Source of the DNA: Henriciella aquimarina
GTDB lineage: Bacteria > Pseudomonadota > Alphaproteobacteria > Caulobacterales > Hyphomonadaceae
Length of the DNA: 64,000 nt
Direction: 5' to 3'
NCBI RefSeq assembly: GCF_002088975.1
Contig: NZ_NCST01000027.1
Coordinates: 1-64,000, forward strand
Positions 1 to 64,000 of the stretch are shown here, piece after piece; positions within the stretch are counted from its first letter, which is position 1; each line of letters opens with the position of its first letter. The notes beneath the pieces were generated by a model. That model ran no database searches. It was not told the DNA's origin and saw nothing but the letters and a program-made list of their open reading frames with translations. Position numbers and translations under genes: made by a program.

Positions 1-400
1 GCTCCAGCTTGTGCTCGCGCGCGATCATCGCCGCGCCCTTGCCGACGATCAGCACGTGCGGGGTCTCTTCCATGACGAGGCGGGCCGCCGTCACCGGGCT
101 CTTGTAGCCGCGAAGCGCAGCGACCGCCCCGGCATTGCGCGAGCGGCCTTCCATGATGGCGGCGTCGAGCTCCCACTGGCCGATGGCATTGGGCGAGGCC
201 CCGCGCCCGGCAATGTGGAACCCGCACTCTTCCAGCGCGATGACCAGCCTGTGGACGACCTCCAGCGCCGGCTCGCCCCGCTTCAGCCGCGTCTCGCCCT
301 CGCGCAGCAGCCCGGCCATGTGGCGCTCCGAGCGCGCATGATCGAGATCCCGCAGCGGACCGGCTCCACCATGAAGGGCCAGCGCCCAGCTTTTTGCCAT
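1..400 (-). CDS. Isoaspartyl peptidase / L-asparaginase (Ntn-hydrolase), 3' end cut by window
   Basis: The first 133 residues read MAKSWALALHGGAGP..., with the LHGGAG motif at residues 9-14 that opens plant-type asparaginases/isoaspartyl peptidases (family T2). These enzymes remove beta-aspartyl linkages from peptides or hydrolyse asparagine after autocleavage before a catalytic Thr; that Thr lies in the C-terminal half, outside the window, so activity cannot be judged. The start at 400 is the only ATG that gives the intact N-terminal motif. The gene diverges from the quinone oxidoreductase gene across 122 bp. The family assignment is firm; the preferred substrate is not. Confidence 0.85.
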   Translation of the reverse strand, partial: MAKSWALALHGGAGPLRDLDHARSERHMAGLLREGETRLKRGEPALEVVHRLVIALEECGFHIAGRGASPNAIGQWELDAAIMEGRSRNAGAVAALRGYKSPVTAARLVMEETPHVLIVGKGAAMIAREHKLE

Positions 401-522
401 TCTGCTATCGCTCCGAAACGGTTTTGTTTTTCGCCACGTAACGCTTCACAGGCGGCGGTGCCACGGATAGGTTCGCGCCGTCAATGTAGTCACACACCAT
501 AAGTGCGAAGAGGAACACGCCC

Positions 523-1515
523 ATGAAAGCCATTCTGTCCAAGTCGCCCGGCGGCCCGGAAACGCTGGTTCTGGAAGATGTGCCGAGCAAGGCACCGGAA
601 AAGGGCGATGTCCTGATCGAGATCAAGGCGGTGGGTGTGAACTATCCCGACGTGCTGATCATCCAGGACCAGTACCAGTTCAAGCCCGAACGCCCCTTCT
701 CGCCGGGCGGCGAGATTGCTGGCGTGGTCAAGGCCGTCGGCGAGGGCGTCACCAAGGTCAAGACCGGCGACCGCGTCATGGGCCAGGTCGGCTGGGGCGG
801 CATGGCCGAGGAAGTTACCGTCGACCAGGGCCGCGTGCGCCCCTTCCCGGAAAGCATGTCGTTCGAGGAAGCCGCCGCGCTGCTGATGACCTATGGCACC
901 TCCTACTATGCCCTCAAGGATCGCGGCCAGTGCAAGCCGGGCGAGAGCCTGCTCGTCCTCGGCGCGGCCGGCGGTGTCGGTCTTGCCGCGGTTGAGCTCG
1001 GCGCGGCCATGGGCATGGAAGTCATCGCGGCGGCCTCCAGCCAGGACAAGGTCGACCTCGCCATGGAAAAAGGCGCGAAGAAAGGCTTCGTCTATCCGCG
1101 CGGCCCGCTGGAAAAGGCCGACCAGAAGGCACTGTCCGACAAGATCAAGGAGCTTGGCGGCGGTGGCGTCGACGTCATCTATGACGGGGTCGGCGGCGAC
1201 TATGCCGAACCGGCGCTGCGTGCGATGAACTGGGACGGGCGCTTCCTCGTCATCGGCTTCCCGGCCGGCATCCCGAAAATGCCGCTGAACCTGACGCTGC
1301 TCAAATCGTGCAACATTGTCGGCGTCTTCTGGGGCGCGGCCGTCGCGCGCGATCCGGAAGCCAATGAGAAGAACATCAAGGAGATCTTCGCGCTCTATGA
1401 GCAGGGCAAGATCAAGCCCCACATCTCCAACACCTACCCCCTCGAAAAGGCCCCCGACGCCATCAGCGAGCTGATGAACCGCAAGGCCATGGGGAAGGTC
1501 GTGGTGACGGTCTGA
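523..1515 (+). CDS. NADPH:quinone oxidoreductase-like MDR protein
   Basis: A 330-residue medium-chain dehydrogenase/reductase. An N-terminal GroES-like domain (about residues 1-120) is followed by a Rossmann fold whose nucleotide loop GAAGGVG lies at 147-153. The structural and catalytic zinc cysteines of alcohol dehydrogenases are absent, which places it with the zinc-independent quinone oxidoreductase/enoyl reductase branch. Such proteins transfer hydride from NADPH to quinones or activated alkenes in the cytoplasm. The ATG is preceded by GAAGAGG. It stands alone, followed by a repeat element. Substrate is not predictable from sequence; an acryloyl-CoA-reductase-like role is an alternative. 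Confidence 0.88.
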   Translation: MKAILSKSPGGPETLVLEDVPSKAPEKGDVLIEIKAVGVNYPDVLIIQDQYQFKPERPFSPGGEIAGVVKAVGEGVTKVKTGDRVMGQVGWGGMAEEVTVDQGRVRPFPESMSFEEAAALLMTYGTSYYALKDRGQCKPGESLLVLGAAGGVGLAAVELGAAMGMEVIAAASSQDKVDLAMEKGAKKGFVYPRGPLEKADQKALSDKIKELGGGGVDVIYDGVGGDYAEPALRAMNWDGRFLVIGFPAGIPKMPLNLTLLKSCNIVGVFWGAAVARDPEANEKNIKEIFALYEQGKIKPHISNTYPLEKAPDAISELMNRKAMGKVVVTV

Positions 1516-1524
1516 CGTTACGCC

Positions 1525-1611
1525 GATCGCCCCGGCGAAAGCCGGGGTCTCAGGCAGATGGAGAGGTCCCGCCTGCGGCACGAGATCCCGGCCTGCGCCG
1601 GGATGAGCGGA
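1525..1611. repeat. Double-hairpin dispersed repeat, copy A
   Basis: An 87-bp element made of two hairpins joined by a conserved spacer. Hairpin 1 (1530-1547) is a perfect 7-bp stem CCCCGGC/GCCGGGG with loop GAAA; hairpin 2 (1586-1603) is TCCCGGC/GCCGGGA with loop CTGC. The spacer contains TCTCAGGC and TGCGGCACGAGA. It shares this architecture and most spacer bases with copy B at 1954-2038, in the same orientation. It resembles the GC-rich palindromic repeats scattered through many proteobacterial genomes. Confidence 0.8.
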
Positions 1612-1658
1612 GTCTGAATGTTCTTGGTCTGGAGGAATGACGCGGCTAACCAAAAAGT

Positions 1659-1943
1659 ATGGCCTTCTACGTCTATATCACGACGAACAAGCCGTATGGC
1701 GTGCTCTATACGGGCATGACGGATGATATAAATCGTCGTGCCTGGAAGCATCCCGAACATCTGATCAAGGGTTTCACCGACAGGTACAATTGCGAGATGC
1801 TGGTCTGGTACGAGCCGCATGAGTCCCGCAGGTCTGCGTTCGACCGCGAACGCCGGATCAAGGAATGGAAACGGTCGTGGAAAGTCAAACTGATCGAGGA
1901 GACAAATCCCGACTGGCGCGATTTGGGAGATGTCCTGCTGTGA
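1659..1943 (+). CDS. Single-domain GIY-YIG nuclease family protein
   Basis: 94 residues covering one GIY-YIG domain: YVYIT (4-8) and LYTG (16-19) form the two strands of the signature, followed by the conserved Arg in NRRAWKH, Glu64 in the DRERRIKEW helix, and an Asn-Pro-x-Trp near the C terminus (N83). Members of this UvrC-N-like/YhbQ family are small presumed nucleases; their cellular roles are mostly undefined. The gene sits between two direct copies of an 87/85-bp double-hairpin repeat, only 10 bp upstream of copy B, so it may belong to the repeat unit. No strong ribosome-binding site is seen. The domain call is firm, the function unknown. Confidence 0.88.
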   Translation: MAFYVYITTNKPYGVLYTGMTDDINRRAWKHPEHLIKGFTDRYNCEMLVWYEPHESRRSAFDRERRIKEWKRSWKVKLIEETNPDWRDLGDVLL

Positions 1944-1953
1944 CCCCCAGCCC

Positions 1954-2038
1954 GATCATCCCGGCGGAGGCCGGGATCTCAGGCCAGTGAAGAGCACGCT
2001 TGCGGCACGAGACCCCGGCCTTCGCCGAGGTGATCGGA
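1954..2038. repeat. Double-hairpin dispersed repeat, copy B
   Basis: Second copy of the element at 1525-1611, direct orientation. Hairpin 1 (1958-1977) is a perfect 8-bp stem ATCCCGGC/GCCGGGAT with loop GGAG; hairpin 2 (2013-2030) is CCCCGGC/GCCGAGG with loop CTTC and one C-A mismatch. The spacer again contains TCTCAGGC and TTGCGGCACGAGA, and both copies end in G(A/C)(T/G)CGGA-like sequence. The compensating differences in the stems between copies indicate that hairpin structure, not just sequence, has been kept. Confidence 0.8.
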
Positions 2039-2106
2039 CAAGGGTTGGAATTGGTGCACCCTAAATCCATCCCCACTGTACCGTTCAGGTGTACCCTTGG
2101 GACACG

Positions 2107-2808
2107 ATGGAGACCCCCGACCGGCACCTGAAGATCGCGATGGAGCGCGCCTGGCCCTTGCTGACCGGGCTGGCGGCGACGCTGGCCGCGCTGATCGGGC
2201 TATCTGACAGCATCGCACCCAAACGCGTCTCGCGCAGCGTGCATATCCGCGCGATGCGGCTGCTCCGTCCCGCCGAAGCGCTGCTGCGCCGGTTGATCGT
2301 GCTGATGGCGCGGGAACTCTACGGCAACCTCTCCGGCACGCACCCGACAGCCCTGAGCCCGATCCATGTGAGCCCGGACCTTGTCCGGGTGAAACGGGAT
2401 CAAACTAAAAAAGCCCATTTCCAACTCTTCGAGCCGCTGGCGACCGTTGCGTCCTGCGACAGCCACCGGGCGCCGAAACCCGTCGGCAATCCACGCATCC
2501 TCAGCCTCGACGCGCCCTACCCGGCCGAGGTGGAAAAGCCCGACGGCCTCTCCGCCGCCCGGCTCGTCGCGCGGGTGCGTGCGCTCCGGAAAGTGCTGGA
2601 CAATCCGAAGCATCGGGCGAAACGCTTTGCCCGTTTCCTCGCCCGCAAGGCCGCCGCCAACACGCCGATGGGCCGGCTCAATCCGGTCCGTCCCGGCTGG
2701 CCGCCGGGCGCACGGTCGCGACATACGCCACCCTGGCTCACCGACATGCTGCGCCATCTCGGGCCGGAAGTTCGAAAGCACCCGCCCTGGATGTGGGTGC
2801 GGGGCTAG
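2107..2808 (+). CDS. Hypothetical protein with an embedded palindromic repeat
   Basis: 233 residues, not recognised. The N-terminal quarter contains a hydrophobic stretch (about residues 10-32), then a basic region. Residues about 84-99 are encoded by a symmetrical 41-bp palindrome (2361-2401) that looks like an insertion of a dispersed repeat in the reading frame. The C-terminal third is rich in Arg, Pro and Trp, including a segment resembling a basic helix. I chose the ATG at 2107; a GTG at 2089 is an alternative. Codon composition matches the neighbours. It could be a lineage-restricted protein. No function is proposed. Confidence 0.6.
   Translation: METPDRHLKIAMERAWPLLTGLAATLAALIGLSDSIAPKRVSRSVHIRAMRLLRPAEALLRRLIVLMARELYGNLSGTHPTALSPIHVSPDLVRVKRDQTKKAHFQLFEPLATVASCDSHRAPKPVGNPRILSLDAPYPAEVEKPDGLSAARLVARVRALRKVLDNPKHRAKRFARFLARKAAANTPMGRLNPVRPGWPPGARSRHTPPWLTDMLRHLGPEVRKHPPWMWVRG
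2361..2401. repeat. 41-bp symmetrical palindrome inside a coding sequence
   Basis: GATCC, 7 nt, CCCGGAC, 3 nt (CTT), GTCCGGG, 7 nt, GGATC: inner and outer arms are both perfectly self-complementary and spaced symmetrically. The sequence differs from the double-hairpin repeats at 1525 and 1954, so this would be a separate repeat family. It is translated as part of the hypothetical protein at 2107-2808. Confidence 0.7.
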
Positions 2809-2871
2809 CTATTCCTCTCCGCCGGTCCCTGCGCAGGCAGAGGGCCATGGCGGCGTGCGCGCAAGACCCGT

Positions 2872-3561
2872 CTAGCCGTCCAGTTCGGGATAGTGGCGGA
2901 AGATGCCCTCGCCGAAGGGCTGGCGCCGGTCGCTCTTGAGATAGGCGGCGATATTGGGCCGTTCGCGCACACGGGCCTGCAGGGCCCGCGCCTTGGGATA
3001 GTCGCCCTCGAGCCGTTTCATCGCCTTCGGGAAGGCATGGTCGAGCCCCTCCAGCGAATGGAAGAGCGAGAGATCGGCATAGGTGAGCGCGTCGCCCACC
3101 AGCCAGGTGTCCCCGGCCGGGTTCTGGGTCAGGATCTCCTCGAACCAGTCGAGGAATTTCGGCAGGCGGCTGTCGCGGAATGCCTGCGCGCGGGTTTTCG
3201 CTTCGGCCTTCTGGTCCTCGTAATAGGCGCCGGGGCCGAGCGGGTGGTGGGTGTCGTGGGCCTCGACGACGAGGTCGGCCACGGTGAGCTGGATCTGGTG
3301 GGTCCAGAGCGCCAGGCGCGCATCCTCGGGCACCAGGCCGAGTTTGGGCCCAAGATAGTGCAGGATGGCGGCGGTCTGGCCGACGGTCACCTCGCCATCG
3401 GTCAGGAAAGGCGGAGCGAAGCTCGGCGTGTCATCGTGGCCGGCGCCCCAGTCAGGGCTCTGGTCGGTATAGGCGACGCCGGCTTCCTCGAAGGCGAGGC
3501 GGACATATTCGCCGCGGCCGGGCACGCCCTGCCAGTAGTGGAGTGTATAGGTCATGGCCAT
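2872..3561 (-). CDS. Glutathione S-transferase family protein
   Basis: 229 residues with an N-terminal thioredoxin-like domain starting MTYTLHYWQGVPGRGEYVRL (residues 3-22), where Tyr is placed as in Tyr-type GSTs, a conserved cis-Pro region (SFAPPFLTDGE) and the glutathione gamma-glutamyl site GQTAAI. An all-helical C-terminal domain contains the N-capping-type motif LVGDALTYADLSLF. These features match soluble sigma/pi-like GSTs, which conjugate or reduce with glutathione in the cytoplasm. Start may be 3561 or 3555 (MAM/M). The gene is monocistronic, convergent with the preceding hypothetical gene. The substrate is unknown. Confidence 0.87.
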   Translation of the reverse strand: MAMTYTLHYWQGVPGRGEYVRLAFEEAGVAYTDQSPDWGAGHDDTPSFAPPFLTDGEVTVGQTAAILHYLGPKLGLVPEDARLALWTHQIQLTVADLVVEAHDTHHPLGPGAYYEDQKAEAKTRAQAFRDSRLPKFLDWFEEILTQNPAGDTWLVGDALTYADLSLFHSLEGLDHAFPKAMKRLEGDYPKARALQARVRERPNIAAYLKSDRRQPFGEGIFRHYPELDG

Positions 3562-3665
3562 CCAATGTGGGGAAGGCGCGCGCGTTCCTCAACGCCGTTG
3601 CCATCTTCCCCTATCGGTGCGGCCCTGCCAAAGTGCCGCGACCTTTCTTCAGGGGGATGAGACCC

Positions 3666-4370
3666 ATGCAACTGCCCAACCCGCCGCACCACGAGCCGCA
3701 CTTCATCCACCGGATCGGCTGGATGCGCGCAGCCGTCCTCGGCGCGAATGACGGCATCGTCTCCACCGCCAGCCTGCTGGTGGGCGTGGCCTCGGCCTCG
3801 GCCGGGCGCATGGAGATCCTGCTGGCCGGGATTGCCGGCCTGGTCGCCGGGGCGATGTCGATGGCGGCGGGCGAATATGTCTCGGTCAGCTCGCAGGCCG
3901 ATACAGAGCGCGCCGACCTGAAGACCGAAGCCAAGGCGCTGAAAGCCATGCCGGGCGAGGAACTGGCCGAGCTGGCCGCCATCTACGAATCGCGCGGCGT
4001 GAGCCCGAAGACCGCCCGCGCGGTGGCCGAAGAGCTGATGGCGGAGAATGCACTGGAAGCCCATGCGCGCGACGAGCTCGGCATCTCGGATGTCGCGAAA
4101 GCCAATCCGGTGCAGGCGGCCTTTTCCTCGGCGGCGAGCTTTACCGTCGGCGCCGCCCTGCCCGTTCTGGCGGCGTTCCTCGCGCCGGCCGCGCATACGG
4201 GCACGGCGATTGTCGCTGCCTCGCTCGCCAGCCTCGCGGCCTTGGGCATGGCGTCGGCCCAGCTCGGCGGCGCACGGAAAATCCGCGCCGTGGGCCGGAT
4301 CGTCCTCTGGGGCGCCGGCGCCATGGCGGTGACGGCCCTCGTCGGGCGGCTGTTCGGCGTGGTGGTCTAG
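3666..4370 (+). CDS. VIT1/CCC1-family membrane transporter
   Basis: 234 residues, VIT (vacuolar iron transporter) family. The signature of TM1, GWMRAAVLGANDGIVSTASL, is followed by TM2 with AGAMSMAAGEYVSVSSQ; a cytoplasmic metal-binding helical region (about residues 85-145, many Glu/Asp and Lys) separates them from three C-terminal membrane segments. Family members export Fe(II) or Mn(II), protecting the cytoplasm. The start at 3666 has AGGGGG 9 nt upstream, better placed than for the in-frame ATG at 3657. It is divergent from the GST gene. Fe or Mn specificity cannot be read from the sequence. Confidence 0.88.
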   Translation: MQLPNPPHHEPHFIHRIGWMRAAVLGANDGIVSTASLLVGVASASAGRMEILLAGIAGLVAGAMSMAAGEYVSVSSQADTERADLKTEAKALKAMPGEELAELAAIYESRGVSPKTARAVAEELMAENALEAHARDELGISDVAKANPVQAAFSSAASFTVGAALPVLAAFLAPAAHTGTAIVAASLASLAALGMASAQLGGARKIRAVGRIVLWGAGAMAVTALVGRLFGVVV

Positions 4371-4383
4371 CCGGAGCGCGCCG

Positions 4384-5166
4384 CTAGGCGACGCGCTCGA
4401 CCATCATGTGTTTGATCTTGGCGATCGCCTTGGCCGGGTTCAGCCCCTTCGGACAGACCTGGGCGCAGTTCATGATGGTGTGGCAACGATAGAGCTTGAA
4501 CGGATCCTCGAGATCGTCCAGCCGCTCACCGGTCGCCTCGTCGCGCGAGTCGATCAGCCAGCGATAGGCCTGCAGCAGCGCCGCCGGGCCGAGATACTTG
4601 TCGCCGTTCCACCAGTAGGACGGGCAGGACGTCGAGCAGCAGGCGCAGAGAATGCACTCGTAAAGGCCGTTCAGCTCGTTGCGCTGCTCTTCCGACTGCT
4701 TCCACTCCTTCTCAGGCTCCGGTGTGTCGGTCTTGAGATAGGGCTGCACATAGGCGTGCTGGGCGTAGAAGTTGGTGAGGTCCGGAATCAGGTCCTTCAC
4801 CACCGGAAGGTGCGGCAGCGGTGCGATGGTGATCGTCTTGCCGGCGACCTCGTCCCAGCCCTTGGTGCAGGCAATGGTGTTCTGCCCGCCAATGTTCATC
4901 GAGCAGGAGCCGCAGACGCCTTCACGGCAGGAGCGGCGGAAGGCGAGCGTCGGATCGACATTGTTCTTGATCCAGAACAGGACGTCGAGAACCATCGGGC
5001 CGCAGCGGTCCATGTCGACCCAGTAGGTGTCCCAGCGGGGGTTGCCGCCCTCTTCGGGGGAGTAGCGGTAGATCTTGAAAGCGCGGGTATTCTTCGCGCC
5101 TTCGGGCTTCGGCCACTCCTTGCCCTTGCCGACCTTGGAATTCTTTGGAAGCGTCAGTTGTACCAT
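4384..5166 (-). CDS. sdhB: Succinate dehydrogenase iron-sulfur subunit
   Basis: 260 residues. The N-terminal ferredoxin domain carries the [2Fe-2S] cysteines in [11 protein letters not shown] plus the later Cys of NTIAC; the C-terminal domain carries the [4Fe-4S] and [3Fe-4S] ligands in [12 protein letters not shown] and [14 protein letters not shown]. SdhB conducts electrons from the SdhA flavin to the quinone site at the cytoplasmic face of the inner membrane (complex II, TCA cycle). It is the last gene of sdhCDAB, 9 bp after sdhA. All cluster ligands are intact and length is normal. Confidence 0.97.
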
Positions 5167-5175
5167 GATGAGTTC

Positions 5176-6963
5176 CTAGTAAACGCGGGCCTTGGGTTCG
5201 ATATATTCGATGTCGTTCGACATCGTGTACTCGTGGACAGGCCGATACTCGATCGTGACCTTGCCGGACACATCGACCCAGGCAAGGGTGTGCTTCATCC
5301 ATTCCTTGTCGTCACGATCAGAGAAGTCCTCGCGGGCATGCGCGCCGCGGCTTTCCTGGCGGTTGGCCGCGCCATTCACCGTGACGGCGGCCTGGCCGAT
5401 GAGATTGTCGAATTCGAGGGCCTCGATCAGGTCGGTGTTCCAGATCATGCCGCGATCCTTCACATCGATGCCGCCAGCCTTGGAATAGACGTCCTCGATC
5501 TTCTTCACGCCTTCGTCGAGCACCTCGCCGGTCCGGAAGACCGCGCAATTGGTCTGCATCGACTTCTGCATTTCAAGGCGCAGTTTGGCGACCGGCTGGT
5601 CGCCAGTGGCGTTGCGCATGCGGTCGAGACGCTCAAGATGCCCATCGGTCTGGACGTCGCGGACCTCCGGCTGGCTCGCGCCGGCATCGATGGTATCGCC
5701 GCAGCGAAGCCCTGCGGCCCGGCCGAAGACAACCAGGTCGATCAGCGAGTTGGAGCCGAGACGGTTGGCGCCGTGGACCGAGACGCAGGCCGCTTCGCCG
5801 ACAGCCATAAGGCCCGGCACGACGCTGTCGGGATCGGCGCCCTTCTTGGTCAGCACCTCACCGTGATAATTCGTCGGGATGCCGCCCATATTATAGTGAA
5901 CCGTCGGCAGGACCGGGATCGGCTCCTTGGTGACGTCGACGCCGGAGAAGATGCGCGCGGTTTCCGAAATGCCCGGCAGGCGCTCGGCCAGCGTCTCTGG
6001 CGGCAGGTGCTCCAGGTGCAGATGGATGTGGTCGTTCTCTTCGCCAACACCACGGCCTTCGCGGATCTCCACCGTCATGGCACGCGAGACAACGTCGCGT
6101 GAGGCGAGGTCCTTCGCGCTCGGCGCATAGCGCTCCATGAAGCGCTCGCCTTCGGAATTGGTGAGATAGCCGCCTTCGCCCCGTGCACCTTCCGTGATCA
6201 GGCAGCCGGCGCCGTAGATGCCGGTCGGGTGGAACTGGACGAACTCCATGTCCTGCAGCGGCAGGCCGGCACGCAGCACCATGGCATTGCCATCGCCGGT
6301 GCAGGTGTGCGCGGACGTACACGAGAAGAAAGCCCGGCCATAACCGCCGGTCGCCAGGATGGTGCGCTGGGCGCGGAAGCGGTGCAGCGTGCCGTCATCG
6401 AGTTTCCAGGCGGTGACACCGCGGCAAGCGCCTTCCTCATCCATGATGAGATCGAGCGCGAAATACTCGATGAAGAACTCGGTATCGTTCTTGAGCGCCT
6501 GGCCATAGAGCGTGTGCAGCATGGCGTGGCCGGTGCGGTCGGCGGCCGCGCAGGTGCGCTGGACCGGGCCTTCGCCGAAATTGCGGGTCATCCCGCCAAA
6601 GGCGCGCTGGTAGATCTTGCCTTCGTCGGTCCGCGAAAAGGGCATGCCCCAGTGTTCAAGCTCATAGACGGCCTGAGGTGCGTTGCGCACGAGGTATTCG
6701 ATCGAATCCTGGTCGCCGAGCCAGTCGGAGCCCTTTACCGTGTCATACATGTGCCAGCGCCAGTTATCCTCGGACATGTTGCCAAGCGAGGCGGCGATGC
6801 CGCCTTGTGCAGCGACCGTATGCGAGCGTGTCGGGAAGACCTTGGTGATACAGGCGGTGCGAAGCCCGGCCTGTGCGGCCCCCAGCGCGGCGCGAAGGCC
6901 GGAGCCGCCGGCGCCGACGACGACGACATCGTAGGTGTGGTCAATGAACTTGTAGTCAGACAT
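5176..6963 (-). CDS. sdhA: Succinate dehydrogenase flavoprotein subunit
   Basis: 595 residues. FAD is bound by the N-terminal [12 protein letters not shown] dinucleotide motif; [13 protein letters not shown] contains the His that covalently links [12 protein letters not shown] and the catalytic Arg region [15 protein letters not shown] form the succinate/fumarate site. SdhA oxidises succinate to fumarate in the TCA cycle and passes electrons to SdhB. It lies in the sdhCDAB operon, 29 bp after sdhD. Full length with no missing motif. Confidence 0.97.
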
Positions 6964-6992
6964 GGGTGACTTTCCTTGCGGGGGCAGACGGC

Positions 6993-7385
6993 TTAACCGC
7001 CCGCCGAAATCCAGATCTTCAGAACCGACAGCGTCGTCGCAGCCAGCAGGCCGAAACAGACGAAGGTGTTCAGGATGAGCAGGCCCTGCTTCATCCCCGC
7101 CTTCGCGATATAGTCCTCGATGACGACCTGCATACCGAGGCGCATGTGATAGAATGCCGCGCCCAGGGTGAGGATCATCAGGATCGCGTTCCAGGGCTGG
7201 GCGAGCCAGGCGGTCGCGCCTTCGAAGCCGGAGCGGCTGGCTGCGATCACGGCATATAGGAACCAGGGAACGAGGAAGATCAGTGCAATCGCAGAGACGC
7301 GCTGATGGATGTGATGCCCGGTGCCGGACTTGGCGGAGCCAAGGCCACGGGCCGCTGCAGTCGGTGTCTCGAAGTCAGTGCTCAT
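6993..7385 (-). CDS. sdhD: Succinate dehydrogenase membrane anchor subunit
   Basis: 130 residues with three membrane segments (about 30-50, 63-85, 100-122). The N-terminal [20 protein letters not shown] and the loop motif [16 protein letters not shown] are the usual SdhD signatures, with the His in HMRLG positioned to contact heme b. It anchors SdhAB and helps form the ubiquinone site. It is 9 bp after sdhC. Small size and low conservation are normal for the family. Confidence 0.94.
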
Positions 7386-7394
7386 GGCCGCCTC

Positions 7395-7796
7395 CTAGAA
7401 CAGATTGGTCGCGAGCGACCAGATCGTCGCTGCCGCAACAATGGCAAAAGCGAAATTGAAAACCGACCAGCCGCTGGCCACTTTCGGCTGAAAGCCGACC
7501 TTCGGCCCATCCCAGAGCATATGCCGGATACCATTGGCGAAATGGAAGAGCAGAGAGGTCAGCCAGAAGAAGAGCAGGATCTGCCCGATGGGCGACAGCA
7601 TGATGCCCTCGACGAAGGCATAGGCCTCCGGACCGGCCGCAATGGAGATGACCCAGACGCTGATAAGCAGGGCGCCAAGATAATTCCCGACACCTGTAAC
7701 ACGATGGAAAATCGACGCGGCCATCGTCCAGTGCCACTTCCAGATCTGGACGTGTGGTGACATCGGGCGTGGATCTGTCCACTCTGAACCTGACAT
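7395..7796 (-). CDS. sdhC: Succinate dehydrogenase cytochrome b556 subunit
   Basis: 133 residues with three membrane segments. The N-terminal RPMSPHVQIWKW and SIFHRVTGV (quinone-site Ser/Arg region) and the heme-ligand motif HFANGIRHMLWD identify SdhC. I chose the ATG at 7796: it has GGGGAG about 8 nt upstream and gives the normal family length; a longer frame reaching 7964 adds residues with no family match. It is the first gene of sdhCDAB; the promoter should lie in the 89 bp shared with the divergent DUF885 gene. Confidence 0.94.
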   Translation of the reverse strand: MSGSEWTDPRPMSPHVQIWKWHWTMAASIFHRVTGVGNYLGALLISVWVISIAAGPEAYAFVEGIMLSPIGQILLFFWLTSLLFHFANGIRHMLWDGPKVGFQPKVASGWSVFNFAFAIVAAATIWSLATNLF

Positions 7797-7885
7797 TGGG
7801 AGTCTCCCCGAACCTGCTGTTTTGCTAAACCGGGTTCTAGAATGGTGCGGCGCAGTGTCAACGCGACAAGAGAGGTGACCGGAAA

Positions 7886-9682
7886 ATGAAAAAAGACCTT
7901 TTGTTACTGGTTGCCACCTTTGCGCTTGCCTCATCCCCGCTCGCACACGCTCAGTCGCCCACACCGTCCGAAACGCCCGCTTCCCCTGTCACCATGGGGA
8001 ATCTGGTCGCAGACTACGAAGCCCTGCTGCGGGCTGCCGACCCCTCCGCAAAAGCGCGCGAGGAAGATCGCTCGGTGCGCCGCTGGCGCTCTGTCTCGCC
8101 TGAAGATATTGCAGAGCTTGCTGAGCGTGCGCGCAGCATAAAGGCCGAATTGGGCACGCTGGAGGCCCCGCCCATGCCGGATGCGGCCATTCTGGAGCAT
8201 CTGCTCGACCAGGTAATCGTGCAGGACGACTTCGACACTGCCCGCATCCCGTTTACCGGCGACTGGGGCTTTCATGCCGAGCCTTTCTTTGCCGCAAGCA
8301 ATCTTCGTCTGCGCTCGGAGGATGAAGCGGAAGCCTGGATCGCCCGCCTGAATGATGTCCCGCGCTATTTCGCCGACAATGTCACGAACATGAAGCGGGG
8401 CGTGCGCACCGGCTGGACTGGCCACGCCGATCCTCTGGAGACCATGATCGACCAGGTGCGCGGCCAGGTGGTCGACACACCGGAAGAAAGCGCACTCTGG
8501 GCGCCTTTCGAATCCCTGCCCGAATACCTGACAGACGAGAAGAAAGCCGCCATCCGCGCGGCAGGCCGGGAAGCGGTCTACCGGGCGGTTGAGGCCTATC
8601 GCAGTCTGCTGGTGTATCTGGAACAGGATTATGCGCTCAACACCCGACCCGAGCCGGGAATTGGCAGCCTGCCAGACGGGAAGGCCTATTATGAAGCCGC
8701 CATCCGGACCCACACGGCTGGTGCCGGCTATACCCCGGACGAGATACACGAGATCGGCGAGGAGGAAGTCGCCCGCATCCGCTCGGAGATGGAAGAGATC
8801 ATCGTGGAGATCGGCTATCCCGGCAGCTTCGAGGACTTCCTGACCTTCCTGCGCACGGACCCGCAATTCTACGCCAAGACGCCGGAAGACCTGATGGAAA
8901 AGGCCTCCAGGGTCGCCAAGCGGCTTGATGCCGTCCTGCCGGAATATTTCGGCAAGCTGCCGCGGCTGACCTATGGCGTGGAGCCGGTGCCGGCATCCAT
9001 CGCGCCGGGCTATACGACGGGGCGCTATTCCGGCGGCAACCCTGAGGGCGGCGTCGCCGGGACCTATCTGGTCAACACCTATGCCCTCGACCAGCGCCCC
9101 CTCTATGAACTGCCCGCCCTGACCGCGCATGAAGCCGTGCCGGGACATCACCTGCAGATCTCGCTCGCCCAGGAGCTGGAGGATGTGCCCGACTTCCGGC
9201 GCGAATATTATGCAACGGCCTTCGGGGAAGGCTGGGGCCTTTACGCCGAAAAGCTTGCCGGGGAAGCCGGGATCTATGAGACGCCCTATGAGCGCTTCGG
9301 CGCACTGTCGTATGAGATGTGGCGCGCCTGCCGGCTTGTCGCCGATACCGGGCTTCACTGGTATGGCTGGTCCCGCGAGAAGGCCGAGCAGTGCTTCGAG
9401 CAGAACTCCGCGCTTGCCCCGCTCAACATCAAGACCGAAGTGACCCGTTATATCGGCTGGCCCGGTCAGGCGACGGCCTACAAGATCGGCCAGTTGAAGA
9501 TTCTCGACCTGCGGGCCAGGGCGAAGGACGCGCTTGGCGCCGATTTCGACATCCGCGCCTTCCATGATGCCGTGCTCGACGCCGGCTCAATGCCGCTCGA
9601 TGCGCTTGAACGCCGTATCGACGCGTGGATCGAGACGCAGAAAGACACCCCCGAAACCGAATTGAAAGCCTCGGCTCCGTGA
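7886..9682 (+). CDS. Secreted DUF885-family metallopeptidase-like protein
   Basis: 598 residues with a cleavable signal peptide (MKKDLLLLVATFALASSPLAHA, likely cut after AHA, residue 22). The C-terminal half has the DUF885 zinc signature LTAHEAVPGHHLQIS, with HE-x-x-x-x-HH around residues 415-421, followed by a second conserved Glu region in GEGWGLYAEKL. DUF885 proteins are probable periplasmic zinc peptidases. Its stop overlaps the GTG start of the next gene, so the two are translationally coupled. Signal peptide and motifs are clear; the substrate is not known. Confidence 0.88.
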   Translation: MKKDLLLLVATFALASSPLAHAQSPTPSETPASPVTMGNLVADYEALLRAADPSAKAREEDRSVRRWRSVSPEDIAELAERARSIKAELGTLEAPPMPDAAILEHLLDQVIVQDDFDTARIPFTGDWGFHAEPFFAASNLRLRSEDEAEAWIARLNDVPRYFADNVTNMKRGVRTGWTGHADPLETMIDQVRGQVVDTPEESALWAPFESLPEYLTDEKKAAIRAAGREAVYRAVEAYRSLLVYLEQDYALNTRPEPGIGSLPDGKAYYEAAIRTHTAGAGYTPDEIHEIGEEEVARIRSEMEEIIVEIGYPGSFEDFLTFLRTDPQFYAKTPEDLMEKASRVAKRLDAVLPEYFGKLPRLTYGVEPVPASIAPGYTTGRYSGGNPEGGVAGTYLVNTYALDQRPLYELPALTAHEAVPGHHLQISLAQELEDVPDFRREYYATAFGEGWGLYAEKLAGEAGIYETPYERFGALSYEMWRACRLVADTGLHWYGWSREKAEQCFEQNSALAPLNIKTEVTRYIGWPGQATAYKIGQLKILDLRARAKDALGADFDIRAFHDAVLDAGSMPLDALERRIDAWIETQKDTPETELKASAP

Positions 9683-10404
9683 AACTGACCATTCTTGAAA
9701 CCGGCCGTCCGCCCCAGGCGATACGGGACGACTGGCCGCACTATCCGCAAATGTTCGAGCAATTGATTTCGCCCCATCTGCCGGGACTCACCTGTGAGAG
9801 CATCCCGGTGATGGACGAGGTGGACTTCCCCGAGCTGAATGCGCTCGACGCCATCCTTGTGACCGGCTCGGCCGCGGGCGTCTATGAGGACCATCCCTGG
9901 ATGGAGCCGCTGTTCGACTTCATCCGGCAGGCCGGCGCCGCCCGGGTCCCGCAGATCGGCGTCTGCTTCGGCCATCAGGCCATTGCCGCAGCCATGGGCG
10001 CGCGGGTGGAGAAGTCAGACAAGGGCTGGGGGCTTGGCCGGCATGTCTATGAGGTCTGTGAGAAACCCGGCTGGATGACAGGGCTGACCCGCGACACCTT
10101 CTCGCTCGGCGTCAGCCACCAGGACCAGGTGCTGTCCCTGCCCGAGGGGGCCCGCCTGATCGCCGCGTCGGATTTCACCCCCTATGCCGTGCTGGACTAT
10201 GGCGACGTGCCGGCCATCAGCTTCCAGGGCCATCCGGAATTCTCCGCCGGGTTCTGTTGCGCGCTGTATAATGTTCGTCGCGGCACCGCCTTCAGCCCGG
10301 CTCGGGTGGACGAAGCCTGCGACAGCCTCGAAACGCCTGTGGACAATGAGCTTGTCGGCCAGTGGATGGCAAATTTCCTGCTTGGCCAGCGGCAGCAAAC
10401 CTAA
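9679..10404 (+). CDS. Class I glutamine amidotransferase-like protein
   Basis: 241 residues starting at GTG 9679, which overlaps the preceding stop (GTGA). The nucleophile elbow GVCFGHQ puts the catalytic Cys at about residue 96, with His185 and Glu187 in GHPEFS completing the triad; VTGSAAGVYEDHPW matches the oxyanion region of GMP-synthase-like GATases. Stand-alone members hydrolyse glutamine or gamma-glutamyl compounds; no synthetase partner is adjacent. Coupling to the DUF885 gene suggests a shared role in peptide or gamma-glutamyl breakdown, which is inference only. Confidence 0.85.
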   Translation: MKLTILETGRPPQAIRDDWPHYPQMFEQLISPHLPGLTCESIPVMDEVDFPELNALDAILVTGSAAGVYEDHPWMEPLFDFIRQAGAARVPQIGVCFGHQAIAAAMGARVEKSDKGWGLGRHVYEVCEKPGWMTGLTRDTFSLGVSHQDQVLSLPEGARLIAASDFTPYAVLDYGDVPAISFQGHPEFSAGFCCALYNVRRGTAFSPARVDEACDSLETPVDNELVGQWMANFLLGQRQQT

Positions 10405-10480
10405 ATCAGGGCTGCAACTTGTAATTCGTTTATACATTCGTGCCAATGAGGGCCAATCTGACTGAAGGAGTTACCGGCCG

Positions 10481-11998
10481 ATGATGCCCAAACCGCGTGC
10501 CGACATCGCCCCGAACACGATCGAGTTCGAGACCCTGCCGCTCGTCAAGCCGACCGGTTTCCGTGAATACGATGCCCGCTGGTGGTTCGGCATTCCCGGC
10601 AGCGACAAGGCGCCGGAACTGAACCTGCTTGGCGCCGAAGCGCTCGGCCTCGGCATGGCGACCCTGTTTCACGAACTGGGCGTCACGCCGAAAGTGGTGA
10701 CCGGGCACGATTTCCGGTCGATCTCGCTGCCGATCAAGAACGCCCTGAAGCTCGGCCTTGTCGCCGGCGGCTGCGAAGTCCTGGACGTTGGTCTGGCGCT
10801 GTCACCAATGGTCTACTGGGCGCAGTTCGAACTCGATGCCGATTGCTGCGCCATGGTGACCGCAAGCCACAACGAGAATGGCTGGACCGGCGTGAAGATG
10901 GGCGCGAACAAGCCGCTCACCTTCGGGCCGGATGAGATGGGCCGCTTGAAGGAGATCGTGCTGAACGGCGAATTCCAGCCGCGCGCCGGCGGTGGCGCTT
11001 TCCGCGTCGATGACCTGCGCGAGAAATATATCGCGTCCGTTTCCGAGGGCATCAGCCTGAAGCGCAAGATCAAGGTCGTCGCCGCCTGCGGCAACGGCAC
11101 AGCCGGCGCATTCGCCCCCGAGGCGCTGCGCGCCATGGGCGCCGAGGTGATCGAGATGGATTGCGACCTCGACAACACCTTCCCGAAATACAATCCAAAC
11201 CCGGAAGACAGCGAAATGCTGCACGCCATGGCCAAGGCCGTGAAGGAGCATGGCGCCGATGTCGCGCTGGGCTTCGACGGCGATGGCGACCGCTGCGGTG
11301 TCGTCGACAATACGGGCGAGGAGATTTTCGCCGACAAGATCGGCCTGATGCTGGCGCGCGACCTTTCGCGCGTCCATCCGGGCCGCAGCTTCGTCGTCGA
11401 TGTGAAATCCACCGGCCTCTACAAGACCGATCCGGTGCTGAAGGAAAACGGTGCCGCCGTCGATTATTTCAAGACCGGCCACTCCTACATCAAGCGCCGC
11501 ACGACCGAGCTCGATGCACTGGCCGGCTTCGAGAAATCCGGGCACTTCTTCTTCCGCCCGCCGATCGGGCTTGGCTATGATGACGGCATCGTCGCTGCCG
11601 GCGCCGTCCTGCAGATGCTGGACCGCAATCCCGACAAGACGATGGCCGACCTGCGCGAGGAGTTGGGCGTGGCCTACACCTCGCTGACCATGTCGCCGCA
11701 TTGCGATGACGAGCTGAAGTACGGCGTCATCGACAAGATGGTCGAGGAGTATCAGGGCCTCGAGGGCAGCGAAATTCTTGGCCGGAAAGTCACCGAGGTG
11801 AACACGGTCAATGGTGCGCGTGTCACGCTGGATGACGGCTCCTGGGTGCTGGTGCGGGCTTCGTCCAACAAGCCGGAACTCGTCGTGGTAGTCGAAAGCC
11901 TGCAATCGGCCGACGACATGCGCGACCTCTTCCACAAGGAGGTCAAGCCACGCCTCGGCAAGCATTCCGAAGTGGGCGCCTACAACCAGGAAATCTGA
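10481..11998 (+). CDS. Phosphomannomutase/phosphoglucomutase family protein
   Basis: 505 residues of the alpha-D-phosphohexomutase superfamily. The phosphoserine loop TASHNENGW (Ser129), the metal loop DGDGDRCG (about 266-271) and the sugar-binding region FEKSGHFFF are present in order, followed by the C-terminal phosphate-binding domain. It interconverts 1- and 6-phosphates of mannose or glucose, feeding nucleotide sugars for envelope polysaccharides. AAGGAG lies 10 nt upstream of the first of two adjacent ATGs. ugd is 0.7 kb away on the same strand, consistent with nucleotide-sugar supply. Mannose versus glucose preference is undetermined. Confidence 0.93.
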   Translation: MMPKPRADIAPNTIEFETLPLVKPTGFREYDARWWFGIPGSDKAPELNLLGAEALGLGMATLFHELGVTPKVVTGHDFRSISLPIKNALKLGLVAGGCEVLDVGLALSPMVYWAQFELDADCCAMVTASHNENGWTGVKMGANKPLTFGPDEMGRLKEIVLNGEFQPRAGGGAFRVDDLREKYIASVSEGISLKRKIKVVAACGNGTAGAFAPEALRAMGAEVIEMDCDLDNTFPKYNPNPEDSEMLHAMAKAVKEHGADVALGFDGDGDRCGVVDNTGEEIFADKIGLMLARDLSRVHPGRSFVVDVKSTGLYKTDPVLKENGAAVDYFKTGHSYIKRRTTELDALAGFEKSGHFFFRPPIGLGYDDGIVAAGAVLQMLDRNPDKTMADLREELGVAYTSLTMSPHCDDELKYGVIDKMVEEYQGLEGSEILGRKVTEVNTVNGARVTLDDGSWVLVRASSNKPELVVVVESLQSADDMRDLFHKEVKPRLGKHSEVGAYNQEI

Positions 11999-12004
11999 GG
12001 CGTC

Positions 12005-12472
12005 CTAGCGATTGGCCATCAGCCAGTCATAGGCCTCGTTGACCTGGCGCATCCGCTCGCTCGCCGCCTGCCTTTGGGCTGGCGAATGGCGCTGCGAGGC
12101 AAACCTGTCGGGGTGGTATTTCTTGGCCGCACGCCTGTAGGCCGCACGGATCTCTTGCGATGTGACGCAAGCGCCGAGGCCGAGCGCGGCGAGGTGTTTC
12201 TCCCGTGTGGTCGGCGCAGATTTGGAGCGGGCGGCTTCCGTCCACTCATCGAAGCCCCGTTCGCCGAAGCTGGCCTTGCGCCCAGTGTCACCGAACAAGT
12301 CTTCCGGACGGACATCCGAATAGAGATCATCGATGTCGGGACCGGAAGAAAACAGCGCGCCAATCGCCCGTTCCAGCAAGGAAAAAAGCGTCTTCAGAAG
12401 CGGCCATATGATGTAGATAAAGACCAGAATGCCCTGGGCGATAAACAGGTGAAGCTGTACTTTCCAGAACAC
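12005..12472 (-). CDS. Membrane-anchored J-domain protein
   Basis: 155 residues from the GTG at 12472. One membrane segment near the N terminus (LFIAQGILVFIYIIWPLL) is followed by an acidic linker and a C-terminal J domain with helix II RAAYRRAAKKYHPDRF, the HPD tripeptide intact, and a closing VNEAYDWLMANR. J proteins stimulate DnaK ATPase; the membrane anchor would place it on the inner face of the cytoplasmic membrane. I prefer the GTG because GAGGAG lies 6 nt upstream; a TTG at 12532 would add 20 residues. The partner and client are unknown. Confidence 0.85.
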   Translation of the reverse strand: MFWKVQLHLFIAQGILVFIYIIWPLLKTLFSLLERAIGALFSSGPDIDDLYSDVRPEDLFGDTGRKASFGERGFDEWTEAARSKSAPTTREKHLAALGLGACVTSQEIRAAYRRAAKKYHPDRFASQRHSPAQRQAASERMRQVNEAYDWLMANR

Positions 12473-12721
12473 GCCCGTCTCCTCGTTTCCGTGCCAGCTT
12501 CCGTCTGCCTGGCAGGCCACTGTGACAAGCAAGAGTTAAGCCAACTACAGGTAGATTCCTGAAATTGCCGGGTTTCGTTTCGGGCGCGCGCTCAGCGCCT
12601 CACGATTTCCCTTCCAAATTTCACACAGAAGGCCCTGCCCCGCCCGGCTTGACCTTTTGTGAGAAAAATCGCACCCCTCGGCGCGCATGTCTGGTGGCGT
12701 AACTGAAGGCGAGATCTATCC

Positions 12722-14032
12722 ATGCGCGTAGCGATGATTGGGACAGGCTATGTCGGCCTGGTGAGCGGGGCCTGTTTTGCCGATTTCGGCCATGTCGTGA
12801 CCTGTGTCGACAAGGATGCGGGCAAGATCGAACGTCTGAAGCAAGGCGAGATTCCGATCTACGAACCCGGCCTCGACGAACTCGTTGCCCAGAACGTGAA
12901 TGCCGGCCGGCTCAACTTCACAACCGAAGCCAAGGATGCGATTGCCGAGGCCGATGCCGTCTTCATCGCGGTGGGCACCCCATCGCGCCGGGGCGACGGT
13001 CATGCCGACCTTTCCTATGTCTATGCCGCCGCCGAAGAAATTGCCGAGCTGATGAGCGGCTTCACCGTTGTGGTGACGAAATCCACCGTGCCGGTCGGTA
13101 CGGGCGACGAGGTCGAGGCGATCATCAAGAAAACCAAGCCGGACGCCGATTTCGCCGTCGTCTCCAATCCGGAGTTCCTGCGCGAAGGCGCGGCCATCAA
13201 GGATTTCAAGATCCCGGACCGGGTCGTCGTCGGCACCGACAGCGAGCGCGCCCGTGAAGTGATGCGCGAACTCTACCGCCCGCTCTTCCTCAACGAGACG
13301 CCGATTCTGTTTACCTCCCGGCGCACCTCGGAACTGATCAAATATGCCGCCAACGCCTTCCTCGCGGTGAAGATCACCTTCATCAACGAGATGGCCGACC
13401 TCTGTGAGGCTGTCGGCGCAAATGTGCAGGAGGTTTCCCGCGGCATCGGGCTGGATGGCCGGATCGGGCGGAAATTCCTGAATGCCGGGCCGGGCTATGG
13501 CGGCTCCTGCTTTCCGAAGGACACGCTGGCCCTCACCAAGACAGCCAATGAAGCCGGCTGTCCGGTGCGCATCATCGACACGGTTGTCGAGGTCAATGCC
13601 CGTCGCAAGCGGGCCATGGCGGAAAAGGTCATCAAGGCGATGGGCGGCGATGTAAAAGGCAAGACGGTCGGCGTGCTCGGCCTGGCCTTCAAGCCGAACA
13701 CCGACGACATGCGCGACGCCCCCTCACTCGATATTGTCCCGGCCCTGATCGAGGCTGGCGCCAAGGTGAAGGCGTATGATCCGGAAGGGATGCACGAAGC
13801 CCGGAAACTGCTGACCGGACTCGATTATGCCGAGGACGCCTATGGCGCCATCGACGGCGCCGATGCCATGGTCATCATCACCGAGTGGGACCAGTTCCGC
13901 GCGCTCGACCTTGACCGGGTGAAGGAAACGCTGAAGGGCGATGTCGTCGTGGACCTGCGCAACATCTATTCGCCGGAAGACATGACGCGCCGTGGCTTCA
14001 GCTACACGTCTGTCGGACGCCCGGCCGTCTGA
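12722..14032 (+). CDS. ugd: UDP-glucose 6-dehydrogenase
   Basis: 436 residues. N-terminal NAD-binding motif MIGTGYVGLVSG, central dimerisation helix, and the active-site loop PGYGGSCFPKD with the catalytic nucleophile Cys263; the C-terminal UDP-binding domain contains GLAFKPNTDDMRDAPS. It oxidises UDP-glucose twice to UDP-glucuronate, a precursor of acidic polysaccharides and lipid modifications. AAGGCGAG precedes the ATG. It is monocistronic in the same direction as the phosphohexomutase and transaldolase genes. All catalytic residues are present. Confidence 0.96.
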   Translation: MRVAMIGTGYVGLVSGACFADFGHVVTCVDKDAGKIERLKQGEIPIYEPGLDELVAQNVNAGRLNFTTEAKDAIAEADAVFIAVGTPSRRGDGHADLSYVYAAAEEIAELMSGFTVVVTKSTVPVGTGDEVEAIIKKTKPDADFAVVSNPEFLREGAAIKDFKIPDRVVVGTDSERAREVMRELYRPLFLNETPILFTSRRTSELIKYAANAFLAVKITFINEMADLCEAVGANVQEVSRGIGLDGRIGRKFLNAGPGYGGSCFPKDTLALTKTANEAGCPVRIIDTVVEVNARRKRAMAEKVIKAMGGDVKGKTVGVLGLAFKPNTDDMRDAPSLDIVPALIEAGAKVKAYDPEGMHEARKLLTGLDYAEDAYGAIDGADAMVIITEWDQFRALDLDRVKETLKGDVVVDLRNIYSPEDMTRRGFSYTSVGRPAV

Positions 14033-14148
14033 TTGCTGCGATGCCGGTTAACATGGCCGGCGCCGATTTCACAAAGCCCATCGATACGGCCTAGCCGCTC
14101 GCACGCGGCCCTGCTAAAGCGGGCCGGACAAGGACAGGAGCCCCCAAG

Positions 14149-14799
14149 ATGAAATTCTTCGTCGACACGGCCGATACAGGCGAGATCAAGACCCTGGCCG
14201 AAGCGGGCCTGATTGATGGCGTCACGACCAACCCATCGCTGATCGCGAAATCCGGCCGCCCCTTTGCCGAGGTGATCGCGGAAATCTGTGAGCTGACGCC
14301 TGGCCATGTCAGCGCCGAAGTGGTCGCGACCGAGTATGACACCATGGTCAGCGAAGGCCGCAAGCTTCAGAAGATTGCTCCGAATGTCGCGGTGAAACTG
14401 CCGCTGACGCTGGATGGCCTGCGCGCCTGCCGCACGCTGGCCGACGAGGACACCGCGGTGAACGTCACGCTGTGCTTCTCGGCCAACCAGGCGCTGCTCG
14501 CCGCCAAGGCGGGGGCGACCTATATCTCGCCCTTCATCGGCCGGCTCGACGATATCAATGTCGATGGCATGGAGCTGATCGAGGATATCCGCACGATCTA
14601 CGACAATTACATGTTCGAGACCGAAATCCTCGCCGCCTCGATCCGTACGCCCAACCATGTGAAGCTCTCGGCGCTGGCCGGCGCTGACGTGGCGACGGTG
14701 CCGCCGAATGTGCTGCGCGGCCTGATCAACCACCCGCTGACCGACAAGGGCCTTGCGGCCTTTCTTGCCGACGCCGAAAAGGCTGGCGTCAAGGTCTAG
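14149..14799 (+). CDS. tal: Transaldolase, short (TalC/FSA-like) type
   Basis: 216 residues, the compact class I aldolase form. [25 protein letters not shown] and the Schiff-base motif VAVKLPLT (Lys83) are diagnostic, with [17 protein letters not shown] and the C-terminal helix. It transfers a dihydroxyacetone unit between sugar phosphates in the pentose phosphate pathway; close relatives are fructose-6-phosphate aldolases and cannot be fully separated by eye. AGGAG lies upstream of the ATG. Its last 4 nt overlap the convergent ATP-grasp gene. Confidence 0.93.
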
Positions 14800-15662
14800 A
14801 GCCGCGCCATGAGGGCGTCGGCCAGGCGGTTGCCAAGCTCGGGGCCCTGTTCGGGATAGAGATAGGGCTCGATCAGTTCGAGTTCCATCAACAATAGCGC
14901 TCCGCTCTGCTCGCGGAGCATGTCGACGCGGGCATAAAGCGGCGTTTCGTCCAGCGTTTCCAGAACGGCCTGCGCCGCGCTGACATCACCGGGCGACGGC
15001 TCGATGGCTGTTTCCGTCCCGCCATAAAGCGACTGTATCCGGTAATCGCCCGGCGCAGCGCGCTTCAGCAACGCATGGGAAAGCGCCCCGTCGATAAAGA
15101 TGAAGCTTAGCTCGCCCTCCTGTTCGATCATCGGCAGGAAAGGCTGGACCATCATGGGGTGCGGCATGGCCGGGATGGGCTCGCCGCGTTTCAGGCGATG
15201 CTGCCCGAACGCCCCGCCGGCAATCTGGCGCTTGAAGACGAGATCGTCTGAGCCAAGCGTATCGAAGGCGGCAGAAACCGCCGCCTCATCGACCCGATCG
15301 AGCCAGAGCGTGGGAATGAGCCTTGCCCCACGCGCCTCAAGGTCGCGCAGATAGGTCTTCCGGATATTCCAGCTGACCAGGTCTGCCGGATTGTGGAGCT
15401 GTGTCTGCGACCCGATTGTCGATAGCGTCTCCAGAAAGGCGTCCACCCGGTCCCAGTAATCCCAGGTCGTTCCGATCAGGGCCGCGTCGTAGCTTGCCCA
15501 GTCGGCGGCTGGGTCATCCCAGGCGATTGCCTCGATGCTCGCGCCATGCCGGGAGAAGCCGGTACGCAAGAGATCCATCATATAATCATGCTCAAAAGCG
15601 TCACCGCGCCGTATCGGTGAGCCCGGCAAAGTCACTTCGGAAGCTAGATAGGCAATTCGCAT
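14796..15662 (-). CDS. ATP-grasp domain protein
   Basis: 288 residues resembling the RimK/glutathione-synthetase side of the ATP-grasp superfamily. An N-terminal pre-ATP-grasp region ([10 protein letters not shown]...GTTWDYWDR) is followed by the ATP-binding segment: [30 protein letters not shown] (Lys and glycine-rich loop), the [20 protein letters not shown] strand and the metal-binding acidic motif [12 protein letters not shown]. Members ligate a carboxylate to an amine or thiol with ATP. No partner gene is adjacent; it is divergent from the PfkB kinase. The substrate is unknown. Confidence 0.8.
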
Positions 15663-15753
15663 CGCCGGGGCCTATATCTGCCCACACGGCTTGCGTCCAC
15701 GCCGAAGGTTTGCGAAGCCAGCCCCGACTTTAGGCAAAAAAAGCGAGGTGCCC

Positions 15754-16752
15754 GTGACAGATACCCGGTTCGACGTCGTCGGTCTTGGCAATGCAATTGT
15801 CGACATGATTGCTCCTGTTGAGGACTCTTTTCTCCAGGAACATGAGATCCGCAAGGAAGGCATGACCCTTATTGACGAACCCCGTGCCGACAAGCTCACG
15901 GCCGCTGCCCCGCATGCCCAGCAGCTCTCTGGCGGGTCCGGGGCGAACACGATTGTCGGCCTGGCGAGCTTCGGCGCGAAGGCCTCCTATATCGGCAAGG
16001 TATCTCAGGACCCGCTGGGCGATGTCTTCCGCAAGGACATGAATGATAGCGGCATTCCCTTCACCACGCCGCCGCTTTCGGAAGGCCCGGCTACGGCCCG
16101 CTCCATCATCTTCGTGACGCCCGATGGCGCCCGCAGCATGAACACCTTCCTCGGGGCCTCGGTGCTCTTCTCGCCGGACGATGTCGAGGAAGAGGCCGTC
16201 AAATCCGCCGGCATCCTCTATCTCGAAGGCTATCTCTTCGACCAAGAACCGGCAAAGAAGGCCTTTGTGCACGCCTCCGAGATCGCCAAGGCCGCCGGCC
16301 GCAAGGTCTCGCTGACGCTGTCGGACAATTTCTGCGTCGAGCGCCACCGCGCGAGCTTCCTGCACCTGATCCGCAACCACGTCGACATTCTCTTCTCGAA
16401 TGAGGCCGAGCTTCTCTCGCTTTACGAGACCGAGGATTTCGACGAGGCCCTGTCCAAGCTGCAGGCCGATACGGGCCTTGCGGCGGTCACACGCTCGGAA
16501 AAGGGCTCTGTGGTGATTGGCGGCGGCGACCCGATCCATGTCGAGGCCGAGCCGGTCGGTGATGTCGTCGATACGACGGGTGCGGGCGACCAGTACGCCG
16601 CCGGCTTCCTGTTCGGCCTGTCGCGCGACCTGCCGCTGCCGACCTGCGCAAAACTCGGCCACATCGCTGCGGCAGAGGTCATTTCCCATTATGGGCCGCG
16701 GCCCGAGACACCTTATGCCGACCTGGCCAAGAAGGCCGGCATCATCACCTGA
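15754..16752 (+). CDS. PfkB-family sugar/adenosine kinase
   Basis: 332 residues from GTG 15754 (GCGAGG just upstream); a longer frame starting at 15691 has no match in the added residues. The sequence opens FDVVGLGNAIVDMIAP, has the first PfkB signature near GGSGANTIVGLASFGAKASYIG and the second in DTTGAGDQYAAGFLFG, where Asp279 is the catalytic base. Alphaproteobacterial proteins with this N terminus are usually annotated as adenosine kinase. It would phosphorylate a sugar or nucleoside with ATP in the cytoplasm. The substrate remains inferred. Confidence 0.88.
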   Translation: MTDTRFDVVGLGNAIVDMIAPVEDSFLQEHEIRKEGMTLIDEPRADKLTAAAPHAQQLSGGSGANTIVGLASFGAKASYIGKVSQDPLGDVFRKDMNDSGIPFTTPPLSEGPATARSIIFVTPDGARSMNTFLGASVLFSPDDVEEEAVKSAGILYLEGYLFDQEPAKKAFVHASEIAKAAGRKVSLTLSDNFCVERHRASFLHLIRNHVDILFSNEAELLSLYETEDFDEALSKLQADTGLAAVTRSEKGSVVIGGGDPIHVEAEPVGDVVDTTGAGDQYAAGFLFGLSRDLPLPTCAKLGHIAAAEVISHYGPRPETPYADLAKKAGIIT

Positions 16753-16761
16753 AGCCATATC

Positions 16762-16787
16762 GAGCCTGGGCCATAGCGCCCGGGCTC
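16762..16787. terminator. Hairpin between convergent genes
   Basis: A 10-bp stem GAGCCTGGGC/GCCCGGGCTC (one T-G wobble) with a 6-nt loop lies between the stops of the PfkB kinase gene and the convergent DsbA-like gene. It lacks a clear T-tract, so it may serve as a weak bidirectional terminator or a Rho-independent 3'-end stabiliser. Confidence 0.5.
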
Positions 16788-17388
16788 ACGCTTCCTGCAG
16801 GGCCTCGACCGCATAATCGAGCCTGTCATGACCGAAGAAGAGCTCATCGCCCACGAAGAAGCTCGGCGCACCGAAAGCCCCGCGGGCAACCGCCTCATCT
16901 GTGTTCGCCTTCATTGCTGCCTTGGTGTCTGCGTCTTCTGACAGCGCCAGAATGCGGGCCGGATCGAAGCCTTCCCTCTCGCACATTCCTCTGACCTGGT
17001 CCGCATCATCGGTCTTGAGCGGCTCTGGTTCCGCCCAGACATGCCGGAAGACCGCCTCTATGAAGCTGCGCTGCTCGTCAGGATTGTCCGCCAGCCCGCA
17101 CGCAGCCCGCAGCAGGGGACGCGTATTCATCAGCGGGAAATGCGGATTCATGCGAAAGCCAAGGCCATGGCGCCGGCAGCAGCGCTCCAGATCCTTGCTC
17201 ATATACACCCCCTTCACCGGCACCAGGCCCGGTGGCCGGTTGTCTGTGGCCTTCATCACGGCTCCGAGGAACATCGGCCGGTAAGCGACACCGGCGTCCA
17301 CGCCCTCAAGATGGCCCGGCAGGGCATGGAAGGCGACATAGGAGAAGGGGCTTATGAAATCGAAAAAGAAGTCGAGCGTCTTTGGCAT
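16786..17388 (-). CDS. DsbA-like 2-hydroxychromene-2-carboxylate isomerase family protein
   Basis: 200 residues of the GST-kappa/DsbA-like fold. FFFDFISPFSYVAFHALPG is the typical N terminus, where Ser replaces the thioredoxin CxxC and positions glutathione; GAFGAPSFFVGDELFFGHDRL is the characteristic C-terminal cis-Pro region. Members are glutathione-dependent isomerases in naphthalene-type degradation or uncharacterised GSTs. No aromatic-degradation genes are nearby, so the chromene substrate is doubtful. It is divergent from an HxlR regulator across 163 bp that contain an operator-like palindrome, suggesting regulation by it. Confidence 0.85.
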   Translation of the reverse strand: MPKTLDFFFDFISPFSYVAFHALPGHLEGVDAGVAYRPMFLGAVMKATDNRPPGLVPVKGVYMSKDLERCCRRHGLGFRMNPHFPLMNTRPLLRAACGLADNPDEQRSFIEAVFRHVWAEPEPLKTDDADQVRGMCEREGFDPARILALSEDADTKAAMKANTDEAVARGAFGAPSFFVGDELFFGHDRLDYAVEALQEA

Positions 17389-17507
17389 GGCTAGGCCCTT
17401 TCCGGCGCGCTAAGTTGCGATGACAGGCAGAGCATCATACGCTCACGCCCGGTCGGTAATGGAGCAGCAAACGAGCAGGGATAATCGACTTTGCCGCCAA
17501 TAAACAG

Positions 17508-17532
17508 GTTCCATTTTGGAACTTTACCAAAA
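17508..17532. promoter_or_regulatory. Two overlapping inverted repeats, candidate HxlR operator
   Basis: A perfect 15-bp palindrome GTTCCA-TTT-TGGAAC (17508-17522) overlaps a second perfect inverted repeat TTTTGG-N7-CCAAAA (17514-17532). They end 19 bp before the ATG of the HxlR gene and lie in the divergent intergenic region with the DsbA-like gene. MarR/HxlR-type winged-helix dimers bind such palindromes, so autoregulation and control of the divergent gene are plausible. Confidence 0.55.
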
Positions 17533-17551
17533 CAGGGTATGATTGGCTATC

Positions 17552-17905
17552 ATGAAATGGTCCGAGCTTGACGAAAACTGGTGCCCTGTCGCCCGCACGC
17601 TAACCCTGGTCGGAGACCGGTGGACACTCCTGATCCTGCGGGACTGCTTTCTGGGGTGCTCGAAATTCGAGGAATTCGCCGCCAATACGGGCGCGACCCG
17701 GCATATCATCTCAAGCCGGCTCAAGCGCCTGGTGGACGCCGGTATTCTTGAACGGAAGGCTTATTCGCAGCGGCCCAAGCGGCACGAATACCTTCTGACC
17801 GAAAAGGGCAAGGAGTTCGCGCCTGCGCTGATCACCTTGCGCGACTGGGGCAAGAAGCACCTGCCCGTGCGCCGCTCGGCCACGGCCAGTGCCGCTAAAG
17901 AATGA
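17552..17905 (+). CDS. HxlR-family transcriptional regulator
   Basis: 117 residues covering a full HxlR winged helix: [22 protein letters not shown] (helices 1-2), [30 protein letters not shown] (recognition helix and wing start) and [15 protein letters not shown] (wing and helix). The single Cys in NWCPVARTL is the residue used by thiol-sensing relatives for redox or electrophile sensing. It is divergent from the DsbA-like isomerase gene, with an operator-like palindrome between them. The 3' end overlaps hslU by 11 bp on the opposite strand. A TTG at 17543 is an alternative start. Confidence 0.9.
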
Positions 17906-19199
17906 ATTTCGACAAATCGCTATTGCCGGCCAGGTCGGAAAGCTGCGCCTCGACATAATCGGCCGTGATCGTCACCGTCTCACCCTTGCGGTCAGGCGCG
18001 GTAAAGCTGATCTCGTCCAGGAGGCGTTCGAGCACGGTCTGGAGGCGGCGGGCGCCGATATTCTCAACCGTGTCATTCACGCGAACCGCGATGTCGGCCA
18101 GTGCATCAATCGCCGCATCCTCGAATTTCAGCTCCACGCCCTCGGACTGCATCAGCGCTTCATGCTGGCGGATAAGCGAGGCTTCCGGCTCGATCAGGAT
18201 GCGGCGCATGTCGTCGCGACTCAGCGGCTTGAGCTCGACCCGGATTGGCAGGCGGCCCTGCAGTTCCGGCAGGAGGTCGGACGGCTTGGCGACGTGGAAG
18301 GCGCCGGACGCAATGAACAGAATATGGTCGGTGCGGACCGGGCCGCGGCGCGTGGACACCGTGGTGCCCTCGATCAGGGGCAGCAGGTCGCGTTGCACAC
18401 CCTCACGGCTGACATCGCCACCGCTGCGCCCGCTTGAGCCGGCAACCTTGTCGATCTCATCGAGGAAGACGATGCCGTCAGACTCGACCAGCCGGATTGC
18501 TTCACGGGTGACGCTTTCCTCGTCGATCAACTTGTCGGCTTCTTCGCCGATCAGCGGCTTGTAGGCATCATGCACCGTTGTGCGTACTCTTTTGGTACGT
18601 CCTCCCATCGCCTTGCCGAGCAGGTCGCCCAGATTGACCATGCCCATGGAACCGCCGCAGCCCGGCATGTCCATCATCGGCATCGGATTGCTGGTATCGG
18701 CCAGCTCGATATCGATGTCGCGGTCATCCAGCTCGCCATCACGCAGCTTGTTGCGGAAGACTTCGCGCGTGGACGACTGGGCATCCTCCCCAACGAGCGA
18801 ATCCAGAAGCCGGTTTTCAGCCGCCTCGCGCGCCTGTTCCTCGACGGCCTTACGACGCTGGGCTTTCACCATGCTGACGGCCGACTCGACCAGGTCGCGG
18901 ACAATCTGTTCGACGTCCCGGCCGACATAGCCGACTTCGGTAAACTTCGTTGCCTCAACCTTGAGGAAGGGCGCATTAGCCAGCTTGGCGAGCCGGCGCG
19001 AAACCTCGGTCTTGCCGACGCCCGTCGGACCGATCATCAGGATGTTCTTCGGCGTGATCTCCTCGCGCAGTTCATCGGGCGCCTCTTTCCGGCGCCAGCG
19101 ATTGCGTAGCGCGAGGGCAACGGCCCGCTTCGCGTCGGCCTGGCCAACAATGTGCCGGTCAAGCTCGGCAACGATTTCCTTCGGCGTCAGCATGTCCAT
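17895..19199 (-). CDS. hslU: ATP-dependent protease ATPase subunit HslU
   Basis: 434 residues. Walker [10 protein letters not shown] (57-65), Walker [11 protein letters not shown], and the sensor region [19 protein letters not shown] are intact; the C terminus DLSKFIL matches the tail that inserts into HslV to open it. HslU unfolds substrates and feeds them to the HslV peptidase in the cytoplasm, a heat-shock-linked system. Its ATG overlaps the hslV stop by one base (TGATG), so the pair is coupled. An internal ATG two codons later is an alternative start. Confidence 0.97.
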
Positions 19200-19765
19200 C
19201 AGGCTTTGAGATCCAGGGTCTCGATCGAGAAATTGCTATTGGTGTAGACGCAGATATCGGCGGCGATTTCCATCGCCTGACGGCCGAGCGTTTCAGCGTC
19301 CTTTTCATAGGCATAGAGCGCGCGGGCAGCGGCGAGCGCATAATTGCCGCCAGAACCGACAGCCACAACATGATGCTCCGGCTCGAGTACGTCGCCGGCG
19401 CCCGTGATCACCAGGGTCACCTCCTTGTCGGCCACGATCAGCAGGGCTTCGAGCTTCTGGAGATATTTCTCCGTGCGCCAGTCCTTGGCCAGTTCGACAG
19501 CGGCGCGCTGAAGCTGGTTGGGATGGCGCTCGAGTTTCTGCTCAAGCCGCTCAAACAGGGTGAAGGCATCCGCCGTGGCGCCAGCAAAGCCGGCCAGAAT
19601 CTGGCCATTGCCGAGCCGGCGCACCTTGCGGGCATTGCCCTTCATGACGGTCTGGCCCATCGAAACCTGGCCATCACTGAGCATGACGACCTTGTCGCCA
19701 GTGCGAACCGAAAGGATCGTCGTGCCATGCCAGAGCGGAGAGGAAGGTCTGTCTTGTTCAGTCAC
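19199..19765 (-). CDS. hslV: ATP-dependent protease peptidase subunit HslV
   Basis: 188 residues from GTG 19765; an ATG at 19801 would add 12. After a short propeptide ending WHG comes the catalytic N-terminal Thr of TTILSVR (Thr15 here), then [17 protein letters not shown] and the C-terminal VYTNSNF motif. HslV is a proteasome-like threonine peptidase forming a double hexamer capped by HslU. It is the first gene of hslVU. The propeptide length with the GTG start matches other alphaproteobacteria better. Confidence 0.95.
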
Positions 19766-19815
19766 GAGAGGTGATGTGGCGCACCTGGGGGCGATCCGCA
19801 AGAGCCTGAGAGGCT

Positions 19816-21804
19816 TCAGCTCACATCGGCTGCATCGCCTGCGCGGTCCTGGCGCAGCATCTCGATGAAGCGATCGAATGCGACGGGCGGGCTGTAGAAA
19901 TAGCCCTGGTACTGGTCACAGCCGCGCCGGCGCAGGAAATCCTTCTGGGCCTCAGTCTCCACGCCTTCGGCCACTGTTTCCATGCCGAGCGATTCCGCCA
20001 TACCGAGGATCATCTCGACAATCGCCGGCGCCTGCTCGTCAGTATAGAGGCTGGAAATGAAGGCCCGGTCGATCTTGAAGACGTCAAACGGCAGGCGGCC
20101 CAGCATGGCCAGGTTGGAGTGGCCGGTCCCGAAATCGTCGATAGCGAGCTTCACCCCCATCGTTTTCAGCGGGCCGATCACATCCCGCAACCGTTCCGGA
20201 TCGGACACGGCAACGCTTTCGGTGATTTCAAGCTGCAGGAGTTTCGGCGGAAGGCCTGCCTCACTCATGGCGTGGATAATCTTGCCACCAAGGTCCTCGG
20301 CTTCGAACTGCAGCGGGGAAACATTCACGGCCACCGAGACGCCTTCAAAGCCAAGGCCGTGCCATCTCGCCCCGGCCTTGCAGGCCTGCTCGGTGATCTG
20401 CGTGCCGATATCCCCGATCAGGCCGGTCGCCTCGGCCACGGGAATGAAGACATTGGGCGAAACGATACGTCCGCTCTCCAGCTTCCAGCGGGCAAGCGCT
20501 TCGGCGCCGACGATGCGACCGGTGCGCAAATCCACCTTCGGCTGGAAGACAGGCAGGAAGCGTCTGTTCTCGACAGCGGCGCGAACCTCAGCTTCCAGCC
20601 GCTTGCGGGCGGCATTCTGGCGGTCGAGTTTCGGGGAATAGAAGTGCAGGTCGGCATGATCGGTCCGCCGGGCCTGGAACAGCGCGGACTCGGCGCGCTT
20701 GCGGATTTCCTGGGCCGACTGGCCATCTTCCGGGATCATCACGATGCCGGCTGATGCGGGCAGCCGGAGATTCTGCCCGCCAATCGTATAAGGCTGTCTC
20801 AGGGCATCGAGCAGGTTGCGCACGAACCGCATCACCTCGTGACGCGCCCCGATGCGGTTCACCAGAACGGCGAACTCATCCGATTGCAGCGCGAAGACGG
20901 GCCAGCTGTCGCTCTCAAGGGACAATTCCTGCTGACGGGTCTCGACGAATTGCGAGATGCGCTTGGCCATCGCCGCGTGGACTTCATGCGGCATGATTGT
21001 GCCATGAAGCTCGGAAAACTGCTGCAGGCCATCGGCATCGACCAGGACATAGGCGGCCGGTTCTTCAAAGGATGAGTGCGCGATGAACTCCGTCAGCTGC
21101 TGGGTCAGCCGGGCCGAATTGCCCAGCCCCGTGCGCTCGTCGGTGTAAGCAGCATCCGAAAGTTTCTGGATCTCTCCGCGCAACTGCCGGATCGTGCGTA
21201 CCAGATCGGCCCGGAGGTAGCGAAACTCCTCGAAGAGAAGCGGCGCCTCGCCAGACTGAAACCGGCGGCCGGCACTCAGGCGGCTCAGCGTCTTGCTCAG
21301 CTCGCGGACCTGCACACTTGCAATGCGGGAAAAATAGCCTGCCACCCAGTAAGACAGGCCAACCACGATCAGGGTAGCGCTGACCATCATGGCCAGCGGA
21401 ATGGGCAGGCCGCCAGGGGCGATGCGGCCGGCATGGACGGTGCCCACCACCTCGCCGTCCGCCAGAACAGGCGCGTGATAGCCATCGGAAAGCAGCTTCC
21501 GCTCGCCCGTGCCGGCGACGATATCGCCCGCGCTGTCTGTCACCAAGGCCGTGTCGGGGGCAAGGCCGGTCACGAGCTGGTCAACCATGGCATGGTTTCC
21601 GGCAGCCAGCTCCGGGGCGATGACCGCCGAAATCCGGTCCGCCAGCATTTGCGACGACGCGCTGGAGCGCGAGTCCGCCGCGCTCGAATACATCACATCG
21701 AAGGCCAGCGCCGTGGCGAGCGCACACAGCGCAGCCGTTACAGGGACAACCACTGAAAAGCGGGCCTTCGAGAGCGCGCGCGTGAATTTGTCAAATATCC
21801 GCAC
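19816..21804 (-). CDS. Membrane GGDEF-EAL protein with degenerate GGDEF site
   Basis: 662 residues: TM1 (about 17-38), a periplasmic segment (about 40-135), TM2 (about 137-158), a linker, a GGDEF-type domain (about 220-390) and an EAL domain (about 410-650). The GGDEF loop reads [10 protein letters not shown], losing both glycines, and no RxxD inhibitory site precedes it, so cyclase activity is unlikely. The EAL domain keeps [31 protein letters not shown] and EGVET and should hydrolyse cyclic di-GMP. The degenerate domain may act as a GTP-binding regulator. It diverges from hisB. Confidence 0.92.
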
Positions 21805-21929
21805 GGCCGGCCCCGGCTTTATGATCGATCAAACATGACACATACGGACATTATCCCCGGAAACTTTAGAATTCCGTGAATGAATCTGATGTAGCTCTTT
21901 GGATCGAGACACACTATCTGATGCCGGAC

Positions 21930-22526
21930 ATGACCGACCAACGCACTGCCACGATTACGCGCACAACGCGCGAGACAGACATTACCGTGACCGTCAATCT
22001 CGACGGGACGGGCCGCTCCGATATTGAAACCGGGGTCGGCTTCTTCGATCACATGCTGGATTCGCTGTCGCGCCACAGCTTCATCGACATGACGGTGAAG
22101 GCCAAAGGCGATCTGCATATCGACGCCCACCACACCGTCGAGGATACGGGCATCGTCATCGGGCAAGCCATCAAGCAGGCGCTGGACGATTTTGCCGGGA
22201 TCACCCGCTTCGGCCACGCCTATGTCCCGATGGACGAGACGCTGAGCCGGGCCTCCATCGATCTCTGTAAGCGTCCTTACCTTGTCTGGAAGGTGGACTT
22301 CCGGCGCGACAAGGTCGGCGATCTCGACACAGAGCTTTTCAAGGAATTCTTCCACGCGCTGGCCGGCAATGGCGGCATGTGCCTGCACGTCGAGAACCTC
22401 TACGGCGAGAACAATCACCACATCGCCGAAAGCTGCTTCAAGGCCACGGCACGGGCGCTTCGCATGGCCGTGACCGCCGACCCGCGCCTTCAGGGCAAGC
22501 CGGCGTCCACGAAAGGCAGCCTCTAG
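21930..22526 (+). CDS. hisB: Imidazoleglycerol-phosphate dehydratase
   Basis: 198 residues, monofunctional HisB. Metal-binding His clusters are in [34 protein letters not shown] and ENNHHIAES, forming the di-manganese site that dehydrates imidazole glycerol phosphate in histidine synthesis. ATGs at 21921 and 21930 both give normal lengths; I chose 21930. hisH follows 1.5 kb later because an opposed M20 peptidase gene intervenes, so hisB is transcribed alone or by readthrough. Confidence 0.96.
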
Positions 22527-22529
22527 GGC

Positions 22530-23966
22530 TTATTTACGATAGTCGAGCGGAGGCTCACGGTCGCCGAGAAGCGACTTGTATTCATAGTCCGGCCCACGCT
22601 TTTCTTCGAACTCTTCCCAGGCCTGCTCGATTAGGTCTTCGTTCTGGTAAAGCTCGATGGCGGCCAGGGTAAGCGTCTTGGCCGCCAGCTTGGCGCCCTT
22701 CTCCCCGATCGACATGCCGCTTGCAGCAACCGCCTGCCAGCTATGGGCCGAGGTGCCCGGCACCCAGGTGGCCGTGCGCAAGCCAACCGTCGGGACCGCC
22801 CAGGAGACGTCGCCCACATCGGTCGAGCCGTAGCCTAGCGAGATCTCGAAGGGCTGGATCTCCTCCTCGGAGCCGATCTTCAGCTCCGGATCGTCGAACG
22901 TTGCCGCAATCTTCTCGGCATAGGCCTTTTCTTCAGATGTGTAGGTGATGCCACCTGTGTCGCGCAGCTTCTCATCCATCATCCGGGCCAGCGTTTCATT
23001 GACCAGGAGCGGGTTGTTACCGTGGATGATCTCCCACTCCACTTTCGTGCCGGTGCCCATGGCCGCGCCGCGAGCGGCATCTTCCAGGCGCGTCCAGATC
23101 TTGTCGACGCCATCGGCATCCGGGTGGCGGACATAGTAAAAGACTTCCGCGAAGTCCGGCACCACGTTCGGGGCGTTGCCGCCGGAGGTGATGACATAAT
23201 GCATGCGGGCATCCTGAGGCATGTGCTCATGCATCATATTGGCCATCATGTCGAAAGCCTCGACCCCGTCGAGAGCGGACCGCCCGCGCTCCGGGGCACC
23301 AGCCGCGTGGGCTGACTGGCCGTAGAAGCGGAACTTGGCCGAACGGTTGGCGAGCGAGGTGTTCGCCGCGGCAGAGTTCTCATCGTCCGGGTGCCAGTGC
23401 ATGGCGATGTCGACATCGTCGAAAAGGCCGGCGCGCGTCATGTAGACCTTGCCGCTGCCGCCCTCTTCGGCCGGTGTGCCGTAAAGGCGGATCGTGCCCT
23501 GGGCCCCGGTCTCCTCAAGCCAATGGCGGATGGCGATGGCTGCCGTCGTCGAGCCGGCGCCGAACAGATTGTGCCCGCAGGCCTGGCCGGCTGCCTTGCC
23601 CGGCACCTGCTCGCGGGTCGGGGCATCGGTCTGGTTGATGCCCGGCAGCGCATCGAATTCCGCCAGGATCGCGATGACCGGCTCGCCCGAGCCATATTCC
23701 GCGACGAAAGCCGTCGGGATATCGGCAACCCCAGCTTCGATCTCGAAGCCTTCTTCGGCCAGCGTGTCCTGCAAGAGCTGCGATGACTTGGTTTCCTGAT
23801 AGCCAACCTCGGCCCATTGCCAGAGCTGGTCGGCAAGGCTTTCGGTTAGCTCCGATCGCTGTTCGACGAGGCCAATAGCCTCTTCGGTGGACATTTCGGC
23901 AGAGGCGGGTGCGGACAGACTAAGCGCAAGGACACCAAGGGACGCGGCAAAAAGGGACGGACGCAT
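22530..23966 (-). CDS. Secreted M20-family amidohydrolase (AbgB-like)
   Basis: 478 residues with a signal peptide (MRPSLFAASLGVLALSLSAPASA). M20D features are present: AILAEFDALPG, AGQACGHNLFGAG (metal-site Cys and His), YGTPAEEGGSGK, and MHWHPDD; the lid domain FYGQSAHAA follows and the second metal region is GDVSWAVP. The pattern matches p-aminobenzoyl-glutamate hydrolase B-like enzymes, which cleave amide bonds. Export would place it in the periplasm, unusual for cytoplasmic AbgB but common in marine alphaproteobacteria. It is encoded against, and between, hisB and hisH. Substrate unknown. Confidence 0.88.
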   Translation of the reverse strand: MRPSLFAASLGVLALSLSAPASAEMSTEEAIGLVEQRSELTESLADQLWQWAEVGYQETKSSQLLQDTLAEEGFEIEAGVADIPTAFVAEYGSGEPVIAILAEFDALPGINQTDAPTREQVPGKAAGQACGHNLFGAGSTTAAIAIRHWLEETGAQGTIRLYGTPAEEGGSGKVYMTRAGLFDDVDIAMHWHPDDENSAAANTSLANRSAKFRFYGQSAHAAGAPERGRSALDGVEAFDMMANMMHEHMPQDARMHYVITSGGNAPNVVPDFAEVFYYVRHPDADGVDKIWTRLEDAARGAAMGTGTKVEWEIIHGNNPLLVNETLARMMDEKLRDTGGITYTSEEKAYAEKIAATFDDPELKIGSEEEIQPFEISLGYGSTDVGDVSWAVPTVGLRTATWVPGTSAHSWQAVAASGMSIGEKGAKLAAKTLTLAAIELYQNEDLIEQAWEEFEEKRGPDYEYKSLLGDREPPLDYRK

Positions 23967-24072
23967 TAAGGATTCTCCATGATGGTTTACCGGCGACCTT
24001 GCGACACAGCTGGCAGCTTATCAAGCCAATGCCTCTTTCCCTCGCCGCTGCACCCGTTTAAGAGCGCGCCTG

Positions 24073-24717
24073 ATGGCATATCTCGCACTCATCGATTACG
24101 GTTCCGGCAATCTGCACTCTGCCGAACGCGCGCTGCGCACCGCAGCCAGCGCCTCCGGTGCGGCGTGCGAGATCCATGTGACCGCGGACGCCGACATGGT
24201 CAGACGGGCTGACCGGATCGTTTTGCCCGGCGTTGGCCACTATGCCGATTGCGCCAAAGGACTTCGCGCCGTTCCTGGCCTGGAAGACGCGCTGGGCGAA
24301 GCAGTGATTGACCGCGCCGTCCCCTTCTTCGGGATCTGTGTCGGCATGCAGCTGATGGCCGACCGCGGCCTCGAGGATGGCGAGACGCCCGGCTTTGGCT
24401 GGATCCAGGGTGATGTCGACCGGATCAAGGCTGCACCCGGCCTGCCTGTACCGCATATGGGCTGGAATGGCCTGCAGCTGCACCAGGATCACCCGGTGCT
24501 CCAGGGACTCGGTGAAGACCCCCACGTCTATTTTACGCACTCTTATGCGATGCAGCTCAAAGATAACGGCGATCTGGCCGCGTCGACCGACTATGGCGCG
24601 CCGATCACCGCCGTCATCGCCCGGGACAATATGGTCGGCACACAGTTTCACCCCGAGAAAAGCCAGAGGGTCGGCCTTCAGATGCTGGCCAATTTTATGG
24701 CCTGGAGGCCGGTATGA
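24073..24717 (+). CDS. hisH: Imidazole glycerol phosphate synthase, glutamine amidotransferase subunit
   Basis: 214 residues. [12 protein letters not shown] opens the fold, GICVGMQLM holds the catalytic Cys and [10 protein letters not shown] the His and Glu of the triad. HisH releases ammonia from glutamine and channels it through HisF. It overlaps hisA by 4 nt (ATGA) and heads hisHAFE. All catalytic residues are intact. Confidence 0.97.
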
Positions 24718-25460
24718 CCGCCCGGTTTGACCTTTATCCCGCCATCGACCTCAAGGATGGCCAGTGCGTGCGCCTGCTACGCGGCGAGATGGACCAGGCG
24801 ACCGCATTCAATCCGGATCCGGCCGACCAGGCGGCCAAATTCATGGCCATGGGGTTCGACCGGCTGCACGTTGTCGACCTGAACGGCGCCTTTGCCGGCA
24901 ACAGCGCCAATGGCGATGCCGTGCGCGCCATCCTCAAGGCAACGCAGGTACCGGTCCAGCTGGGGGGCGGCATCCGCACGCGCGCCCAGATCGATGCCTG
25001 GCTCGAGGCCGGTGTGGCGCGCGTCATTCTCGGCACTGCCGCGCTGCGCGACCCGGAACTCGTCAAATCGGCCGCGCGCGATCTGCCCGACAGCATCGTC
25101 GTGGGCATCGATGCGAAGGATGGCTATGTCGCTGTCGAGGGCTGGGCGGAAACCTCCGACATGAAAGCCGTGGAACTGGCGAAAATCTTCGAAGGCTGCG
25201 GAGTGGCGGGCCTTGTCGTGACCGACATTTCCCGCGACGGCATGAAAACCGGGGTAAATGTGGAGTTTACCAGTGAGATGGCCGAAGCTGTTTCGATTCC
25301 CGTGATTGCCTCTGGCGGCGTGGCCAGCCTTGATGACATACAAAACCTCATGAACGCCGGTAGCCGACATGCAATTTCGGGCAGCATTCTCGGGCGAGCC
25401 CTCTATGATGGCGACATCGACCCGGCAGCCGCGATTGCTGCTGTGAAAGGCGGGCTGTGA
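24714..25460 (+). CDS. hisA: ProFAR isomerase
   Basis: 248 residues, (beta/alpha)8 barrel. The N-terminal catalytic Asp lies in [14 protein letters not shown]; half-barrel phosphate-binding repeats are GGGIRT and [10 protein letters not shown], and the second catalytic Asp is in [12 protein letters not shown]. HisA performs the Amadori isomerisation of ProFAR to PRFAR in histidine synthesis. It overlaps hisH (ATGA) and its stop overlaps the hisF start (TGATG). Confidence 0.97.
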
Positions 25461-26236
25461 TGCTGAAGACCCGCATCATTCCCTGCCTGGATGTGAAAGA
25501 TGGACGCACGGTCAAAGGCGTGAACTTCGTCGATCTGCGCGATGCCGGCGACCCGGTCGCACTTGCCAAAATCTATGACGAACAGGGCGCCGACGAGCTC
25601 TGCTTTCTCGACATCACCGCCAGCCATGAAGGCCGCGGCACCATGCTCGATGTGGTCAGTCGAACCGCCGAGCAATGTTTCATGCCGCTCACCGTCGGGG
25701 GCGGGGTGCGCTCAGCCGCCAATCTGGTCGAGCTTTTGCGGGCCGGGGCCGACAAGGTGGCGATCAATTCCGCCGCTGTCGCCAATCCGGGTGTGATTTC
25801 CGAATGTGCCGCCAAGGCTGGCAGCCAGGCCGTGGTCGTCGCCATCGATGCGCGCAAGTCCGGGGATAGCTGGGAAATCTTCACCCATGGCGGACGCAAG
25901 CCGACCGGCATCAATGCTGTTGAATTTGCTGCAGAAGTTGAGCGCCGGGGGGCTGGCGAAATCCTGCTGACCTCCATGGACAAGGACGGCACGAAATCGG
26001 GCTATGACATCCCGCTGCTGAAGGCGATCCGGGCGGCTGTAGACATTCCCATCGTCGCCTCTGGTGGCGCGGGCAAGGCCAGTGACCTGGCGCCGGCCGT
26101 TTTGGAAGGCGGCGCGAATGCTGTATTGGCCGCCTCGATCTTCCACTTTGGCGAGGTCAGCCTCGCCGACGCGCGGGCCGCGCTTGCCGCTGCAGGCGCA
26201 CCCGTCCGGCCATTCGAACCGCAGAAAGTGAAATAG
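25460..26236 (+). CDS. hisF: Imidazole glycerol phosphate synthase, cyclase subunit
   Basis: 258 residues starting at ATG 25460, which overlaps the hisA stop by one base. [18 protein letters not shown] carries catalytic Asp11, [13 protein letters not shown] the second catalytic Asp, and GGGVRSA and [10 protein letters not shown] the phosphate sites. HisF joins ammonia to PRFAR, yielding imidazole glycerol phosphate and AICAR. HisF and HisA show the expected barrel homology. It is followed after 1 bp by hisE. Confidence 0.97.
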
Positions 26237-26237
26237 C

Positions 26238-26594
26238 ATGGCAAAACAGGATCTTGGCTCTGCAGACCGGCTGAACGCCCTGCTCGGCACGCTTGCTGAA
26301 ACCGTCGATGAACGGGCCGGTGGCGACCCGGAAAAATCCTATACCGCCAAGCTGTTGCGCGCCGGGCCGGTGCGCTGCGGGAAGAAAATCGCCGAGGAAG
26401 GCGCCGAGCTGGCGCTGGCCATTGCCGCGGAAAGCCGCAAGGAAGCCGCTTCCGAGGCCGCCGATCTCCTGTTTCACATGCTGGTCGGACTGAGAGCGAA
26501 GGGGGTCTCACTCGACATGGTGGCCGATGCCCTGGCCGAGCGGCGCGGCGTCTCCGGCCTTGCCGAAAAAGCCTCAAGACAAACAAAGGCCTAG
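26238..26594 (+). CDS. hisE: Phosphoribosyl-ATP pyrophosphatase
   Basis: 118 residues of the MazG-like all-alpha pyrophosphatase fold. SYTAKLL, the metal-binding helix KKIAEEGAELALAIA, and EAASEAADLLFHMLVGL carry the conserved Glu/Asp ligands. It hydrolyses PR-ATP to PR-AMP, the second step of histidine synthesis. Here it is separate from hisI, which is not in the window. It ends hisHAFE and overlaps the convergent Smr gene by 4 nt. Confidence 0.95.
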   Translation: MAKQDLGSADRLNALLGTLAETVDERAGGDPEKSYTAKLLRAGPVRCGKKIAEEGAELALAIAAESRKEAASEAADLLFHMLVGLRAKGVSLDMVADALAERRGVSGLAEKASRQTKA

Positions 26595-27121
26595 CGGCGT
26601 CTTATGAAAACATAGAACGCCCCGGCCCCGCCATGGCGCGGGTGTGCCTGGGCATAGCCGGAAACAAGGCTCCGGCCTTCCGGCAAGTCCAACCAGCGCA
26701 GGAAGTTGCGCCGCAGTACCCCCTCGCCGTACTGGCCCTTCCCTGTAATGACGATTACACATCGCGAGCCGCGCGCCTGCTCGCGCAGGAGGAAGGCTGG
26801 CAGGGCTGACCAGGCCGACTGCTGGGTATGACCGTGCAGGTCGAAACTGGCCGAAACCTCGACTTTTCCCCTGCGAATTTTCTTCTCCGTCCCACGGTTT
26901 TGCGGCCCAGTGGCGGTATGCCTGGGCGGTGCACTAGAGGGCGCAGTGGATGTGCCGGTCTTTTTTGCGGCCGGTTTCACCTGACGCAGAAAAGGATGAT
27001 CGGTCAGGTCGCGCTTCACTTTCGGCGAATTGCCGGCTTTCAGGGGCCGCACAGACTGGCGGACCCTGTCCCAGGCTTTCTGTTCATCCGAGGTGAGGCG
27101 GCGCTTCGACATGATCGCCAT
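26591..27121 (-). CDS. Smr-domain protein
   Basis: 176 residues. A basic, low-complexity N-terminal half precedes a C-terminal Smr domain with FDLHGHTQQSAWSAL (LDLHG-type motif), VIVITGKGQYGEGVLR (GKG-x-x-S/G-x-G-x-L) and a final AFYVFIRRR. Smr domains nick or bind branched DNA or stalled-ribosome mRNA. The stop of mltA directly abuts the ATG at 27121, so it is co-transcribed; an ATG at 27112 is an alternative. The Tim44-like, MltA, Smr order near the origin is common in alphaproteobacteria. Confidence 0.88.
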   Translation of the reverse strand: MAIMSKRRLTSDEQKAWDRVRQSVRPLKAGNSPKVKRDLTDHPFLRQVKPAAKKTGTSTAPSSAPPRHTATGPQNRGTEKKIRRGKVEVSASFDLHGHTQQSAWSALPAFLLREQARGSRCVIVITGKGQYGEGVLRRNFLRWLDLPEGRSLVSGYAQAHPRHGGAGAFYVFIRRR

Positions 27122-28348
27122 TTAAGGCGCTGGTGGCACACGACCAAGCCCGGCATATGCGTCGCGCCCCGGCAGGCGGGTGGCGACCGCGCGCGGCAGG
27201 AGCATCCAGAGCCGGCCCGGAGCATTCATTGTTCCGGCCCGATCCCCGGCTTCAGCGCCTGTGCCGAAATAGATGTCGCCGCGCACAGCGCCCTTGATCG
27301 CCCCGCCCGTGTCCTGCGCGACAAGCAGGCCGGACCAGTCGCCGCCAAGGCCCGGCGACGTCGTCCTGACGAAGACTGGGACGCCGAGCGGGTGGTAGCT
27401 GCGGTCCACGGCCATGGACCCCATGGCGGTCAACGGCACGGTCATTGCGCCTTTTGGCCCGCTGGCGCCGTCCTCAACTGGCTCGGCGGTGAAGAAGACA
27501 AAGCGCGGATTGGCGTTCATCGCCTCACGGACACGCTCAGGGCTCGCCCGGTCCATCCAGGCGCGGATGCCCTGCATTGAGGCCTCCCCACGGCTGATCC
27601 AGCCCCTGTCCATCAGCCAGTTCGCCGTCGAGCGGAAAGGCCGGCCATTGTGCGCGGCATAAGCGGCTTTCATGACATGGCCATCGGGGAAAACGAGCTT
27701 CCCGGAGCCCTGGATCTGTAGGAAGAAGACGTCAGCCGGATGGGCATAAGCCAGCGGGGTGACGCCGTTACGGGTGATCTCTGCACGCGTGGGGTAGGGC
27801 CGCCGGCTGCCATTCGAGAGGCGCTGATAGACATTGTCGCCACCTTCGGAGACGAGATCGCCCGGCAGGGCCGGGACCGGTTCGGTGTACGGATATTGCG
27901 GCGTGCGGCGCGCTTCGTAGACGGGTTCGAAATAGCCGGTGAACTTCGAGTCGCCCGACACACTCAGGATCTCTACCGGCTGGAAAAGCGCCTGCACGAC
28001 CGCGCGGGCACTCGACGGGTCCCCAACGACATCAAGTGCAGCGCAGGCCGGAAGCCAGTCCTCGACACGGCCGGCCCATTTGGCCTGATCGGACAGAAAG
28101 CCCGCCGGGTTCCGCCGCTGGAAGACTTCGCAGCTCTTCTCCATGGCCGAGAGCCCGGGCAGGAGATCTGCCCGGTCCCAGCCGGGCAGGGCATCAAAGG
28201 CTGCCGGTATCGGCGGCGCCATGGGCGCCGGGGCCGTTGTCTCCGGGCCTGTTTCAGGCCCTGCCGGAAGGCTGGGTTCGGGCGCAGGCCTGGACGCACA
28301 GGCCGCCAGGATGAGAAGGCTTGCGAGAAAAGCAAAACGGGCACGCAT
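27122..28348 (-). CDS. mltA: Membrane-bound lytic murein transglycosylase A
   Basis: 408 residues. The start at 28348 gives a lipoprotein signal peptide (FLASLLILAACAS, Cys as lipid site); upstream in-frame sequence looks noncoding. The MltA domain contains GDSKFTGYFEPVYEA and FFLQIQGSG, and the C-terminal 3D domain GLLVAQDTGGAIKGAVRGD with the catalytic Asp. It cleaves peptidoglycan glycan strands from the outer membrane, forming anhydromuropeptides. It abuts the downstream Smr gene. All catalytic parts are intact. Confidence 0.94.
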   Translation of the reverse strand: MRARFAFLASLLILAACASRPAPEPSLPAGPETGPETTAPAPMAPPIPAAFDALPGWDRADLLPGLSAMEKSCEVFQRRNPAGFLSDQAKWAGRVEDWLPACAALDVVGDPSSARAVVQALFQPVEILSVSGDSKFTGYFEPVYEARRTPQYPYTEPVPALPGDLVSEGGDNVYQRLSNGSRRPYPTRAEITRNGVTPLAYAHPADVFFLQIQGSGKLVFPDGHVMKAAYAAHNGRPFRSTANWLMDRGWISRGEASMQGIRAWMDRASPERVREAMNANPRFVFFTAEPVEDGASGPKGAMTVPLTAMGSMAVDRSYHPLGVPVFVRTTSPGLGGDWSGLLVAQDTGGAIKGAVRGDIYFGTGAEAGDRAGTMNAPGRLWMLLPRAVATRLPGRDAYAGLGRVPPAP

Positions 28349-28398
28349 GCGCACAAGAGTGCCGGGCTTCCGCCGGGCTCTCAACTTAAAAAGTGTGC

Positions 28399-29013
28399 TC
28401 AATCCTGCATCAGCGCATTGTCGATCTCGTCGGCGCGTTTTTTGGCGGGCCGGTCGCTGATGCGGGCCCAATAGTTCTCAAACGCCTTGCGTTTATCGAG
28501 CGTGCCGAACTGCAGCCCCCAGCCAATCTGCGAGCCGGCATAGACGTCCACCGCACTGAAGGCGTCTCCGGCCAGATAAGGCGTTTCGGAAACGGCCTTT
28601 TCCAGTGTATCCATGACCGCGTCCAGCGAGCCATAGCCCACCATGCCTTGCTGCTCGTCGCTTGGCACGACACCCAGTGACTTGTTCGTCGTCGCCGCTT
28701 CGACCGGCCCTGCGGCAAAAAAGAACCAGCGATAGTAGGCCGCCCTGTCCTCCAGCGCCGGGGCAAGCCCCTTGGCCGGAAAGGCATCGGCCAGATAAGC
28801 GCAGATGGCGGCCGTTTCCGTTATGACGGCCTGGCCATGTTTGAGGGCGGGCACCTTGCCCATCGGATTGATGTCCAGATAGGCGGCCTTCTTCATCGTG
28901 TCGCCATAACCGAGAATTTCGGTCTCGTAGGGCTCACCGATCTCTTCAAGCATCCAGCGGATGATGCGCCCGCGTGACATCGGATTGGTATAGAAAACAA
29001 GGTCTTTGGCCAT
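28399..29013 (-). CDS. Glutathione S-transferase family protein
   Basis: 204 residues. The N-terminal thioredoxin fold has FYTNPMSRGRIIRWMLEEIG with Ser in the catalytic position, MGKVPAL with the cis-Pro, and ETAAICAYLAD, the gamma-glutamyl-binding motif. The C-terminal helical domain ends with SDRPAKKRA. It belongs with beta/theta-like bacterial GSTs. Fifty bp separate it from mltA. The substrate is unknown; this is the second canonical GST in the window. Confidence 0.88.
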   Translation of the reverse strand: MAKDLVFYTNPMSRGRIIRWMLEEIGEPYETEILGYGDTMKKAAYLDINPMGKVPALKHGQAVITETAAICAYLADAFPAKGLAPALEDRAAYYRWFFFAAGPVEAATTNKSLGVVPSDEQQGMVGYGSLDAVMDTLEKAVSETPYLAGDAFSAVDVYAGSQIGWGLQFGTLDKRKAFENYWARISDRPAKKRADEIDNALMQD

Positions 29014-29089
29014 GCTCGTCCCCTCGCCTGCTCATGGTTGAGCCTGCGAGGGTGCGCCGAAAAGCGCGCAAAGTCACTTGAAAAGCGCG

Positions 29090-29695
29090 TCAGGCGACGT
29101 CGACGTCGTCGAGCAGCCAGTTCGGATCATCGGAATTGGTGTCGCGCTTGAACGTCCAGTATTCCTCGGACTTGCGGTGCAGGTCGCCTTCGCCGAGTTC
29201 GGCTTCGAAGAGGACCGTCACACGCGCTATCGACCCCTCCAGGCTGGCATCGTCGATTTCGCTATGGCGGATGCGCAGAAGCTGGGGCGCTTCGGCACCT
29301 GTCTTTTCGCGCTCGGCAATCGCGGCGTCCCAGGCCTCGTAGACATCGGTGTCGAGCCAGGGCTTCAGCGTCTCGCGGTCGCCACGGGCAAAGGCCGAGG
29401 CCAGCATCTCATAGGCCCCCTTCGCGCCTTCCATGAATTCACGCGGATTGAAGGAGGGATCGACCCCGTGAATGGCCTCCAGGCCAGCCGCGGCCGGGCC
29501 CGTAAAGGCCGGGCGCAAGCCCGGTTGCTGGTCGGGGTTACGGGTCTCTGCGGCCGGGCGCTGCGTGTTCACCGGCTCCGAGCGTGTGCGGTTCTCGGGC
29601 GGGCCGGAATCGCTGCCGAGCGTCGTGTACAGGCGCCAGCCGACAAAGACCGCTATCGCTGCGAGAAGCGCGAGTTCAATGATCGACGATGACAT
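29090..29695 (-). CDS. Tim44/TimA-family membrane-anchored adaptor
   Basis: 201 residues. One N-terminal membrane helix (SIIELALLAAIAVFVGWRLY) is followed by a Pro/Arg-rich linker and a Tim44-like domain (about 75-200) with FNPREFMEGAKGAYEMLASAFARGD and a closing EYWTFKRD...NWLLDDV. Bacterial Tim44 homologues sit at the inner membrane; the mitochondrial relative tethers Hsp70 to the import channel, and the bacterial role is poorly defined. It is divergent from secB. Domain call firm, role uncertain. Confidence 0.9.
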   Translation of the reverse strand: MSSSIIELALLAAIAVFVGWRLYTTLGSDSGPPENRTRSEPVNTQRPAAETRNPDQQPGLRPAFTGPAAAGLEAIHGVDPSFNPREFMEGAKGAYEMLASAFARGDRETLKPWLDTDVYEAWDAAIAEREKTGAEAPQLLRIRHSEIDDASLEGSIARVTVLFEAELGEGDLHRKSEEYWTFKRDTNSDDPNWLLDDVDVA

Positions 29696-29816
29696 ACGGT
29701 CTCCGAGAAAATTCTGCCTTCAGTCACACATATAGGGACGTTTTACGCTGTGCCACCCAGTGTTGCGCAAGATGGGGGCACATGATAGGCGCCAAACCCA
29801 GCTTGTAGAGGATTTC

Positions 29817-30365
29817 ATGCCCATGTCCGACACGTCAGACGCCACTCAGCCGCAGCAACAGCCTACCGGGCCCAGCCTGCGCGTTATTAATCAGTATATC
29901 AAGGATCTCTCCTTCGAAAATCCTGGCGCACGTGTAAATGAGCAGCCGAATGTCGATCTGGGCATCGATGTGCAAGCCACCCCGCAGAATGCCAATGAGG
30001 GGGTTTATGAAGTCGTTCTCAAGCTGAATGCCCGCGCTGGCACCAAGGAAACGGCCCTTTTCATTGTCGAGCTGCAATATGCCGGGCTGTTCCAGATCCA
30101 GGGCGCCTCGCAAGCCGATATGGAAGCCATGCTGCTGATCGAATGCCCGCGCCTGCTCTTCCCGTTTGCGCGGCGCATCGTTGCCGATGTCACCCAGGAA
30201 GGCGGCTTCCCGCCGCTGCGCATCGATCCGGTCGACTTCACCGCGCTCTATCGCCAGCAGCGCGAACGCGGCCAGCAGAACCTGCAGCAGACCAGCGCCA
30301 CACAACCGGCCCAGCAGCCTGATTTCAGTGGCGGTGGCTCAGAAGGCGGTCAGGGCCAGGCCTAG
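29817..30365 (+). CDS. secB: Protein-export chaperone SecB
   Basis: 182 residues. The core contains RVINQYIKDLSFENPGA, the long beta sheet and FPFARRIVADVTQEGGFPPLRIDPVDF, typical of SecB tetramers that hold preproteins unfolded and deliver them to SecA. The N and C termini are extended with Gln/Gly-rich sequence (residues 1-20 and after about 160). The start at 29817 follows AGAGGA; the ATG at 29823 is equally possible. It is divergent from the Tim44-like gene and convergent with dnaQ. Confidence 0.96.
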   Translation: MPMSDTSDATQPQQQPTGPSLRVINQYIKDLSFENPGARVNEQPNVDLGIDVQATPQNANEGVYEVVLKLNARAGTKETALFIVELQYAGLFQIQGASQADMEAMLLIECPRLLFPFARRIVADVTQEGGFPPLRIDPVDFTALYRQQRERGQQNLQQTSATQPAQQPDFSGGGSEGGQGQA

Positions 30366-30379
30366 GCCCGGCTTTCGCC

Positions 30380-31084
30380 TCAATCCCGATAATTTGACCA
30401 GATGGCATTGTCGCCAAGCTCGGCAATGAAGGCGGCATGTTGTTCGGCTTCATCGCCGGTAACGAGCGAGGGCAGGGGCTGAGGGCGCTGATGCGCCACC
30501 CGGAAGCGGGCACTGTCGCCATCGTCGAGGCCATCGGAAAAATCGAAGCTGCGGGCGCGGCCGCCGCGCAATTCGAGATACACTTCCGCAAGCAACTGGC
30601 TGTCGAGCAGCGCGCCGTGAAGCGTGCGGGCTTCGGCATTGACGTTGAACCGCTTGCACAGGGCATCGAGCGAGGCTGGCGCGCCGGGGTAGCGCTTCTT
30701 GGCCATTTCCAGCGTATCGACCCATTGCGTCTCGATGGTCTCCACCTTGCCGCAGCGGACCAGTTCAGCGTTCAGGAAGCTCCGGTCGAAGCTCGCATTG
30801 TGGGCGACAATCGGCGAATCCCCGATGAATTCAAGAAGCGCATCCACGATGACCGGGTCTTCGAAATAGGGCTTGTCGACGAGCATATCGTCGGTGATGC
30901 CGGTGATCTCGATCGTCTTGGCCGAGACCGGGCGGCGCGGATTGATGCGCTCATGAAAGGTCAGCCCGGTCGGCACGTGATTGACGAGCTCGACGGCGCC
31001 GACCTCGATGATGCGGTCATCCCCGGCCCAGTCCAGGCCGGTCGTCTCGGTGTCGAAAGCAATTTCACGCAGATGGGTGCTCAT
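30380..31084 (-). CDS. dnaQ: DNA polymerase III epsilon subunit (proofreading exonuclease)
   Basis: 234 residues. DEDDh exonuclease motifs are all present: ExoI FDTETTGL, ExoII IVAHNASFDRSFL, and ExoIII with the His of LHGALLDSQLL. Epsilon edits replication errors in the polymerase III core. I chose ATG 31084, which overlaps the coaE stop by 4 nt and starts the family at MSTHLREIAFD. It closes the ppsR-maf-aroE-coaE-dnaQ operon leading away from the origin. Confidence 0.96.
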   Translation of the reverse strand: MSTHLREIAFDTETTGLDWAGDDRIIEVGAVELVNHVPTGLTFHERINPRRPVSAKTIEITGITDDMLVDKPYFEDPVIVDALLEFIGDSPIVAHNASFDRSFLNAELVRCGKVETIETQWVDTLEMAKKRYPGAPASLDALCKRFNVNAEARTLHGALLDSQLLAEVYLELRGGRARSFDFSDGLDDGDSARFRVAHQRPQPLPSLVTGDEAEQHAAFIAELGDNAIWSNYRD

Positions 31085-31686
31085 CGCTCGGCCTCTTCCA
31101 TGCGGGTCAGCAGATCTATGATCGCGTTTACATGCGTTCGCGTAAAATCGAAACCGAAGGCTGTAGAGATGACGAAGTCGGCCCGGGCGCGCTTGTCCGC
31201 ATCGGGCATCTGTTTGGCCAGGATGCGCTCGAAATCCTCTTCCGACATTTCCTCGCGCATCATGACGCGTGCGCGCTGGACCCGGGCCGGGGCCGTCACG
31301 ACAGCCGTATAATCGCAACGCGCGTCGCCGCCGGTCTCATACAGCAGCGGAATATCCAGCACGGCAAGTTTTGCGCCGCCATGGATCGCATCCCGGCGGA
31401 ACTGGGACTGGGTCTCGCCGACCAGCGGATGCACGATCGCTTCAAGATCCTTCAGCGCGTCCGGATCTTCCAGAACGATGTCGCGCAGCTTCTGGCGGCT
31501 GACGGCGCCGTCGACAACCACGCTCGGGAAGCGCTCGCCCAAGGGTTCGACGGCAAGACCGCCCCTGGCGTAAATGGAGTGAACAGCGGCATCGGCATCG
31601 TAAACGGGAATGTCAGCCTCGGCGAACATGGCCGCCGTGGCGCTCTTGCCCATGCCGATGGAGCCGGTCAGTCCGAGAATGATCAT
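31081..31686 (-). CDS. coaE: Dephospho-CoA kinase
   Basis: 201 residues. P-loop GLTGSIGMGKSA at the N terminus, DADAAVH, the substrate-binding region IVHPLVGETQ and the lid Arg cluster RVQRARVM identify CoaE, which phosphorylates dephospho-CoA at the 3' hydroxyl in the last step of CoA synthesis. It overlaps aroE and dnaQ by 4 nt each. Confidence 0.95.
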   Translation of the reverse strand: MIILGLTGSIGMGKSATAAMFAEADIPVYDADAAVHSIYARGGLAVEPLGERFPSVVVDGAVSRQKLRDIVLEDPDALKDLEAIVHPLVGETQSQFRRDAIHGGAKLAVLDIPLLYETGGDARCDYTAVVTAPARVQRARVMMREEMSEEDFERILAKQMPDADKRARADFVISTAFGFDFTRTHVNAIIDLLTRMEEAER

Positions 31687-32507
31687 CCGTGCAGTTTCAG
31701 GGTTTCGCGACAGGCTTCAAGGGCCAGTTCAATGTCCGGCAACTCCCCGCCGAACCAGATGCGGAAACTTTCCGCGGCCTGACAGACCAGCATGGGAAGG
31801 CCATCTGCAGCCTCCCAGCCAGCCTCGCGGGCATGCTCGAGCTGGGCCCGAGCCGGGGCGCCATAGCTCATATCGAAGAATGTGCGGCCTTTTCCGGGCG
31901 GTAGCTCAAAGTGATAGCCGGTGTGCCCGGCGCTCGTCGTATTGATCATCAGGTCGGCTTTTTCCGCATGCAGAGCAAGGTCATCCAGCGGGCCGAACCG
32001 GTGCTGCTGCGCACAGCAATCGGCAATCACGGCGCCGGCCTTGTCGGGTGTGCGGTTCAGGACGACAAGATCGGCGCCGGCCTTGTCGAGCGCATAAAGC
32101 GCGGCCCGCGCGGCACCCCCGGCGCCAAGCACGAGGACCTTCTTGCCGGAGACACTCTGTATGCCGACCCTTGCGAGCGCCGCCATAAGGCCCGGCGCAT
32201 CGGTATTGTCGGCCCGCCAGCCGCCATCTTTCAGACGGCTCAGCGTGTTGGCCGCGCCAATGGCTTTCACCGCATCCGACATCTCGGCAACGCTTTTCAG
32301 CACGGCCTGTTTGTGGGGCAGGGTGACGTTCAGTCCACGGAATTTCTTACGTGCGAAATCCTCAAGCGCGGCAGCTGTTTCTCCGGCGGGGACACGAATG
32401 GACTCGTAGGAGGCTTTCAGCCCCATCGTATCGATCCAGGTCATATGGATCTGTGGAGACAGGGAATGGCCGACAGGATCGCCGATAACCGCCAGTCTTT
32501 CAGTCAT
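31683..32507 (-). CDS. aroE: Shikimate dehydrogenase
   Basis: 274 residues. GHSLSPQIHMTWI binds shikimate, NVTLPHKQAV carries the catalytic Lys with the Asp of NTDAPG, and VLGAGGAARAALYAL is the NADP-binding loop followed by LNRTPDKA. It reduces 3-dehydroshikimate in aromatic amino acid synthesis. It overlaps maf and coaE by 4 nt. All key residues are intact. Confidence 0.96.
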   Translation of the reverse strand: MTERLAVIGDPVGHSLSPQIHMTWIDTMGLKASYESIRVPAGETAAALEDFARKKFRGLNVTLPHKQAVLKSVAEMSDAVKAIGAANTLSRLKDGGWRADNTDAPGLMAALARVGIQSVSGKKVLVLGAGGAARAALYALDKAGADLVVLNRTPDKAGAVIADCCAQQHRFGPLDDLALHAEKADLMINTTSAGHTGYHFELPPGKGRTFFDMSYGAPARAQLEHAREAGWEAADGLPMLVCQAAESFRIWFGGELPDIELALEACRETLKLHG

Positions 32508-33100
32508 GATGACAACACTCCGCGTACACGCAGATAATCCAGAAGCGGCAACAAGGGTAGACCGAGAATGGAGAAATAATCTCCTTCGATCCGGCTAAAG
32601 AGCTGGGCGCCGAGGCCTTCCAGCTGATAGGCGCCAACCGTTTTCAGCACGCCAGGGCCGGCTGCTTCCAGATAGGTTTCGATAAACGGTTCGCTCAGAG
32701 GACGAACGGTCAGCTTCGGTGTGGAGAGATGGCGCCACACAGGTTCGCCGCCTTCTGCAATGACGATTGCAGTTTCAAGCCTGTGTGTCTTGCCCGAGAA
32801 GCGGCGCAGGTGGCTAGCCGCCTCGGCCATGTTTGCGGGCTTGTCCATTGCCTCGCCCTCGAGGTTGAGCATCTGGTCTCCACCGATGACCAGCCCATCG
32901 CGGGCGCGCGACACCTTGATCGCTTTCAGTTCGGCGAGCTGCATGGCCTGGTCGGAAACGCGCATGCCACTGGCCCTGTATGAGGCCTTGGCGGCCTCTT
33001 CATCGACATTCGGCTTTACCGCGACTGCCTCCACGCCCGCACCGGCCAGCAGGGTGCGGCGGCTTTCACTGCCGGAAGCGAGAACGACCTCAAGACTCAT
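32504..33100 (-). CDS. maf: Maf-family nucleotide pyrophosphatase
   Basis: 198 residues. ASGSESRRTLL opens the Maf fold; KAIKVSRARDGLVIGGDQML carries the catalytic Asp, and GAYQLEGLGAQLFSRIEGDYFSILGLPL is the diagnostic C-terminal stretch. Maf proteins hydrolyse modified or canonical nucleoside triphosphates (house-cleaning) and have been linked to septation control. It overlaps ppsR and aroE by 4 nt. Confidence 0.95.
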   Translation of the reverse strand: MSLEVVLASGSESRRTLLAGAGVEAVAVKPNVDEEAAKASYRASGMRVSDQAMQLAELKAIKVSRARDGLVIGGDQMLNLEGEAMDKPANMAEAASHLRRFSGKTHRLETAIVIAEGGEPVWRHLSTPKLTVRPLSEPFIETYLEAAGPGVLKTVGAYQLEGLGAQLFSRIEGDYFSILGLPLLPLLDYLRVRGVLSS

Positions 33101-33930
33101 CCATAGCCTCGTCTTTCATTGAGCTTGTTCAGAATTGCCGCGGCCGTTTCTTCCACACTGCGCCGGGAGACATCAATCATCGGCCACTTCTTGCGCTGGA
33201 ATAGCCGGCTGGCCTGTGTGACTTCAGCGCGAACCGATTCCTCATCGGTGTAGTCAGTGGTCGAGGTTTCATTCAGAGCGATGAGGCGCTGACTCCGGAT
33301 CTGCACAAGCCGGTCGACCCCAATCTTGAGCCCGATCACGAGTGGCCCATTTGTGCCGTCGAGCTCATCGAGAACAGGCGGGGGCGGCACGCCCGGCACA
33401 AGCGGGATGTTGCCAGCCTTTACGCCCCGGTTCGCGAGATACACACAGGTCGGTGTTTTCGAGGTCCGGCTGACGCCGACCAGGACGACATCGGCGTGCA
33501 CCAGGCCCTGTAAGTTCTGCCCGTCATCATGGGCCAGGGCAAAGTTGATTGCCTCGATCCGCTCGAAATATTCCTGATTCAGGGCATGCTGTCCGGCCAC
33601 CCGGTCTGTTGCCGCAACACCGAGATGCCGGCTGAGCAGGTGGATGGAGGCATCGAGGACCGCCAGGACCGGGATCTGGTGCGTGCGACAGAACTGCTCG
33701 AGTTTCATGCGCAGCGTTTCATCGGAAATGGTGAACCACACCACGCCAGGGGCCGCTTCGATGTCGCGCATCACCCGCTCGAGCTGGCGTTCGGAACGGA
33801 CCAGATAGTAATTGTGTTCAAGCGGAATGACATTTTCGAACTGCGCCGCGGCCGCCCGCATCACAGCATTGAGTGTCTCGCCCGTGGAATCGGAGACGAG
33901 ATGGACATTGAAGTATATGCTTGGGCGCAT
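33097..33930 (-). CDS. ppsR: Pyruvate,water dikinase regulatory protein (RP001/DUF299 type)
   Basis: 277 residues from ATG 33930; the frame continues to 34032 into the origin region but the family begins MRPSIYFNVHLVSDSTGET. The P-loop-like GVSRTSKTPTCVYLA is the active-site motif of these bifunctional ADP-dependent kinase/Pi-dependent phosphorylases, which switch PEP synthase or pyruvate phosphate dikinase off and on. It is the first gene of the leftward origin-flanking operon, the alphaproteobacterial equivalent of RP001. It overlaps maf by 4 nt. Confidence 0.95.
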   Translation of the reverse strand: MRPSIYFNVHLVSDSTGETLNAVMRAAAAQFENVIPLEHNYYLVRSERQLERVMRDIEAAPGVVWFTISDETLRMKLEQFCRTHQIPVLAVLDASIHLLSRHLGVAATDRVAGQHALNQEYFERIEAINFALAHDDGQNLQGLVHADVVLVGVSRTSKTPTCVYLANRGVKAGNIPLVPGVPPPPVLDELDGTNGPLVIGLKIGVDRLVQIRSQRLIALNETSTTDYTDEESVRAEVTQASRLFQRKKWPMIDVSRRSVEETAAAILNKLNERRGYG

Positions 33931-34055
33931 CTTTCCCCCGGCCGGTTCGTGGTCGCTGGAAAGTGCAGCGTCCCGCAGGAATCGACAACCCCTGTGGACA
34001 GGCTGTGGGCGGACAATTTTACCCACATCCATTCACCCGAAATCCACATGTGGTC

Positions 34056-34075
34056 GAATCCAACAGGCTGGATTC
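34056..34075. repeat. Perfect 7-bp inverted repeat in origin region
   Basis: GAATCCA-N6-TGGATTC. Each arm contains a GANTC methylation site (GAATC, GATTC), so a dimeric binding protein here would be methylation-exposed. It lies between a DnaA-like box and the second inverted repeat. Confidence 0.6.
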
Positions 34076-34080
34076 CTCAC

Positions 34081-34101
34081 CTGTTCCGAAACCCGGAACA
34101 G
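34081..34101. repeat. Perfect 8-bp inverted repeat in origin region
   Basis: CTGTTCCG-N5-CGGAACAG, 5 bp after the preceding inverted repeat and 9 bp before the first CtrA-type site. It could be a hairpin or a protein-binding palindrome; no T-tract follows, so it is not an evident terminator. Confidence 0.6.
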
Positions 34102-34110
34102 CCTAAATGG

Positions 34111-34125
34111 TTAATGCTAAATTAA
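34111..34125. promoter_or_regulatory. CtrA-type binding site 1
   Basis: TTAA-TGCTAAA-TTAA, an exact match to the TTAA-N7-TTAA consensus for the cell-cycle regulator CtrA. In Caulobacter, CtrA bound at the origin represses replication initiation and can also control hemE transcription. Confidence 0.75.
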
Positions 34126-34141
34126 CGGCGAATCCAAAGGG

Positions 34142-34156
34142 TTAAATAAGGATTAA
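34142..34156. promoter_or_regulatory. CtrA-type binding site 2
   Basis: TTAA-ATAAGGA-TTAA, a second exact consensus match, 16 bp after site 1 (31 bp centre to centre, about three helical turns), so both would face the same side of the helix. A GANTC site (34157-34161) directly abuts it. Confidence 0.75.
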
Positions 34157-34284
34157 GATTCACCGCTGTGTTGGACTCCCTGTGGATTTCATGGTGACAA
34201 GTGCGGCTGAGACGGTTTGTCCACGATATCCAGCGCTTAGTAATGATAAGAGCGCACTCATTGAATGATTTTGAAGAGGCCCGA

Positions 34285-35328
34285 ATGGCAGACGCCACGC
34301 GAAAACCGCTTTTGACTGTTCTGAATGGAGAGCGGTGTGACCCTGTTCCCATCTGGATGATGAGACAGGCAGGCCGACACCTGCCCGAATATATGGAGCT
34401 TCGCTCCAGGGCGAAGGATTTCCTCGATTTCTGTTACACCCCCTCTCTCGCGACCGAAGCGACGCTTCAGCCGATCCAGCGCTATGACATGGATGGGGCG
34501 ATACTTTTCGCAGACATTCTGCTCGTACTGGATGCACTGGGACAGGGTGTGCGGTTCGAGAAAGGCGTTGGGCCGATCGTCGAACCGATCGAGCCGGGTC
34601 AGCGGTTGAACAAGGTGCCGGTTCAGAAAGCGGTCGAGCGGATGTCGCCGGTCTTCGAGACCGTTTCGCGGGTCAAGGGCAAGCTTGATGAGAGCAAGAC
34701 CCTGATCGGCTTTGCCGGTGCGCCCTGGACGGTTGGGCTTTATGCCATTGAGGGCCGGGGCGGCACCGACAAGAAGACAGCGCGCCTGTGGGCGCATCAG
34801 GATCCGGCGGGTCTGGACCTTGTCCTGGATGACCTGGTCGAGGTTACGGCGCATTACATGGCCGGCCAGGTCGAGGCAGGGGCTGAAGCGCTGATGATGT
34901 TCGAGTCGTGGGCTGAAGGTCTGCCCGACGATGTGTTCGAACAGATCGTGATGGGCCCGAACCGGAAGCTGGTCATGCGGTTGAGGGAACTTGGCGTCGA
35001 TGTGCCGATCATCGGTTTTCCGCGCGGGGCGGGCAGTCTGCTTCCGGTTTATGCCGAAGTGACCGGGGTAAATGCGGTTGGCCTGGACACCGCGGCGCAT
35101 CCGCCTTTCATCAATCGCGAGCTGCCGCAGGATTTTCCGGTTCAGGGTCACCTCGATCCGCTCCTTCTGCTCGCGGGTGGTGAACGCATGGAGCGCCGGG
35201 TTCTGGACCTGATCGAGGCCTATCAGGACCGGCCGCATATCTTCAATCTGGGGCACGGCGTCCTGCCGGAGACCCCGATCAAACATGTTGAGCGCGTGGT
35301 GGAACTTGTTCGCACGCGCGCCAGCTAA
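34285..35328 (+). CDS. hemE: Uroporphyrinogen decarboxylase
   Basis: 347 residues. PVPIWMMRQAGRHLPEYMELR is the N-terminal signature with substrate-anchoring Arg residues; DGAILFADILLVLDALG carries the catalytic Asp, and GFPRGAGSLLPVY the second signature. HemE decarboxylates four acetate side chains of uroporphyrinogen III in heme synthesis. The start at 34285 follows GAAGAGG by 6 nt; the frame is open back to 34201 but that part lies in the origin region. hemJ follows in 30 bp. Confidence 0.96.
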   Translation: MADATRKPLLTVLNGERCDPVPIWMMRQAGRHLPEYMELRSRAKDFLDFCYTPSLATEATLQPIQRYDMDGAILFADILLVLDALGQGVRFEKGVGPIVEPIEPGQRLNKVPVQKAVERMSPVFETVSRVKGKLDESKTLIGFAGAPWTVGLYAIEGRGGTDKKTARLWAHQDPAGLDLVLDDLVEVTAHYMAGQVEAGAEALMMFESWAEGLPDDVFEQIVMGPNRKLVMRLRELGVDVPIIGFPRGAGSLLPVYAEVTGVNAVGLDTAAHPPFINRELPQDFPVQGHLDPLLLLAGGERMERRVLDLIEAYQDRPHIFNLGHGVLPETPIKHVERVVELVRTRAS

Positions 35329-35358
35329 CCCTCTGTATACAGACTAAAGGTGCAAGTC

Positions 35359-35781
35359 ATGTATCTCTGGATCAAGGCGTTCCACGTCATCTTCGTTGTT
35401 GCCTTCATGGCCGGTATGCTCATCCAGCCGCGCTACAAGCTGCACCAGCAGACATCGACGCCCGGCGAACCGCTTTTCGAGGCCATGAAGAGCGCGTCGA
35501 ACAAGCTCAGGCATATCATCCTGACCCCGTCCATCATTCTGGTCTGGGTATTGGGGATCGCCATGGTCGTGATCAATCCGGCCCTGATGGAACAGGGCTG
35601 GTTTCACGTGAAACTCCTGCTGGTCCTGATCCTTACAGGCCTGCATGGCTATTTCGTTTCAGTGGGCAAGAAGATCGACCGTGGGGAAACCGTTCCATCG
35701 AAGCGATTGAAACTGATGAATGAAGTCCCATTTATCCTTTTCATCATCGTCGCCATCATGGCCGTGGTGAAACCCTTCTAG
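35359..35781 (+). CDS. hemJ: Protoporphyrinogen IX oxidase HemJ (UPF0093/CopD-like)
   Basis: 140 residues with four membrane helices. LWIKAFHVIFVVAFMAGML contains the conserved His of HemJ, followed by Arg in QPRYKLH and NKLRHIILTPSIILVWVLG. HemJ oxidises protoporphyrinogen IX in organisms lacking HemG/HemY. ATG 35359 has AAAGG 8 nt upstream; a GTG at 35350 is less well placed. Pairing with hemE supports the role. A parS-like palindrome (35601-35614) is embedded, encoding FHVK. Confidence 0.93.
   Translation: MYLWIKAFHVIFVVAFMAGMLIQPRYKLHQQTSTPGEPLFEAMKSASNKLRHIILTPSIILVWVLGIAMVVINPALMEQGWFHVKLLLVLILTGLHGYFVSVGKKIDRGETVPSKRLKLMNEVPFILFIIVAIMAVVKPF
35601..35614. other. parS-like site 1 (in hemJ)
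   Basis: Perfect 14-bp palindrome GTTTCACGTGAAAC, the core of the ParB-binding parS consensus TGTTTCACGTGAAACA; the outer bases are G and T rather than T and A. About 1.4 kb from the origin candidate. Confidence 0.75.
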
Positions 35782-35795
35782 TCTGAAGGCCGGGC

Positions 35796-35824
35796 TTGAC
35801 GAGTGATCTCCACAAGATCATAAG
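35796..35824 (+). promoter_or_regulatory. Candidate housekeeping promoter for rho
   Basis: TTGACG, 17 bp, CATAAG, about 100 bp upstream of the rho start. The -35 is strong; the -10 is a moderate match. Confidence 0.45.
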
Positions 35825-35839
35825 CGAGCCTGAGGCAAA

Positions 35840-35858
35840 GCGGTCCGTCCTGGACCGC
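35840..35858 (+). promoter_or_regulatory. Hairpin in the rho leader
   Basis: A perfect 7-bp stem GCGGTCC/GGACCGC with a 5-nt loop in the presumed rho 5' leader, 67 bp before the start codon. No T-tract follows. Rho synthesis is commonly autoregulated by attenuation in its leader, so a role there is possible but unproven. Confidence 0.4.
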
Positions 35859-35925
35859 ATACAACATCCATTTAGAATGAAATTCGTTGCTCCCTGAATG
35901 GAGCAGCAGTTCATCCAGAGTTCCC

Positions 35926-37227
35926 ATGTCCGATATCGTCATCGAATCCGAAAACGACTCCAGGCGCCATGTCTATCTGCGCGACCTGAAGGTCAAAAGT
36001 CCGACCGAGCTGCTGGCTTATGCCGAGAGTCTGGAAGTCGAAAACGCGTCCTCGCTGCGCACCCAGGATATGCTTTATGCCATCCTGCGGGAGCTTGCCG
36101 AACGCGACATCACGATTATCGGCCGCGGCGTTCTCGAAGTCCTTCCGGACGGGTTTGGTTTCCTCCGGTCGCCGGAATCGAACTACCTGCCCGGGCCGGA
36201 CGACATCTATGTCAATCCGAAGCTCTTGAAGCAGGCCGGCCTGAAAACCGGTGATACGGTCGAAGGCCCGATCAAGGAGCCAGGCGAAGGCGAGCGTTAC
36301 TTTGCCCTGATGAGCGTAAACTCGATCAATTTCGAGGAGCCGGACAAGGCGCGCCAGAAGGTCCACTTCGACAACCTCGTTCCGCTTTATCCGGAAGAAC
36401 GTCTCCATATGGAGACCAATGATCCGACCAAGAAAGACCGGACCGGTCGCGTCATCGATATTGTCGCGCCGATCGGCAAGGGTCAGCGGGCGCTCATTGT
36501 TGCGCCGCCGCGCACCGGTAAGACGGTCATCCTGCAGAACATCGCGGCGTCTATCGAAGAGAACCATCCGGAATGCTATCTCATCGTCCTTCTGATCGAT
36601 GAGCGCCCGGAAGAAGTGACCGACATGAAGCGCTCGGTCCAGGGTGAGGTGATTTCCTCGACCTTCGACGAGCCGGCAACGCGTCACGTGGCTGTCGCCG
36701 AAATGGTGATCGAGAAAGCCAAGCGGCTGGTCGAGCATGGCCGCGATGTTGTCATCCTGCTCGACTCGATTACGCGTCTCGGCCGTGCCTATAACACGAC
36801 GGTTCCGAGCTCCGGCAAGGTGCTGACGGGTGGTGTGGATGCGAATGCGCTGCAGCGTCCCAAGCGCTTTTTCGGCGCGGCGCGGAACGTCGAGAATGGC
36901 GGGTCGCTTACCATTATCGCAACGGCGCTCATCGAGACCGGCTCGCGCATGGACGAAGTGATCTTCGAAGAGTTCAAGGGCACGGGTAACTCCGAAGTCG
37001 TGCTTGACCGCAAGATTGCTGACAAGCGGACCTTCCCGGCCATGGACATCATGAAGTCCGGCACCCGGAAGGAAGAGCTCATCACGCCGAAGGAGCAGCT
37101 GCAGAAGGTGTACATCCTTCGCCGCATCCTGAACCCGATGGGCACCTCGGATGCGATGGACTTCCTGCTCGACAAACTCCGTCAGACGAAGACGAATGAC
37201 GAGTTCTTCGAGGCCATGAAGAACTAG
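35926..37227 (+). CDS. rho: Transcription termination factor Rho
   Basis: 433 residues. The N-terminal RNA-binding domain has the helical [15 protein letters not shown] region and the RNP-like [21 protein letters not shown]; the ATPase domain has P-loop [11 protein letters not shown] and Walker [17 protein letters not shown], with the Q-loop/R-loop region [13 protein letters not shown]. Rho is the hexameric helicase that ends transcription of untranslated RNA. The start at 35926 gives the standard MSDIVIES N terminus. mnmE begins 3 bp after the stop. Confidence 0.97.
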
Positions 37228-37230
37228 GCC

Positions 37231-38556
37231 ATGGCAGACGCGCGCGATACGATCTGCGCGCTTGCCTCCGGGCCGCCGCCAGCCGCGATTGCCATTGTGC
37301 GGATCAGCGGACCAAGGGTCCGCGAGATCTGTAGCGCGGTGTTCGAAAAAGGTGTCCCGGCGCCCCGCCACGCTGTCTTCGGCAGGTTCCTAGACGTTTC
37401 ACGTGACACAATCGATGAAGGCCTGGGGCTCTTCATGCCCGGGCCGTCCTCCTACACGGGCGAAGATACCGCGGAACTTTATCTGCATGGCGGCGCCGCG
37501 GTGATCGACCATGCACTGGATACGCTTTGCGCTTTCCCCGAAACGCGCCTGGCAGAGCCCGGCGAATTCACAAGACGCGCTTTCGAGAATGGCCGGCTGG
37601 ATCTTGTCGAGGCTGAAGGTGTCGCTGACCTGATCGACGCAGAAACGCGGGCTCAGAAATCACTGGCGCTCGACCAGCTCGACGGACGCCTCTCCGATCA
37701 ATATGCGGCCTGGCGGGTGGATCTCGTCAATGCGCTTGCGCTGCTCGAAGTCAGCATCGACTTTCCGGATGAAGAGGATGCGCCGGATGAGACGAGCGAT
37801 CCGGTCCGTGAGAAGCTGGAATCCATTCAGGCCTCGCTCGAGCAGGCACTGGATGATGAAGCCATTGGTGAGCGGATCCGGGATGGCTTCCGGATTGCGA
37901 TTGTCGGACCGCCAAATGCCGGCAAGTCGTCGGTCCTGAATCGCTTGGCGCGGCGGGAAGCAGCCATCGTGTCGGATATACCCGGCACGACCCGTGACAT
38001 TGTCGAGGTTCGCCTGAAGATAGGCGGTCAGATTGCATGGGTTGCCGATACGGCGGGCTTGCGCGAAGCGAGCGATGCGATCGAAGCAGAGGGGGTCCGG
38101 CGCGCGCGGGAAAGGGCGGCGGCTGCCGATTTGCGGATCCAGCTTCGCTCAGCCGATACGCGGCCGGATTTCCACGAAGCGGAGAGCGGCGACCTGCTTG
38201 TCCTCAACAAGACAGACCTTAGCGATGACGTCACGGTGCCCGAGGGTGGCCTGGCAATTTCTTCGCTGAGTGGCGACGGCTTCGAGGCGCTGGAGACGCG
38301 GCTTGCCGAAATCATCCGGGCAAAAGCCGGAGCCTCCGCGGCACCGCTGATTACCAGACGTCGTCACAGGGTGGCGCTCGAACAGGCGCAGTTTCACGTG
38401 AAACAGGCCCTCGATCTTCAGGCGCGCGGCGGAGGCGCGGAACTCGTTGCGGAAGATGTGCGCCTGGCTTCGCGCCAGCTCTCAGCCCTGATTGGCGAAA
38501 TCGGGGTTGAGGAAATCCTGGGCGCCGTCTTCTCTTCCTTCTGTATCGGGAAATGA
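37231..38556 (+). CDS. mnmE: tRNA modification GTPase MnmE
   Basis: 441 residues. The N-terminal folate-binding domain (DTICALASGPPPAAIAIVRISG, PSSYTGEDTAELYLHGG) is followed by a helical domain with an inserted G domain: G1 GPPNAGKSS (about 228), switch II DTAGLRE, G4 NKTD. The C-terminal FCIGK carries the catalytic Cys. With MnmG it installs carboxymethylaminomethyl groups on wobble U34 of tRNAs. Two parS-like sequences are embedded (37396-37409 imperfect, 38391-38404 perfect). Confidence 0.97.
   Translation: MADARDTICALASGPPPAAIAIVRISGPRVREICSAVFEKGVPAPRHAVFGRFLDVSRDTIDEGLGLFMPGPSSYTGEDTAELYLHGGAAVIDHALDTLCAFPETRLAEPGEFTRRAFENGRLDLVEAEGVADLIDAETRAQKSLALDQLDGRLSDQYAAWRVDLVNALALLEVSIDFPDEEDAPDETSDPVREKLESIQASLEQALDDEAIGERIRDGFRIAIVGPPNAGKSSVLNRLARREAAIVSDIPGTTRDIVEVRLKIGGQIAWVADTAGLREASDAIEAEGVRRARERAAAADLRIQLRSADTRPDFHEAESGDLLVLNKTDLSDDVTVPEGGLAISSLSGDGFEALETRLAEIIRAKAGASAAPLITRRRHRVALEQAQFHVKQALDLQARGGGAELVAEDVRLASRQLSALIGEIGVEEILGAVFSSFCIGK
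37396..37409. other. parS-like site 2 (in mnmE, one mismatch)
   Basis: GTTTCACGTGACAC, one mismatch from the 14-bp core palindrome; encodes VSRDT. The mismatch makes it the weakest of the six sites. Confidence 0.55.
38391..38404. other. parS-like site 3 (in mnmE)
   Basis: Perfect GTTTCACGTGAAAC core followed by A, as in the full 16-bp consensus; encodes FHVKQ. Confidence 0.8.
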
Positions 38557-38632
38557 GTCCGGCCCCTGTGTTTTGTGGGGCAGATGATGTATAGCGGCGC
38601 CCTTAGCGTACAGAAGCAGAGGAAGCAGCCAA

Positions 38633-40507
38633 ATGCCCGGTGCATTTGATTTCGATGTGATTGTTGTCGGCGGCGGACATGCCGGTTGCGAAGCGGCGAC
38701 GGCTGCGGCGCGGGCCGGCGTACGCACGGCACTGGTGACGCACAAGCTCGCAACGATTGGCGAGATGTCCTGCAACCCCGCGATTGGCGGGCTTGGCAAG
38801 GGCCATCTCGTCCGCGAGATTGATGCCCTCGATGGTGTCATGGCGCGCATGGCCGACAAGGCGGGCATCCAGTTCCGGCTGTTGAACCGCTCCAAGGGCC
38901 CGGCTGTCTGGGGCCCGCGCGCTCAGATTGACCGTAAGCTCTATCGCGAAGCGATGCAGGCCGAGCTTCAGGATTATCCGAACCTCACCCTGATCGAAGA
39001 TGGCGTAGAGGATCTTATTGTCGAAGATGGTCGCACCGCTGGTGTGATCGGTCAGACCGGTGGGACTTACCGGGCCGGCGCCGTCGTCATCACGACGGGC
39101 ACATTCCTGAAGGGGATCATCCATCGCGGCGAAGAACGCATAGAAGCCGGGCGGATTGGTGAAAAGCCGGCCATTGGTCTTTCCGATCGCCTCTATGCGC
39201 TGGAGCTACCCATGGGCCGGCTCAAGACGGGTACGCCTGCCCGCCTCGACGGATCAACGATCGATTGGGACCGCCTGGAAAAGCAGCCGGCCGATGAGGA
39301 GCCCGTTCCGTTTTCCTTCATGAGTGACCGGATCGAGGTGCCGCAGATCGCATGCGGGATCACTTATACGAATGAAGCGACCCATGACATCATTGCCGAG
39401 AACCTGAATAGTTCAGCGGTCTATTCCGGCGCGATTGCCGGGAAGGGGCCGCGCTATTGTCCGTCGATTGAGGACAAGGTTTACCGCTTTGCGGACAAGA
39501 CTCGCCATCAGATCTTTCTGGAGCCAGAAGGCCTGGATGACGATACGGTCTATCCGAATGGAATTTCGACATCGCTTCCCATCGATGTCCAGGAAGCTTT
39601 CGTCCGCACGATTGAGGGCCTGGAAAATGTCCGGATTATCCAGCCCGGCTATGCGATCGAATACGATTATGTCGATCCGCGCGCGCTAAATCACGGGCTT
39701 GAGGTAAAAGTCCTGCCGGGTCTTTTCCTGGCTGGCCAGATCAATGGGACGACGGGATATGAAGAAGCCGGCGCCCAAGGCTTGGTTGCCGGTCTGAATG
39801 CGGCGCGGCATGTGCGTGGGCTGTCGGCGGCACGCTTTGATCGCGCCGAAGCCTATATCGGGGTTCTTATTGACGATCTGGTCACGCGTGGCGTGACGGA
39901 GCCTTATCGCATGTTCACATCGCGGGCCGAATACCGGCTTGCTCTAAGGTCCGATAATGCCGACCAACGCCTGACACAGCGTGGCATTGAGCTTGGACTT
40001 GTCCAGGAAAAGCGAGCCGCGATGTTTCACGTGAAACATCAGGGTCTCGAATCCGGACGTTCGCTTCTGAAAGATCTTGTGCTGACGCCGAAACAGGCGG
40101 CCGGCCATGGCTGGAAGGTCAATCAGGATGGCCAGCGCCGTTCGGCCTGGGACTATCTGGCATACCCGGATATTGGGTTCGAGCACATAGAAGCCGCGTT
40201 CCCGGAAGTGTCTTCCATCAGTGTTGCAGACCGGGCTCAGCTCGCGATCGAAGCAACCTATGCCGGTTATCTTGAGCGGCAGAAGGCTGATGTTGAAGCG
40301 TTGCGCCGGGACGAGGCGCTGGAAATCCCTGCCGATTTTGATTTCGCAAGCGTTGGTGGCCTGTCGAATGAGGCGCGCGCGAAGCTCGAAGCCGTTCGTC
40401 CATCCACACTTGGCCAGGCGGCACGGATCGAAGGCGTGACTCCCGGCGCGCTCGTTTCGCTTCTTGCCCATGTGAAGCGGCGCAAACCCCAGCGCGCTGC
40501 GAGTTAG
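38633..40507 (+). CDS. mnmG: tRNA uridine-5-carboxymethylaminomethyl modification enzyme MnmG
   Basis: 624 residues. FAD-binding [12 protein letters not shown] (13-24), the active-site [22 protein letters not shown] with its Cys, [15 protein letters not shown], and the C-terminal helical domain ending in YAGYLERQ and a SLLAHVKRR tail. It binds FAD and NADH and works with MnmE. Spacing to rsmG is 2 bp. A perfect parS palindrome (40023-40038) lies in the insert region, encoding MFHVKH, a residue string seen at this place in other alphaproteobacteria. Confidence 0.97.
40023..40038. other. parS-like site 4 (in mnmG)
   Basis: TGTTTCACGTGAAACA, exact 16-bp match to the parS consensus; 5.9 kb from the origin candidate. 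Confidence 0.9.
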
Positions 40508-40509
40508 GC

Positions 40510-41130
40510 ATGACAGAAAACGAAGCCCGGCAAGCGCTTGCCGATCTCGATGTTTCACGTGAAACACTCGACCGCCTGGAGCGGCTCGTGGCCCTGCTCG
40601 ATGAATGGCGTCAGCGGATGAACCTGATTGGTCCGCGGGAAATGGACCAGATCTGGGCGCGGCATGTTTTCGACAGCGCACAGCTCATCCCCTTGGTCAC
40701 CAGACAGTCGCGTATTCTGGATATTGGATCGGGCGCCGGATTCCCGGGACTGGTCCTTGCGTGTCATGTGGCTGAGGGAGACGGCTCCGTGATATTACTG
40801 GAGTCGGTCGGAAAGAAGTGTGCCTTCCTCTCCGCAGCGATATCGGAGCTGGCGCTTCCTGCGAAGGTGCTGAACAAGCGCATCGAATCCGTCGAGGCCG
40901 GAACTGTCGACTTTGTTACAGCCCGCGCGCTCGCGCCGTTGCGAAAACTTCTGGACTATTCCGCGCCCTGGCTGCTTCGCGGGGCGACAGGTCTATTTTT
41001 CAAGGGGGAACACTGGCGAGAAGAATTGACGGAAGCCTCGGAATACTGGAATCTCGCCTATGAGGCGATTCCGAGTCGCACCAGCGAAACCGGGGTTATT
41101 CTTAAGATAATGGAGGCGCAACGTGTCTGA
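40510..41130 (+). CDS. rsmG: 16S rRNA (guanine527-N7)-methyltransferase RsmG
   Basis: 206 residues. RQRMNLIGPREMDQIWARHVFDS precedes the SAM-binding motif ILDIGSGAGFPGLVLA; VTARALAPL is the conserved catalytic-domain strand. It methylates G527 of 16S rRNA. It overlaps parA by 8 nt. The segment LDVSRETLDRL is encoded by a perfect parS palindrome near the start of the gene (40551-40566). Confidence 0.95.
   Translation: MTENEARQALADLDVSRETLDRLERLVALLDEWRQRMNLIGPREMDQIWARHVFDSAQLIPLVTRQSRILDIGSGAGFPGLVLACHVAEGDGSVILLESVGKKCAFLSAAISELALPAKVLNKRIESVEAGTVDFVTARALAPLRKLLDYSAPWLLRGATGLFFKGEHWREELTEASEYWNLAYEAIPSRTSETGVILKIMEAQRV
40551..40566. other. parS-like site 5 (in rsmG)
   Basis: TGTTTCACGTGAAACA, exact 16-bp consensus match, 528 bp after site 4; encodes VSRET. 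Confidence 0.9.
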
Positions 41131-41938
41131 TTCCGGCACCCGTATCCTGGCTGTGGCCAATCAAAAAGGCGGGGTCGGTAAGACCACGACCTCAATCAAT
41201 CTCGGGACGGCCCTTGCGGCGGTCGGACGCCGAGTTCTGGTTGTCGATTTCGATGCCCAGGGGAATGCGTCGACAGGGCTCGGCATCATGCGTGCCGACC
41301 GCCGGCTGACGAGTTACGATGTTGTCGTGGACCGCATGCCGCTTGAAGAAGCGATCATGCCAACCTTGGTGCCGCGTCTTGAGATCGTGCCCGGGGATGA
41401 AAACCTCTCCGGTGTCGAGACGGAGCTGGCCGAAGATCCGCGCCGCTCCTACCGCTTGCGCGAAGCGATCCATGATTATGTCGAGCGCGCCGCGAACGAT
41501 CCGGAAAAGCGCTATGATTTTATCCTGATCGACTGTCCGCCCTCGCTTTCATCCCTGACGATCAATGCGATGACCGCAGCTGACGCGCTTCTCGTGCCTC
41601 TGCAGTGTGAGTTCCTGGCGCTCGAAGGCTTGAGCCAATTGCTGCGGACGGTCGAGGTCGTCCGGTCGGGGCTCAACCCGAAACTCGATATTCAGGGCGT
41701 GGTCCTGACCATGTTTGACCGGCGCAACAATCTCTCGGACCAGGTGGCCGATGAAGTGCGCAACGTTCTTGGCAACAAGGTTTACCGGACGGTCATACCG
41801 CGGAATGTCCGTCTGTCCGAAGCGCCGAGTTTCGGTAAGCCGGCTCTTCTATATGATTATCGCTGCCCCGGCAGTGAGGCCTATATTCGCCTGGCCTCGG
41901 AAATGCTTCAGCGAGAACGAGCAAGGCAGGTGGCCTGA
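41123..41938 (+). CDS. parA: Chromosome partitioning ATPase ParA
   Basis: 271 residues from GTG 41123 with GGAGG 6 nt upstream. The deviant Walker A KGGVGKTTT (15-23) with signature Lys, VVDFDAQGNAST and ILIDCPPSL are the ParA/MinD motifs. The ATP-dimer binds DNA nonspecifically and pulls ParB-parS complexes apart. It overlaps rsmG by 8 nt and its stop overlaps the parB ATG (TGATG). Confidence 0.97.
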   Translation: MSDSGTRILAVANQKGGVGKTTTSINLGTALAAVGRRVLVVDFDAQGNASTGLGIMRADRRLTSYDVVVDRMPLEEAIMPTLVPRLEIVPGDENLSGVETELAEDPRRSYRLREAIHDYVERAANDPEKRYDFILIDCPPSLSSLTINAMTAADALLVPLQCEFLALEGLSQLLRTVEVVRSGLNPKLDIQGVVLTMFDRRNNLSDQVADEVRNVLGNKVYRTVIPRNVRLSEAPSFGKPALLYDYRCPGSEAYIRLASEMLQRERARQVA

Positions 41939-42858
41939 TGGCAACCGAACCGAAGTCCAAATCCAGCCGTCTCGGCCGCGGCCTCTCCGCCTTGATCGGG
42001 GAGGTCGAAGGCGCGTCCAGTTATGAGAGCGCGCCGGAAGAGGCCGAAACTGTTTCACGTGAAACGTCGACCATCCCGATCAAGGATGTCCGTCCGAACC
42101 CGCAGCAGCCTCGGCGCTATTTTGCCGAGGCGGATCTGGCCGAACTGGCTGAATCCATCCGGGCGAAGGGTGTTCTCCAGGCGATCCTGGTGCGCCCGGA
42201 TCCGAAGGATAATGGCAAGTATCAGATCATCGCCGGCGAGCGCCGCTGGCGGGCCGCCAAGCAGGCCGGCCTCAGTGATATTCCGGCGACGATCCGCAAT
42301 CTGGATGAACTCGAACTGCTTGAAGTCGGGATTATTGAGAACGTCCAGCGGACGGATTTGAATCCGATTGAAGAAGCCGAGGCTTATGGCGCGCTTATGA
42401 AGCGGTTCGGCCGGACCCAGGAGGGGCTCGCCGAAAGCGTTGGCAAGAGCCGTGCGCACATCGCGAATACAATCCGGCTGCTACAGCTTTCAGAGACGGC
42501 CCGCAATCACCTTCGTGAAGGCCGGATTTCAGCCGGCCATGCCAGGGCCGCCTTGGGGGCGGCAGACCCGGATGCTGTCGTTGCGATGGCGGTCCAGAAA
42601 GGCTTGAGCGTTCGCGAAGTGGAAGCGCTGGTCAAGCGCGGCCGCGACGACGGCGCGATGAATACAATCGCGAAAAAGGTTTCGGCCGACGAAAAGGACG
42701 TTGATACTGAAGCGTTGGAAGCGGATCTGTCTCGGGCCCTGGGCCTGCCAGTGGATATACGTCACAAGGCCAATGGCGGTGAGCTACGTATCAAGTACCG
42801 GGATCTGGAACAGCTGGACGATCTCTGCCGCAAGCTTACGGCGAAGCGACAGGCCTAG
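41938..42858 (+). CDS. parB: Chromosome partitioning CTPase ParB
   Basis: 306 residues. The N-terminal ParA-contact segment RLGRGLSALIGE (11-22), the CTP-binding boxes with GERRWRA (100-106) and ENVQRTDLNPIEEA, a helix-turn-helix KSRAHIANTIRLLQL that reads parS, and a C-terminal dimerisation region. ParB loads at parS and slides as a CTP clamp, forming the segregation complex. A parS-like site lies within its own 5' region (42051-42066). It overlaps holA by 23 bp (convergent). Confidence 0.97.
   Translation: MATEPKSKSSRLGRGLSALIGEVEGASSYESAPEEAETVSRETSTIPIKDVRPNPQQPRRYFAEADLAELAESIRAKGVLQAILVRPDPKDNGKYQIIAGERRWRAAKQAGLSDIPATIRNLDELELLEVGIIENVQRTDLNPIEEAEAYGALMKRFGRTQEGLAESVGKSRAHIANTIRLLQLSETARNHLREGRISAGHARAALGAADPDAVVAMAVQKGLSVREVEALVKRGRDDGAMNTIAKKVSADEKDVDTEALEADLSRALGLPVDIRHKANGGELRIKYRDLEQLDDLCRKLTAKRQA
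42051..42066. other. parS-like site 6 (in parB)
   Basis: TGTTTCACGTGAAACG, 15 of 16 consensus bases with a perfect 14-bp core; encodes VSRET. It is the most origin-distal site, 7.9 kb away, and could allow ParB to influence its own transcription. Confidence 0.85.
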
Positions 42859-43888
42859 ACCGCTTTGCTGCGGATCGAAGAATATTTAATAAAAGCAATC
42901 GGATAGATGCGTCAGCGGCCGGCCCGCTCTGCTTTGCCTGAAGCTCGTGATCGTGGATTGCCGCCATCAGCCGGGTCAGGGCCGGCATCGACCAGCGATC
43001 CATGCGCGCCCGGAAAGCGGGCCATTCCGATTGCCAGACGGGCGGTTTCAGTTTCATGCCGACATTCCCGCCCGTGCCGGCAAGGCCGCGCGCTTGCAGG
43101 AGGCGCCGGACTTCGCTTTCAAGCGCGCGCAGGATGCTGATCGCGGAGGTTCCGGCTTCGGCCACGCGGTCATATTCCTCAAGGCATTTCACCGCCTGGC
43201 CGTCCAGCGCGGCATGTATCATGTCGCGGATACTGTTATCGGCGTCTGTTTGAGAAAGCTGGCGGATATCGGCGAGCGAGATGGGCCGGCCAAGATCATA
43301 GCCAAAGAGGACCAGTTTGTCGGTTTCCTGATTGGCCAGCCCGCGATGGCCTGGCAGCGCACTGGTGAACCGGTCCAGTGCCTCATCCTCGATTTCAATC
43401 TGCTCGGCTTTCAGCTTTTCGACCACGAGATCGCGGATGGATTGCTCCGTGTCAGAAAAGACATGAACGGTGGCGGCCGTTTTTGCCGCTTCGATGCCGG
43501 TGCGAAGTTTCGACCGTTTCGCGAGGGTACCGGCCTGGATGATGAGCCGGTTGGCGAAGGGCGTACCCTGGGCATCGGCCTCGCCGACCAGGTCCAGGAT
43601 TATCTTGGCGAGTTTTTCGCCCGAGGTTCTGATGCGGATGATGTCTGTTTCGCCGAGCAGCGAGGCCGTCTCAATGCGGTTTATGAGCAGGCCGGGTTCG
43701 CGGCGAACATCGTCATCATCAAGACTGAGCGTGTTCGCGTTTCCGCCCTCGGCTTTCGTCCAGCCGCCTATAAATTGCGTCGCCGTGTCAGCAACGACGC
43801 CATCATCATCGCCGAAGACGAGAATGCACCAGATGTCGGGACTTGGCTTTCGGACCTGGCCGGAAATCGCGCCGCCCTTGAGAATCAT
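42836..43888 (-). CDS. holA: DNA polymerase III delta subunit
   Basis: 350 residues of the HolA family: the opening [25 protein letters not shown] region, LARRLIIQAG-like strand LIIQAGTLAKRSKLR, and the central LPGHRGLANQETDKLVLFGY, typical of the clamp-loader subunit that opens the beta ring. The N-terminal P-loop is degenerate, as is normal for delta. It overlaps lptE by 4 nt and is the last gene of leuS-lptE-holA. It overlaps the end of convergent parB by 23 bp. Confidence 0.92.
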   Translation of the reverse strand: MILKGGAISGQVRKPSPDIWCILVFGDDDGVVADTATQFIGGWTKAEGGNANTLSLDDDDVRREPGLLINRIETASLLGETDIIRIRTSGEKLAKIILDLVGEADAQGTPFANRLIIQAGTLAKRSKLRTGIEAAKTAATVHVFSDTEQSIRDLVVEKLKAEQIEIEDEALDRFTSALPGHRGLANQETDKLVLFGYDLGRPISLADIRQLSQTDADNSIRDMIHAALDGQAVKCLEEYDRVAEAGTSAISILRALESEVRRLLQARGLAGTGGNVGMKLKPPVWQSEWPAFRARMDRWSMPALTRLMAAIHDHELQAKQSGPAADASIRLLLLNILRSAAKRSRPVASP

Positions 43889-44382
43889 GAAGCGTCCTGA
43901 TCCTGCTGCCCCTGAACCTGTATCCGCAGCTGCTCCACGATCTGGCGGGAGAGCTCTGCCATGGCCCGCTCGGCGGCATAAGTCTGGGCTGAGACGTCAG
44001 AATAGGGGGTGGCGGTCGCGGCGAACGGAACCTGGACGCTGGCATCGCCGCGGATCGGGCCATTGTCGGTTTCGAGTGTGTATTGTCCGCGAGCATTGAT
44101 AAATGAGCGCGAGACGGCCCCATCGGGCAGCAGGGTCGCGCGGGCAATACGCTCATTGAGCGAGATTGTCAGATGTGCGGCCCCATCCAGACCCGGAAGG
44201 CCGGGTGACAGCTCCCGCAGCAGGGCTTGGCGCAAGTTATATCCGGACCGGCCCGGTATCGGCTGAATGGTAATATTATGCGCGGAGGCGGCATTGCTGC
44301 CGGTCTGGCCGGCATAGAGCGGACGGAAGCCGCAGGCCGACAGGCATCCAAGCAGGGCCAGCAGGGTAATGAGCCTGATCAT
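43885..44382 (-). CDS. lptE: LPS-assembly lipoprotein LptE
   Basis: 165 residues with a lipoprotein signal peptide ([19 protein letters not shown]; lipid Cys in SACGF). The CGFRPLYA start and the leuS-lptE-holA order are diagnostic. LptE plugs the LptD barrel to deliver LPS to the outer surface. The C terminus is Gln-rich. It overlaps leuS and holA by 4 nt each. Sequence conservation outside the N terminus is low, as is usual. Confidence 0.9.
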
Positions 44383-46940
44383 GCGGCTACGATATTCACA
44401 ATCCGGCCGGGCACAACAATCACTTTCTTGATTTCCTTGCCGGCAATGAAGTCGCTGATGTCGGGGCTGGCCAGGGCAATCTTCTCGATGTCCTGTGATG
44501 GTGTCGAGTTTTCGACCTCAATCTCCCCGCGCCGCTTGCCATTCACCTGGATTGGAAGCGTCATCGTGTTTTCCGCCATGAGAGCCGGATCGGACTCTGG
44601 CCAGGCAGCTTCGGAAACAAAGCCATCTTCGCCCAGGGCGTCCCAGCATTCTTCGGCCAGGTGTGGCATGAACGGCATGAGGCAGACAGCCAGCATGCGC
44701 GCGCTGGCCCGTTGGCTCGCAAGCGATTCCTCGCTCGAGGTCTCGGCTTTTTTCAGCGTGTTGACCCAGTCATGGCAGGCGGCAATGGCGGCGTTGAAGC
44801 GGAATTCACGAATGGCCTTGTCGATGGCCGCCGCGGTCCGGTGCGAATATTTCACCAAGGGTGTTGGCTTTTCACTTGCCGGGGCCTCGCCGGCGTCGCC
44901 AAGCTTTGCAAAGAGCGCCCAGACGCGCTGGACATAGCGGGCTGCGCCTTCGGCACCCGATTGCGTCCATTCGACATCGCGTTCCGGAGGGCTGTCGGAC
45001 AGCACAAACCAGCGGGCGGTGTCAGCGCCGAAGGTCGAGATGATCTCGTCAGGATCGATCACGTTCCTCTTCGACTTGGACATCTTCTCGATCGGTCCGG
45101 CCGTTACAGCTTCCCCGGAGGATTTGAGGATGAGGGTGTCCCCCTGGCGCTCGACTTCCGAGGGCTCGACCCATTTTCCGTCCGGGCCCTTATAGGTCTC
45201 GTGGGTAACCATGCCCTGTGTGAACAGGCCGGAGAAAGGCTCGCCGCTGGGCAGGTCGAGCTCGCCGACATCGCGCATCGCGCGGGCAATGAAGCGGGAA
45301 TAGAGCAAGTGAAGGACGGCGTGTTCGACGCCGCCGACATACTGATCGACCGGCAACCAGTAGCCGCGTTCCTCGCGGTCGGACTCGCTGGCAAAACGGA
45401 TATAGTACCAGGAGGAGTCGACGAAGGTGTCGAGCGTGTCGGTTTCACGCTCGGCCTTGGCGCCGCATTTGGGGCAATCGACATGTCTCCAGCTTGGATG
45501 ATGCGCGAGCGGATTGCCCGGTTTCTCGAAGGAAACGTCTTTCGGCAGGGTAACCGGCAGATCCTGCTCGGGCACGGGCACCGCGCCGCAACCGGCGCAA
45601 TGGATGATCGGGATCGGGCAGCCCCAATAACGCTGCCGGGAAACGCCCCAATCGCGCAGACGATAATTTACCTTGCCTTCGCCAAGGCCCATCGCTTCGA
45701 TTTTGGAGACGGCTTCCGTCTTGGCAGCATCGATATCGAGACCATCGAGGAAGCTGGAATTGAAGATCTTGCCGGGCCCGACATAGGCTTCCGTGTCGAC
45801 CGTGAAGGTGCCGGCGTCCGCCTCTGACGGCAAGACGACGGGGCGTACGGGCAGGTCATATTTCCGTGCAAAATCAAGGTCGCGCTGGTCATGGGCCGGA
45901 CAGGCGAAGATGGCGCCTGTGCCATAGCCCATGAGGACGAAATTGGCGGTCCAGACGGGCAGTTTGATCGACGGATCAAATGGATGCGAAACGCGCAAGC
46001 CCGTATCAAGCCCGATCTTCTCGGCCTTTTCGATCGCTTCTTCACTGGTGCCGATGCGGGCGCAGGCGTTGCGGAAATCCTGGATCTCCGAATTGGACGC
46101 AGCGAGCTCTACGGTCAGCGGGTGATCGGGTGACAGCGCGATGAAGCTTGCGCCGAATAGTGTATCCGGCCGCGTGGTGAAGATCTCGATGCCATCCTCA
46201 TACCCGGCTGGCACATCGCCCTCGAACGGGAAGCGCATTTGCAGGCCTTCGGACCGGCCGATCCAGTTGGCCTGCATGATGCGGACTTTTTCGGGCCAGT
46301 TCTCGAGCGTATCGATGCCGTCGAGCAGCTCGTCGGCATAATGGGTGATCTTGAGGAACCACTGTGTCAGTTCGCGCTGTTCGACTTCCGCGCCGCTGCG
46401 CCAGCCCTTGCCGTCGATGACCTGTTCATTGGCGAGGACTGTGTTGTCGACCGGGTCCCAGTTGACCTTGCTGGCCTTGCGGTAAGCGAGCCCGGCCTTC
46501 AGCAGCGTCAGGAAGATGCGCTGTTGTTCGCCATAATAGTCTTCGTCGCAGGTCGCGAATTCGCGGCTCCAGTCGAGCGTCAGGCCGAGCTTCTGGAGCT
46601 GGGCGCGCATCGAGTCGATGTTCTTGTAGGTCCACTCGCCGGGGTGCACGCCGCGTTCGATTGCGGCATTCTCCGCAGGCAGGCCAAAGGCGTCCCAGCC
46701 CATCGGGTGTAGGACATTGTGGCCATGCGCGCGCCGGTGGCGGGCGACGACATCGCCCATCGCATAATTGCGCACATGCCCCATATGGATGCGCCCGGAT
46801 GGATAGGGAAACATCTCGAGGACGTAGGATTTTGGCTTGCCGGGGGCCTCGGCCGGGGATTTCGCCCGGAAGATGTCTGCCTTATCCCAGGCTTCACGCC
46901 ACTTGGCTTCCGCGGCTTGCGGGTCATAGCGAGACGACAC
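44379..46940 (-). CDS. leuS: Leucyl-tRNA synthetase
   Basis: 853 residues from GTG 46940 with GGAGGGG just upstream. Class I signatures: HIGH-type [17 protein letters not shown] and KMSKSKRNV, with the CP1 editing domain between ([19 protein letters not shown] contains the conserved editing Thr-rich region) and a zinc-like insertion [18 protein letters not shown]. It charges tRNA-Leu. It heads leuS-lptE-holA. Length and motifs are complete. Confidence 0.97.
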
Positions 46941-46976
46941 ACGCCCCTCCCAGATTTGATTGACCAGTTCGGCTGG

Positions 46977-47408
46977 TTAGCTGATTTCGGCTGACTTCAG
47001 AACCCGGGCACGCGTCAGGATTGCATTTTCGAGCTGGATCCCGGTTTCCGGATCGATATCGGCATCCACCCAGTCACCATCCTGCTGCACCTGGCGGAAG
47101 ACAGAAACTTTCACGCCATCGGCGCGCAGACGGGAATCAAGAATGTAGACCGTCGCCTTGATGCGCTCGCCGGCGGCATTCTCATAGGTCTTCCAGTCAT
47201 AATTGATGATGCCCCCGACAGGATCGGCCGATTTCAGGGGAAGCGTCTGGAGCGTGTCGAGACTGGCGCGCCAGAGGTACGGGTTCACGCCCCCTTCGAA
47301 ATCCTCGACGACGCTGATCTCGCGGTCCTTGCTGCCGCCGCCGAAAATACAACCGGTCAGAGCCAGTGCGGCAAAGATTGCGGCTGACCACTGGAGAGTA
47401 CGCTTCAT
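46977..47408 (-). CDS. DUF3576 lipoprotein
   Basis: 143 residues with a lipoprotein signal peptide (MKRTLQWSAAIFAALALTGC). The mature part, with NPYLWRASLDTLQTLPLKSADPVGG and IINYDWKTY, matches DUF3576, a family found mainly in alphaproteobacteria next to leuS. The function is unknown; envelope location is predicted. ATG 47408 is preferred because AGGA lies 8 nt upstream; an ATG two codons earlier has poor spacing. Probably co-transcribed with leuS (36 bp gap). Confidence 0.88.
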   Translation of the reverse strand: MKRTLQWSAAIFAALALTGCIFGGGSKDREISVVEDFEGGVNPYLWRASLDTLQTLPLKSADPVGGIINYDWKTYENAAGERIKATVYILDSRLRADGVKVSVFRQVQQDGDWVDADIDPETGIQLENAILTRARVLKSAEIS

Positions 47409-47519
47409 GACCATAATCCTGTCGAAAATCTCTTTATCATCGCGAGCCTGTATAGCATCTGCGACTTTGCGGACCAGTGCTGTTATGCGGTCGATATCAG
47501 ATTACCGGGAGGTGAGGCT

Positions 47520-48689
47520 TTGAGGATTCAGGCAAGCAGACTGGCGGTTGCTGTGCTCGCTGGGGCGGGAATGCCCGCCATGGCCCAGTCTGCGCCCTTC
47601 GAATATGAATCCGATATCGAAGCCGTGACGGTGATTGCGCCGGACCACAATACTTCCGGCGACGTTGAGAGTGAGGGCATTCTTTACGAGGTTTCGCTCG
47701 ATAATCGCTTCGAAAAGGTGCTTCAGAACGGCCTGCAGATCGGCGCGCGGCTGACGCTGCGCGGACAGCGCGATCACCCTGACAGGCCAGGTTTTGTCGG
47801 GATGTTTGACGGAACGCCGGGACCGACCGGCGCCTATTCCGGCCTGTCGGGCATGGCGCAAGACGACGAGATCGGCGCGCGCGGGTCTGTCGAGACGGCC
47901 TATCTGGAGCTTGATGGCGGCTATGGCGAGCTGCGCATGGGCCGCGATCGCGGTGTGGCCGCCCGTTTCCATGAGGGGGCGCCGTCTGCGTTGACCCATG
48001 CCGGTATCAACAACCCCTATCTCGACCCGGATGGCCTGAAGATCCTGCGCACCAATCACGATCTGACGGGCCCCTCGGCCAAGGTCAGCTATGCGACGCC
48101 GCGCATTCTGGGCCTGAGGGCCGGCCTCTCCTTTACGCCCGACAGTGAGGCAAAGGGGCTCGACCGGAATGTCGATGCTGGCCACGGCCAGCCCGGACTG
48201 AGCAATGCCGTCGAAGTCGCGGCGAATCTCTCCCGGCGCTTGCCGCAGTCGGGCATTCGCATAGAGGCGGCGCTGGGCTGGTCGACGGCTGAAGCCGACT
48301 CACCGTTCGCCGGGGTTCGCGACCGGGTCGAGACGCTGTCCGGCGGAGCGAATATCGAACTGACCTCCGGAGTGAGCTTTGGCGGGTCGTGGCTGAAGAG
48401 CGACAATGGCTTTCAGTCAGCCGACTATGAGGCTTGGGAGATCGGCGCGGGCTTTGAAGCTTTCGAGACGGATTTTTCGGTGAATTACGGAGAAGCCGAG
48501 GATTCACTGGCCGTCCTGGAGTCGGAGGCTTTTAGTATCGCTGCATCGCGGGAAGTCGTTGATGGCCTGCGTCTGGGGCTTGCCTATCAGGACGAAACCC
48601 TGACGGCGCTGACAAAAAAACGTGCAGGCAGCGGGTTTGTGGCTGAAATCACACTCAACGGTAATTTCTTCGACTTTGCAGGGAATTAA
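47520..48689 (+). CDS. Outer-membrane porin
   Basis: 389 residues from TTG 47520, which has GGGAGGTGAGG immediately upstream and gives a clean signal peptide (LAVAVLAGAGMPAMA, cut near AQS). The mature protein is a series of alternating amphipathic beta strands with DDEIGARGSVETAYLELDGGYGELRMGRDRG, the porin strand/loop-3 signature, and ends in a C-terminal strand with terminal Phe-Ala-Gly-Asn rather than a final Phe. It should form a general diffusion channel. The unusual start codon may reduce expression. NtrZ-like gene follows. Confidence 0.85.
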   Translation: MRIQASRLAVAVLAGAGMPAMAQSAPFEYESDIEAVTVIAPDHNTSGDVESEGILYEVSLDNRFEKVLQNGLQIGARLTLRGQRDHPDRPGFVGMFDGTPGPTGAYSGLSGMAQDDEIGARGSVETAYLELDGGYGELRMGRDRGVAARFHEGAPSALTHAGINNPYLDPDGLKILRTNHDLTGPSAKVSYATPRILGLRAGLSFTPDSEAKGLDRNVDAGHGQPGLSNAVEVAANLSRRLPQSGIRIEAALGWSTAEADSPFAGVRDRVETLSGGANIELTSGVSFGGSWLKSDNGFQSADYEAWEIGAGFEAFETDFSVNYGEAEDSLAVLESEAFSIAASREVVDGLRLGLAYQDETLTALTKKRAGSGFVAEITLNGNFFDFAGN

Positions 48690-48739
48690 TCTTCTCTTTA
48701 ATCGATCGGGTGATTAGTTAGGCCTTGAAAGGACCCGAA

Positions 48740-49180
48740 ATGCGTCTTCGTGTGACATCTCTTGCAGTTCTTGCGCTGTGTGCGGCCGCTCCGGCCTTCG
48801 CGCAATCGCAGCCTGCTGAGCTGGCACCGCCGACCGTCTCGGAGACCGACAAGGCAGAGCCGGACTGGTATCGCCAGTTCACACTAAGCTCGCCGAGCGA
48901 CGAAGCCCCGATCTGGCAGACACGTCCGAGCAAGGAAGTGAAGCTGGCCTGGGTCAAGGGCGACCGCTGGCAGTTGAGCGTCGACCTGACGTCGCGCCCG
49001 GATGATTCGCCCCTGCCCCGCGAGGAAATGCGCGCCGGCGCCGAATTCCGTATCACGCCGCGCATCAGTGTCGGCGGTACGCTCAGCCTTGGGGCCAATC
49101 AGCTCGATGAGTCCCTGAAGTCCTTCCAGCAGGAAGAGATTGAAGCCGGCATTCGCCTGCGCTCGGCCTTCAAGTTCTAG
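48740..49180 (+). CDS. ntrZ: NtrZ-like periplasmic protein
   Basis: 146 residues with a signal peptide (RLRVTSLAVLALCAAAPAFA). PDWYRQFTLSSPSDEAPIW, a short domain with WVKGDRWQLSVDLTSR and FRITPRISVGGTLSLG, and an ending GIRLRSAFKF match my memory of the Caulobacter NtrZ family, a periplasmic inhibitor of the NtrY sensor kinase. AAAGGA lies 6 nt before the ATG at 48740. ntrY/ntrX are not in the window. Alternative: an uncharacterised small outer-membrane-like beta protein. Confidence 0.6.
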   Translation: MRLRVTSLAVLALCAAAPAFAQSQPAELAPPTVSETDKAEPDWYRQFTLSSPSDEAPIWQTRPSKEVKLAWVKGDRWQLSVDLTSRPDDSPLPREEMRAGAEFRITPRISVGGTLSLGANQLDESLKSFQQEEIEAGIRLRSAFKF

Positions 49181-49800
49181 ACAACGCTTTCGGCCAGCCC
49201 GGACACGCTGGCAAAGCCGCCGAAGCTGGCAACCCTTTCGACATTGGTATGATCGATCCCGCCGAGCCCGTAGACAGGCACACGGCAGGCGCTTGCATAA
49301 GCCGAAAACCGCATGATCCCGAGGGGCTGCCCAGCGCTGGGGCTTTCCGACGGAAAGACCGGCGACAGGATAAGGCCGTCCATGCAGAGGCGCTCAGCCG
49401 CCCTGCACTCTTCCAGGCTGTGGGCGCTCATCGTGTTGATCGCAAAGTGATGACTAGCTTTCCGGGCGGTTCCGGCAAGGCGCGCGGGCCAGTGAACGCC
49501 ATCGGCCCCGACGCGGTGCGCGGTTACCGGGTCGGCAGCTACGAGAAAACACCGGGCCTGTTCGCGGCAAAGCCCGGCCAGTGGGCCGGCAAGCGCGATT
49601 TGCTCCTGCTGTCCGAAGTGGCGCAGAATGACGCCGATACTCTCCGGCAAGCGTGGGACAGTCTGCAAGGGATCGGGCGTTCGCGTGGGGTCGGTCAGAA
49701 AAAAGCCCGACGGCAGACCATCAGGAAGGTGGCAGCGCGCGAGACGCACCGCATTGCGGAACTTGCGATTGGCCTCAGGTCCATGCTTCATCATGGCCAT
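49177..49800 (-). CDS. Thiamine phosphate synthase-like (ThiE/TenI) protein
   Basis: 207 residues of the ThiE/TenI barrel. GADGVHWPARL corresponds to the pyrophosphate-binding DGVHLG loop, and the C-terminal LSPVFPSESPSAGQPLGI and VPVYGLGGIDHTNVERV are the family signatures. ThiE joins HMP-PP and thiazole phosphate; TenI relatives aromatise thiazole. No other thiamine gene is adjacent, so the role is uncertain. Its ATG (49800 or 49794) overlaps the start of the divergent yggS gene in the palindrome CATGGCCATG. Confidence 0.78.
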   Translation of the reverse strand: MAMMKHGPEANRKFRNAVRLARCHLPDGLPSGFFLTDPTRTPDPLQTVPRLPESIGVILRHFGQQEQIALAGPLAGLCREQARCFLVAADPVTAHRVGADGVHWPARLAGTARKASHHFAINTMSAHSLEECRAAERLCMDGLILSPVFPSESPSAGQPLGIMRFSAYASACRVPVYGLGGIDHTNVERVASFGGFASVSGLAESVV

Positions 49801-50467
49801 GACTAGCACCGCTTCCCCAGACTCGATAGCCGCCCGGCGCGACGACATTCTCAGTCGTCTCGATGCGGCGGCCTCTCACCCGGTCGAATTGATTGCAGTG
49901 TCGAAGCGCCAGCCGGACGCGCGGATCGAGGAGGCACTGGCGTGTGGCCACAGGGTTTTTGGGGAGAACCGTGTCCAGGAAGCCGAAGCCCACTGGGCGG
50001 ACCGTCGCGATATCGAGGGTTTGAAGCTTCACCTGATCGGCCCGTTGCAAAGCAACAAGTCCGAAGAAGCCGTGGCCCTGTTTGACGTCATCCAAACAGT
50101 TGACCGCGCAAAAATTGTGAAAACACTGAGCGCGGCGGCTCAGAAGCTCGGCCGTTTTCCCGACCTGTTCATCCAGGTCAACACAGGCGAAGAGCCGCAG
50201 AAATCAGGTGTTGTGCCAGCAGAGCTAGCAGAGCTCGTTGCCTTTACGCGCGAGACTTATCCCGGCCGGCTCGTGGGGCTGATGTGCATTCCGCCGGTCG
50301 ATGAGCCCGCCGGGCCGCACTTTGCCCTGCTGGCAAAGCTGGCTGAGGAAAACGGGCTTGAAAGCCTGTCCATGGGTATGAGTTCCGATTTTGAACTCGG
50401 TGCCCGGTTCGGCGCCACCCATGTCCGGGTCGGCAGCGCTTTCTTCGGCGAACGGGAAGACGGCTAG
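49799..50467 (+). CDS. YggS-family PLP-binding homeostasis protein
   Basis: 222 residues, alanine-racemase-like barrel. ELIAVSKRQP has the PLP Lys (Lys36), GENRVQEAEAHW and HLIGPLQSNKSEEAV are the conserved loops, and FIQVNTGEEPQKSG plus SMGMSSDFELGARFGATHVRVGSAFFG close the fold. PLPBP proteins carry PLP without known catalysis and balance vitamin B6 and amino acid pools. ATG 49799 or 49793 are both possible, and both overlap the divergent thiE-like start. The stop overlaps the L,D-transpeptidase gene (convergent). Confidence 0.93.
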   Translation: MTSTASPDSIAARRDDILSRLDAAASHPVELIAVSKRQPDARIEEALACGHRVFGENRVQEAEAHWADRRDIEGLKLHLIGPLQSNKSEEAVALFDVIQTVDRAKIVKTLSAAAQKLGRFPDLFIQVNTGEEPQKSGVVPAELAELVAFTRETYPGRLVGLMCIPPVDEPAGPHFALLAKLAEENGLESLSMGMSSDFELGARFGATHVRVGSAFFGEREDG

Positions 50468-50973
50468 GGTTCGATCGTCAGTGTGGTTCCGGGTTCGGCC
50501 TTAGCCAGGATCTTCAGCATATCATCCTGAGCCACGGCAATGCAGCCCTGTGTGTCGCTATAGTCCGGCCGGGCCAGGTGAAAGAAGACCGCGCTTCCGA
50601 GGCCGGGCACGACTGGATCACTGTTATGGTCGAGCTCCACGATCACGTCATAGATATGATCGTCGCGCCAGAGCTCTTCGTGGCTCGCAGGATAAGGCAG
50701 CCGTACCGGGCGGTTATAGAGTGGGTCCGTTGGTGCATCACACCAGCCATCCTGCGGGCGTAACGGGACGGTGGGCAACGCCGTTTCGGGCCGTTCAAGA
50801 CGATCCGGGCGGAAGAAGACCCGCTTCATTCGCCATGTGCCGATGGGTGAGGCGCCGTCGCCTTCCTGTTTCTTGTCGGCCGGCACCAGTCCGCTCTTGC
50901 CGACGGCACAGCGTACGGCAAGCCCCAATCCGGTAAATTCACCCCAGCCATTTGCGTGGAACGCTGCTGTCAC
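50464..50973 (-). CDS. L,D-transpeptidase (YkuD-fold) family protein
   Basis: 169 residues from GTG 50973. The catalytic motif FFHLARPDYSDTQGCIAV has His132 and the nucleophile Cys144, and GDGASPIGTW is the N-terminal strand signature of the family. L,D-transpeptidases crosslink peptidoglycan or tether proteins. No signal peptide is visible, which is unusual for the family and may mean the start lies elsewhere or that export is by another route. It overlaps yggS convergently by 4 nt. Confidence 0.85.
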   Translation of the reverse strand: MTAAFHANGWGEFTGLGLAVRCAVGKSGLVPADKKQEGDGASPIGTWRMKRVFFRPDRLERPETALPTVPLRPQDGWCDAPTDPLYNRPVRLPYPASHEELWRDDHIYDVIVELDHNSDPVVPGLGSAVFFHLARPDYSDTQGCIAVAQDDMLKILAKAEPGTTLTIEP

Positions 50974-51075
50974 ACTGCTGCTCCCGAATATGTGATATGA
51001 GAGTTATACGAAGTTTATGTGAAGGACCAGACAGGTAAACCTATTGAAGAGATTTGAACCTGTGCGGAGGGATGA

Positions 51076-51765
51076 ATGATAAGCAAGAAGACAATCCTGC
51101 TTGTCGATGATGATGAAGAATTGCGCAGCGTCCTCGCCGAGCAGTTCAGCCTTCATGACGGGTTTGAAACGGTCGAGGCGGCCAACGCCCATGAGGCGAT
51201 GAAGATTGCCGAAAGCGACCGGCTGGACCTGATCCTGCTCGATGTCGAGATGCCGGACATGGATGGCCGCGAAGCCTGCAAACTGATGCGATCGCGCGGG
51301 GTACGCGCCCCGATTGTCATGCTGACGGGCCAGGACACCGATGCCGACACGATCCTCGGCCTTGAGTCGGGCGCGAACGACTATGTCACCAAGCCCTTCC
51401 GGTTCTCGGTCCTTCTGGCCCGCATTCGCGCACATCTCAGGAGCTTCGAGCAGAGCGAGGATGCGACCTTCACGCTGGGCCCGTATGAATTCCATCCGGC
51501 GATGAAGCTTCTGGTTCGGGAGGATGAGCGCAAGATCCGGCTGACCGAGAAGGAAACCAATATCCTGAAATACCTCTACCGGGCCGGCGGCAAATCGGTG
51601 CCGCGCGACGAGCTCCTGTCAGAGGTGTGGGGCTATAATGCCGCCGTCACTACGCACACGCTGGAAACGCATGTGTACCGCCTGCGCCAGAAGATCGAGC
51701 CCGATCCGGCCAATGCGCGCCTGCTGCTGACCGAGACCGGGGGATACCGGCTCCAGGCCGGTTAG
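51076..51765 (+). CDS. OmpR-family response regulator (orphan)
   Basis: 229 residues. The receiver domain has acidic Asp11-13, the phosphoacceptor Asp56 in LILLDVEMPDMDG, the Thr/Ser of MLTGQ and Lys106 in DYVTKPF. The C-terminal winged helix contains LTEKETNILKYLYRAGGKSVPRDELLSEVWGY and THTLETHVYRLRQKIEPDP. It is a DNA-binding two-component regulator. No histidine kinase is adjacent, so its partner is elsewhere. GGAGG precedes the ATG. It is convergent with xthA (4-nt overlap). Confidence 0.93.
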   Translation: MISKKTILLVDDDEELRSVLAEQFSLHDGFETVEAANAHEAMKIAESDRLDLILLDVEMPDMDGREACKLMRSRGVRAPIVMLTGQDTDADTILGLESGANDYVTKPFRFSVLLARIRAHLRSFEQSEDATFTLGPYEFHPAMKLLVREDERKIRLTEKETNILKYLYRAGGKSVPRDELLSEVWGYNAAVTTHTLETHVYRLRQKIEPDPANARLLLTETGGYRLQAG

Positions 51766-52577
51766 GCCCGGTCGAAAACCGCGGTGACAGGCGCATGGTC
51801 GGAGGGTTTCCAGCCGCCGCGCCAGCCGAGATGGATCTTGTAGCGGGGCAGGTCGACCAGGCCCATGGCTGCATCATTGGCCCAGATATGATCGAGCCGC
51901 CGTCCACGATTGGAGGCTGCCCAGTCTTTCGCGCGGTATGACCACCAGGTGTAGAGCTTCTGGTCATCATCGTGCAGTTCGCGCGCGATATCGGTAAAGC
52001 CGCCCTCCTTGCGGGCCTTTTCCAGCGCTTCGGTCTCGGCCGGCGTGTGAGAGACGATCTTCAGGAGCTGTTTGTGCGACCAGACATCGTTCTCATGCGG
52101 GGCGACATTGAGATCGCCGACGAGGATGCGCGGCTTCGGGTCCCTGTCGGCGGCGGCATAGTCACGGGCCATGCAGGCGAGGAAATCCAGCTTGTGGGCG
52201 AACTTCTCATTCACCTCCGGATCGGGCACGTCCCCGCCAGCCGGCAGGTAGATGTTATGGATTTCGAAGCCCTCGATGCGTGACGCCTGAACCCGGGCAT
52301 GGCCCTCGCGGCAGAGCGGCATGGCCTCCAGCGGTTCGATCGGATGGCGCGAGACAAGTGCGACCCCGTGATGACCGCCGGACTGGCCGAGCACCTGATG
52401 GTGTTCGTAGCCGGCCTCATTGAAGACCTTGGCCGGAAACTCCGCCGTCTGGCACTTGATCTCCTGCAGGCAGAGAACGTCGGGGCTCTCTTGGGCCAGG
52501 AAAGCTTCGATATTAGGCGCGCGCAGGCGGACGGAATTGATATTCCAGGTCGCGATCTTGAAGGGGGACTTTGACAT
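51762..52577 (-). CDS. xthA: Exodeoxyribonuclease III
   Basis: 271 residues of the EEP nuclease fold. KIATWNINSVRLR, LCLQEIKCQ (metal Glu), NIYLPAGGD, VGDLNVAPHENDVW, RLDHIWA and the C-terminal SDHAPV (catalytic His) are all intact. It cleaves DNA 5' to abasic sites and degrades duplex 3' ends in base-excision repair. Start 52577 gives the conserved MSKSPFKIATWN. It is the only DNA-repair gene in this interval. Confidence 0.96.
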   Translation of the reverse strand: MSKSPFKIATWNINSVRLRAPNIEAFLAQESPDVLCLQEIKCQTAEFPAKVFNEAGYEHHQVLGQSGGHHGVALVSRHPIEPLEAMPLCREGHARVQASRIEGFEIHNIYLPAGGDVPDPEVNEKFAHKLDFLACMARDYAAADRDPKPRILVGDLNVAPHENDVWSHKQLLKIVSHTPAETEALEKARKEGGFTDIARELHDDDQKLYTWWSYRAKDWAASNRGRRLDHIWANDAAMGLVDLPRYKIHLGWRGGWKPSDHAPVTAVFDRA

Positions 52578-52649
52578 CGCAAAGCCCATAGCCGCGCTGA
52601 CCGGGAGGGTCAACGCGGGCTGTGTGGCGGGTGATCGGGAAGGCCTGCC

Positions 52650-53519
52650 TCAGTGCGAGCCGGGGCTGGTTTCTGCCGTCAGCGGTTCGAATTCAAGCTT
52701 CGAGACCTGCAGGGTCACCGTGCCGATATCATCGGTATCGGCCTGGATCTTCACCGGCATGATCGCGCCGTTCGGCAGCGGTGCCATCCACATGCGCAGC
52801 GGGCCTTCAATGCCGGTCAGATTGTCCTTGCTGATCTCGTCCTTTTCATAGCCGGCAATGCGGTCCATGCGGACATGGCATTCATAGGCCTCGCCTTTAT
52901 AGCCGCCCGTCTTGATGTCTTTCAGGCCGTGATTTTCGAAATAGAGCCAGGTCAGCTGGCGCCCGTCGAAAATTTTCATCGGCCCGCCGCACGGATCCTC
53001 GCCGGCTGAGCGGGGCACGAAGCCGTGGCCAAGGAAGGCGGTCAGCGGGTCGTTGGCCTCCAGTTTCTGTGAGGGCGTGGCCGGGGGCTCGCCCAGGCTG
53101 CCGAATTCGGGCTTGGCCGTCATCGCGACGTCTTCGCGGCCATAGGTCATCTCAACCCGGCGGTTCTTCTTGCCGTCATGGTTTTGCGAGACATAGGCGT
53201 AGGTCCGCAGATGGTCGTCGCGGACATAGCCGCTGGCGGCGAGATCGAGGTCGTAATTGACCAGGATGTCGGCAAGCCCGGTCGTCTTGACCTTGCCCTT
53301 GATGGAATAGGTCTCCGGCTTCATGTCGACCCGGAAATTGGCCTTGCCCGTGATCGGAATGATGATGGCCCAAGCATTTGCCTTGACTTCATAGGTCATC
53401 CGCATCGGTTCGCCCGCCTTGATGCTGGAGAGCGGTGTGGCCGCCGGTGCCGTATCAGCAGATGAGACGCCGCCGGCAGCGAGCGCGAGAAGACTGGTCG
53501 CGGCAATCAACTTCTTCAT
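52650..53519 (-). CDS. DUF3108 periplasmic protein
   Basis: 289 residues with a signal peptide (MKKLIAATSLLALAAGGVSSA). The mature protein is predicted all-beta: MRMTYEVKANAWAIIIPITGKANFRVDMKPETYSI matches DUF3108, followed by RVEMTYGREDV and a region with paired Cys (EDPCGG, YECHVR) that could form a disulfide. The family is common in proteobacterial envelopes and functionally uncharacterised. ATG 53519 is chosen over an upstream in-frame codon because it begins the signal peptide. Confidence 0.85.
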   Translation of the reverse strand: MKKLIAATSLLALAAGGVSSADTAPAATPLSSIKAGEPMRMTYEVKANAWAIIIPITGKANFRVDMKPETYSIKGKVKTTGLADILVNYDLDLAASGYVRDDHLRTYAYVSQNHDGKKNRRVEMTYGREDVAMTAKPEFGSLGEPPATPSQKLEANDPLTAFLGHGFVPRSAGEDPCGGPMKIFDGRQLTWLYFENHGLKDIKTGGYKGEAYECHVRMDRIAGYEKDEISKDNLTGIEGPLRMWMAPLPNGAIMPVKIQADTDDIGTVTLQVSKLEFEPLTAETSPGSH

Positions 53520-53659
53520 GGTCGGCAAAGTCCTTTTTGGTGCTTCCATCGACGGGGATGTATATATTTGCCTGCCCGAACGCCAACTGAACAGCCCTGC
53601 CCTTGCATTGCCGCATTTAAATCACTGTTAGGTCACCTGCTGAAGGCTGTGGGCCACTG

Positions 53660-53688
53660 TTGACGTCGGCGCACTCTGCGCGTATGAG
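53660..53688 (+). promoter_or_regulatory. Strong candidate promoter for rpmB
   Basis: TTGACG, 17 bp, TATGAG, 46 bp upstream of the rpmB ATG. The -35 is a good match and the spacing ideal for a housekeeping sigma factor. Confidence 0.6.
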
Positions 53689-53733
53689 CGCCGCTTCGGT
53701 TTTACATGAACACTTAGATTGAGCGAGCGCCCC

Positions 53734-54033
53734 ATGGCACGCGAATGCGAACTCTCTGGCGTCAAGCCCACCATCGGCAACATCGTCAGCCACTCCAACG
53801 TCAAGACCAAGCGCCGGTTTATGCCGAACCTTGTGAATGTCACGCTGCGGTCTGAAGCTCTCGACCGGGCCTTCCCGATGCGGATCGCTGCGAAAACGCT
53901 GCGCACCATCGACAAGCTTGGCGGCCTCGACGGCTATCTTGCCAAGGTCCGCGACGACAAGCTTTCCCCGAAAGCGCTGAAGATCAAGCGCGATATCGAG
54001 AAGAAGGCTGAAGCCGAAGGCGAAGCTGCCTGA
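53734..54033 (+). CDS. rpmB: 50S ribosomal protein L28
   Basis: 99 residues. MARECELSGVKPTIGNIVSHSNVKTKRRFMPNL is the L28 signature; the Cys pairs of some L28 proteins are absent, as in many alphaproteobacteria. The C-terminal third is a Lys/Glu-rich helix. The start is at 53734 where the family begins. A promoter lies upstream and a strong terminator directly downstream, so it is an independent unit. Confidence 0.96.
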   Translation: MARECELSGVKPTIGNIVSHSNVKTKRRFMPNLVNVTLRSEALDRAFPMRIAAKTLRTIDKLGGLDGYLAKVRDDKLSPKALKIKRDIEKKAEAEGEAA

Positions 54034-54052
54034 AATCGGTGAATTTCTGATC

Positions 54053-54082
54053 AAAATGCGTCCTTCGGGGCGCATTTTTTTT
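54053..54082 (+). terminator. Intrinsic terminator of rpmB
   Basis: An 11-bp stem AAAATGCGTCC/GGGCGCATTTT (one T-G wobble) capped by a TTCG tetraloop and followed by a run of T (eight in total from 54075), 20 bp after the rpmB stop. Confidence 0.9.
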
Positions 54083-54150
54083 GCCATGACGCGCGCTTGG
54101 CTCCTTCAGCTGGCATAGTGAGACGGATATTCAGACCGGAGGGGGTTCTC

Positions 54151-55842
54151 ATGATCCGATCAAGATTCGCTTGCCTGCTTCTTGGCCTGGCCGCTTGCAG
54201 CGGCGGGTCTGGCGCACAGGACGAGGCAGAGGCATCTGCGCCTGACTCGGCGGTTGAGGGGGCGTCGGGCCAGCTCACCGTCTATACCGGCGGCACGATC
54301 TATACAGGCATGGACGATCCACGCACGGTGGAGGCCGTTATCGTCGATGCGGAGGGGCGCATTGTGGGAACAGCCCCGCCCATGTCGCAGGACTGGTCGG
54401 AAGACGAAGTTACCATGATCGATCTGGACGGGGCAGTCATGTATCCCGGCCTGACGGATGCACACATCCACCTGCTCGGCATTGGTCAGCGCGAACTGTC
54501 GCTCGATCTCGCCGGCACGGAGTCGATTGCCGCGCTGATCGATCGGATTGAAGCGGAAGCCGAAGGTCTGCCTGAAGACGCGATCCTTGTCGGGCGCGGC
54601 TGGATCGAGACCGGCTGGCCCGAAGGCCGCATGCCGACGGCCTCCGACCTCGATGCTGTGGTGGGCGACCGGGTCGTCATTCTTTCACGTGCCGACGGGC
54701 ATGCGCTGGTCGCCAGCTCCGCCGCCCTTGAAGCCGCCGGCATCGGCCCGGACACGCCGGACCCGGATGGCGGCAAGATCGAGCGCGATGAAGACGGCAA
54801 TGCCACGGGTATCCTGATCGACAATGCGATGGGCCCGGTCTGGGGGCTGGTCGCCAAGCCGAGCGAGGAGGATATCCGCCGGGCCTATGTCGAAGGTGCG
54901 AAAGTCTATGTTTCGCGCGGCTGGACGGGTGGTCACAACATGTCCGTACCGCCGGAACACGCCCCCATCCTGAAGGCGCTGGACGAGGAAGGCCTGATGC
55001 CGCTGCGCCTCTGGAATGCCTATGACGCAGCCGGAGAAGACATTGCGAGCGAGCACCTCTACGAGACCGACACGATCCGCAACCGCGCGGTGAAGGTCTA
55101 CATGGATGGCGCGCTTGGCTCACGGGGCGCGCTCCTGATCGAGCCCTATTCCGACCGTCCGGACACAAGCGGCCTGGCGCTGATGTCGTCGGACGATGTG
55201 GACAAGCAGATGGCGGCGGCCGATGAAGGCGGCTATCAGCTGGCGGTCCATGCCATTGGCGATCTCGGCAACCGGCGCCTGATCGATGCCTATGAACGAG
55301 GCGGCTACGGCCCTGAAAAGCGCTGGCGGATCGAGCATGCCCAGATCATCAATCCGACAGACATTCCGCGTGTGGCCGATCTTGGCCTGATCGCCTCGAT
55401 GCAGCCTTCGCATGCCATCGGGGACCTGCACTTTGCCGAGGATCGGCTTGGTCTTGCCCGCCTGAATGGCGCCTATGCCTGGCAGGACCTGCTGGATGCA
55501 GGCGCTGTGGTCGCTGGCGGGTCGGATGCCCCGGTAGAAGTCGGCTCGCCGCTGATCGAGTATTATGCCGCCGTCGCCCGCAAGGACCTGAAGGGCTATA
55601 GCGGCGAAGGCTGGCATCCGGAACAGGCGCTGGACCGGGACGTTGCCTTGGACCTGTTTACCTCGTCGGCAGCCTATGCGGCCTTCATGGAAGACGAGCT
55701 CGGCACGATCGAGGCCGGCAAGCTTGCGGATTTCTCCGTCTTTGACCGCGACCTGTTGACCGTGGCTGAAAAAGAGATACTCGAAGCAGAACCAGTGATG
55801 ACTGTGGTTCAGGGCGAAATCGTCTGGCGTGCGGCAGAATGA
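54151..55842 (+). CDS. YtcJ-like amidohydrolase lipoprotein
   Basis: 563 residues. A lipoprotein signal peptide (RFACLLLGLAACSG, lipid Cys) is followed by an amidohydrolase_3 domain: metal-site LTDAHIHLLGIG, the internal RNRAVKVYMDGALGSRGA, QLAVHAIGDLGNR, and WRIEHAQIINP with metal His, and a C-terminal strand domain (GTIEAGKLADFSVFDRD). Members deformylate or hydrolyse varied amides. GGAGGGGG precedes ATG 54151. Lipoprotein anchoring suggests a nutrient-processing role on the envelope. Substrate unknown. Confidence 0.88.
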   Translation: MIRSRFACLLLGLAACSGGSGAQDEAEASAPDSAVEGASGQLTVYTGGTIYTGMDDPRTVEAVIVDAEGRIVGTAPPMSQDWSEDEVTMIDLDGAVMYPGLTDAHIHLLGIGQRELSLDLAGTESIAALIDRIEAEAEGLPEDAILVGRGWIETGWPEGRMPTASDLDAVVGDRVVILSRADGHALVASSAALEAAGIGPDTPDPDGGKIERDEDGNATGILIDNAMGPVWGLVAKPSEEDIRRAYVEGAKVYVSRGWTGGHNMSVPPEHAPILKALDEEGLMPLRLWNAYDAAGEDIASEHLYETDTIRNRAVKVYMDGALGSRGALLIEPYSDRPDTSGLALMSSDDVDKQMAAADEGGYQLAVHAIGDLGNRRLIDAYERGGYGPEKRWRIEHAQIINPTDIPRVADLGLIASMQPSHAIGDLHFAEDRLGLARLNGAYAWQDLLDAGAVVAGGSDAPVEVGSPLIEYYAAVARKDLKGYSGEGWHPEQALDRDVALDLFTSSAAYAAFMEDELGTIEAGKLADFSVFDRDLLTVAEKEILEAEPVMTVVQGEIVWRAAE

Positions 55843-55930
55843 CTTTCCCTCGCGTCGCACTAGGCGCATTTCATTCGCGTGCTAGAACGCCCATCTGAGC
55901 CTTCAGACAAGTTTTCGGAGACGTATATTC

Positions 55931-56914
55931 ATGAGCCTGACCAGCGATACCGATGCTCTGAGCGATATGGAGCCGACGGAAGAAATCAAGGTCCGCGACG
56001 TGTTCGGCATCGACACGGACATGGTTGTCCATGGCTTCAAGGATAAGACCGAATACGTGCCTGAAGTGGACGAGGCCTATCGCTTCGATCCGCAGACGAC
56101 GATGGCGATCCTGGCCGGCTTCGAGCACAATCGCCGCGTGATGGTCCAAGGCTATCACGGCACCGGCAAGTCCACGCACATCGAGCAAGTGGCCGCGCGC
56201 CTGAACTGGCCGATGATCCGGATCAACCTCGACAGCCATGTCAGCCGGATCGACATGGTCGGCAAGGATGCAATCGTGCTTCGCGACGGCAAGCAGGTCA
56301 CCGAATTCCGTGAAGGTATCCTGCCTTGGGCGCTGCAGCGCTCCGTCGCGATCACGTTCGATGAATACGATGCGGGTCGTCCGGATGTGATGTTCGTCAT
56401 CCAGCGCGTTCTGGAGGCGTCGGGCCGACTGACGCTGCTGGACCAGAACCGCGTGATTTCGCCGAACCCCTATTTCCGCCTGTTCGCGACGACGAACACG
56501 GTCGGTCTCGGCGACACGACCGGGCTTTATCACGGTACCCAACAGCTCAACCAGGGCCAGATGGACCGCTGGAGCATCGTCACCACGCTCAACTATCTCG
56601 AGCACGATGCCGAGGTTGAGATTGTCGCAACCAAGGCGGCCGATCTCGACAAGGATCTTCTTTCCCGGATGGTGCGCCTGGCGGACCTGACCCGGAATGC
56701 CTTCATGAATGGCGACATTTCCACGGTGATGAGCCCGCGGACTGTCATCACTTGGGCGGAGAACTACAAGATCTTCGGCGATCTGGGCCACTCCTTCCGG
56801 ATGACCTTCCTCAACAAGTGCGATGAGCTTGAGCGGCCCTTGGTCGCGGAGATGTATCAGCGCTGCTTCAACGAGGATCTGCCCGAAAGCGCGCTCATGG
56901 TGCGCGTTGCCTAG
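55931..56914 (+). CDS. cobS: Cobaltochelatase-type AAA+ ATPase CobS
   Basis: 327 residues of the CobS/MoxR-related AAA+ family. Walker [22 protein letters not shown], Walker [14 protein letters not shown] and sensor [14 protein letters not shown] are intact. In cobalamin producers CobS and CobT power CobN to insert cobalt into hydrogenobyrinate diamide; no cobN or other cob gene is in view. cobT follows 76 bp later. Many alphaproteobacteria without a B12 pathway keep cobST, so the target here may differ. Confidence 0.94.
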
Positions 56915-56990
56915 AAGGTGACGTCCGACCCGGGCGCCTAACCCTGCGATCCCACTTCGCATATGCGAAGAGAGTCGCTATGTGAGTCTC

Positions 56991-59009
56991 ATGGCCAAGA
57001 CCGACGATACGCCATTCGAACTGTTCAAGCAGGCGCTCGCTGCCACTGCGAAGGCGATGAGTCAGAAGCGCGATGTCGAGACCTCCTTCGGCGCCGAGGC
57101 TGGACGAGCCGAGGGCGAGAAACTGGTCCTGCAGACGCCGCCGCGCGAACTGAGCGAGCAACAGGCCGCGCGGGCACGCGGGGAAGCCGACGCCCTGTCG
57201 CTGCGTCTGGCTCACCATGACGCGGCCGCGCACAATGCCGAACGCCCGAGTGGTGAAGTGGCGCGTCAGGTCTATGAAGCCGCCGAGCGGGCGCGCATCG
57301 AGTCGATCGGCTCGCGCGCCATGGACGGGACTGCCGCCAATCTCGATGCCGCCCTTGCTGCGCGCTGCGAAAAGGCCGGCTACACCCGGATGCAGGATCG
57401 CACCGAGGCGCCGATTGCCCCGGCGCTGGAATTCCTGCTGCGCGAGAAACTCACCGGAAAACCCCTGCCGCCGGAGGCCGAGGGCATCGCGTCGATCTGG
57501 CGTGAAGAGATCACCGAGCGTGGCGGGGATTCGCTCGACCAGCTGATCGAGCAGTTGAACGACCAGCGCGCTTTCGCGAAGACGGTCCAGAAACTGATCA
57601 AGGACCTGACCGAGGGCGAAGAGTCCGACGACGAGACGCAGGACGACAACGAATCCGAGGAAGAAGGCGAGTCCGAACAGGAAGAGAGCGCCAGCGACGA
57701 TCCCGAGTCCGGCGAAGATGCCGAAGGCAGCTCCATGGAAGAAATGGAGGCCGGCGACAGCGACGATGTCGAAGGTGAAGAGACCAATGTCCAGGTCGAT
57801 GCCGAGGCTGAGAGCGAAGGCGACGACGAGGTCGATGAGAGCGATGATGGCTCCAAGCCGCTCCGCCCGAACTTCCAGGAAGGCGACGACAAGCCGGACT
57901 TTGTCTACCGGGTCTTCACGAAGGCGCATGACGAGATCGCCCATGCGCCTGACCTCTGCGACCCGGAAGAGCTGGCGCGGCTGCGCTCTTATCTCGACCA
58001 TCAGCTGCAGTCGCTGCAGGGCGCGGTCTCGAAGCTGGCCAACAAGCTTCAGCGCCGCCTCATGGCGCAGCAGAATCGCTCCTGGTCGTTCGACCTTGAA
58101 GAGGGGGTGCTCGATACAGCGCGCCTGACCCGTGTCATTACCGACCCGACCGCGCCGCTTTCCTTCAAGCAGGAAGATGACAGCGAATTCCGCGACACCG
58201 TCGTGACGCTGCTGCTGGATAATTCCGGCTCGATGCGTGGGCGCCCCATCATGGTCGCCGCGCTCTGTGCCGACATCCTCGCCCGCACGCTCGAGCGGTG
58301 CGGTGTGAAGGTCGAGATCCTCGGCTTTACCACGAAAGCCTGGAAAGGCGGGCTCTCACGGGAAGACTGGGTCAAGGCGAACAAGCCGGCCGGGCCGGGC
58401 CGGCTGAATGACCTGCGCCATATCGTCTACAAGTCCGCCGATGCGCCATGGCGCCGGGCGCGCCGCAACCTTGGCCTGATGATGCGCGAAGGGCTCCTGA
58501 AGGAAAATATCGATGGTGAAGCCCTGCTCTGGGCGCATGAACGCCTGCTGGGCCGGGCCGAGCAGCGCAAGATCCTTATGGTGATCTCCGATGGTGCGCC
58601 GGTCGACGATTCCACGCTGAGCGTCAATGTCGGCAATTATCTCGAACGTCACCTGCGTCAGGTCATCGCCGAGATCGAGAACAAGAGCCCGGTGGAACTG
58701 ATCGCGATCGGCATCGGCCACGATGTGACACGGTATTACCGCCGCGCCGTGACCATTGTGGACGCCGAGCAGTTGGGCGGGGCGATGACGGAACAGCTCG
58801 CCAGCCTGTTCGATGAGGATGGTGATCCGCCGAGCCCGGTTGCCATGGCTGTGCCGCCGCTGCGTGGCGAGAAGCGGAGCTATTCCTCCTCCAGCGGGGT
58901 GTCCGCAACCAGTTCGGGCGGCCCACGCTATGGGACCAAAACAACAGGCGGACGCGACGTCCGGACCACGAGTTTCCAGGATGTCGCCCGCAAGCGGTCG
59001 AAGTCCTGA
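56991..59009 (+). CDS. cobT: Cobaltochelatase-type VWA protein CobT
   Basis: 672 residues. An N-terminal CobT domain is followed by a long very acidic segment (about 210-305, Glu/Asp/Ser-rich) and a C-terminal von Willebrand A domain with the metal site [11 protein letters not shown] and [16 protein letters not shown] Ser-rich basic tail after about 630 is longer than in many homologues. It pairs with the CobS hexamer. GTG 56982 is an alternative start. The acidic linker likely mediates interaction. Its target is uncertain because no cobN is nearby. Confidence 0.94.
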
Positions 59010-59047
59010 GCCGATGACCCTGAGGATATAGCCGGAAAGGATGCGTC

Positions 59048-60109
59048 ATGAGGAGCCTGGCTTTCGGCCTTCTTTCCGGTCTGGCCATCCTGGTGGCGGC
59101 CTGCAAGGGCGCTGCGCCTGAAACGGTTTCGCCGCTTCCCGGGGAAGAGGCCTGGGACCTTGCGGCGGTCCGCAGCGAGCTGGTCGATGCCTCCTGCCCG
59201 GATGAGGTGGGCGAAGGCTTCCAGCTCTCCTTTCTTGTCGCGGCGGATGCTGTCGCGCTTGGCGCTCCGGACAGGATCGAGAAGACCGTCACCGGTCTGT
59301 CCTATCTCGGCGGATGGGCGCTGTCGGCCACGCCGGCCTCCTTTGGAGGGCTCTCGGGGCTGAAAGTCATGCCGTCCGGCGATCTTCTGGCGGTATCGGA
59401 TGCTGGCGCGCTGGTCGAGCTTGGTTTCGACCAGACAGCAGTCCAGCCGACCGGGGAGGCAACGCTCTCCTTCCTGCGGGGGGGCAATGGCGAGATGCTG
59501 ACCGGCAAGGCGGAAGCCGATTCCGAGGGGCTCGACTATGCCGACGGCATCGCGCTTGTCAGCTTTGAGCGCGATCATCGCATCGCGGCTTTCGCCTATG
59601 GCGTTTGCGGCAGCAATGCCCGCGCGGTTCCGGTCAGCAGCTTTGCAGACCGGCCGGAGACGCCCGCCCTTTCCATTCCCGGCAATTCCGGACCAGAAGC
59701 GCTGATGTTGCGCGACGGGCAGCTTGTTGCCGGGCTGGAGACGGTGGTGGACGGGCGCAGCCCCGTCGCGGTGGTCGACGAGGCCGGCGTCCCGCAATTT
59801 GCGGCGCTCGACTGGTATCAGGGAGAGCGGCTGCCGCTGGTCGGCTTCGATGCGCTTGATGGTGTGGTCTATGCCCTTCATCGGGCCTGGAATCCGCTGA
59901 CGGGCAACTCGCTCCTGGTCACGAAGCATGCGCCGGACGAGGAACCGGTCACCCTTGCCCGCCTCAGCCGCCCGCTGACGGTCGATAATTTCGAGGGGAT
60001 TGCCGTGTCGCAGCGCCCGGATGGCTCCACCCGGCTCTTCCTCATCGCCGATGACAATTTCAGCGACGATCAGCAGACCTTGCTCTTTGCCTTCGAGGTG
60101 ACGGGCTAG
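59048..60109 (+). CDS. Esterase-like phytase-family lipoprotein
   Basis: 353 residues with a lipoprotein signal peptide (FGLLSGLAILVAACKG, lipid Cys19). The mature chain resembles the 'esterase-like activity of phytase' beta-propeller family: SFGGLSGLKVMPSGDLLAVSDAGALVELGF, GPEALMLRDGQLVAG and DNFEGIAVSQRPDGSTRLFLIADDNF. Such proteins may be periplasmic phosphodiesterases or phytases. It directly follows cobT in the same direction and overlaps the PKHX gene by 4 nt. Activity not established. Confidence 0.78.
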   Translation: MRSLAFGLLSGLAILVAACKGAAPETVSPLPGEEAWDLAAVRSELVDASCPDEVGEGFQLSFLVAADAVALGAPDRIEKTVTGLSYLGGWALSATPASFGGLSGLKVMPSGDLLAVSDAGALVELGFDQTAVQPTGEATLSFLRGGNGEMLTGKAEADSEGLDYADGIALVSFERDHRIAAFAYGVCGSNARAVPVSSFADRPETPALSIPGNSGPEALMLRDGQLVAGLETVVDGRSPVAVVDEAGVPQFAALDWYQGERLPLVGFDALDGVVYALHRAWNPLTGNSLLVTKHAPDEEPVTLARLSRPLTVDNFEGIAVSQRPDGSTRLFLIADDNFSDDQQTLLFAFEVTG

Positions 60110-60771
60110 GACGCCCACATCCGGATCAGGTTCGAGATCGTCTTGTCGAGGACCAGGCGCTCCTCTGTCGAGGCTTTGGGCAGGCTGGCACGTACGCTTT
60201 CCAGATCGAACAGGACTTCCCGCTGATCGGCACGCTGGATGCGGCTTTCGATCCAGCCGACGCAAGCCAGCCGCGAGCCTGAGGTAACAGGCCTGACCTG
60301 GTGAATCGCGCCCGAGGGGTAGATGATCAGCGTCCCGGCGGCCGGCTTGGCATTGAACTCGCCGGCGGCCGTCGACAGACAAAGCTCCCCGCCTTCATAG
60401 GTGTCAGGCTCTGCGAGGAAGAGGGTGAAAGAGAGATCGGTGCGGATCTGCTTGCCCTGAGAGCCCATGATCGCATTATCGACATGGAAGCCGTAATGCC
60501 CGCTATCCTCGGTACGGCTGAGCAGGAGCCGCGAGAACTGCCGCGGACGGGCGAGCGCGCGCACCGTCTTGTGACCGGAAATCGCTTTCATCAAAAAGTC
60601 GTGCACGCCCTGGCCAAGCCCGCTCGTGAGGTCAGCCTGCAGATTGGCTTTGACGGTCCGGGCGCTCCGGCCCGCTGTGGCCTTGCCGTCGGCCCAGTCG
60701 AGCTTGCCGGCCTTGTCGCGGATCCGGGCGGCGTCCTCGGGTGTCAGAACATTGGAAATTGAAAAGAACAT
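60106..60771 (-). CDS. PKHX-type Fe(II)/2-oxoglutarate dioxygenase (PiuC-like)
   Basis: 221 residues. The metal triad H96-x-D98 in GFHVDNAI and H157 in GAIHQVRP, and the 2-oxoglutarate Arg167 in SGSRLACVGW, match PiuC/YbiX-type hydroxylases, which accompany siderophore or iron uptake genes. It is divergent from a lipoprotein gene with iron-permease-ectodomain features; a Fur-like site lies between them. Its 3' end overlaps the phytase-like gene by 4 nt. Substrate is unknown. Confidence 0.9.
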   Translation of the reverse strand: MFFSISNVLTPEDAARIRDKAGKLDWADGKATAGRSARTVKANLQADLTSGLGQGVHDFLMKAISGHKTVRALARPRQFSRLLLSRTEDSGHYGFHVDNAIMGSQGKQIRTDLSFTLFLAEPDTYEGGELCLSTAAGEFNAKPAAGTLIIYPSGAIHQVRPVTSGSRLACVGWIESRIQRADQREVLFDLESVRASLPKASTEERLVLDKTISNLIRMWAS

Positions 60772-60788
60772 TCATTGGCCGTTGAGCA

Positions 60789-60803
60789 TGAGAATGATTT
60801 GCA
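60789..60803. promoter_or_regulatory. Fur-box-like site
   Basis: TGAGAATGATTTGCA is an imperfect 7-1-7 palindrome with the central AATGATT seen in Fur boxes. It lies in the 82-bp region between the divergent PKHX dioxygenase and FTR1-ectodomain-like genes, where iron regulation would be expected. Confidence 0.5.
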
Positions 60804-60853
60804 CTACTGCGGTATGTAAAGCTTGTCATTATCGAATATGAGCGGAGCATACC

Positions 60854-61681
60854 ATGCCCTTTACCCCTCGTGATCTCATGCGCCTTGGCCTGACGGCAGC
60901 CCTGCTTGGCTCCACCTCGGTGGCCGCGTGCGGCAATGAAAACAACACCGCCCCCGCAGACAGTGAAAGTAGTGCTGTCAGCGGCGACCAGTCGGAGGAA
61001 ACAAGCCCGGCGTCCACATCGACCGAACCGGCCTTTGCCGGCGAAGGTGAAGGCGGTGAGGGCGAAGGCGGCGAAATGGGCGCGATGTCGACCGGTGAGC
61101 TTCCCATCGAGAAGCGTCTGGCCTTCATGCGCGGCCATGTCGAGGCCGGTCTGGCGCTCTACCGCGCCGGCGCGCCCGAACAGGCTGCCCCACACCTGCT
61201 GCACCCTGTGTCTGAAACCCACGCGGCTGAGCGTGAAGGCCTCGACGATATCGGGTTCAAGGGCGATCTCTTCGTCGGCATTTCCGACGCGCTCGAAGAG
61301 GGCACCGCTTCCTCCGAAATCGAGGGCCAGCTCAGCGAGGCTGAGGAAAACCTCGCCATGATGGCCGATACGGTCGGCGGCGATACGGCTGACATCCTCA
61401 ATTATCTCCTCGACACGACTCTTGCCGAATACCGGATCGGCGTTGTCGACGGCGAGATCGTCAATGCCGGGGAATATCAGGATGCCTTCGGCTTCGTTGT
61501 CGTCGCCCAGGACTATGTCGGCGATCTCGAAGGCGATGCGGGTGAAGCTGTGCGCACCGAACTCGAGGCCCTGCAGGCGATGTGGCCGGAGGCGCCGCTT
61601 GCCGATTCCGAGCCGACCCCGGTCGATGAGATCGCCTCGCAGATTTCGCGGGTCCAGCTGGAGCTGTCGGCGGTTCGCTAG
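60854..61681 (+). CDS. Lipoprotein with an iron-permease-ectodomain-like helical domain
   Basis: 275 residues. A lipoprotein signal peptide (LGLTAALLGSTSVAACGN) and a low-complexity Ser/Glu/Gly spacer (about 30-78, EGEGGEGEGGEMG) precede a helical domain: RLAFMRGHVEAGLALYRAGAPEQAAPHLLHPVSETHAAE, with repeated His and Glu, and NYLLDTTLAEYRIGVVDGEIVNAGEYQDAFGF, which resembles the periplasmic part of FTR1/EfeU or imelysin-like proteins. I infer a role in iron handling from this and the divergent PKHX gene. Exact family unconfirmed. Confidence 0.65.
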   Translation: MPFTPRDLMRLGLTAALLGSTSVAACGNENNTAPADSESSAVSGDQSEETSPASTSTEPAFAGEGEGGEGEGGEMGAMSTGELPIEKRLAFMRGHVEAGLALYRAGAPEQAAPHLLHPVSETHAAEREGLDDIGFKGDLFVGISDALEEGTASSEIEGQLSEAEENLAMMADTVGGDTADILNYLLDTTLAEYRIGVVDGEIVNAGEYQDAFGFVVVAQDYVGDLEGDAGEAVRTELEALQAMWPEAPLADSEPTPVDEIASQISRVQLELSAVR

Positions 61682-61809
61682 GTCGTCTCGCCAAAGACGC
61701 GCCTGTAGATAATTCAGCGCAAGAAGCATTTCGCTTCGATGGTTTTTCTGGCGGATCTAGACGCCTTTCGATAAGTGGCTTCTACGCTCACGAAACATCC
61801 ACAGGTCTC

Positions 61810-62910
61810 ATGAAGATAGAAAACCCCAAAGTTACGCTGGCCGATGAGGCGAGGGCCGGCGTCGAGGAAGATGTCCGCTCCGGGTTCCTGGACTGGCTGT
61901 TCCAGTTTTCAGTGACCGGCGATGACGGAGAACTCTACTCCGTCGGCGGGTCCATTCTGTCCCTCGCTCTCGAGAAACTGGACGTCGTGTCCATCAACTG
62001 CGCCAAGGGCACGGGCCATGTCGAGCAGCTTCCCGGTTCGGTCTACAAGATTGCTCGATATCCCGGGATGCAGTTCGAACGGTTGCTCAGGAAACCGCAT
62101 GGTGCCCTCAAAATCGAGAAAGGCACCGAAAGCGTCGTCGTGACATGCGGGGATGAGTATCGCGTCGAATGTTTCGCGGACAATTCCTGGCATCTGACGA
62201 TCGATTCCCTCGACGGGGAATACAGGGCCGATCTCTATCACCGGCCGCACGGCTTTCCGCTCTGGTACGGCCGGGACACGCCGTCCTATCTCACCCAGCA
62301 CTCCATCACCTATGGCTACAACTGGGCAGGGGACGTGGAAGGCACGATTCATCTGAAAGGACAGCCCATCAAGGTGAAAGGGTTCGGCATTCGGGAGCGC
62401 TATGTCGCCGTGGATTCTTCCGCAGCCGAGCTTGGCGGCTGGGAGGACTGGGGCTTTGTCGCGTTCAACGAAATCCATTCATCCCTGTATGACATGCGCC
62501 TCGGCATGAAGGATTTCTCGATCTACGACCTTGAGACGCGCAAATACTATCCGGAAGGCGAGATGGCCATCACCCATGAAGACTGGGCCTTCATGCGTGA
62601 ACTGGATGGCTTTATTCCGACCGTGTACAAGATCAGGATCGAGGTTGCCGACGGCGTCTATGACGTCAGGGCGCATGTCGGCAACGCGACGGTCTGGGGC
62701 GCGACGTTCAAGGTTCCCGACTATCCGGTTGCGACCCTGACTTTCGATACGGTGGAGGGGACATTCACCTTCAATGACGGGACAGTCAAAACCCTGACCG
62801 GCGGCCGGGGCGTCCTGTCAGTGCGGCAATGGCACGCTTATCCGAACATCTTGCCCCGAGAGCTCTATTCCGATGAGGCCAGGAGCGGTGAGAAGTTCGA
62901 CACGCTTTAG
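61810..62910 (+). CDS. Hypothetical protein, possibly lipocalin/CrtC-like
   Basis: 366 residues without signal peptide or membrane segments. Mostly beta-strand with many Trp, Tyr and Gly: WYGRDTPSYLTQHSITYGYNWAGDVEGTIHLKG, GFGIRERY, WEDWGFVAFNEIHSSLYDMRLG. The pattern of paired beta-rich halves recalls the CrtC/AttH (hydroxyneurosporene synthase-like) lipocalin-like superfamily, but I cannot confirm it. It stands alone between the iron-like lipoprotein and tlpA genes. Composition matches neighbours. Function is not assigned. Confidence 0.65.
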   Translation: MKIENPKVTLADEARAGVEEDVRSGFLDWLFQFSVTGDDGELYSVGGSILSLALEKLDVVSINCAKGTGHVEQLPGSVYKIARYPGMQFERLLRKPHGALKIEKGTESVVVTCGDEYRVECFADNSWHLTIDSLDGEYRADLYHRPHGFPLWYGRDTPSYLTQHSITYGYNWAGDVEGTIHLKGQPIKVKGFGIRERYVAVDSSAAELGGWEDWGFVAFNEIHSSLYDMRLGMKDFSIYDLETRKYYPEGEMAITHEDWAFMRELDGFIPTVYKIRIEVADGVYDVRAHVGNATVWGATFKVPDYPVATLTFDTVEGTFTFNDGTVKTLTGGRGVLSVRQWHAYPNILPRELYSDEARSGEKFDTL

Positions 62911-62918
62911 GTGACTGG

Positions 62919-62936
62919 AAAAAGCGTAGGCGCTTT
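62919..62936 (-). terminator. Short intrinsic terminator for tlpA
   Basis: Read on the minus strand: AAAGCG-CCTA-CGCTTTTT, a 6-bp stem with a 4-nt loop and a short T run, 12 bp downstream of the tlpA stop. The stem is short, so efficiency may be modest. Confidence 0.55.
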
Positions 62937-62948
62937 ACCCAGACGGGC

Positions 62949-63542
62949 CTAGTCGGCCGTGATGGCGTCCACGAGGGCGGCGGCCTCATAACTGTCCCAC
63001 TCGGCTTCTCCGGAGAGGCGCGCAATCTCCGCGCCTGTCTCGTCATAGATGACGCTCGTGGGGAAGCCCTTGGCGCCGGCGTCGTAGACGATGTCCCAGT
63101 TTTCCGGCGGGGCGAAATAGAAGTCGAGGACGCCGCCGCTAAGCTCGCCAAGACGCTCGCGGGCATAGTCCTTGTCCTCGCTGGCATCGACGCTGATGGC
63201 GATGACCTTGAAGTCGTCACTGCCCTTCTGGGCTTCAAGCGAGCCCAGGGAGGGCATCTCGCGCTCGCACGGGCTGCACCAGGTGGCCCAGAAGTTGACG
63301 AGGATTGTCTGTCCCTTGAAGTCGCCCAGCGTCATCTCCTGGCCGTCGGGGCCTTCGAAGGTCGCCTCGGTCACAGGTTCGCCGCGGTTTGAGACGTCGA
63401 GCTTTTCAAGCGAGCCTGTGGCAAGTTTTCCGATCGGGTCGGTATTTCCACCCTTGGAAGTCGCGCTCAGCAATGCATAAGACACAGCGAGCACCAGACC
63501 GGCGATGAGGGCCGGGATCGCAAATTTGAGCACACGGGACAT
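62949..63542 (-). CDS. TlpA-family thiol:disulfide reductase
   Basis: 197 residues. One N-terminal membrane helix (FAIPALIAGLVLAVSYALL) anchors a periplasmic thioredoxin domain with NFWATWCSPCEREMPSLG, the CSPC redox pair, and cis-Pro in GFPTSVIYD. TlpA/ResA-like proteins reduce disulfides for cytochrome maturation or copper delivery. ATG 63542 has GGAG 6 nt upstream. It is divergent from argH, an arrangement common in alphaproteobacteria. The specific target is unknown. Confidence 0.9.
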   Translation of the reverse strand: MSRVLKFAIPALIAGLVLAVSYALLSATSKGGNTDPIGKLATGSLEKLDVSNRGEPVTEATFEGPDGQEMTLGDFKGQTILVNFWATWCSPCEREMPSLGSLEAQKGSDDFKVIAISVDASEDKDYARERLGELSGGVLDFYFAPPENWDIVYDAGAKGFPTSVIYDETGAEIARLSGEAEWDSYEAAALVDAITAD

Positions 63543-63571
63543 AGCTGTCTCCAATTTTCAGGACTTGTGAT

Positions 63572-64000
63572 ATGGCGGACAAGAACGGCAAAGGCCAGCA
63601 GATGTGGGGGGGACGCTTTGCCGCGCAACCATCCGACATCATGCAATCGATCAATGCCTCCATCGATGTCGACCGGCGCATGGTTCTGCAGGATATCGCC
63701 GGCAGCCGCGCCCATGCGGACATGCTGGCCGACTGCGGCATCATCTCCGAAGAAGATAATGAAGCCATCCAGGGCGGCCTTGACCGCATTCTGGATGAGG
63801 TGAAGGCCGGCAATTTCCCGTACCGGGTTGAGCTGGAAGACATTCACATGAATGTCGAGGCGCGCCTGAAAGAGCTGATCGGCGAGCCGGCCGGTCGCCT
63901 GCACACCGCGCGCTCGCGCAATGACCAGGTGGTGACGGATTTCCGCCTCTGGGTGCGTGGCGCCCTGACAGAAGCGCAGTCGGCCCTTGCCGGCCTGCAG
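63572..64000 (+). CDS. argH: Argininosuccinate lyase, 3' end beyond window
   Basis: The first 143 residues begin [16 protein letters not shown] and continue with [35 protein letters not shown] and [20 protein letters not shown], all hallmark ArgH segments with the substrate-binding Ser-Arg-Asn. It splits argininosuccinate into arginine and fumarate. The catalytic Ser loop near residue 280 is outside the window. It is divergent from tlpA. Confidence 0.95.

Follow-up and report, generated by a model that had tools for sequence, protein, structure and literature searches.

The ppsR-hemE gap and its motifs

The window is a stretch of 64 kb, the first part of a 140,947-bp contig in the draft genome of Henriciella aquimarina (4.34 Mb, 132 contigs). 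It contains a 354-bp intergenic gap dividing two divergent gene blocks, exactly at the coordinates given by the initial annotation, in which the gap was proposed as a candidate chromosome origin. The flanking genes are confirmed by Pfam: the minus strand carries ppsR (PF03618), maf, aroE, coaE and a DnaQ-type exonuclease, the plus strand hemE (PF01208), hemJ (UPF0093), rho, parA and parB. The closest named relatives of this ppsR are found in Henriciella mobilis (94% identity) and H. pelagia (90%). The gap edges follow from our own reading of the starts of ppsR (33930, minus strand) and hemE (34285, plus strand). Open frames entering the gap, e.g. 33529-34125 (plus) and 34160-34537 (minus), and longer versions of ppsR and hemE with starts farther upstream were discounted as a matter of judgement; conservation upstream of the two starts is invisible to the queries, since these begin at the chosen starts.

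A gene of the ppsR/RP001 type is part of the neighbourhood of Cori in Caulobacter crescentus. The same position, between hemE and such a gene, is occupied by the gap in the window, and hemE adjoins ppsR in 97 of the 99 loci examined. In the available part of PMC6650430, hemE is likewise placed at the flank of Cori. The 64-kb window contains no structured RNA (Rfam, gathering thresholds), tRNA or tmRNA, and a scan for sigma-70-type promoters, the type covered, gave no match in 33800-34400, where 0.6 would be expected by chance.

The features of the gap and of the adjacent segregation region are collected in Table 1. For the motif counts the left edge of the gap was taken as 33934, 3 bp inside the true edge. 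The concentration of CtrA-type sites, GANTC sites and DnaA-like boxes noted in the initial annotation is borne out by the shuffle controls. The 64 kb contain no perfect CtrA site besides the two in the gap, and none of 2000 dinucleotide shuffles of the gap contained two. Perfect sites paired at a distance of 5-30 bp are present once in the 4.34 Mb genome and in two of six genomes searched, both times in the ppsR-hemE gap. The six GANTC sites compare with a mean of 0.59 per 351-bp window and were reached by 2 of 2000 shuffles; their density is equalled at one other place in the window, near 40.7 kb. The DnaA-like boxes with at most two mismatches to TTATCCACA/TTGTCCACA number eight, three with one mismatch and five with two; none of 2000 dinucleotide shuffles reached eight, and one reached three one-mismatch boxes. 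In sliding windows across the 64 kb, the densities of DnaA boxes and of CtrA sites peak only at the gap. The absence of perfect boxes agrees with the earlier description of a weak-box origin with every box one or two bases off; this is true of the window and does not extend to the genus, as a perfect TTRTCCACA box is present in 9 of 29 congeneric gaps.

Table 1. Positions of the gap, its predicted motifs and the nearby segregation elements in the window.
Feature	Position	Strand	Details
ppsR-hemE intergenic gap, proposed chromosome origin (oriC, Cori-type)	33931..34284		354 bp
Six GANTC (CcrM-type) sites	33979..34178		starts 33979, 34056, 34071, 34130, 34157, 34174
Left pair of DnaA-like boxes	33985..34016	-	33993-34001 CTGTCCACA; 34008-34016 TTGTCCGCC
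DnaA-like box TTACCCACA	34019..34027	+	1 mismatch
DnaA-like boxes AAATCCACA and TCGACCACA	34040..34057	+ and -, respectively	left arm of inverted repeat
AT-rich tract enclosing both CtrA sites	34105..34165		GC 0.34
CtrA site 1, perfect TTAA-N7-TTAA	34111..34125		predicted from sequence
CtrA site 2, perfect TTAA-N7-TTAA	34142..34156		predicted from sequence
DnaA-like box AAATCCACA	34181..34189	-	right arm of inverted repeat; passes in 31/57 aligned gaps
DnaA-like box TTGTCACCA	34192..34200	-	2 mismatches
DnaA-like box TTGTCCACG, box 1 of proposed unwinding module	34217..34225	+	passes in 38/57 aligned gaps
Second weak box ATATCCAGC, abutting box 1	34226..34234	+	3 mismatches to TTATCCACA
Proposed DnaA-trio run	34237..34248	-	top strand TTA GTA ATG ATA; bottom strand four NAN triplets
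Six parS-like sites	35600..42066	+	at 35600, 37395, 38390, 40023, 40551, 42051; two perfect
parA and parB	41123..42858	+	Pfam

The inverted repeat and the AT-rich tract described earlier are also recovered. The arms of the repeat (34039-34058 and 34171-34190) are 80% complementary, and the lowest GC content, 0.30, lies at 34111-34160, compared with 0.51 for the whole gap. For the IHF site, a feature of Cori-type origins, the gap has a single putative match, at 34227, with one mismatch. A hairpin-like stretch at 34081-34101, CTGTTCCG...CGGAACAG, was considered as an element and dropped, as relatives share its first arm (CTGTTCC) only.

GC skew, parS sites and mapped origins

The minimum of cumulative GC skew had been predicted at about 34.1 kb of the window. 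A two-level fit places the change point at 34,100, the skew being -0.002 on its left side and +0.027 on its right, and the right arm is still positive in three further stretches of the same contig (C22). The raw cumulative minimum of the window, on the other hand, falls off the gap, at 25,097, a consequence of the nearly level left arm. Two closed congeneric genomes were sampled at 20 places, each 20 kb long, and more densely around the orthologous gap. By interpolation, their cumulative skew is lowest at 1,175 kb vs. the gap at 1,181 kb (G017, about 6 kb apart) and at 2,900 kb vs. the gap at 2,914 kb (G028, about 14 kb apart), and a two-arm fit breaks at the sample adjoining the gap.

Genome G070 is very likely that of Hyphomonas neptunium, an assumption made from its two perfect parS sites, as published. 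Its skew, taken from 16 samples, is scrambled along the chromosome; interpolation puts the minimum 1.03 Mb away from the gap and the maximum at 1.85 Mb. This pattern suggests large rearrangements and makes skew alone unreliable in Hyphomonadaceae. The same genome resembles the window at the corresponding locus, where it has a 347-bp gap with a one-mismatch CtrA site at the corresponding offset and a run of four triplets with an 11-bp spacer.

The six parS-like sites of the window (at most three mismatches) compare with 0.13 expected. With at most one mismatch, 46 sites were found in 15 genomes, eight of Henriciella including the present one and seven from elsewhere in the family, with 2 to 5 sites per genome; all of them are found on the hemE side of the gap, no more than 10 kb away (15/15 genomes). 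A control with the backward pattern gave one match in G000 and zero in the other 14 genomes. The six sites of the window fall inside coding frames, among them hemJ and parB as identified by Pfam; the remaining frames are, from their translations, presumably mnmE (two sites), gidA and gidB.

In H. neptunium the marker frequency follows a bell-shaped curve with its maximum near hemE, and parAB lies about 7 kb off; no clear answer came from skew, dnaA or DnaA sites, according to the available part of PMC6650430. A CtrA ChIP-seq peak adjoins that origin in the corresponding part of PMC7200025. The mapped maximum and the adjacent CtrA binding indicate that the origin of Henriciella belongs to a known kind. 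The likeness includes the place beside hemE, the distance of about 7 kb to parAB and the parS sites upstream (PMC6650430, available part); the Henriciella locus differs in its two perfect CtrA sites, its larger number of parS sites and a skew that can be read. A literature search found nothing on the origin of replication of Henriciella.

Cori of Caulobacter crescentus has GANTC sites. It also shares the hemE flank with the gap. CtrA sites and weak DnaA boxes are common to both; in the accessible text of PMC4468827 the boxes of Cori are of two classes, and its CtrA sites number five, compared with the two of Henriciella. In the same text, a review from 2015, origins with CtrA sites are confined to Caulobacter species, with the possible exception of Rickettsia prowazekii. 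This contrasts with the perfect CtrA site carried by 56 of the 75 gaps read in the present family.

Conservation of the gap and of the triplet run

The gene ppsR was found in 60 of 61 genomes in the first search and in 103 of 105 genomes of the family, and the gap was read in 75 of these 103. From 24 genomes of other families, 22 usable gaps were obtained (in G045 hemE is absent from the fetched stretch, and in G050 the contig ends there). The gap length is 341-361 bp in genera g1, g2, g5, g8 and g9. The perfect CtrA sites of the 75 family gaps number 68, compared with 0.70 in shuffles, and 19 gaps are without one; two CtrA sites with at most one mismatch lie 20-40 bp apart in 57 of the 75. 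For GANTC the figures are 461 and 131 in shuffles. In the other families 13 of 22 gaps have a perfect CtrA site (18 sites vs. 0.37 in shuffles). There, gap length and CtrA positions are unlike those of Henriciella, and the offsets show no correspondence between Hyphomonadaceae and the other families of the order, so that common descent of the sites is not claimed beyond the family. As the compared genomes are related, all these counts overstate the number of independent observations. In the g3 gaps (L037, L146, L149-L151) the CtrA pair is situated at about position 272/300, nearer to hemE, while in g1, g2 and g5 it is found in the middle of the gap.

An alignment was made of 57 gaps, those of genera g1, g2, g5, g8 and g9; the other 18 family gaps, poorly alignable, were left out by choice and are counted in the motif and module statistics. 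The best-conserved 12-mers form three blocks, at 33985-33996, 34238-34249 and 34178-34189. The first is overlapped by the left pair of DnaA-like boxes, the second belongs to the triplet run and the third to a DnaA-like box. The aligned position 34004-34012 passes as a box (at most two mismatches) in 42 of the 57 gaps, and not in the window itself.

The triplet run lies 11 bp from the weak box at 34217-34225, and the spacer contains the second weak box. The middle T of the triplets, at 34238, 34241, 34244 and 34247, is kept in 57, 55, 55 and 57 of the 57 gaps (96-100%), all four together in 53; for the runner-up run on the triplet strand the figure is 6 of 57. The variable positions are 34237, 34239, 34240, 34243 and 34245, i.e. 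the first base of triplets 1-3 and the third of triplets 1 and 3. Conservation at the non-middle positions 34242, 34246, 34248 and 34249 equals that of the middles, which means that the block is conserved as a whole and not in its register alone. Some variants keep the register, such as CTA ATA ATA ATA in g2 and TTA ATC ATC ATC in two g8 genomes, and purer repeats are present in G061 and G062 (CTA ATA ATA ATA) and in G035 and G114 (ATC ATC ATC). The 57 rows have no alignment gap between box 1 and the triplets, and the spacer is accordingly fixed at 11 bp. Box 1 itself passes the two-mismatch limit in no more than 38 of the 57 gaps.

The rule for the basal unwinding system (BUS, DnaA-boxes plus DnaA-trios), in the available part of PMC8287927, allows a box up to two mismatches, places it 0-16 bp from the triplets (peak 10-13 bp) and asks for at least three NAN triplets, and the perfect trio, 3'-GAT-5', corresponds to 5'-CTA-3' on the complementary strand (PMC8235120, also available in part). 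The window resembles a BUS in its box with two mismatches to TTATCCACA, the tandem weaker box, the 11-bp spacer within the published peak, the four NAN triplets and the orientation published in the accessible text of PMC8287927. It is unlike a BUS in its triplets, which are AT-rich and rarely GAT (C stands at the first position in 20 of 57 gaps), and in exceeding chance clearly, at four or more triplets, in the core genera only. The match in the window has a box of two mismatches, 11 bp and four triplets; of 300 shuffles, 16% contained some match with a box of up to two mismatches and three or more NAN triplets within 16 bp, and 1% scored as high as the window. With our own implementation of the published rules, a box, spacer and at least four triplets were found in 38 of the 57 core gaps, vs. 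2.9 expected; 37 of these lie at the hemE end on the plus strand, 36 of them with the 11-bp spacer. Elsewhere the module is near chance at four or more triplets (3 of 18 other family gaps vs. 1.2 expected, and 3 of 22 gaps from other families vs. 1.5). At three or more triplets there is an excess (9 of 18 vs. 3.7 and 12 of 22 vs. 4.6, respectively), scattered over various places and both strands, and the module is therefore not claimed outside the core genera.

In all 22 g5 gaps read (L033, L127-L144, L163-L166), a hairpin-like CCCTG[A/T]CGGG, often followed by a T-rich stretch, lies between the triplets and hemE. It is found in none of the other gaps read, is absent from the window and looks like an intrinsic terminator.

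Proposed functioning of the origin and alternative readings

The skew switch, the parS cluster and the dense, conserved motif clusters are features read directly from the DNA. Together with the conserved length and content of the gap and the marker-frequency mapping in a sister genus, they support the candidate put forward in the initial annotation, and the ppsR-hemE gap is almost certainly the chromosome origin of Henriciella aquimarina. A chromosomal origin, with the mechanism proposed below, is with high confidence the best explanation of the locus.

In the proposed mechanism, DnaA would load on two clusters of weak boxes, at 33985-34057 and 34181-34234. Starting at the tandem weak boxes (34217-34234), it would extend over the bottom strand of the triplets at 34237-34248, and the duplex would open at the hemE end of the gap. 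Phosphorylated CtrA, bound to the central sites (34111-34156) between the DnaA clusters in the AT-rich tract, would silence the origin. The methylation of GANTC by CcrM (and GcrA) may report a just-copied origin; DnaA, GcrA and a CcrM-type RAMA protein are encoded in the genome. Subsequently, ParB on the parS sites 1.3-7.8 kb away would move the new origin. Judged from the sequence, CtrA is likely to act as a repressor here, and unwinding at the triplet run is somewhat probable. The chances are about even that several genera of Hyphomonadaceae share a fixed two-part origin, in which the hemE end bears a DnaA-trio module, strict in its middle-base register and relaxed in its triplet sequence, and a CtrA pair stands between the two DnaA clusters. 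If this design is true, the control of the origin by CtrA would be old and family-wide and not an oddity of few Caulobacter species. What is new is the anatomy, i.e. the two conserved DnaA-like boxes and the run of four triplets, although the module in Hyphomonadaceae may be printed elsewhere. It gives Henriciella, and by alignment its Hyphomonas relatives, an origin at the level of single bases, with a short candidate opening site and a CtrA block.

A different place of opening is conceivable, though on balance doubtful, in which the gap is the origin, the TTARTAATGATAAG block is a promoter or leader element of hemE and the duplex opens in the AT-rich CtrA tract at 34105-34165. The hemE start lies 36 bp beyond the end of the block, the GC minimum of the gap falls within that tract, the match to GAT is poor and several non-middle bases are as conserved as the middles. 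Against a leader element stand the nearly invariant triplet middles amid the five variable positions, the purer repeats in some genera (G035, G114, G061, G062), a spacer fixed within the peak published for BUS (PMC8287927, available part) and, as weak evidence, the lack of a promoter match in 33800-34400.

Two further explanations place the origin elsewhere. In Caulobacterales, CtrA and GANTC sites also mark promoters, and the divergent genes ppsR and hemE need them, so the gap might be a mere promoter region co-regulated by CtrA, GcrA/CcrM and DnaA. CtrA binding at promoters is indeed reported in the available part of PMC7200025. This explanation is very unlikely, since it leaves the skew switch at 34,100, the parS cluster in 15 of 15 genomes, the eight DnaA-like boxes and the conserved gap length unexplained and is opposed by the marker-frequency maximum near hemE in H. 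neptunium (PMC6650430, available part); the sigma-70-type scan weighs a little against it too, within the one promoter type covered and with 0.6 matches expected by chance.

Origins adjacent to dnaA are common in bacteria, and one dnaA gene was found in the genome, which would make its surroundings the other possible site. An origin there, named in the initial annotation as the finding that would contradict the gap, is extremely improbable on the distances, skew samples and dnaA contig covered. The distance from dnaA to the gap is 396-547 kb in five congeners and 77-605 kb in seven family genomes (77 to about 660 kb across the 14 genomes checked). The samples adjoining dnaA in G017 and G028 contain no skew switch that lasts; in G017 a weakly positive value (+0.007) was obtained from one sample lying between dnaA and the gap. 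In the present genome, dnaA lies on a 10.5 kb contig that lacks CtrA sites and contains a single DnaA box at a limit of one mismatch.

Besides dnaA, genome G000 has 21 weak Bac_DnaA matches, on contigs C105-C114 and others, several of them sharing an offset although they lie on different contigs. These matches are presumably IstB-type transposition ATPases, and those at identical offsets are either insertion-sequence copies or shared assembly ends of the draft.
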